IMG/VR virus record: IMGVR_UViG_3300032296_003505
Location: 1-24,323 of that record
DNA length: 24,323 bases
From: a virus
Strand: one strand, 5' to 3'
Position numbers and translations under genes: made by a program. Below, piece by piece: positions 1 through 24,323 of the stretch. Position 1 is the first letter of the stretch. The number at the start of each line of letters is the position of its first letter. The notes beneath the pieces were generated by a model that saw only the letters and a program-made list of their open reading frames with translations, was not told where the DNA came from and ran no database searches.

Positions 1-17
1 AAAATAAAGAGAGTTAG

Positions 18-449
18 ATGGTAGATATCTCGAGAATTGATAAAATTACTAGAACCGAGAAGACCGGTGAGCCATATTATAGTGACTTCTATAATAACTT
101 CAACGCGCATCCGCAAAACAAAAGACTCGTAAAATACACTAATGAAGATGCAGTAAAACGTTCAATTCGTAATATCATTCAAACAAATAAAGGCGAACGT
201 CCTTTCCAACCAGAAATTGGTTGTAATGTTAGATCATTATTATTCGAGCCTATGGTTGAAACCACTGCTATTCGAATGAAAGATATGATTGAAGATGCTG
301 TAGCCAAGTATGAAAAAAGAGCACGCGTGCTCAGTGTTGAAGTTTATCCGTTCGAAGCTCGCAATGCATATGACGTATTCATCGTTTTTGAAGTAATAAA
401 TAGTGTTAATCCTGTAACTCTTAACCTCACACTATATAGAGCGAGATAA
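18..449 (+). CDS. 25: gp25-like baseplate wedge protein
   Basis: This 143-residue protein belongs to the gp25/GPW baseplate family, the small wedge subunit that contacts the tail sheath at the start of contraction in T4-type tails. The length is close to T4 gp25 (about 132 residues). The family signature is visible around residues 43-78: NEDAVKRSIRNII, then an N-K-G-E-R-P-F-Q-P-x-x-G-C stretch and a following SLLFEP, the usual anchor of the domain. The ATG is preceded by a purine-rich AAAGAGAG 8 bases upstream, and little upstream sequence is visible. The stop overlaps the next start in TAATG, which suggests coupled translation with the gp6-like gene. Placement of gp25 directly before gp6 is typical of cyanophage-like T4 relatives and differs from T4 itself. 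The family assignment is strong. Confidence 0.93.
   Translation: MVDISRIDKITRTEKTGEPYYSDFYNNFNAHPQNKRLVKYTNEDAVKRSIRNIIQTNKGERPFQPEIGCNVRSLLFEPMVETTAIRMKDMIEDAVAKYEKRARVLSVEVYPFEARNAYDVFIVFEVINSVNPVTLNLTLYRAR
395..402 (+). promoter_or_regulatory. Candidate T4-like late promoter motif (AATAAATA) before gene 6
   Basis: AATAAATA fits the NATAAATA late-promoter form described for T4-like cyanophages (T4 itself uses TATAAATA). It lies inside the end of the gp25-like gene, 54 bases before the gp6 start. One such match is expected by chance every few kb in DNA of this composition, so only its position supports it. Confidence 0.22.
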
Positions 450-2242
450 TGGCTAACTCAAGTATCATTTTAACACAGCTAGACTTTGCGACTTACAAAG
501 AATCGCTTAAATCATATCTAAGTGAGCAGACTGAGTTTAAGGACTATGATTTTGAAGGAAGCAACATGTCGGTGCTTCTAGACATACTGGCGTATAATAC
601 TTACCAAAACGCATTCTATATGAATATGATTGGTAATGAAATGTTTCTTGATAGTGCTCGTTTACGTGATAGTGTAGTTTCACACGCTAAAGAATTAAAC
701 TATCTTCCTCGTTCATTCACTTCGGCAAAAGCTAAAATCCAACTTAGAATTACTCCAACCGACCCAGCTAAGAATTCTGTTGTTGTTCCGAAGGGTACAA
801 CATTTATTTCAAGAGTAAATGACTTTTCTTATACATTTACTACGAATCAAAACATAGTACTTACAACTAAGACAAATGGATCTTTTACTAGTGAAACAAT
901 TGACATCTATGAAGGTGTGTATCTATCAGACACATATGCTGTAGACTATAACAATCCAATCATTTTTAAAATTAGCAATAAGACTGTCGACATTTCAAGT
1001 GTTACAGTTACTGTTGTTGAAGACAACGGCAGTACAACTCTTGAATATGCCCGCGCTACGTCGTTGTTCGGTCATGATGGTAATTCAAAAGTATTCTTCT
1101 TACAACCTGCACTCGGTGATACTTATGAAGTAGTATTTGGCGATGGAGTGGTTGGTCGTAAACCAAAGAATAACTCGATCGTAATCATTGAATACAGAAC
1201 GTCGAACGGTGAACTTCCAAACGGCGCGTTTAGATTTATCAATGCCGCTCGAATTGATAACGAAGCCAACGTAGCAATCACTACAATCTCGTCGGCAGCA
1301 GATGGTGCTGTTGCTGAAGATCTTAACTCGATTAAGTTCAACGCGCCTCGCGCCTTCACAACACAGGAACGTGCTGTGACCGCCGAGGACTATGAGAACC
1401 TACTCAAGGCAAACTTCCCAGAGATCAACGCTGTCATCGCATACGGCGGCGAAGATGCTACACCACCACAATATGGACGCATCTTTGTTTCTGTTGATCT
1501 TACAGACGTTGATGGCCTACCAAAGATTAAGGAAGACGAGTACAAGAGATTCTTGCGTTCTCGTTCTTCAGTAGCAATGGAACCACTCTTTATAAGTCCG
1601 GATTATACTTACTTGAAGATCGACAGTACAGTAAGATACAACATCAATCGTACTGGTCAAAATCCAGAAGATCTTCGCGCGTTCGTAATTGATACTATTT
1701 TGAATTATGCATCAAATAATCTGAACAGTTTTTCTCGTACATTCAGATATTCGAAGCTAGTTCAAGCAATCGACGGAACAGATGCCAGCGTTATTAGTAA
1801 CGAAACAGACATCAATCTAGTTAAGTATTTAACTCCACCGCTCGGAGTTCCACTTAACTTAACGATTGACTTCAAGTGTCCATTAACTCAAGAAATTCCT
1901 CTTCTTGGCGATGAACATCCTATTATTGACGTTCACGGAATTACATCTACTGCATTTACTTACAATGGTATTCAAAATTGTGTGCTTGAAGACAATGGTG
2001 ATGGTCTTGTAAGAGTTGTAACTCCTGTTGGAGCTAATCATAAAAAGATTATTGATATTGGTACTGTAGATTATGATACTGGTGTTATAAGACTTACTAA
2101 CTTCAATATTCAAAATTATATTGGCACGTCTTTAAAGATCTATGCCGAACCAAGATCTCGTGATATCACTGCCGTCCAGAATGTGATATTAAATATCATT
2201 GAACCAGACGTGAACATTACAATCGAGCAAATTAGAGAATAA
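449..2242 (+). CDS. 6: gp6-like baseplate wedge protein (Baseplate_J type)
   Basis: This 597-residue protein matches the gp6 wedge subunit, which dimerises to form the continuous inner ring of the T4 baseplate (T4 gp6 is 660 residues). The N-terminal block is very characteristic of marine T4-like phages: LDFATYKESLKSYL, DYDFEGSNMSVLLDILAYNT, then NMIGNEMFLDSARLRDSVVSHAKELNYLPRS split across residues about 60-90. A Baseplate_J-like core lies near residues 302-350 (TAEDYENLLKANFPEI followed by a GGED and GRIFVSVD). The C-terminal part is beta-rich and ends NITIEQIRE. The gene starts within the stop codon of the gp25-like gene and ends in another TAATG overlap. It would act in the wedge with the gp25-, gp8- and gp7-position proteins. 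Confidence in the family is high. Confidence 0.93.
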   Translation: MANSSIILTQLDFATYKESLKSYLSEQTEFKDYDFEGSNMSVLLDILAYNTYQNAFYMNMIGNEMFLDSARLRDSVVSHAKELNYLPRSFTSAKAKIQLRITPTDPAKNSVVVPKGTTFISRVNDFSYTFTTNQNIVLTTKTNGSFTSETIDIYEGVYLSDTYAVDYNNPIIFKISNKTVDISSVTVTVVEDNGSTTLEYARATSLFGHDGNSKVFFLQPALGDTYEVVFGDGVVGRKPKNNSIVIIEYRTSNGELPNGAFRFINAARIDNEANVAITTISSAADGAVAEDLNSIKFNAPRAFTTQERAVTAEDYENLLKANFPEINAVIAYGGEDATPPQYGRIFVSVDLTDVDGLPKIKEDEYKRFLRSRSSVAMEPLFISPDYTYLKIDSTVRYNINRTGQNPEDLRAFVIDTILNYASNNLNSFSRTFRYSKLVQAIDGTDASVISNETDINLVKYLTPPLGVPLNLTIDFKCPLTQEIPLLGDEHPIIDVHGITSTAFTYNGIQNCVLEDNGDGLVRVVTPVGANHKKIIDIGTVDYDTGVIRLTNFNIQNYIGTSLKIYAEPRSRDITAVQNVILNIIEPDVNITIEQIRE

Positions 2243-5200
2243 TGAAGAAAATAGAATCAATCATTTCTCCATTTGTAGAGAACCAATTCCCTTCTTTCTA
2301 TCAGGAAGAGGGTCCACAGTTTATTGCCTTTGCCAAAGCATACTTTGAATGGATGGAACTGGCTAACAATGCTCTGTACCAAGCTCGTAAGCTTCCAAGC
2401 TATAGAGATATTGATACAACTGTAGATGAATTCATTGTTCAATTCAAAGAAAAATATCTCAAGAACATCCAGTTTGATACTGCAACAAATAAGCAGCTTC
2501 TTATCAAGAACTCTCTTGACCTGTATCGATCAAAGGGTACAGAACGTTCGATCGATTTATTCTTCAAGCTAGTATATGGTACTGCCGCTGAAGTACGTTA
2601 TCCTGCAGATAATATCCTTCGTGTGTCTGATGGTATCTGGGAGAGACCAGAGTATCTTGAGATTACCCACAATCGTTATAACGTAGACTATGTTGGCAAG
2701 CAACTCGTCGGAGCGATCTCCGGAGCAAAAGCTTTCGTAGAGAAGTTCATTCGCCGTCGTACATCTGCTGGTTATGTAGATCTTCTTTATATTTCTGGCA
2801 GAGTCGGCGAATTTCGGAATGGTGAGCTTTTAGGTTTAAATGTCAACAATACTCCAATTTATGACCGTGCAAAAAGAGCTAAGTTAATTGGCTCAGTAAA
2901 GCGTGTAATTCTACAAGATCGTGGCCGAGATTTCCGTGTAGGTGATATTGTAACATTTACCGGCACAACAAATGGTCTTGGTGGTATTGGCCGAGTAGAA
3001 TCAGTCGGTGAAGCTGTTGGTATTGTCGATTTTATCTTCGTCGATAGCGGTTACGGCTATACACTGAATGCTGACTCTATCATCTCTGAAAAAGTAATTT
3101 CTCTTGATAATGTTGTAGCAAATACTAATAGTGGCCAGTATTTTCGTTTATTCGAACAAGCTGTTGAACCAATTGTAAATGTTGCGTTTACAAGTGCTAC
3201 TGCAAATCTTTCAATTGGACAAACGCTTTTTCGATATGCGGCCAATGGTGCTCTTGTCGGATCAGGAAACATTATTGATCTAGATCAATCTGGTGCAAAC
3301 GGCACCGTGATGATCTCTCATACAAATGGTGTATTTACTAACACCGTTACATATTACACTTCTGGTAATACCATTTCACTTTACGCCAACACAATTGAAG
3401 ATAAAACAATTGGCGGCAAGGTGATGGGTATACCTCAAACTTATGTTGTGTCAGTAGAAGATCAAGTTGGCTCTCTTCAAGTAGGGCAGAGCGTTCTGCA
3501 CAAGAACACATCTGCTATTGTAGGCACTGGTACAATTCAAAGTATTGTACAAACCATTGCTGGAAACACTTTAACTCTTACATCATCCCGTGGTGTATTT
3601 CCAATCGGTCAAAGACTTGAAGTCTCGACCAACTCTTCGATCTCTGCCAACGTAGCAGAGGTCAATCTGACAGTTGGTGTATATGAAATTAAAAAATACA
3701 TCAATACTCTTCGCTATTCTACTGCAAACAACAACGAACTTCCGTTCAGCAGTAGAATCTATCGTTATGACAGTGCCGGCAAGAAGATCGCTGAGGGTCT
3801 TCTGCTGACAGTTTCTCATGACTCTGGAACTGCAACTGGTAACTTGACGTTTGTTCCGGTAAAGGGATACTTTACTGAAACCGATGTGTTCTATACTGAT
3901 GCGAATACATCTCGTGCTACAACTGTAACTTATACCACATCAAATGCCGGCGGAGACTATACAGCATCTGAATTTGCTCGTCTTCTTACACAGACAACAA
4001 ATACTGTTGCAACACTTACGTCTACTAGCTTTGGTTCTGGTGCTCAATTCAATGTTGGTACACTCGGTGACACTGAAGACATCTTCATTGGCACTGATCT
4101 TATCTCTGCCAACGGCGTAGGAACCTTTGATTATGATCGTGTAAATCTCTCTGTTACATCAAATAGTGGATTTGCAGTTGGTGATCGTGTTTATCAAGAA
4201 GTAAGTAAGATTGCATTTAATGCCAACAGTTCAGTAAATCCTACAACTGGATTTATCACTCTACCAACTGCAAATACTCGATTCACTGTCGGCGACATCG
4301 TAAGATATCAGGTTGATACCGGTAATACTGCGCTGAATGGACTATATAATGGAGATTATTACTATGTTGCGCAATCAACCAGCACAGGTGTAATTCTTTC
4401 TCATCCGTATCGTAAATTAGATCAGATCAATTCAACAAACTTCTCTACATTTGCAAATAACCAAGTAGATGAAGAAGGCCACTATCTTTACAAGCTTGTG
4501 CATGGTACAGTATTCGAGATTGGAAGTAGTTTACTAAGAACTAAGGACAACCACAACTACTTTGGTAATACTGGTGGTACTGCTGACGTAACAACATATG
4601 CTAACAGTAATGTGATAAAGTATGGCAGCCCATCTACAAACACTTCTCTGAATAACATTACCGTTTATACAACAATCACACAGGCAAACCAGGCATATGC
4701 TGCTCTTCCGATTGCTGCAGCTGCATATGGATTTCCAAAGAATCCACAGGGTGACGCAAAGAATACAATCTTTTCTTGTCTGTTCTTTGATAAGTTTACA
4801 TTAGGTACAATTGGATCTCTGTCGGGAATTGACCCTGGTTCTGGCTATAACGTTGACCCGTATGTTTTAGCTTACCAACCATACATTTCGGCGTTTGATC
4901 GTAAAGATTTTGTTATTAATATTTCTGATGCAACCGGTGTATACGCAGTTGGAGAACGAGTAAATCAGACTTTCGCAAATCTTATTTACTTTGATTTAAG
5001 AGTTGATAACGGTGCATACAGTAATACCTTCGATGAAAAGGTTGTTACTGTTAATATTGATGATGAAATTCAGAGTGCGAATGACTTTATTCTCTATAGC
5101 TCTAGAACTGCTACATTCAATTCAACAGACGAAGTAAACTCAAATACAGATTTTATTTCGATTGCAGGTGCTGATGTTAATTATCCATCAAATACGTATG

Positions 5201-7257
5201 TAAGATACTATACGAATATTGGTAATACAGCTGTTACTGGTCTATCGAATAATGCATTCTACTTTGTCAAGGTATCAAATTCTTCTGGTATAACTCTATC
5301 GCTTACACCAGGTGGAGCAAATATTGGTATTACACAATCTTCAAATGTGGCAACGTTTAACTCGAATACTGCTGTAGATGGCACACTTGACTTTATCAGT
5401 ATTTCAAGCGCAAATACACTGTTTGCAAATGGTGATCAAGTAAGATACTTTACAGCTACTGGAAACACTGCAGTTTCTGGCCTAACAAACAATGCGCTAT
5501 ACTATGTGCGTTATGCGAATAGCACAGGTCTTGCTCTATCAGAAACAACCAGTGGAGCCAATGTAGATATTACTGCTCTAAACCCTGGTGGTTCTGGTCA
5601 CTTCCTTAGATACTATAATGCAGATCGAAATGGCCATAATCTAGTAAAATACGCCAACGAATTTGAGAACAACCAAAGACTTCTGTACAGAACACCGGCC
5701 GGAAATACTGCCATTTCAGGCCTAGCAAATAATACCGCATACTATATTGTGAATGCAAACACGGTAGGATTCAAACTCGCTAACGTTCGTGACGGTGCTA
5801 ATATAGACATCACTGCTGCTACATCAGGCGAGTTTCATACGTTCTCAACCGTTCCTGGATTCTTACCAGGCGATCGTCTGTATGTGAATAGTGCTCCACA
5901 GGTAAATGTAACAGTTCAATCCATCTACACGATTGGTGCAAATGGTTATGTTCGTGTTTCCGGAAATACTGGCACTATCACAGCAAACACTCTACATTCA
6001 TATTCAAACCCTTATGTGAGTGCGAATGTTCTAAGCTTTACTCCTGTTCAGATTATATCTACAGCAAAGGGTATTGTCAAGTTTGCCAACACCTCTGTGG
6101 TGAAGGTGAAAAGACTTACATTTGAAAACACCTTCAAAGAAGGAACACTACTACTTGGTGATATTTCTGGTGTGGCAGCAAATGTAACCGGAGTTGCTGA
6201 AGATTTAGATGTTCTATATCCAATTGGTCTGAATGCTTCAATTGAAGCTAACGTTATTACTGCAAATGGTCAGATCACATCTCTTCAGATTGTTGACTCT
6301 GGTATTGGATATTCAAACAGCGATGTTCTACAATATACTTCTTCGGACGGTTCACGTTCGGGATCTATTAAAGTAGTTGTTGATGGTCATGGTATTGGCC
6401 AAGGTTATTACAGAAGCTCAAAGGGCTTCCTTTCTGAAGACATGTACATTCATGATGGTGATTACTATCAAGAATATTCTTATGAAATCCTTTCAAAGAT
6501 TTCTGTAGATCGTTATGCTGACATGTTCAAGAAAGTGATGCACACAGCTGGTACTAAGTTCTTTGGTTCAGCATTAATTGTTGAAGAAGATTCTGCTACA
6601 GTAGAACTTTCAGAAATTGCAACGGGGCAAGAAGTTCAGTTCAATTCTGCTACAGATGTTAACTCTGTTGATGAAACGATTGATATGGACGTTCCATTAA
6701 TTTCAAATAGTACGTACTTAAGTCCATTTGCAAATGGCGATCTTGTAAGATATACTACAGCCCAAGGAAATACTGCGCTGACTGCCAATTATGGCGGATT
6801 TGCATTCTCTCCTAGCTTAACTGGCAGTGACTTTCTTGGAAGACCTACATTCGGTGGAAGCAATTCAACTTATCAATATTCTACTGTAGTAATTGACGAC
6901 TATGTTCAATATTTGGTTGCTTCCGGAAGTTCCGTCACGGGTCTTGTTGATGGTGATTACTACTATGTAGTATTTGCCAATTCAAGCGGTATTAAGGTAT
7001 CATCAACTAAAAGAGGTACTCCAATTGTTGTAACAGCTCCGCCTTTAACACCCTTCGGCACCGCTGGCGGGGTTCATGTATTTAACAGAAGAGCTTTATC
7101 CAATAACGTTCTTTACTTCGTGACGAATACATCTGGAAATACATTAAAGCTATCTACATATAGCAACGGAGCATCTATAATAAATATAACAGCTAATACT
7201 GCAGACAGTGGCGCGAATACATTTGGCCACTTCTTGACAAAAATTATCGAGGAATAA
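2242..7257 (+). CDS. Giant baseplate/virion structural protein in the gene 7 position
   Basis: This 1671-residue protein sits between gp6- and gp8-like genes, where T4 encodes gp7, the wedge scaffold. I see no direct resemblance to T4 gp7, so the role rests on position. Two blocks look like conserved core of the large structural proteins of marine T4-like phages: the N-terminus (about 1-200, including NSLDLYRSKGTERSIDLFFK) and about residues 1387-1442 (KGFLSEDMYIHDGDYYQEY, then DRYADMFKKVMHTAGTKFFG). Between and after these lie beta-rich repeat modules with a GNTAxxGLxNxxxYYVxxANSTG pattern, at least four before the second block and two or three after it. Several G-x-G-Y turns (VDSGYGY, PGSGY, DSGIGY) add another small motif. 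No signal peptide or membrane segment is seen. It starts in a TAATG overlap and ends directly against the next ATG. Confidence 0.75.
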   Translation: MKKIESIISPFVENQFPSFYQEEGPQFIAFAKAYFEWMELANNALYQARKLPSYRDIDTTVDEFIVQFKEKYLKNIQFDTATNKQLLIKNSLDLYRSKGTERSIDLFFKLVYGTAAEVRYPADNILRVSDGIWERPEYLEITHNRYNVDYVGKQLVGAISGAKAFVEKFIRRRTSAGYVDLLYISGRVGEFRNGELLGLNVNNTPIYDRAKRAKLIGSVKRVILQDRGRDFRVGDIVTFTGTTNGLGGIGRVESVGEAVGIVDFIFVDSGYGYTLNADSIISEKVISLDNVVANTNSGQYFRLFEQAVEPIVNVAFTSATANLSIGQTLFRYAANGALVGSGNIIDLDQSGANGTVMISHTNGVFTNTVTYYTSGNTISLYANTIEDKTIGGKVMGIPQTYVVSVEDQVGSLQVGQSVLHKNTSAIVGTGTIQSIVQTIAGNTLTLTSSRGVFPIGQRLEVSTNSSISANVAEVNLTVGVYEIKKYINTLRYSTANNNELPFSSRIYRYDSAGKKIAEGLLLTVSHDSGTATGNLTFVPVKGYFTETDVFYTDANTSRATTVTYTTSNAGGDYTASEFARLLTQTTNTVATLTSTSFGSGAQFNVGTLGDTEDIFIGTDLISANGVGTFDYDRVNLSVTSNSGFAVGDRVYQEVSKIAFNANSSVNPTTGFITLPTANTRFTVGDIVRYQVDTGNTALNGLYNGDYYYVAQSTSTGVILSHPYRKLDQINSTNFSTFANNQVDEEGHYLYKLVHGTVFEIGSSLLRTKDNHNYFGNTGGTADVTTYANSNVIKYGSPSTNTSLNNITVYTTITQANQAYAALPIAAAAYGFPKNPQGDAKNTIFSCLFFDKFTLGTIGSLSGIDPGSGYNVDPYVLAYQPYISAFDRKDFVINISDATGVYAVGERVNQTFANLIYFDLRVDNGAYSNTFDEKVVTVNIDDEIQSANDFILYSSRTATFNSTDEVNSNTDFISIAGADVNYPSNTYVRYYTNIGNTAVTGLSNNAFYFVKVSNSSGITLSLTPGGANIGITQSSNVATFNSNTAVDGTLDFISISSANTLFANGDQVRYFTATGNTAVSGLTNNALYYVRYANSTGLALSETTSGANVDITALNPGGSGHFLRYYNADRNGHNLVKYANEFENNQRLLYRTPAGNTAISGLANNTAYYIVNANTVGFKLANVRDGANIDITAATSGEFHTFSTVPGFLPGDRLYVNSAPQVNVTVQSIYTIGANGYVRVSGNTGTITANTLHSYSNPYVSANVLSFTPVQIISTAKGIVKFANTSVVKVKRLTFENTFKEGTLLLGDISGVAANVTGVAEDLDVLYPIGLNASIEANVITANGQITSLQIVDSGIGYSNSDVLQYTSSDGSRSGSIKVVVDGHGIGQGYYRSSKGFLSEDMYIHDGDYYQEYSYEILSKISVDRYADMFKKVMHTAGTKFFGSALIVEEDSATVELSEIATGQEVQFNSATDVNSVDETIDMDVPLISNSTYLSPFANGDLVRYTTAQGNTALTANYGGFAFSPSLTGSDFLGRPTFGGSNSTYQYSTVVIDDYVQYLVASGSSVTGLVDGDYYYVVFANSSGIKVSSTKRGTPIVVTAPPLTPFGTAGGVHVFNRRALSNNVLYFVTNTSGNTLKLSTYSNGASIINITANTADSGANTFGHFLTKIIEE
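4210..7240 (+). repeat. Dispersed GNTAxxGL...YYVxxANSTG protein modules
   Basis: Diverged units of about 60-90 residues recur in the gene 7-position protein near 4210-4412, 5104-5349, 5350-5617, 5620-5850, 6630-6790 (partial), 6901-7083 and 7096-7240 (partial). The shared order is a FNS/FNAN opening, DFISI, a VRYxTxxGNTAxxGL stretch, NNxxYYVxxANSTGxxLS, then a GANIxIT close and often GHxL. Units at 5104 to 5850 are in tandem. The pattern is of a kind seen in many phage and bacterial surface proteins; fold and ligand are unknown to me. Confidence 0.75.
7179..7186 (+). promoter_or_regulatory. Candidate late promoter motif (AATAAATA) before gene 8
   Basis: AATAAATA in the last part of the upstream gene, 79 bases before the gp8-like start. 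It fits NATAAATA but differs from T4's TATAAATA at the first base. Placement inside the end of the previous gene is common for T4 late promoters. Confidence 0.25.
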
Positions 7258-9660
7258 ATGGCAGTTACTCAGAAACTTGTAACAACTAATTTTAATGTAG
7301 AAAGTGCAACGAGCTTTGTAAGTTCTTTTGCCAACAACGATTACTTTGTCTTTGCTGGTAAGCATACTCCATATCCTGGAAGCGATTCTGTTATCACAAC
7401 TCCAAATAATAGTGTAAAGTCTATTAGTCTTGATGCTTATGATAATATGATCTTTGCAAAAAGAATTTCTTCAAGCGATGTTGTCCACATGATTCCAAGG
7501 TATCTTTGGTCAGCAAATACTTTTTATTACAAATATGATCATCGCGATGGTGATCTTTTCGAAAAACCGTTTTATACAGTAGTAGATGAAAGTACTGAAT
7601 ATAATGTGTATAAGTGCTTGTTCAATGCAAGTAATACTACAATAAATGTAAATTCTACTGTTGCGCCATCTGTAAAAACATTAGATCCAATTGTAACAGG
7701 TGATGGATATATTTGGAAGTACATGTATAGTATTTCCAAAACACAGTACGAAAAGTTTTCTACAACAAATTACATTCCTGTAATTGCAAACACCACAGTC
7801 CAAGCAGGGGCGGTAAATGGAACAATTGAAGTAATTGATATTGTTACCACCGGCCAAGGATATAATAATTATATTGACAATGGTGTATTCACCACTACCA
7901 ATCTTTCAATTGGTGGTGGTGTTAACACTATCTATGGCGCACCTGATGATGCAGAAGCTGAAGATGATTACTACCGTGGATGTGTAATCAAGATTACTAA
8001 TTCGACTGCTGGTGCTGCTGGACAATATCGTCGTATTGTTGACTATCGTGGTGTCGACGGTCCAAAGATCTTTATACTTGATGCACCATTTTCACCAGCT
8101 CCCGCCGCGGGCGACGAGTATGAGGTATATCCTTACGTATATGTCTGGGGTGATGGAACTGAAAGCACTGCAGCTGAAGGTCGTGCCATTATCGATTCTA
8201 CAGCAAACTCAATTGTAGAAATTGAAATGTTAAGTGTTGGCGCTAACTATCGTTATGGTGAAGCATATTCTGGTAAAACTCCGGATACAATTCCTATTAC
8301 TATTAATAGTGCTTTCATTGATCTTCCTGCATCCATTCAAAATGCACCTGGATTTGTCGCCGCTACTTTACAACCAATTATTTCTCCACCGGGTGGTCAT
8401 GGATCGAATCCACTAAAAGAACTCGGTGCACGAAGAGTATGTATCAGTACCAAGTTTAATAATAGTGAAGCCGGTACAATTCCAGTTCAAAATGATTTTC
8501 GCCAAGTTGGAATCATTAAAAATCCTCTCTATACAAATGTAGATATTATTCTTCGTGCAGCAAATACCAGTTCTGGAAGCTTTAACATTGGTGAAACAGT
8601 TCACCAGTTTAAACAGTACAAGCTACTTGGTAATGTCTCAGTAACAACGTCAAGCAATACAATTAAGAAGACAGAACAAGGCCGCATCTCTCCAACGGCG
8701 ATCATTGTAAATGCTGGCACTGGATATGATAATACAGATGTTGTTTCTGTAAATAATACCGGAACTGGTGGATCGGGGCTTGCCGCAAATATTAGTACAA
8801 ATGGTTCAGGCGTAATTACAACTGTAAACGTAACCAACCTAGGTAATAATTACATTACCGTACCGACTCTGTCAATTACATCACCTGGCGGTGGTTCGAA
8901 TGGTCAACTGGCGGTTGTTCTTGCCAATCCACAAACACCAACATTCAAAGATAGTTTTAGAGTTGGTGATTATGTACTTGTGACTAAGGGAAGTAACAAT
9001 TACCTGACTACAGTAAGTAACATTCCTTACGATTATCAAATTACAGCTTCTACTAATTCTACATTTATTGCTGATAACTGCGAAATTTCAGCATTGGTAT
9101 TACAGGCATCTGGTGAAGTAACATCTATAAGCGGTAGCCAAATTACTCTTTCAAATGTTTCTGGAGTCTTTACTGAAGAATCTAAAGTTATTGGTCTTAC
9201 ATCGGGTGTAACCAGTATTATTGAATCAACGGCTGTTACTACACCACAAGCTGCAATTCAGGTAAATGATAAAGCAGCTGGATCTTTTAGTACAGCTGTT
9301 CAGTTAACCAGACTTATTGGTAACTTTCCAGGTGGGCCTGGCGGGTCATTCCTTGAAGATGAAGTAGTTCAGCAAAACAGCTTGATTTCATTTGCTCAAC
9401 CACGTGGAGCTTTCCACCATATTAACATTGTGGGTGGAACAGATAATGACGAAATGTTCATTAGCAACAAGTTCGGAATTTATAATCTAAACCGAGACGT
9501 GGTTGGAGTCACTTCTGGTGCTAGACTTCAGAATTTAAGTAATAAATATCCTGGAGACTTTGTTGTTGATAGTGGTGAAGTGATCTATATTGAAAACATA
9601 GATCCAATTACACGAAGCGGTAACAAATCAGAAATAGTCAAGATTATCTTGGAGTTTTAA
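7258..9660 (+). CDS. 8: gp8-like baseplate wedge protein with large internal insertion
   Basis: The T4 gp8 wedge protein (334 residues) can be recognised in blocks across this 800-residue product. Residues about 148-160 read GDGYIWKYMYSIS, like GDGYVWEYLFEIP in T4. NDFRQVGIIKNPLY near 411-424 parallels GFRQISIITNPL. The C-terminus from about 765 (DFVVDSGEVIYIEN) parallels DLMRHSGEMIYMEN, and both proteins end in a short hydrophobic I-x-F-like tail. Extra sequence is inserted after the first block (about 175-385, with AxSVGANYRYG-type turns) and, more strikingly, about 340 residues between NPLY and the C-terminal block, rich in AGTGY and GNNY turns. SD-like GAGGAA precedes the ATG, which abuts the previous TAA. 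gp8 in T4 links gp7, gp10 and gp6 in the wedge; the same placement is likely here. Confidence 0.88.
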   Translation: MAVTQKLVTTNFNVESATSFVSSFANNDYFVFAGKHTPYPGSDSVITTPNNSVKSISLDAYDNMIFAKRISSSDVVHMIPRYLWSANTFYYKYDHRDGDLFEKPFYTVVDESTEYNVYKCLFNASNTTINVNSTVAPSVKTLDPIVTGDGYIWKYMYSISKTQYEKFSTTNYIPVIANTTVQAGAVNGTIEVIDIVTTGQGYNNYIDNGVFTTTNLSIGGGVNTIYGAPDDAEAEDDYYRGCVIKITNSTAGAAGQYRRIVDYRGVDGPKIFILDAPFSPAPAAGDEYEVYPYVYVWGDGTESTAAEGRAIIDSTANSIVEIEMLSVGANYRYGEAYSGKTPDTIPITINSAFIDLPASIQNAPGFVAATLQPIISPPGGHGSNPLKELGARRVCISTKFNNSEAGTIPVQNDFRQVGIIKNPLYTNVDIILRAANTSSGSFNIGETVHQFKQYKLLGNVSVTTSSNTIKKTEQGRISPTAIIVNAGTGYDNTDVVSVNNTGTGGSGLAANISTNGSGVITTVNVTNLGNNYITVPTLSITSPGGGSNGQLAVVLANPQTPTFKDSFRVGDYVLVTKGSNNYLTTVSNIPYDYQITASTNSTFIADNCEISALVLQASGEVTSISGSQITLSNVSGVFTEESKVIGLTSGVTSIIESTAVTTPQAAIQVNDKAAGSFSTAVQLTRLIGNFPGGPGGSFLEDEVVQQNSLISFAQPRGAFHHINIVGGTDNDEMFISNKFGIYNLNRDVVGVTSGARLQNLSNKYPGDFVVDSGEVIYIENIDPITRSGNKSEIVKIILEF
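9541..9548 (+). promoter_or_regulatory. Candidate late promoter motif (AATAAATA) before the DUF4815 gene
   Basis: AATAAATA located 124 bases before the start at 9665, inside the end of the gp8-like gene. It fits NATAAATA; the distance is longer than ideal and a chance match is possible. Confidence 0.18.
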
Positions 9661-9664
9661 TTAA

Positions 9665-12600
9665 ATGGCTCTGCAAACAGACCTAAACGTATTTCCATAC
9701 TACGACGACTACGATCCTAACAAGAATTTCTATCGAATTCTTTTCCGTCCGGGCGTGGCCGTACAGGCACGTGAGCTAAACCAGCTCCAGACTATCCTGC
9801 AGAATCAGATCGAGAAGTTTGGCGATAACATCTTTAAGCGCGGTACAATCATTGAGGGTTGTAACATTATTCGTCACCCAGTTCTTCCTTATGTTAAGGT
9901 AAAGGACACTGAAACAGACGGCACGCAGATTTCTGTAACTGCGTACGAAGGAATGTCGGTTCGCAACAGCGCGAATGTTACAGGTCACATTGTTAAGACA
10001 GTTGCTGGTTTCGAATCTCGTGCTCCTGATCTTAATACTCTATATGTAAAGTATAACTCTTCAGGTTCAAATTCAAATACAGCAACATTTGGTGCTAGTG
10101 AAACGCTCACAGTCTTCAGCCCGCTGTATCCAATCTTTAAGACACGAGTAAATAATGGCTCGTCTCTGTTTAGTAATACAGACGCCGTTGTATTCGTCTC
10201 GGCTCTTGCTGTACAGAATTCTACCGGTGGTTCAACATTCCCTGCCGGGGCTTGGCAAGCAGGTCACACTATTCAAAACGGCGTAGCCAACCTTGTTATT
10301 ATTGAAGCTAACACAACTGCAAACACAGAAGCTCTTATCTTAAAAGTAAAACCACTGGCCGTTGATCTTCTGACAGCTAACACAACTAAGTGGCGCTTCG
10401 GAGCCGGTGAAACCATTCGTAACGTCGCAACAGCAAACGTTGCAAATGTCGTGGCAATCGTCGGAGCTGGTGCTGCTGGTTCTCTGGTAACAGACGCTTT
10501 CGGTAAGATTACTTCTATTTCAGTTGTCGGTCAAGGTACTGGTTATTATGTAGAACCACATGTCACTGTAATGAAGCAAACAACTTCTGCACTTTCAACA
10601 GCAGAAATCAATGATCTTGACGTTGCAGCTCTAAACTATATGGCATCTATTACTGTTGCTAATGCTGCCGTATCTCCAATTGGTACTGGTTATGGTGTGA
10701 CTGTTGATCAAGGGACTATCTATCAGAAGGGATTCTTCTCGAGAGTTTCACCTCAGCTGGTAGTTGTTAACAAGTATTCGAATACAGATTTTAACAAGTC
10801 GGTTGGCTTCTATACAACTGAAGATATCATTGATAGTAATGAAGATACATCGCTTCTTGACAACGCAACAGGCACATTCAACTACGCTGCTCCCGGTGCT
10901 GATCGTCTGAAACTTACTCCAGAGCTTCGTGTTCTTGATAAGGAAGAAGCAGATGCGAATACTGACTTCCTTCCAATCATTGAGTTTGCTGACGGTCGCC
11001 CATACAAGCAAAACCAGAGTACTGTTTATAATATCATTGGCAACGAAATTGCTAAGAGAACATATGAAGAATCTGGTAACTATGTTCTAGATCAGTTCAT
11101 TGTTTCGACCCGCGATTCTTCGACTTTTTCTGAAACACCTGCAGTATTTAAGATCAACGTTGATCCAGGTAAAGCCTACATCAACGGCTTCCGTGTAGAA
11201 ACAGATCACTACAGAGCAAATGTTGCAAAGGGTATTGCTACAGCAACAAACACTGCAGCCAAGATTCGTCTTGGATATGGTAGCTATGTACGCGTGAAAG
11301 AGCTTGGTGGTAACTTTGCTTTCAACATCGGTGCTCAAGTAGATCTACATGGTACTGCAGCTGCATATGTTTCAACAAATGCAGGCAATGCAATTTCAGC
11401 GGCCGGAGTAAAAATCGGTGAAGCTCGCATTCGATCGGTCACGCTTGAGACCGGTGAACCAGGCACACCAAATGCCGTATATCGTCTATACCTATTCGAT
11501 ATTGTAATGAGCAGCGGCAAGAACTTCGGCAACGTTCGTTCAGTTTACTATGGTGGTACTAACAAGGGTATCGCCGACGTTATTCTGAGTGATTCTGGGG
11601 CTGCTGTTCTAGAAGATGCAGCCGGATCTTCTCTTCTCTATAGCTCAGTTCCGGCTATGAAGTCTGTATCAAATGTTTCTTACACATATCGCACTATCAA
11701 TCAATTAGAAACAGCAAATACCACTGGATTCATTGAACTCAATCTTAGCGCCGGAGAAGAATTTCCATATTCTGGAGAGCTAAGCAGCGATGCTAAAAAA
11801 GAACTATTAGTAATTCCTAGAGCAAACTATCAAGCTTCAGCAGCTGCTGCGGGTGTTGTTTCGATTGGAGCTGGTTCTACCTCAAACGTTAACGTTGCTG
11901 GTGCTGGCGGCACTAACTTCTTACAAGTCTTTAATGCTGGCGACTTTGTTAAGTTTCTAAACAGTTCAGGTGGTAATGAAGTTATTAGACAGGTTGCACA
12001 GGTAACTGGTGCATCATCGATGATCTTGACTTCTGGCCCTGGTCAAACATACTCTGGTGGTACTGTAACTCTATACTTCCCAGCAAACGTTCCTATCTCG
12101 TTGTCAACTAAAGCAACTCGCTATGCTAACGTTCTTGCCAACGGGGCAATGATTATCAATATTGCTAATAATATTGCAGATACTAGTGGCGGTGCTTCTT
12201 CGGCTAACGTAATGGTGGCGTATAACGCTACTCGCACTAGTGTAAGTTCAACTGGATTAAAACAATCTACTCGTGGAGTTCACACTCGTGTTGTAACATC
12301 TAATAATGCTGGCGGTGTAAATGGTCCATGGGCTCTTGGTCTTTCAGACGCATACCGTCTAAGAAAAGTTTACCAAGCAAATGGAGCTTCAAGAGCACTT
12401 ACATTTAACGCAAACACGGGTGTTGCAAACTCCGGTACAGCAAATGCGTTCATTCTCATCGCAAATAATCCATTTGCAAATGGTGACTCTGTAGTTTATA
12501 CAGACAACGCAACTACACTCGGTGGCTTATCTGATGCTGGTACATACTATGCAGTTTATGCTAATAGCACAGGTATGGCACTTGCTTCTACTCGCGGCGG

Positions 12601-15073
12601 TGCAAACTTAACAATCACCGCATCAGCAACTTCAGAAAATCACAGTCTAACTGGTCAACCAATCTTCTTTACCGGTAATACTACCGGCGTTCTAGACATC
12701 ACAAATGATTTCTACATTGATACCAATCAGAGAGAAGATTATCTAGATACTTCATACCTGTATAGAAAACCGAGATTAAATCCTCTTTCTTCAAATGATG
12801 TCTTACTTGTGCAGTATGATGTATTCACTGGAGGCGATGTTAGTGTAAAGACTATCAGTTCGTATCCTATCGATGATAGTCTTGGATTTAACGCACTGAT
12901 TGCTTCTGCCAGCGTGCACACAATGGAAATTCCAGAAATCCTTGGTACAAGTGGAACATACTACGATCTTCGCGATCAGTATGATTTCCGTCCACGTTCT
13001 GCGAATACAATTAATCTAATCACTGATATCTCTTCAGTTGCGGCTGGAGCAAATGCTGCTTCGATTATCAATCCATCTGAGCCAAGCTCTGCAAATAGAT
13101 TTACTGCTGATGAAAAGTATTTTCCAGCACCAAATACAGATCTAACCGCTAATATTGAATATTATCTTGGCAGATCAGATCGTGTTGTAGTTGACAGTAA
13201 CTCTGATTTCGTGGTACGTGCTGGTAAGAACGGATTTATTAATGAAGTTCCGGTTGAGCCGAAGAACAGTATCACACTTCAAATTCTAAACATTCCTCCA
13301 TATCCTTCTCTGCCTCAGTCTCTTTCGGCTGATATGGCAAAGATTATTGATACAAAAGTTGCCAATGAATCTTATGGAAGAAGAGTTAAGAACTATACTG
13401 TAAAATCTCTGATTAGTGCAACGGATCGTTCACGTATTCAGGTCAAGGGATACAAGATGTCGGATATTGCTTCTCTCGAGAAGCGTATTCAAAATCTAGA
13501 ATACTATGTATCGTTCACACTTGCTGAAGCACTAGCCAAGGCTCGCTTCATTCCATCGTCACTTGACTCACTGACCGATCGTTTCCGCTTTGGTTTCTTT
13601 GTTGATCCATTTACTGATTACAACTATTCTGATATTGCAAACCCAGAATTTTATGCTACTATTAAGGATGATCAACTGGGTCCTAAGTTAACAGAACTAA
13701 ATCTAGAGTTTAAACCAGAAGATAACTCAACTGGTGTTGTGACTCTGCCATTTAATGAATTCACTATTGTATCTCAAAATGATGCAACAGATGGAGCTAT
13801 TGTGGTTGAACCTACTCCAGGGCCAGTGACTAGCCCGGTGATTGGACCAACATCTCCTCCATCAGGACCAGTAACCGGACCAACATCTCCTCCATCAGGA
13901 CCAGTGGCTGGGCCGGTTGAAGTTACTGTAATTACTCAAACAACTGCAGTTGTCATTCAATCGCAGCGCAGCACATCAAGAAGCGACAGCGGCGATGTGT
14001 TTGAAGACTTCTTCTATACATTCAGCTCTCTTACCGGCCCGGTAGAATTTTATATCAATGGTCGTGATAATAACATGGCTCTCGAGGTCTTCCAATCACT
14101 CACACCGGGTGGTGATTATGTAACAACATACACATCCGCAGCCGCTCTTCCACTTACAAACGCAGACATCTCGTCGAAGGATCTAAGCGTTCTGAATGAC
14201 GGCCGTAAAATTGAGCACCCAGGCTCAATAGAGCGTAAGTCTTATGGACCAGTTGGTGGTTGGATTCAAGATCACTTTAAGTTAACATGGATTCACAATC
14301 CAAACGATGGTATCTACTATAGAATTCGTATCTATAAGGGTAAGTTCGATAGTGGTTTGTTCCAAAGTGCTAAAGCCGGTACATTTGGCTATAAGCTATA
14401 CTATCCGTCAGACGTTGTAAATCGTGAAACACGTATTGTTCCAAACCCAGCGTCGTTTGAATATAGTGGTATTGTACATAATATCAATCCTCCAGAATTC
14501 ACTATTACAATGTCGACACAATATATTGACATTGGAATTGGTGGACAGTATATTTCGGATGCGCAGAAGTTTAGCATTTCTGCAACTGGATTAAAGCCAA
14601 ATACGTATCATAAGTTTATGTTTGATGGCGAAGATCAAACTGCGAAGTGTTCGCAGACTAGAACATCTACACTAAACACCTCTGGTCTTCTAACAGATGC
14701 AAATGGTGTTCTGAACTTCGATTTCTATTTTGATGCTGGAATTGATGAAGCAATATCTGATCTAGAACAACAAAATAAATTAGCAGCTGCAATTGCCGGA
14801 ACTAAGGTGTTTATCATCGAATCGTATGATGGAAACTCAAGAACATCTGGTTCTATTGGTCTGAAATATTACACAGACATTCCATTTGGTATTGACAGTA
14901 ATGGTGGTGGATTAAACACTTCACCAACTCTGACAATGAATACAACCACAGATCTTCCGGTTGAATCAGAAAATGTAACCAATCTTACTACTACTCAATA
15001 TATAAACGATGCTCAGGATAGAAATAATATTAGGTATGTTGATGGACCCATCGGCTATGAGCAGCTACAGTAA
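9665..15073 (+). CDS. DUF4815-type giant virion structural protein
   Basis: This 1802-residue protein opens with the hallmark of DUF4815 phage structural proteins: DYDPNKNFYRILFRPGVAVQ, then ARELNQLQTILQNQIEKFG and a KRGTIIEG. A second family-like region lies near residues 1240-1340: YGRRVKNYTV, RIQVKGYKMSDIASLEKRIQ, a helical NLEYYVSFTLAEALAKA, then DRFRFGFFVDPFTDYNYSD. A proline-rich hinge (about 1382-1418) with two GPTSPPSGPV copies separates this from a C-terminal region of about 380 residues with a SISATGLKPNTYHKFMFDG domain. One beta module like those of the gene 7-position protein lies near residues 909-998. It follows gp8, where T4 has gp9-gp10, and is probably a peripheral baseplate or fibre-attachment protein. 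A GGAG lies about 8 bases before the ATG. It ends in tandem TAATAA stops. The exact role is inferred. Confidence 0.8.
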   Translation: MALQTDLNVFPYYDDYDPNKNFYRILFRPGVAVQARELNQLQTILQNQIEKFGDNIFKRGTIIEGCNIIRHPVLPYVKVKDTETDGTQISVTAYEGMSVRNSANVTGHIVKTVAGFESRAPDLNTLYVKYNSSGSNSNTATFGASETLTVFSPLYPIFKTRVNNGSSLFSNTDAVVFVSALAVQNSTGGSTFPAGAWQAGHTIQNGVANLVIIEANTTANTEALILKVKPLAVDLLTANTTKWRFGAGETIRNVATANVANVVAIVGAGAAGSLVTDAFGKITSISVVGQGTGYYVEPHVTVMKQTTSALSTAEINDLDVAALNYMASITVANAAVSPIGTGYGVTVDQGTIYQKGFFSRVSPQLVVVNKYSNTDFNKSVGFYTTEDIIDSNEDTSLLDNATGTFNYAAPGADRLKLTPELRVLDKEEADANTDFLPIIEFADGRPYKQNQSTVYNIIGNEIAKRTYEESGNYVLDQFIVSTRDSSTFSETPAVFKINVDPGKAYINGFRVETDHYRANVAKGIATATNTAAKIRLGYGSYVRVKELGGNFAFNIGAQVDLHGTAAAYVSTNAGNAISAAGVKIGEARIRSVTLETGEPGTPNAVYRLYLFDIVMSSGKNFGNVRSVYYGGTNKGIADVILSDSGAAVLEDAAGSSLLYSSVPAMKSVSNVSYTYRTINQLETANTTGFIELNLSAGEEFPYSGELSSDAKKELLVIPRANYQASAAAAGVVSIGAGSTSNVNVAGAGGTNFLQVFNAGDFVKFLNSSGGNEVIRQVAQVTGASSMILTSGPGQTYSGGTVTLYFPANVPISLSTKATRYANVLANGAMIINIANNIADTSGGASSANVMVAYNATRTSVSSTGLKQSTRGVHTRVVTSNNAGGVNGPWALGLSDAYRLRKVYQANGASRALTFNANTGVANSGTANAFILIANNPFANGDSVVYTDNATTLGGLSDAGTYYAVYANSTGMALASTRGGANLTITASATSENHSLTGQPIFFTGNTTGVLDITNDFYIDTNQREDYLDTSYLYRKPRLNPLSSNDVLLVQYDVFTGGDVSVKTISSYPIDDSLGFNALIASASVHTMEIPEILGTSGTYYDLRDQYDFRPRSANTINLITDISSVAAGANAASIINPSEPSSANRFTADEKYFPAPNTDLTANIEYYLGRSDRVVVDSNSDFVVRAGKNGFINEVPVEPKNSITLQILNIPPYPSLPQSLSADMAKIIDTKVANESYGRRVKNYTVKSLISATDRSRIQVKGYKMSDIASLEKRIQNLEYYVSFTLAEALAKARFIPSSLDSLTDRFRFGFFVDPFTDYNYSDIANPEFYATIKDDQLGPKLTELNLEFKPEDNSTGVVTLPFNEFTIVSQNDATDGAIVVEPTPGPVTSPVIGPTSPPSGPVTGPTSPPSGPVAGPVEVTVITQTTAVVIQSQRSTSRSDSGDVFEDFFYTFSSLTGPVEFYINGRDNNMALEVFQSLTPGGDYVTTYTSAAALPLTNADISSKDLSVLNDGRKIEHPGSIERKSYGPVGGWIQDHFKLTWIHNPNDGIYYRIRIYKGKFDSGLFQSAKAGTFGYKLYYPSDVVNRETRIVPNPASFEYSGIVHNINPPEFTITMSTQYIDIGIGGQYISDAQKFSISATGLKPNTYHKFMFDGEDQTAKCSQTRTSTLNTSGLLTDANGVLNFDFYFDAGIDEAISDLEQQNKLAAAIAGTKVFIIESYDGNSRTSGSIGLKYYTDIPFGIDSNGGGLNTSPTLTMNTTTDLPVESENVTNLTTTQYINDAQDRNNIRYVDGPIGYEQLQ
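12390..12660 (+). repeat. Single GL...YYxVYANSTG module in the DUF4815 protein
   Basis: The encoded stretch includes LTFNANTG, FILIANNPFANGDSVVY, GGLSDAGTYYAVYANSTG, then GGANLTITA and a closing ENHSL. It has the same order as the modules at 4210-7240 in a different protein, so the module has been shared between two structural genes of this phage. Confidence 0.75.
13844..13909 (+). repeat. Two 33-bp tandem repeats encoding a proline-rich hinge
   Basis: Two adjacent 33-bp copies (13844-13876 and 13877-13909) are identical over their first 29 bases and encode GPTSPPSGPVT and GPTSPPSGPVA. They sit in a wider Pro/Gly/Thr stretch (13811-13919) starting PTPGPVTSPVIGPTSPP. This probably forms a stiff or extended linker between the main body and the C-terminal domains. 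Confidence 0.9.
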
Positions 15074-15074
15074 T

Positions 15075-15082
15075 AATAAATA
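15075..15082 (+). promoter_or_regulatory. Candidate T4-like late promoter in the only sizeable intergenic gap
   Basis: AATAAATA lies just after the TAATAA stops of the DUF4815 gene, in the only gap of more than 10 bp on this strand (15074-15104). It fits NATAAATA. A start about 8-12 bases downstream would leave a short leader with the AAGAGGA ribosome binding site. This is the best-placed promoter candidate here. Confidence 0.4.
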
Positions 15083-15093
15083 AAGAAAAGATT

Positions 15094-15100
15094 AAGAGGA
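15094..15100 (+). promoter_or_regulatory. Ribosome binding site for the 15105 gene
   Basis: AAGAGGA ends 4 bases before the ATG at 15105 and is among the strongest Shine-Dalgarno matches in the window. It fixes this start and suits a gene that begins a new transcript and is not coupled to its upstream neighbour. Confidence 0.7.
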
Positions 15101-15104
15101 ATTA

Positions 15105-17204
15105 ATGTCGACATTTGACTACATTCAAACATTCTATGTAAATCCTGATACAGTAGCAAATGCTTCTGAAATCATGTTGACGTCCGTAGATCTGTTCTTT
15201 AAATCCAAACCAGTTGAAAACGCTAATATTAGCGGAACTTTCAAGCCTGGTATTAACGTTTGGATTTGTGAAGTTGAAAACGGAGATCCAGTCCCAAATT
15301 TATCTCTTGTCAACTCAGTAAAAGCTATTGAATATGATTCAGTAAACATTAGTAATGATGCTCAAACACCGACAGTTGTTGGATTTTCAAATCCGGTTTT
15401 GATCAAGTCTGGGCGCTATTATGGTATTGTTATTAAGTATAATGATCCAGCATATGACATCTGGACTAACGTACAAGGCGATAGATTGATTACTTCTGGT
15501 GGAGTAACAAATACTGCTTCTCCAGGCTCACAATCGCGTTTTGATGGGTATCTTTATAAGTCTACAAACTCAAATACTTTTGATAAGTTCAGTGACAAAG
15601 ATCTTAAGTTTAGAGTAAAGGTTGCACAGTTTGTTTCAAACAATGTAACCATTCCTCTTGTAAATAAAGACTATGAATTCTTTACAGTTGACCCATCTAT
15701 ATCAGGTTCTTTTATTGGCGGCGAGTGGTGTTTCCAGGACATTGCTAACGCAACAGGCACAATAACAGTATCGTCTTCGTCAAACACTATTACGGGTGTA
15801 GCTACAAACTTCGAAAGTTTTGCTATTGAAAATAAAATTGTGATTTCAAATGGCTCTGCAAGAGACGTTTTAACTATCACAAACGTTATTAGTGATACTT
15901 CAGTTACTGTTGATAGATTCCCAGTGTTTAGTGCTTCTGGTATCGGATTTAAGGTTCCGCCAGTTGGTGCAGTCTATTATACTGATTATACGAAGAAAAA
16001 AGTATACTTAGTCGACTCTAACGCGTCTAATAGCACTTATAAGTTTGTCGCAGGCACACGCATTATTGGTGCGCGATCTGGTGCTTCAGCAAATGTTGCT
16101 TCAATTGACCGCTATCAAGTCGATAGCTTTAAGCCGACATTCCTAATTGGAAATCCAAGCACTTCAGAATATTCAATGGTTTATAACATTGCAAACTCTT
16201 CAAATGCAATGCCAGCAACTACAAATAATCTTGAGCTTCTGAAGTTCAATAATGCTGTTCGCGAGTCTTACATTCTTTCAAGATCTCTTGAAGTTGATAA
16301 CATTAATCTATATGGTACCGAAAGAAAATCAGCGGTTGTTAATGTTACATTTAATGTTTCGGTTTCAGAAGTAGATCGTTTCTCTGTGCCATATCTGAAA
16401 GCAAATGAACTTGATTTCTTCTTCTATAAGAATGATATCAATAATACTATCACAGAAACTCGTGGCAGTATTACCGGTTACGATACTGAAATCGGCCGCA
16501 ATGGTCTTGCAAAATCTAAGTACATCTCAAAGAAGATTTCATTCGGCGAAGGTAAGTATGCGGAAGACGTAGTTGTATACGTCACTGGATATCGTCCAGC
16601 TGGAACACAAATCAAAGTTTATGCTAAGCTACACAATGCTGCTGACAAAGAAGCATTTGATGATAAGGCATGGACACCGCTAGAAATTAAGAATAACATT
16701 GACCGCTTTAGTACTGAAGATCCAAACGATCTTTGGGAATACACATTCGGTCTTCCACAGTATCCGGAAGTTTATACTACTCTATCTGGCAACTTCCTCA
16801 CAACACTCAGCAGCAACTCAATTACAACAACGGTAAATCATTCTTCGAATCTTGCTGTTGGTGACTTGGTTCGAGTGTATAGTATTCTTACACCAGAAAA
16901 TCATGAAGTGTTTCCAGTTGCGAGTGTAACTGCTCCGCCATCTCCGGGTGCAACTGGTGCAATCACTCTTTTCAAGCCTATTACCAATGCAAACATTGTA
17001 GGTGATGTTGGTATTGATAAGATCAAGTATAAGAATGTTGCATGGAACAATATTGCTAATGATAACGTAGCAAGATATGTTACCTCTTCGTATACCGAAT
17101 TTGATACCTACAATACGATGCAGATCAAGGTTGTTCTACTTGCTGAAAATACTCACGTTGTTCCAAAGGTAGAACAGATTCAAGTAATCGGAGTTTCAGC
17201 ATAA
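15105..17204 (+). CDS. Virion structural protein, probably split-off partner of the DUF4815 protein
   Basis: The 699-residue product begins DYIQTFYVNP, followed by a SEIMLTSVDLFFKSK block, a GINVWICEVENGDPVPN block and a VLIKSGRYYGIVIKYNDP block. This order (QTFxVxP, LTSVDLFFxSK, NGxP, G-xYxIVI) resembles a beta domain that, from memory, lies in the C-terminal half of many DUF4815 phage proteins. Here it is a separate gene just after the DUF4815 gene. The middle is beta-rich with SSSNTITGVATNF-type strands, and a region near residues 390-560 (LEVDNINLYGTER, SKYISKKISFGEGKYAEDVV, YRPAGTQIKVYAKLHN) resembles the later part of the same proteins. No signal peptide or transmembrane segment is seen. 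Likely a baseplate periphery or fibre-attachment component. It ends in TAATG, coupled to the next small gene. Confidence 0.72.
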   Translation: MSTFDYIQTFYVNPDTVANASEIMLTSVDLFFKSKPVENANISGTFKPGINVWICEVENGDPVPNLSLVNSVKAIEYDSVNISNDAQTPTVVGFSNPVLIKSGRYYGIVIKYNDPAYDIWTNVQGDRLITSGGVTNTASPGSQSRFDGYLYKSTNSNTFDKFSDKDLKFRVKVAQFVSNNVTIPLVNKDYEFFTVDPSISGSFIGGEWCFQDIANATGTITVSSSSNTITGVATNFESFAIENKIVISNGSARDVLTITNVISDTSVTVDRFPVFSASGIGFKVPPVGAVYYTDYTKKKVYLVDSNASNSTYKFVAGTRIIGARSGASANVASIDRYQVDSFKPTFLIGNPSTSEYSMVYNIANSSNAMPATTNNLELLKFNNAVRESYILSRSLEVDNINLYGTERKSAVVNVTFNVSVSEVDRFSVPYLKANELDFFFYKNDINNTITETRGSITGYDTEIGRNGLAKSKYISKKISFGEGKYAEDVVVYVTGYRPAGTQIKVYAKLHNAADKEAFDDKAWTPLEIKNNIDRFSTEDPNDLWEYTFGLPQYPEVYTTLSGNFLTTLSSNSITTTVNHSSNLAVGDLVRVYSILTPENHEVFPVASVTAPPSPGATGAITLFKPITNANIVGDVGIDKIKYKNVAWNNIANDNVARYVTSSYTEFDTYNTMQIKVVLLAENTHVVPKVEQIQVIGVSA

Positions 17205-17413
17205 TGTTAGTAAACACTAATCATCCAGGCTATATAAAAGATACTGAAACTGGAGTGATCATAAATACTAACGAAGAAGAATATAAAAAATTCTTAGCTG
17301 CAAGAGATGCAAGTAAAAAGAATCATAGTTTGTGTAAAAGAATGACTGAAGTAGAGAATGAACTCGGCGAAATCAAGTCTCTTTTATTACAGTTAGTACA
17401 CAGGAATAATTAA
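17204..17413 (+). CDS. Conserved 69-residue phage protein with C-terminal coiled coil
   Basis: This short protein starts MLVNTNHPGYIKDTETGVII, then NTNEEEYKKFLAARD, and ends in a helix with a heptad-like pattern (MTEVENELGEIKSLLLQLVH) suited to a short coiled coil. Similar small proteins with the NHPGYIKD...GVIINTN opening occur beside structural genes in marine T4-like phages as far as I recall; no function is established to my knowledge. GGAG about 10 bases upstream and the TAATG overlap support this start, and the stop again overlaps the next ATG. It could be a small assembly or trimerisation factor for the adjacent fibre, but that is inference only. Confidence 0.75.
   Translation: MLVNTNHPGYIKDTETGVIINTNEEEYKKFLAARDASKKNHSLCKRMTEVENELGEIKSLLLQLVHRNN
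17260..17267 (+). promoter_or_regulatory. Weak late promoter-like motif (CATAAATA) before the repeat fibre gene
   Basis: CATAAATA fits NATAAATA and lies 153 bases before the fibre start at 17413, inside the 69-residue gene. The distance is long and the match may be chance. Confidence 0.14.
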
Positions 17414-19716
17414 TGGCAAGACAAGTAGCTAACGTTGATATCATTACCGATAGCTTTGAAGTCTGGTTACTTCAGACAAACGAGCTGCTGAATGCTTTCT
17501 CAACGGAAATCATCACTGCCAACACGACTGTAGCGAATACTGGTAACTCGACGATTAGTCGTACCGCTCAGCTATGGGGTACATTTGGATCAAATAACGT
17601 TGTAGTTACTAATGCACTGCGTGGTGGCAACGTTAACGGTCTATCAGCAAATCTTGTTATTACTACGAATGCAACTGCCTATGTTGCTGCAGATGCCGGC
17701 ATTCGTGTTCTGGTCGGCAACAGCACGTCGAACAGCTTCATGAGTCCACTTGGTGTACATCTTGGCTTGGGAACTGCTAATTCTGTTGTAAACAGTAGTC
17801 TGATTATAACACAATCTAGTAGTACTGTCAACACGAATATTTCACCAACACGCATTCAAGTTGCAGATAGTACAACTACTGCAAATATGACTGCTAATGC
17901 TTTTAGCACCGGTTTGTTTGTTGGTAATACCACAATGGTGGCTATTGGTGCAAATGTGTTTGCAAATGCTACAACACTCTATGTTGGCAACTCGACGTTT
18001 GATAGTGCATTCGGCAACGGATCATGGACCGGTATTGCAAACCTAGTAATCACACCAACAAGTCATCTGACAATCGCTGGTGCTGCTAACGTAACATCGA
18101 ATGCTAACTTTGCAAATACAATTGATGTAACTGGCGCTGCAACACTGTCAAATACATTAACAGTTACCGGATTAACGACATTAAACGGTAACATGAATAC
18201 TCCAACAGCCAATGCAACCACGGCAATGAACGTTGGCGGTAACGTTAATCTGACAACAACTAGAATTACGGTTGGCACCGCAACAGTCAACACTTTCATT
18301 ACCTCGACTGCAATTGAAACTGATGGTACGCTAACGGTAAATGGTGCGGCATCAATGGCCAACACGCTTGTTGTGTCTGGTGCTGCTAACGTTCTTAGTA
18401 CTTTTGGTATAACTGGCGCTGCTAATGCTCTTAGTACTCTTGGTGTAACCGGCGCAGTTAACCTGGCAAACACACTTGGCGTTGTAGGTGCAACAACACT
18501 ATCAAATACATTAACAGTTACTGGTTTAACATCATTAAACGGTAACATGAATACGCCGACAGCTAACGCGACTACAGCAATCAATGTCGGTGCAAATGTT
18601 AACTTAACAACAACAAGTATTACTGTTGGTACCAGCGGTAGTAATACGTTTATTACAGCCGGAACTATCGATACAGATGGCACACTGGCCGTACTTGGCA
18701 CGACAACACTATCAAATACATTAACAGTTACTGGCAATGCTACACTTTCAAACACATTAAGTGTAGTCGGTGCGGCAAATCTTGCTAGTACTTTGGGTGT
18801 AGTCGGTGCTGTAACGTTATCAAATACACTTACTGTTACCGGACTTACAACATTAAACGGTAACATGAACACGCCGACAGCTAACGCAACTACGGCAGTC
18901 AATGTTGGTGCTAACGTTAATCTGACAACAACTAGAATTACGGTTGGTACCAGCGGCAGTAATACGTTTATCACTGCTGGAGCTATCGATACTGATGGTA
19001 CACTTGATGTAGCTGGTGCTACAACACTTTCAAATACTTTGACTGTAGCTGGTTTAGCATCACTGAATGGTAATGTAAATACTCCAACAGCCAACGCAAC
19101 CACGGCAATGAACGTTGGTGCCAATGTTAACTTAACAACAACAAGAATTACAGTCGGCAACGCATCAGTCAATACTTTCATTACCTCAACAGCAATCGAG
19201 ACTGACGGCACTCTAACCGCAAACGGTGCAACATCATTAGCTAATACTCTTGGTGTGGCTGGTGCTACAACTCTTTCGAATACTTTAAGTGTTGCTGGCC
19301 AGACAAACGTATTAACCACATTTGGTGTTGGCGGCGCAACTACTCTTGCCGGCACTCTTTCTGTCGGTGGTGTAACCACACTGCAAAACGAATACGTGAT
19401 TGATGTTTCTGCAAATGGAAACATCGGGACTACTATTGGGCCTGTTCTAGTTTACAGATTCCCGAAGGCCTCTTTCTCATCTGGTAAGTTCGAAGTTCAG
19501 GTGAAGAACGGTAACACTCAGCTTTCTGAACTAGTTCTTGCTCACGATGGTGGACTGAATGCTTTCGTAACAACATACGGTACTGTAGCTTCAAACGGCG
19601 CATCTTCTCCGTTAGGCACGTTTTCTGCAAACACAGACACGGCTAATGTAAATCTATATCTTGTACAGACTGTGGCAAACTCGGCGGTCAAAGTTGTAGC
19701 TCATCTAATTAAGTAA
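17413..19716 (+). CDS. Beta-repeat tail fibre protein
   Basis: This 767-residue product has a three-part fibre layout. The N-terminus ([20 protein letters not shown], then IITANTT) resembles the virion-attachment start seen in marine phage fibres. Residues about 229-652 are nested repeats: 12-residue units of [12 protein letters not shown] type alternate with four 58-residue blocks starting [19 protein letters not shown]. The C-terminus ([46 protein letters not shown]) matches a conserved distal domain of marine myovirus fibres. The sequence is rich in Thr, Asn, Ala and Gly, as expected for a trimeric beta shaft. The SD-like AGGA lies 8 bases before the ATG, and the start overlaps the previous stop. 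It is probably a long structural fibre used in host recognition; the receptor is unknown. Confidence 0.85.
18097..19368 (+). repeat. Nested 36-bp and 174-bp coding repeats
   Basis: Four 174-bp blocks (58 residues, each starting GL[TA][TS]LNGN) lie at 18169-18342, 18523-18696, 18841-19014 and 19051-19224. The spaces between them are filled exactly by 36-bp units (12 residues, G-[AVNTQ]-x-x-L-x-x-T-L/F-x-V-x): two before the first block, then five, four and one between blocks, and four after the last. No leftover bases remain. The different unit numbers suggest gain and loss by recombination between copies. Confidence 0.9.
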
Positions 19717-19723
19717 GGTTGAC

Positions 19724-21109
19724 ATGGCAAATACAAATTTTAAAGTAGATAATGGACTTCTAGTAACAGGCGGGGATTCGCTATTCCAGGCAAATGTTAC
19801 TGTGAATGCGCATGTTCTTGTCAGACAGACACTTGCAGTCAACGGAGATCTTACGGTCACCGGCAATCTTACATTCAATAATACTTCAATCAGTGGTGAA
19901 TTAATTCCAACTGCAAATGGTGTTCTTCTTGGTAATACTACAAGAACATTCACGATATCTGCAGACAATGTAAGTCTTTCGAATTCTATTGTGAATGCTA
20001 ACGGAACACAGATTAACATTCGTGCTCTATCTGGTGTTGTAGCAAACAGTTCTGGTCTGACCGTTAATGCTTCGGCGATTTCAAATGGTGTATTGAATAT
20101 TGGCCAGGGCGGTACAAACGCAACAACTCGTGATGCTGGTCTAAACAATCTTCTACCAACACAGAATGTTGCTGTCTCCGGCTATTATCTAAGAACAAAT
20201 GGTTCAAATACTTCTTGGGTAGATGGAATTGGTTTTACTGGATCACGTGGTGCTACTGGATTCACCGGATCTGTCGGTGCCCAGGGTTCGCAGGGTCCAA
20301 TTGGATTCACTGGATCTGCCGGTATTAATGGCACTAATGGTGCGGCCGGTCCTACTGGATCAATCGGTCCTACTGGTCCTCAGGGAGCTCAGGGCCCAAT
20401 TGGATTCACTGGATCTGCCGGTATTAATGGCACCAATGGAGCTCCAGGACCGACGGGTCTAACAGGACCACAGGGTGCTACTGGTCCGCAGGGTCCAATT
20501 GGATTTACTGGTTCAGCTGGTATTAATGGAACAAACGGTGCAACTGGCCCTACAGGTCCAACAGGACCACAGGGTGCTACTGGACCGCAGGGTTCAATTG
20601 GATTTACAGGTTCTCAGGGAGCACAAGGACCACAGGGAGCTCAGGGCCTACAGGGACCGGCAGGACCTGTAGGACCGGTTGGTCCTCAAGGAGCTCAGGG
20701 CCCTCAAGGAACACAGGGTCCAATCGGATTTACAGGTTCTCAGGGAGCACAAGGACCACAAGGAGCTCAGGGACCACAAGGCGCCCAAGGTCCACAGGGT
20801 GCTCAGGGCGCCCAGGGTCCAATTGGATTTACAGGATCTCAAGGTGCTCAGGGACCACAGGGACCACAGGGTCTACAAGGACCGGCCGGACCGGCAGGAC
20901 CGGCAGGACCAGCGGGCCCCGCTGGTCCGCAAGGACCACAGGGTGCACAGGGCGCGACCGGCTTCACAGGATCTCAAGGAAATCCTGCATCTGCCGCTGC
21001 TCCAATTCTTCGTCACGTGACCGGTGGATATACCGGAGGCGGACAGGTGTTTGTGTCTGGATCAGCTCCAACCGCTTCGGCTGCTGGTGACATTTGGATT
21101 CAAATCTAA
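19724..21109 (+). CDS. Collagen-like tail fibre protein
   Basis: This 461-residue product has a beta-type N-terminal region ([40 protein letters not shown]) related in style to the 17413 fibre. [20 protein letters not shown] motif near residues 127-145 is like the GGTGATTAAGA-type motif common in phage fibres. Residues 170-421 form an uninterrupted collagen-like G-X-Y domain of 84 triplets. A short C-terminal tail ends [17 protein letters not shown]. Phage collagen-like segments are known to form rigid triple-helical rods, so this is probably a trimeric fibre shaft with a small tip. The ATG follows the previous stop by 7 bases with TAAGG overlapping that stop. The stop overlaps the next start in TAATG. 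Confidence 0.88.
20231..20986 (+). repeat. Collagen-like G-X-Y domain, 84 triplets, 99-bp higher period
   Basis: All 84 triplets keep glycine with no break. The higher-order unit G-[PS]-I-GFTGS recurs every 99 bp (11 triplets) at 20297, 20396, 20495 and about 20594, with two more copies later at altered spacing. By my count Thr fills the Y position in 20 triplets and Gln in 35. Thr is concentrated in the first half and Gln in the second. The only charged residue in the domain is the Arg of triplet 2. Confidence 0.95.
20906..20928 (+). other. Perfect 10-bp GC-rich inverted repeat inside the collagen region
   Basis: The arms GGACCAGCGG (20906-20915) and CCGCTGGTCC (20919-20928) are exactly complementary around a GCC loop. 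The repeat encodes part of the GPAGPAGPQ run. No T-tract follows, so it is not a standard terminator. It may be a by-product of Gly-Pro-Ala codons. Confidence 0.6.
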
Positions 21110-21633
21110 TGGCAATGCACACTTGGAATGGATCATCATGGGTAACAGTAAACCAGAATACTCAAGCCGGGGGCGATAGAGGACTGGCAGTGTGGGACGG
21201 TGGAAGTTGGTTAAATGCTTCTAATGCTAAAGTATGGAACGGATCCGCATGGAAAGGCTTCTTAGATAATGTAAGTTTTGGTGGCGTTTCAGCCCAAGCT
21301 ACTGGTTTCGGACTAAAAACTTGTGTTTTTGAAATGTATACCAGTGGAGTCTGGGGTTATACTCAAGGAGCAACAGGCAATATAGTATACGGAGCATACA
21401 ATTGGTTAGCAAACAGTGATAATGCTAGCCAATATGAAATTATTGCAACACAAACATCTGGCACGACAGTAATCGGAACTTTAAATACATGGGTGAGTTT
21501 TCCTGCATCATGGTACATTCAAGATACTAGTGATGCTAGTGCTGTTCTTGCCATTTCAATAAGACATGCTACTACTCAAACACTTTTAGTAGACAGCGCG
21601 TCAGTTAGTTTAAGTATTGTTTCATTCGAGTAA
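21109..21633 (+). CDS. Small Trp-motif virion protein, probable fibre tip or fibre-associated
   Basis: With the ATG at 21109 the product has 174 residues; I chose this over a TTG 15 bases upstream because it makes the TAATG overlap used throughout this operon. Three W-[ND]-G-[SG]-[SA]-W motifs occur at residues 6-11, 29-34 and 43-48, and the first resembles the WNGSAWV repeat found at the ends of many phage fibre proteins. The rest is a beta-rich domain (FGLKTCVFEMYTSGVWGYTQ, later SVSLSIVSFE) that I do not recognise. The previous gene ends GDIWIQI, the motif that normally precedes WNGSxW in a single protein, so this may be the detached distal part of the collagen fibre. No signal peptide is seen. 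Function is inferred from context. Confidence 0.7.
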   Translation: MAMHTWNGSSWVTVNQNTQAGGDRGLAVWDGGSWLNASNAKVWNGSAWKGFLDNVSFGGVSAQATGFGLKTCVFEMYTSGVWGYTQGATGNIVYGAYNWLANSDNASQYEIIATQTSGTTVIGTLNTWVSFPASWYIQDTSDASAVLAISIRHATTQTLLVDSASVSLSIVSFE

Positions 21634-21643
21634 GAGAATATAG

Positions 21644-21973
21644 ATGGCAATTAAAGCAAATATAGTAATCGATCAAGGAACAACCTTTCAGACGTCAATC
21701 AACGTGACTGACGACGAAGAGAATCCTGTCGATCTTACTGGGTATTCAGCGGCCGCTCAGATGAGGAAGCACTATACTTCTTCAAACGCCTTCTCTTTTA
21801 CTACTTCGATTTCACCGTCTCTTGGTATCGTAACACTATCGATGACAGCAAATATCACGAACACAATTACACCTGGTAGATACATGTACGACTGCGAACT
21901 CACAGATCCAAACGGTGCTGTGAGTCGACTTATTGAAGGTATTGTAACGGTAACACCAGGAGTGACAAGATGA
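21644..21973 (+). CDS. Small beta-domain structural protein
   Basis: This 109-residue protein has the pattern of small phage fibre- or baseplate-associated beta domains: an opening IDQGTTFQTSINVTDDEENP, then VDLTGYSAAAQMRKHYTSS, a LGIVTLSMTANITNTI strand region, and PGRYMYDCELTDPNG near the end. The order (F..S..V.D..G.PVDLTGY.A..Q.R, then PG.Y.YD..L) recalls BppU-type N-terminal and related marine phage domains, though I cannot confirm homology. TAAGAG overlapping the previous stop could act as the ribosome binding site. Its end overlaps the following gene in ATGA, so the two are probably translated together. A role as a fibre adaptor or accessory virion protein is likely from position. Confidence 0.7.
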   Translation: MAIKANIVIDQGTTFQTSINVTDDEENPVDLTGYSAAAQMRKHYTSSNAFSFTTSISPSLGIVTLSMTANITNTITPGRYMYDCELTDPNGAVSRLIEGIVTVTPGVTR

Positions 21974-22245
21974 CTTTTAACGTAAGAGTAAATCCGAATC
22001 CTGAAACAAAAATCGTTGCTAAGGTTACAAACAATAATGGAGTGCTTTCTTCGGGCACTCCAGTTACTGTTAAAAACCAGTTCCGTGAATATCAGATCAA
22101 TAGCATCGAGGATCTACCAAACGTAGATGAGATAGATGTCGGCAGTGGATCTACACTAGTGTTTAATGCTAGCACTAACAAATATGAAGTAAAGCCGCTC
22201 GACGCTACTAACATCATCGGAATTATTGATGGCGGAGAGTTTTAA
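21970..22245 (+). CDS. Small fibre-associated protein, last gene of the rightward unit
   Basis: The 91-residue product contains IEDLPNVDEIDVGSGSTLVF followed by NASTNKYEVKPLD and ends IIGIIDGGEF. The L-x-x-V-D...G-S-x-L-V-[FY]-N-A-x-[TS]-x-K-[YF]-E motif is frequent at the C-terminal part of marine phage fibres and in small proteins near them. The N-terminus (TFNVRVNPNPETKIVAKVTN) is beta-like. A strong SD-like AGGAG about 8 bases before the ATG and the ATGA overlap support the start. Only 5 bp separate its stop from the stop of the leftward methyltransferase gene. I do not know its molecular role. Confidence 0.68.
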   Translation: MTFNVRVNPNPETKIVAKVTNNNGVLSSGTPVTVKNQFREYQINSIEDLPNVDEIDVGSGSTLVFNASTNKYEVKPLDATNIIGIIDGGEF

Positions 22246-22250
22246 ACCAT

Positions 22251-22892
22251 TCATCCTGCAAACGCAAAGATGGTATCATCACCGATCGTGTCAATAATTC
22301 TATAATTGAATCTATCTTCAAGTATATCAAGAACGTCTTCGTTGTCGTGCTTTCTTTCACAGCTAATGATTGGATGATATTGTTTAATGGTTTGTTCCGC
22401 TCCAATAAGAGCGTATCTCTCATAACCTTCAATATCCAGTTGCATGAATCCACAGTCTTTTAAAGCTAATGAGTCAATAGTTACTGTCGGAATTTTAGAT
22501 CCTTCAACAACTCTTCCCATTCCTCTGTTATGATTACATAGACTAATGGCATCAACCAACCCCGGTTTTTCACCGAGAGCAGCTTGCATCTTTATAATGT
22601 TTTCTTTCTGGCAGTTGTTCACCAAACAAAAGAAGTGCAGCGGATCTGGCTCAAAAGTATAGACCATATCAAAATGTTCTGATAGAAGCCGTGGATACAT
22701 ACCCTGAAGTCCACCAGCCTGAATGCAAACACTTCTATTGGTCACGTGTTTAAGCCAACAATCTCGATGGCCATTTAGCCAATCTTCCTTGGGCCAACGA
22801 AAACCTTCCCAGTCTTCTGCAATCCAAAGCCACGGTCCAATATTATCAATTTTTTCATGGACAACGTGAAAGAGATGATGATATTCACGCAT
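22251..22892 (-). CDS. FkbM-like SAM-dependent methyltransferase
   Basis: The product (213 residues from the ATG at 22892) has the FkbM-family order: a cofactor-binding motif I at 56-64 (CIQAGGLQG), VYTFEPDP at 77-84, and TIDSLALKDCGFMQLDIEGY from about 138, where D153, E155 and E158 match the usual D-x-E-G-x-E. FkbM enzymes typically O-methylate sugars or polyketides. Motif I lacks the usual Asp, having Q58 instead; I recall this IQAGG form in marine viral relatives. I prefer 22892 to the more upstream ATG at 22940 because it overlaps the stop of the preceding glycosyltransferase by 8 bases and has an AGGA upstream, while the longer start lies deep in that gene without one. It probably methylates a glycan made by the two neighbouring transferases. 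Confidence 0.85.
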   Translation of the reverse strand: MREYHHLFHVVHEKIDNIGPWLWIAEDWEGFRWPKEDWLNGHRDCWLKHVTNRSVCIQAGGLQGMYPRLLSEHFDMVYTFEPDPLHFFCLVNNCQKENIIKMQAALGEKPGLVDAISLCNHNRGMGRVVEGSKIPTVTIDSLALKDCGFMQLDIEGYERYALIGAEQTIKQYHPIISCERKHDNEDVLDILEDRFNYRIIDTIGDDTIFAFAG

Positions 22893-23511
22893 TTGGAATG
22901 TTATCCTGCCATTCGAATTTATTAGTTTTAAGCTCAACATGCATAGTGGTTGAACCGATATGACCGCAAAGGATCGAAGGATCGCACCAGAGCTTGAATC
23001 CCTTGTTCATTGCTTTCTTACAGAAGTCTGTGTCTTCACTAATCGTGTTGCCATGATCGAGTGCTGGATGATACTCAAACTGCGGATAACCAATTCCTGC
23101 AATCACCTCTTTCTTAACAAGAACACAACCGAATCCACAACCACCGATTGGAACCAGTGGTTGACCATAGATCTGTTCGATCGTCATACGCTGTTGGTTT
23201 AAATCGTAGATCTCAATTGCCTGCGGCTCAAGTCTCTGACGATACACCCCGGCCACAAGATCCACATCATGGGTTAGCAGTTTCTTCAATGTGTCAGGAG
23301 GAAACGTGATATCATGATCTACCGAGAACAGGTAATCGTATCCACGAACGACCCAGTCACAGATCAGATTACGAACCTGATCGACTCGATATCCATAGAA
23401 GTATTGAAAGGTCGTTTCATATCCTTCTGGAATTTCCAAGTCATAGATTGACTTAAACGTATCTGCCTCGATATAACGAGCAGTAGGAATTGCAATTAGG
23501 ATCTTTTTCAT
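22885..23511 (-). CDS. GT-A type glycosyltransferase
   Basis: This 208-residue protein has a compact GT-A layout. The N-terminal strand KKILIAIPTAR replaces the usual PxYN start. SVDHDITFPPDTL at 63-75 gives the metal/nucleotide-sugar D-x-D (D65, D67). A D-V-D-L-V-A-G-V-Y-R-Q-R stretch follows at 82-93, then a GGCGFGCVLVKKEV block. SEDTDFCKKAMNKGFKLWCD near 158-177 contains the likely catalytic acid region (E159, D160), followed by a C-G-H-I-G (182-186). Similar short transferases occur in large marine phages. Its start overlaps the stop of the upstream GT2 gene in ATGA, and its end overlaps the FkbM gene, so all three are probably one transcript. The sugar and acceptor cannot be read from sequence. 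Confidence 0.85.
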   Translation of the reverse strand: MKKILIAIPTARYIEADTFKSIYDLEIPEGYETTFQYFYGYRVDQVRNLICDWVVRGYDYLFSVDHDITFPPDTLKKLLTHDVDLVAGVYRQRLEPQAIEIYDLNQQRMTIEQIYGQPLVPIGGCGFGCVLVKKEVIAGIGYPQFEYHPALDHGNTISEDTDFCKKAMNKGFKLWCDPSILCGHIGSTTMHVELKTNKFEWQDNIPNA

Positions 23512-24323
23512 AACGGTCTCAAATCAATCTGTCCTGGGATAAACGGAGAATTATTTAGTACCTTGGCAGCAGTCTTATTCTGTTCTTCTGCATTTACTTT
23601 ATAATCATTCAGTGGATTTGCATCGTTGTAATGATACACAATATCAGGAATGCAAACAACTCTATCTGGTTCTGCTGCTTCAATCATCGCATAGAATACC
23701 GCAGTATCACCACCGGCCTTTAGCCAATTCCCATTCTCATCTTTAAAGGCTGAATCGCCGTGAGCGGCAAGATGATATCTCATAAGATGAGCACTGAACG
23801 TACGCAGGTGAGTGTATGGCATGTTCCAGTTAAACTTATAATTACGATAAGCTCTATTTGCTTTCACTTCCTGAGGATATTCTTGAGCAATCAAAGGAAT
23901 GTTATCTACTACTGACCAACACGATCCGTAGGTAAATTCTGCTCCATCATTATAGATGTTATTGTACTTATCAAAGAGACTTGGATCGTTGACAAGCCAA
24001 TCATCACCATCAAGAAGCATAATAATATCAGAACTGTACTGACTCGCAATATTTTTTACTTGGTTCGCTACAGCACCACAATTTTGTTCGTTGCTAATAA
24101 CAATAAACTTTCCTTGAATCTCTTGTGGTAATCTATCGATGACCTGACACGCAATCTTATGTGTATCATCTGTCGAGTTATCGTCGATGATATACATCTC
24201 ATAGTTTGAATAATTTTGTTGAGCAACCGAAAGAATGCATCGCTCAATATATTTTTCAGCGTTATAGACAGGTGTGACTACAATAATAGTATTTTCATCA
24301 TTCTTTGGTTCTACTATCTCTTC
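23508..24323 (-). CDS. GT2 family glycosyltransferase, 5' end outside the window
   Basis: The frame stays open to the right edge, so the gene extends beyond the in-frame ATG at 24197. That ATG falls inside the fold and is not the true start. The 271 visible residues begin with a short linker, then TIIVVTPVYNAEKYIERCIL (12-31), the classic GT2 nucleotide-binding start, DDNSTDDT at 47-54 and LLDGDDW at 103-109 with the D-x-D metal site. A later block AGGDTAVFYAMIEAAEP is consistent with the acceptor-side/catalytic region. The final part (VVCIPDIVYHYNDANPLNDY) is typical of viral GT2 enzymes. It is the most upstream visible gene of a leftward operon and overlaps the next gene by ATGA. Whether another domain lies before residue 1 cannot be seen. 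Confidence 0.88.
   Translation of the reverse strand, partial: EEIVEPKNDENTIIVVTPVYNAEKYIERCILSVAQQNYSNYEMYIIDDNSTDDTHKIACQVIDRLPQEIQGKFIVISNEQNCGAVANQVKNIASQYSSDIIMLLDGDDWLVNDPSLFDKYNNIYNDGAEFTYGSCWSVVDNIPLIAQEYPQEVKANRAYRNYKFNWNMPYTHLRTFSAHLMRYHLAAHGDSAFKDENGNWLKAGGDTAVFYAMIEAAEPDRVVCIPDIVYHYNDANPLNDYKVNAEEQNKTAAKVLNNSPFIPGQIDLRPL

Follow-up and report, generated by a model that had tools for sequence, protein, structure and literature searches.

The window, by which we mean the whole stretch of DNA analysed here, is a virus record of 24,323 bases that includes a baseplate region of the T4-like type. In this region, gp25, gp6 and gp7-like and gp8-like wedge proteins are followed by two VrlC-family ORFs, of which P0003 lies directly upstream of the gene under study, P0001 (Table 1). 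P0001 is followed by P0002, which encodes a collagen-like fibre, and small fibre-assembly-like ORFs also occur in the window beside these two genes. On the minus strand at 22251–24323, methyltransferase and glycosyltransferase-like genes adjoin the fibre genes, an arrangement also described for the host recognition clusters of pelagimyophages (PMC7029224). The closest matches of the window gp6 are those of Caulobacter phage Cr30 (37%) and Sinorhizobium phages, too distant for naming a host, and a scan of genome contigs for the host found no relative.

Table 1. Features of P0001 and its neighbour genes in the window.
Feature	Position	Strand	Evidence
P0003, VrlC-family baseplate protein, directly upstream of P0001	15105..17204	+	tblastn to VrlC of Sinorhizobium phages and Caulobacter phage Cr30; conserved synteny
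P0001, whole gene, 767-aa rod/connector protein	17413..19716	+	ORF; N-terminus conserved across homologues (some 60 distinct members of the family)
N-terminal region, aa 1–226, presumed baseplate-attaching	17413..18090	+	alignment with relatives; attachment role inferred
12-aa units 1–2	18091..18162	+	array tiling
58-aa block 1	18163..18336	+	array tiling
12-aa units 3–7 (five)	18337..18516	+	array tiling
58-aa block 2	18517..18690	+	array tiling
12-aa units 8–11 (four)	18691..18834	+	array tiling
58-aa block 3	18835..19008	+	array tiling
12-aa unit 12	19009..19044	+	array tiling
58-aa block 4	19045..19218	+	array tiling
12-aa units 13–17, last degenerate	19219..19398	+	array tiling
C-terminal 117 aa, predicted nine-stranded beta domain like the T4 gp9 C-domain; overlaps last unit	19363..19713	+	AF2, structure and profile matches
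P0002, collagen-like fibre, proposed partner of the P0001 C-domain	19724..21109	+	PF01391 E 1e-40; C-domain co-occurrence; ends compared

As a whole protein, P0001 has no match in INPHARED by tblastn and none in Pfam. A sequence search of the PDB gave no match for the whole protein, the N-terminus, the shaft or the C-terminus. PHROG 697 and 36281 match weakly, and their matches are located in the repeats.

The middle of P0001 is a gap-free array of 58-residue blocks (B, n=4) and 12-residue units (u, n=17). In its best register the array reads 2u-B-5u-B-4u-B-u-B-5u, that is, 17 units and four blocks spanning 436 aa at 18091–19398. The initial annotation had described sixteen units and four blocks at 18097–19368, tiling without leftover bases, with 2, 5, 4, 1 and 4 units around the blocks. 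The repeats are real, the tiling and the blocks are exact and the counts are unequal, but the units number 17, their partition is 2, 5, 4, 1, 5, and the natural register, which begins on V, lies a few residues off. Both the first unit (18091–18126) and the degenerate last unit (19363–19398) are counted into the array. The units score 15.7–23.6 bits with a self-built profile, whereas maxima for the shuffled rest of P0001 average 3.6 and reach 11.8 at the 99th percentile; the profile was trained on those same units, which overstates the significance. Glycine at unit position 3 is invariant (16/16 units), and T/L at positions 10/11 are nearly so. The idea that a block consists of five fused units found no support, as no 12-residue stretch within any block scores as a unit.

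The copies of the array have diverged. The window blocks share 67–84% DNA identity with one another, exact direct repeats within the shaft reach 36 nt at most, and Tandem Repeats Finder detects just one short stretch of the array (18377–18462) because the copies differ. The array is thus neither a recent expansion nor an obvious assembly collapse, and at this divergence a collapse of identical copies is unlikely. By comparing halves of blocks, we notice a mosaic pattern. Over their second halves, blocks 1 and 4 share 82% identity and blocks 2 and 3 share 83%, against 61–68% for other pairs; the first halves pair otherwise (blocks 1 and 3, 84%; blocks 2 and 3, 85%). A tree built from all blocks places the four blocks of the window in one cluster. 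The mosaic halves and this clustering are suggestive of recombination or conversion among copies within one lineage.

On the opposite strand, an antisense ORF of 453 aa (18063–19424, minus strand) runs through the repeats. Antisense stop-free runs of 195–437 codons occur also in relatives, so the ORF probably arises as a side effect of the codons used in the repeats.

The N-terminal region of P0001 is 76–90% identical in close relatives and 57% identical in a more diverged one (L023). One block-like segment locates at residues 155–212 of this region. The block and the N-terminal region have a short motif in common, GANV...VGNST (hhalign E 7.8e-5), and the blocks may for this reason share an origin with the N-terminal region.

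Regular, gap-free repeated units between conserved ends are expected of a modular phage fibre shaft, and P0001 shows this arrangement, which bears out the modular shaft proposed by the initial annotation for a fibre-type protein. A single-chain model of 106 aa around one block (pLDDT 83.8) is extended and has no intra-chain strands. Searching for the fold of the unit-block model gave no match in the PDB and, among viral models, just hits at E > 0.6. A strandless single chain fits a fold in which all hydrogen bonds are formed between chains, but also a poor model. In the beta-helix of T4 gp34, the main-chain hydrogen bonds are all between chains (PMC5537660). The extended, strandless model of P0001 resembles that beta-helix, and from this likeness we infer that units and blocks would form a three-chain beta rod. 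It is plausible that the 58-residue block marks a different fold or a knob along this rod.

The most informative part of P0001 is its C-terminal domain, which the fibre-shaft reading of the initial annotation, right about the shaft, had overlooked. AF2 with 29 sequences predicted nine strands for this domain at pLDDT 93.7. Superimposing the prediction on known structures with VIA-align placed T4 gp9 first (1qex_A residues 168–283; Z 13.0, rmsd 2.1 Å, 108/117 residues aligned), ahead of the C-terminus of an Acinetobacter tailspike (6e1r, Z 11.1), a Klebsiella phage baseplate-region chain (Z 9.9) and 6c72 (Z 9.1). T4 gp9 is also the top match in Foldseek (E 6.7e-4). At the level of sequence profiles, hhalign of the family C-domain with eight gp9 sequences aligned gp9 residues 178–247 (E 1e-5, probability 82). 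PHROG 967, annotated as ‘baseplate wedge tail fiber protein connector’, is matched by 7/29 C-domains of the family, with E 2.9e-8 at best, and also by L209, a short form of 206 aa. The same PHROG is matched by T4 gp9 (E 3e-149) and, over its full length, by YP_007006015 of cyanophage S-TIM5, to which the window C-terminus aligns in tblastn (44% over 56 aa, E 1e-3). The fold predicted for the C-domain is that of the gp9 fibre-binding domain, a strong match.

The window’s own C-domain alone matches neither PHROG 967 nor PF23618 (Pfam T4_gp9_10_C), and PF23618 is matched by 0/29 family C-domains. PF07880, the gp9/gp10 N-terminal domain, has no match in the window N-terminus, and hhalign of the P0001 N-terminal alignment with gp9 (probability 0.2) indicates no relation to the gp9 N-domain. 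P0001 has been left outside the gp9 family because this N-terminal domain was looked for and not found. Searching ten relatives’ records of 55–174 kb, possibly incomplete, for canonical gp9 (PF07880, PF23618) detected none; the window record itself is 24 kb. As controls, T4 and P-RSM3 were positive for PF07880 and T4 for PF23618. The C-domain profile is positive in 9/10 of the same relatives’ records.

Second copies of the gp9-like C-domain occur in other ORFs, one of 282 aa in the record of L134 (G001, 7607–7879) and one of 635 aa in the record of L188 (G003, 99909–100196); they are possible second connectors. In Prochlorococcus phage P-SSM2 (AY939844.2, 223411–223710, H119), a stretch of a ‘proximal tail fiber’ is 43% identical to the C-terminus of a cyanophage gp9, a further sign of gp9-type ends attached to long fibres.

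IMG/VR was scanned with the whole protein, both of its ends and the upstream P0003, yielding over 200 loci. Where P0003 is on a contig, a P0001-type gene comes next, approximately 200 nt on in the cases inspected. Family members keep the N-terminal motif, and most keep the C-terminal domain. The P0001 family represents previously unannotated, very variable proteins of T4-like environmental phages, for which a likely role can now be proposed, that of a gp9-type connector with its own rod of repeats. Five members (L137–L141) have the P0001 N-terminus and lack the gp9-like C-domain; most carry a WWIAMGF-type tip followed by a 122–123-aa ORF, perhaps a fibre chaperone.

The gene following P0001 is linked to the C-domain. 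At most loci, P0002-type genes (‘MANTxFKxxNGL...’) begin 7–11 nt past the P0001 gene. At the thresholds used, the C-domain and the fibre gene after it occur together in 41 of 61 loci, both are missing from 13, 7 have the C-domain only and none has the fibre only (Fisher p 1e-8; the loci are not independent). Four C-domain-only loci (L209, L213, L215, L220) have a diverged P0002 look-alike downstream. Speaking against the link, L200–L203 have a weak C-domain match and no P0002-type fibre downstream; three of them (L200, L202, L203) have a different, 109-aa ORF instead. Comparing P0002 among relatives L001–L023 revealed that its N-terminus is kept (34–87% identity over the first 165 aa) and its C-terminal tip exchanged; the tips include a GDIWIQI type, a type that resembles an S74 chaperone by eye, and others. 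The exchange of tips thus seems to happen in P0002 rather than in P0001. T4 gp9 binds gp7 through its N-domain, and its C-domain is the coaxial attachment point of the long tail fibre (PMC3004832). We propose by analogy that the C-domain of P0001 holds the N-terminus of P0002.

Taken together, the explanation we favour, with somewhat better than even confidence, is that P0001 is a gp9-like baseplate-to-fibre connector stretched by a trimeric beta rod, which carries P0002 and whose rod length is under selection in the clade of the window. The N-terminal region would anchor to the baseplate. The 17 units and four blocks would form a three-chain beta rod, thin at the stacked units and probably of another shape at the blocks, and the predicted gp9-like domain at its end would hold the collagen-like P0002 by its N-terminus, leaving the variable P0002 tip outermost. 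The array itself would change by in-frame recombination of modules, as module differences among relatives suggest, and by exchange of sequence between copies, to which the mosaic blocks of the window point. Selection on the distance between the baseplate and the outer fibre would keep the rod total constant.

This last step is prompted by the members whose N-termini are 76–90% identical, which we refer to as the window’s clade. Around their four blocks, the units are partitioned 2,5,4,1,5 in the window, 5,1,1,5,5 in L001, L011 and L014, and 7,2,1,5,2 in L003, L005 and L015, each summing to 17. The L010 rod is built of about 26 units, one half unit and two blocks, and comes to 434 aa; in all four make-ups the rod measures 434–436 aa. 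Outside the clade, L086 has the partition 5,1,1,5,5 and 436 aa when counted by units; its automatic boundary gives 450 aa because the N-terminus has diverged. Equal sums of three random partitions have p 0.005 (0.017 by permutation) under a rough, post hoc null applied to related lineages. That four of nine rods fall within 2 aa has p 0.0002–0.0003 on a continuous scale and 0.005 on a 12-aa grid, again post hoc. The coincidence suggests that overall rod length is more important than how its parts are ordered. A bolder reading, less likely than not, makes the rod a length-fixed spacer, whose array would reshuffle, duplicate and convert while selection holds the total at approximately 435 residues. 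If so, the rod would be a protein distance ruler made of interchangeable parts, running from the baseplate to the receptor-binding fibre, and the outer fibre in its gp9-type socket would sit at a fixed reach. With four make-ups of equal length, selection on fibre reach can be tested directly by counting.

On the other hand, the constant length may reflect shared descent only, from one 436-aa ancestor whose array was rearranged by recombination while its length was under no selection. We regard this as a serious possibility, though one short of an even chance. Such an ancestor accounts for part of the length coincidence, and the 5,1,1,5,5 partition of L086, elsewhere in the tree, may have been inherited from an ancestor or acquired by transfer. 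Rods of other lengths (130, 180, 222, 282 and 374 aa), moreover, occur in five further lineages. In the P0003 tree, the members with 434–436 aa do not form one group, and the branches with support require three changes or more; the neighbour of L010 is L019 (180 aa), and that of L086 is L023 (130 aa). From this scatter, the length was either regained or, more simply, kept from an early ancestor while the partition changed. However, ordinary repeat recombination does not preserve totals. Three different partitions of 17 units and four blocks, and the 434 aa of L010, would need compensating events to arise without a change of length.

A further alternative concerns the end of the rod rather than its length. 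P0001 could be an ordinary tail fibre or spike, with the C-domain as a free tip (a trimerisation or receptor-binding cap) and P0002 attached elsewhere. The same beta-domain fold caps the C-termini of the Acinetobacter phage tailspikes named above, and the members without the C-domain end in other tip-like sequences. However, gp9 is the best match both by fold and by sequence profile, and the C-domain co-occurs strongly with P0002. Moreover, the C-domain is conserved (72–89%), whereas a receptor-binding tip is expected to vary, as that of P0002 does. We therefore consider a free tip doubtful.

The initial annotation had envisaged a shaft that changes length by unit-sized steps, with variants in multiples of 36 bp, perhaps as a way to vary fibre length; such stepping could tune the reach of the fibre. 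In the family as a whole, length does vary by large modules. Members range from 166 to 1253 aa, and those with both ends from 206 to 1253 aa, so that the rod middle extends from almost nothing (206 aa in total, L209 and L215) to about 1,000 aa (1253 aa in total, L204 and L205). Whole modules also differ between close viruses. L105 and L106 are 96.9% identical in DNA and differ by exactly two 255-nt modules, the single module of L105 combining a part that resembles the first module of L106 with a part that resembles the third; L205 and L207 (95.7% identity) differ by 630 and 360 nt. These module differences carry a residual assembly caveat, as L106, L205 and L207 hold exact repeats of 86–113 nt. 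Near the window, no 36-nt difference separates the near-identical pairs L003/L004, L005/L015 and L014/L020, whose unit counts are kept, and an exact-match search for the window’s close relatives returned L014-type contigs only. No 36-bp variants were thus seen among the close relatives of the window, where the total rod length is held. We consider stepping by 36 bp improbable; the part of the claim that survives is change by whole modules across the family. In the literature searched, no paper dealt with phage fibre shafts that vary in length or in their number of repeats. With conserved ends and a rod varying to about 1,000 residues, the family offers a natural experiment on the effects of fibre length.

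L009 differs from L014 by a 129-nt in-frame deletion in the N-terminal region and a divergent stretch within the blocks, the genes being otherwise almost identical. L021 is 1060 aa long and contains five copies of an approximately 89-residue repeat, which includes the N-terminal block-like segment.

An assembly artefact is very improbable for the window, although it derives from a metagenome contig, repeats are known to endanger assembly and some relatives hold the long exact repeats given above, because its blocks differ by 16–33%, its longest exact repeat is short, and the same partition is found again in relatives from independent samples. Identical proteins were also recovered from separate samples in four sets (L001/L002; L005–L008; L012/L013; L017/L018/L071).

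Among known systems, T4 gp9 (PDB 1qex, 1S2E; PF07880 and PF23618; PHROG 967) resembles P0001 most closely in the C-terminal beta domain (Z 13.0, E 1e-5) and in the position of P0001 late in a baseplate gene cluster. It would also resemble P0001 in working, if P0001 holds the next fibre. In contrast to P0001, T4 gp9 has 288 aa and no repeat rod, and its N-terminal domain PF07880 was not found in P0001. In T4, gp9 comes directly after gp8, whereas in the window the two VrlC-type ORFs stand between gp8 and P0001. The S-TIM5 protein YP_007006015 (‘structural protein’, 564 aa) belongs to the gp9 PHROG like T4 gp9, in a gene neighbourhood unlike that of the window.

The Acinetobacter phage tailspikes 6e1r and 6c72 have a C-terminal beta domain similar to that of P0001 (Z 11.1 and 9.1). 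Unlike in P0001, it sits at the C-terminal end of tailspikes, 6c72 being of the capsule depolymerase type. As in the host recognition cluster of pelagimyophages and cyanomyophages (PMC7029224), variable fibre genes come right after VrlC, with glycosyltransferases near; the portion of that cluster description consulted contains no repeat rod or gp9-type end of the P0001 kind.

The proximal long tail fibre of T4, gp34 (PMC5537660), has no sequence match with P0001 in the PDB search. Its triple beta-helix lacks a clear sequence repeat, and it is attached via a separate gp9, in both respects unlike P0001. The proposed rod of P0001 would nevertheless follow a plan similar to that of gp34, in which three chains, hydrogen-bonded only to one another, make a thin beta rod that wider beta domains interrupt. 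The gp34 rod spans the distance from the baseplate side to the outer fibre (PMC5537660), as that of P0001 would.
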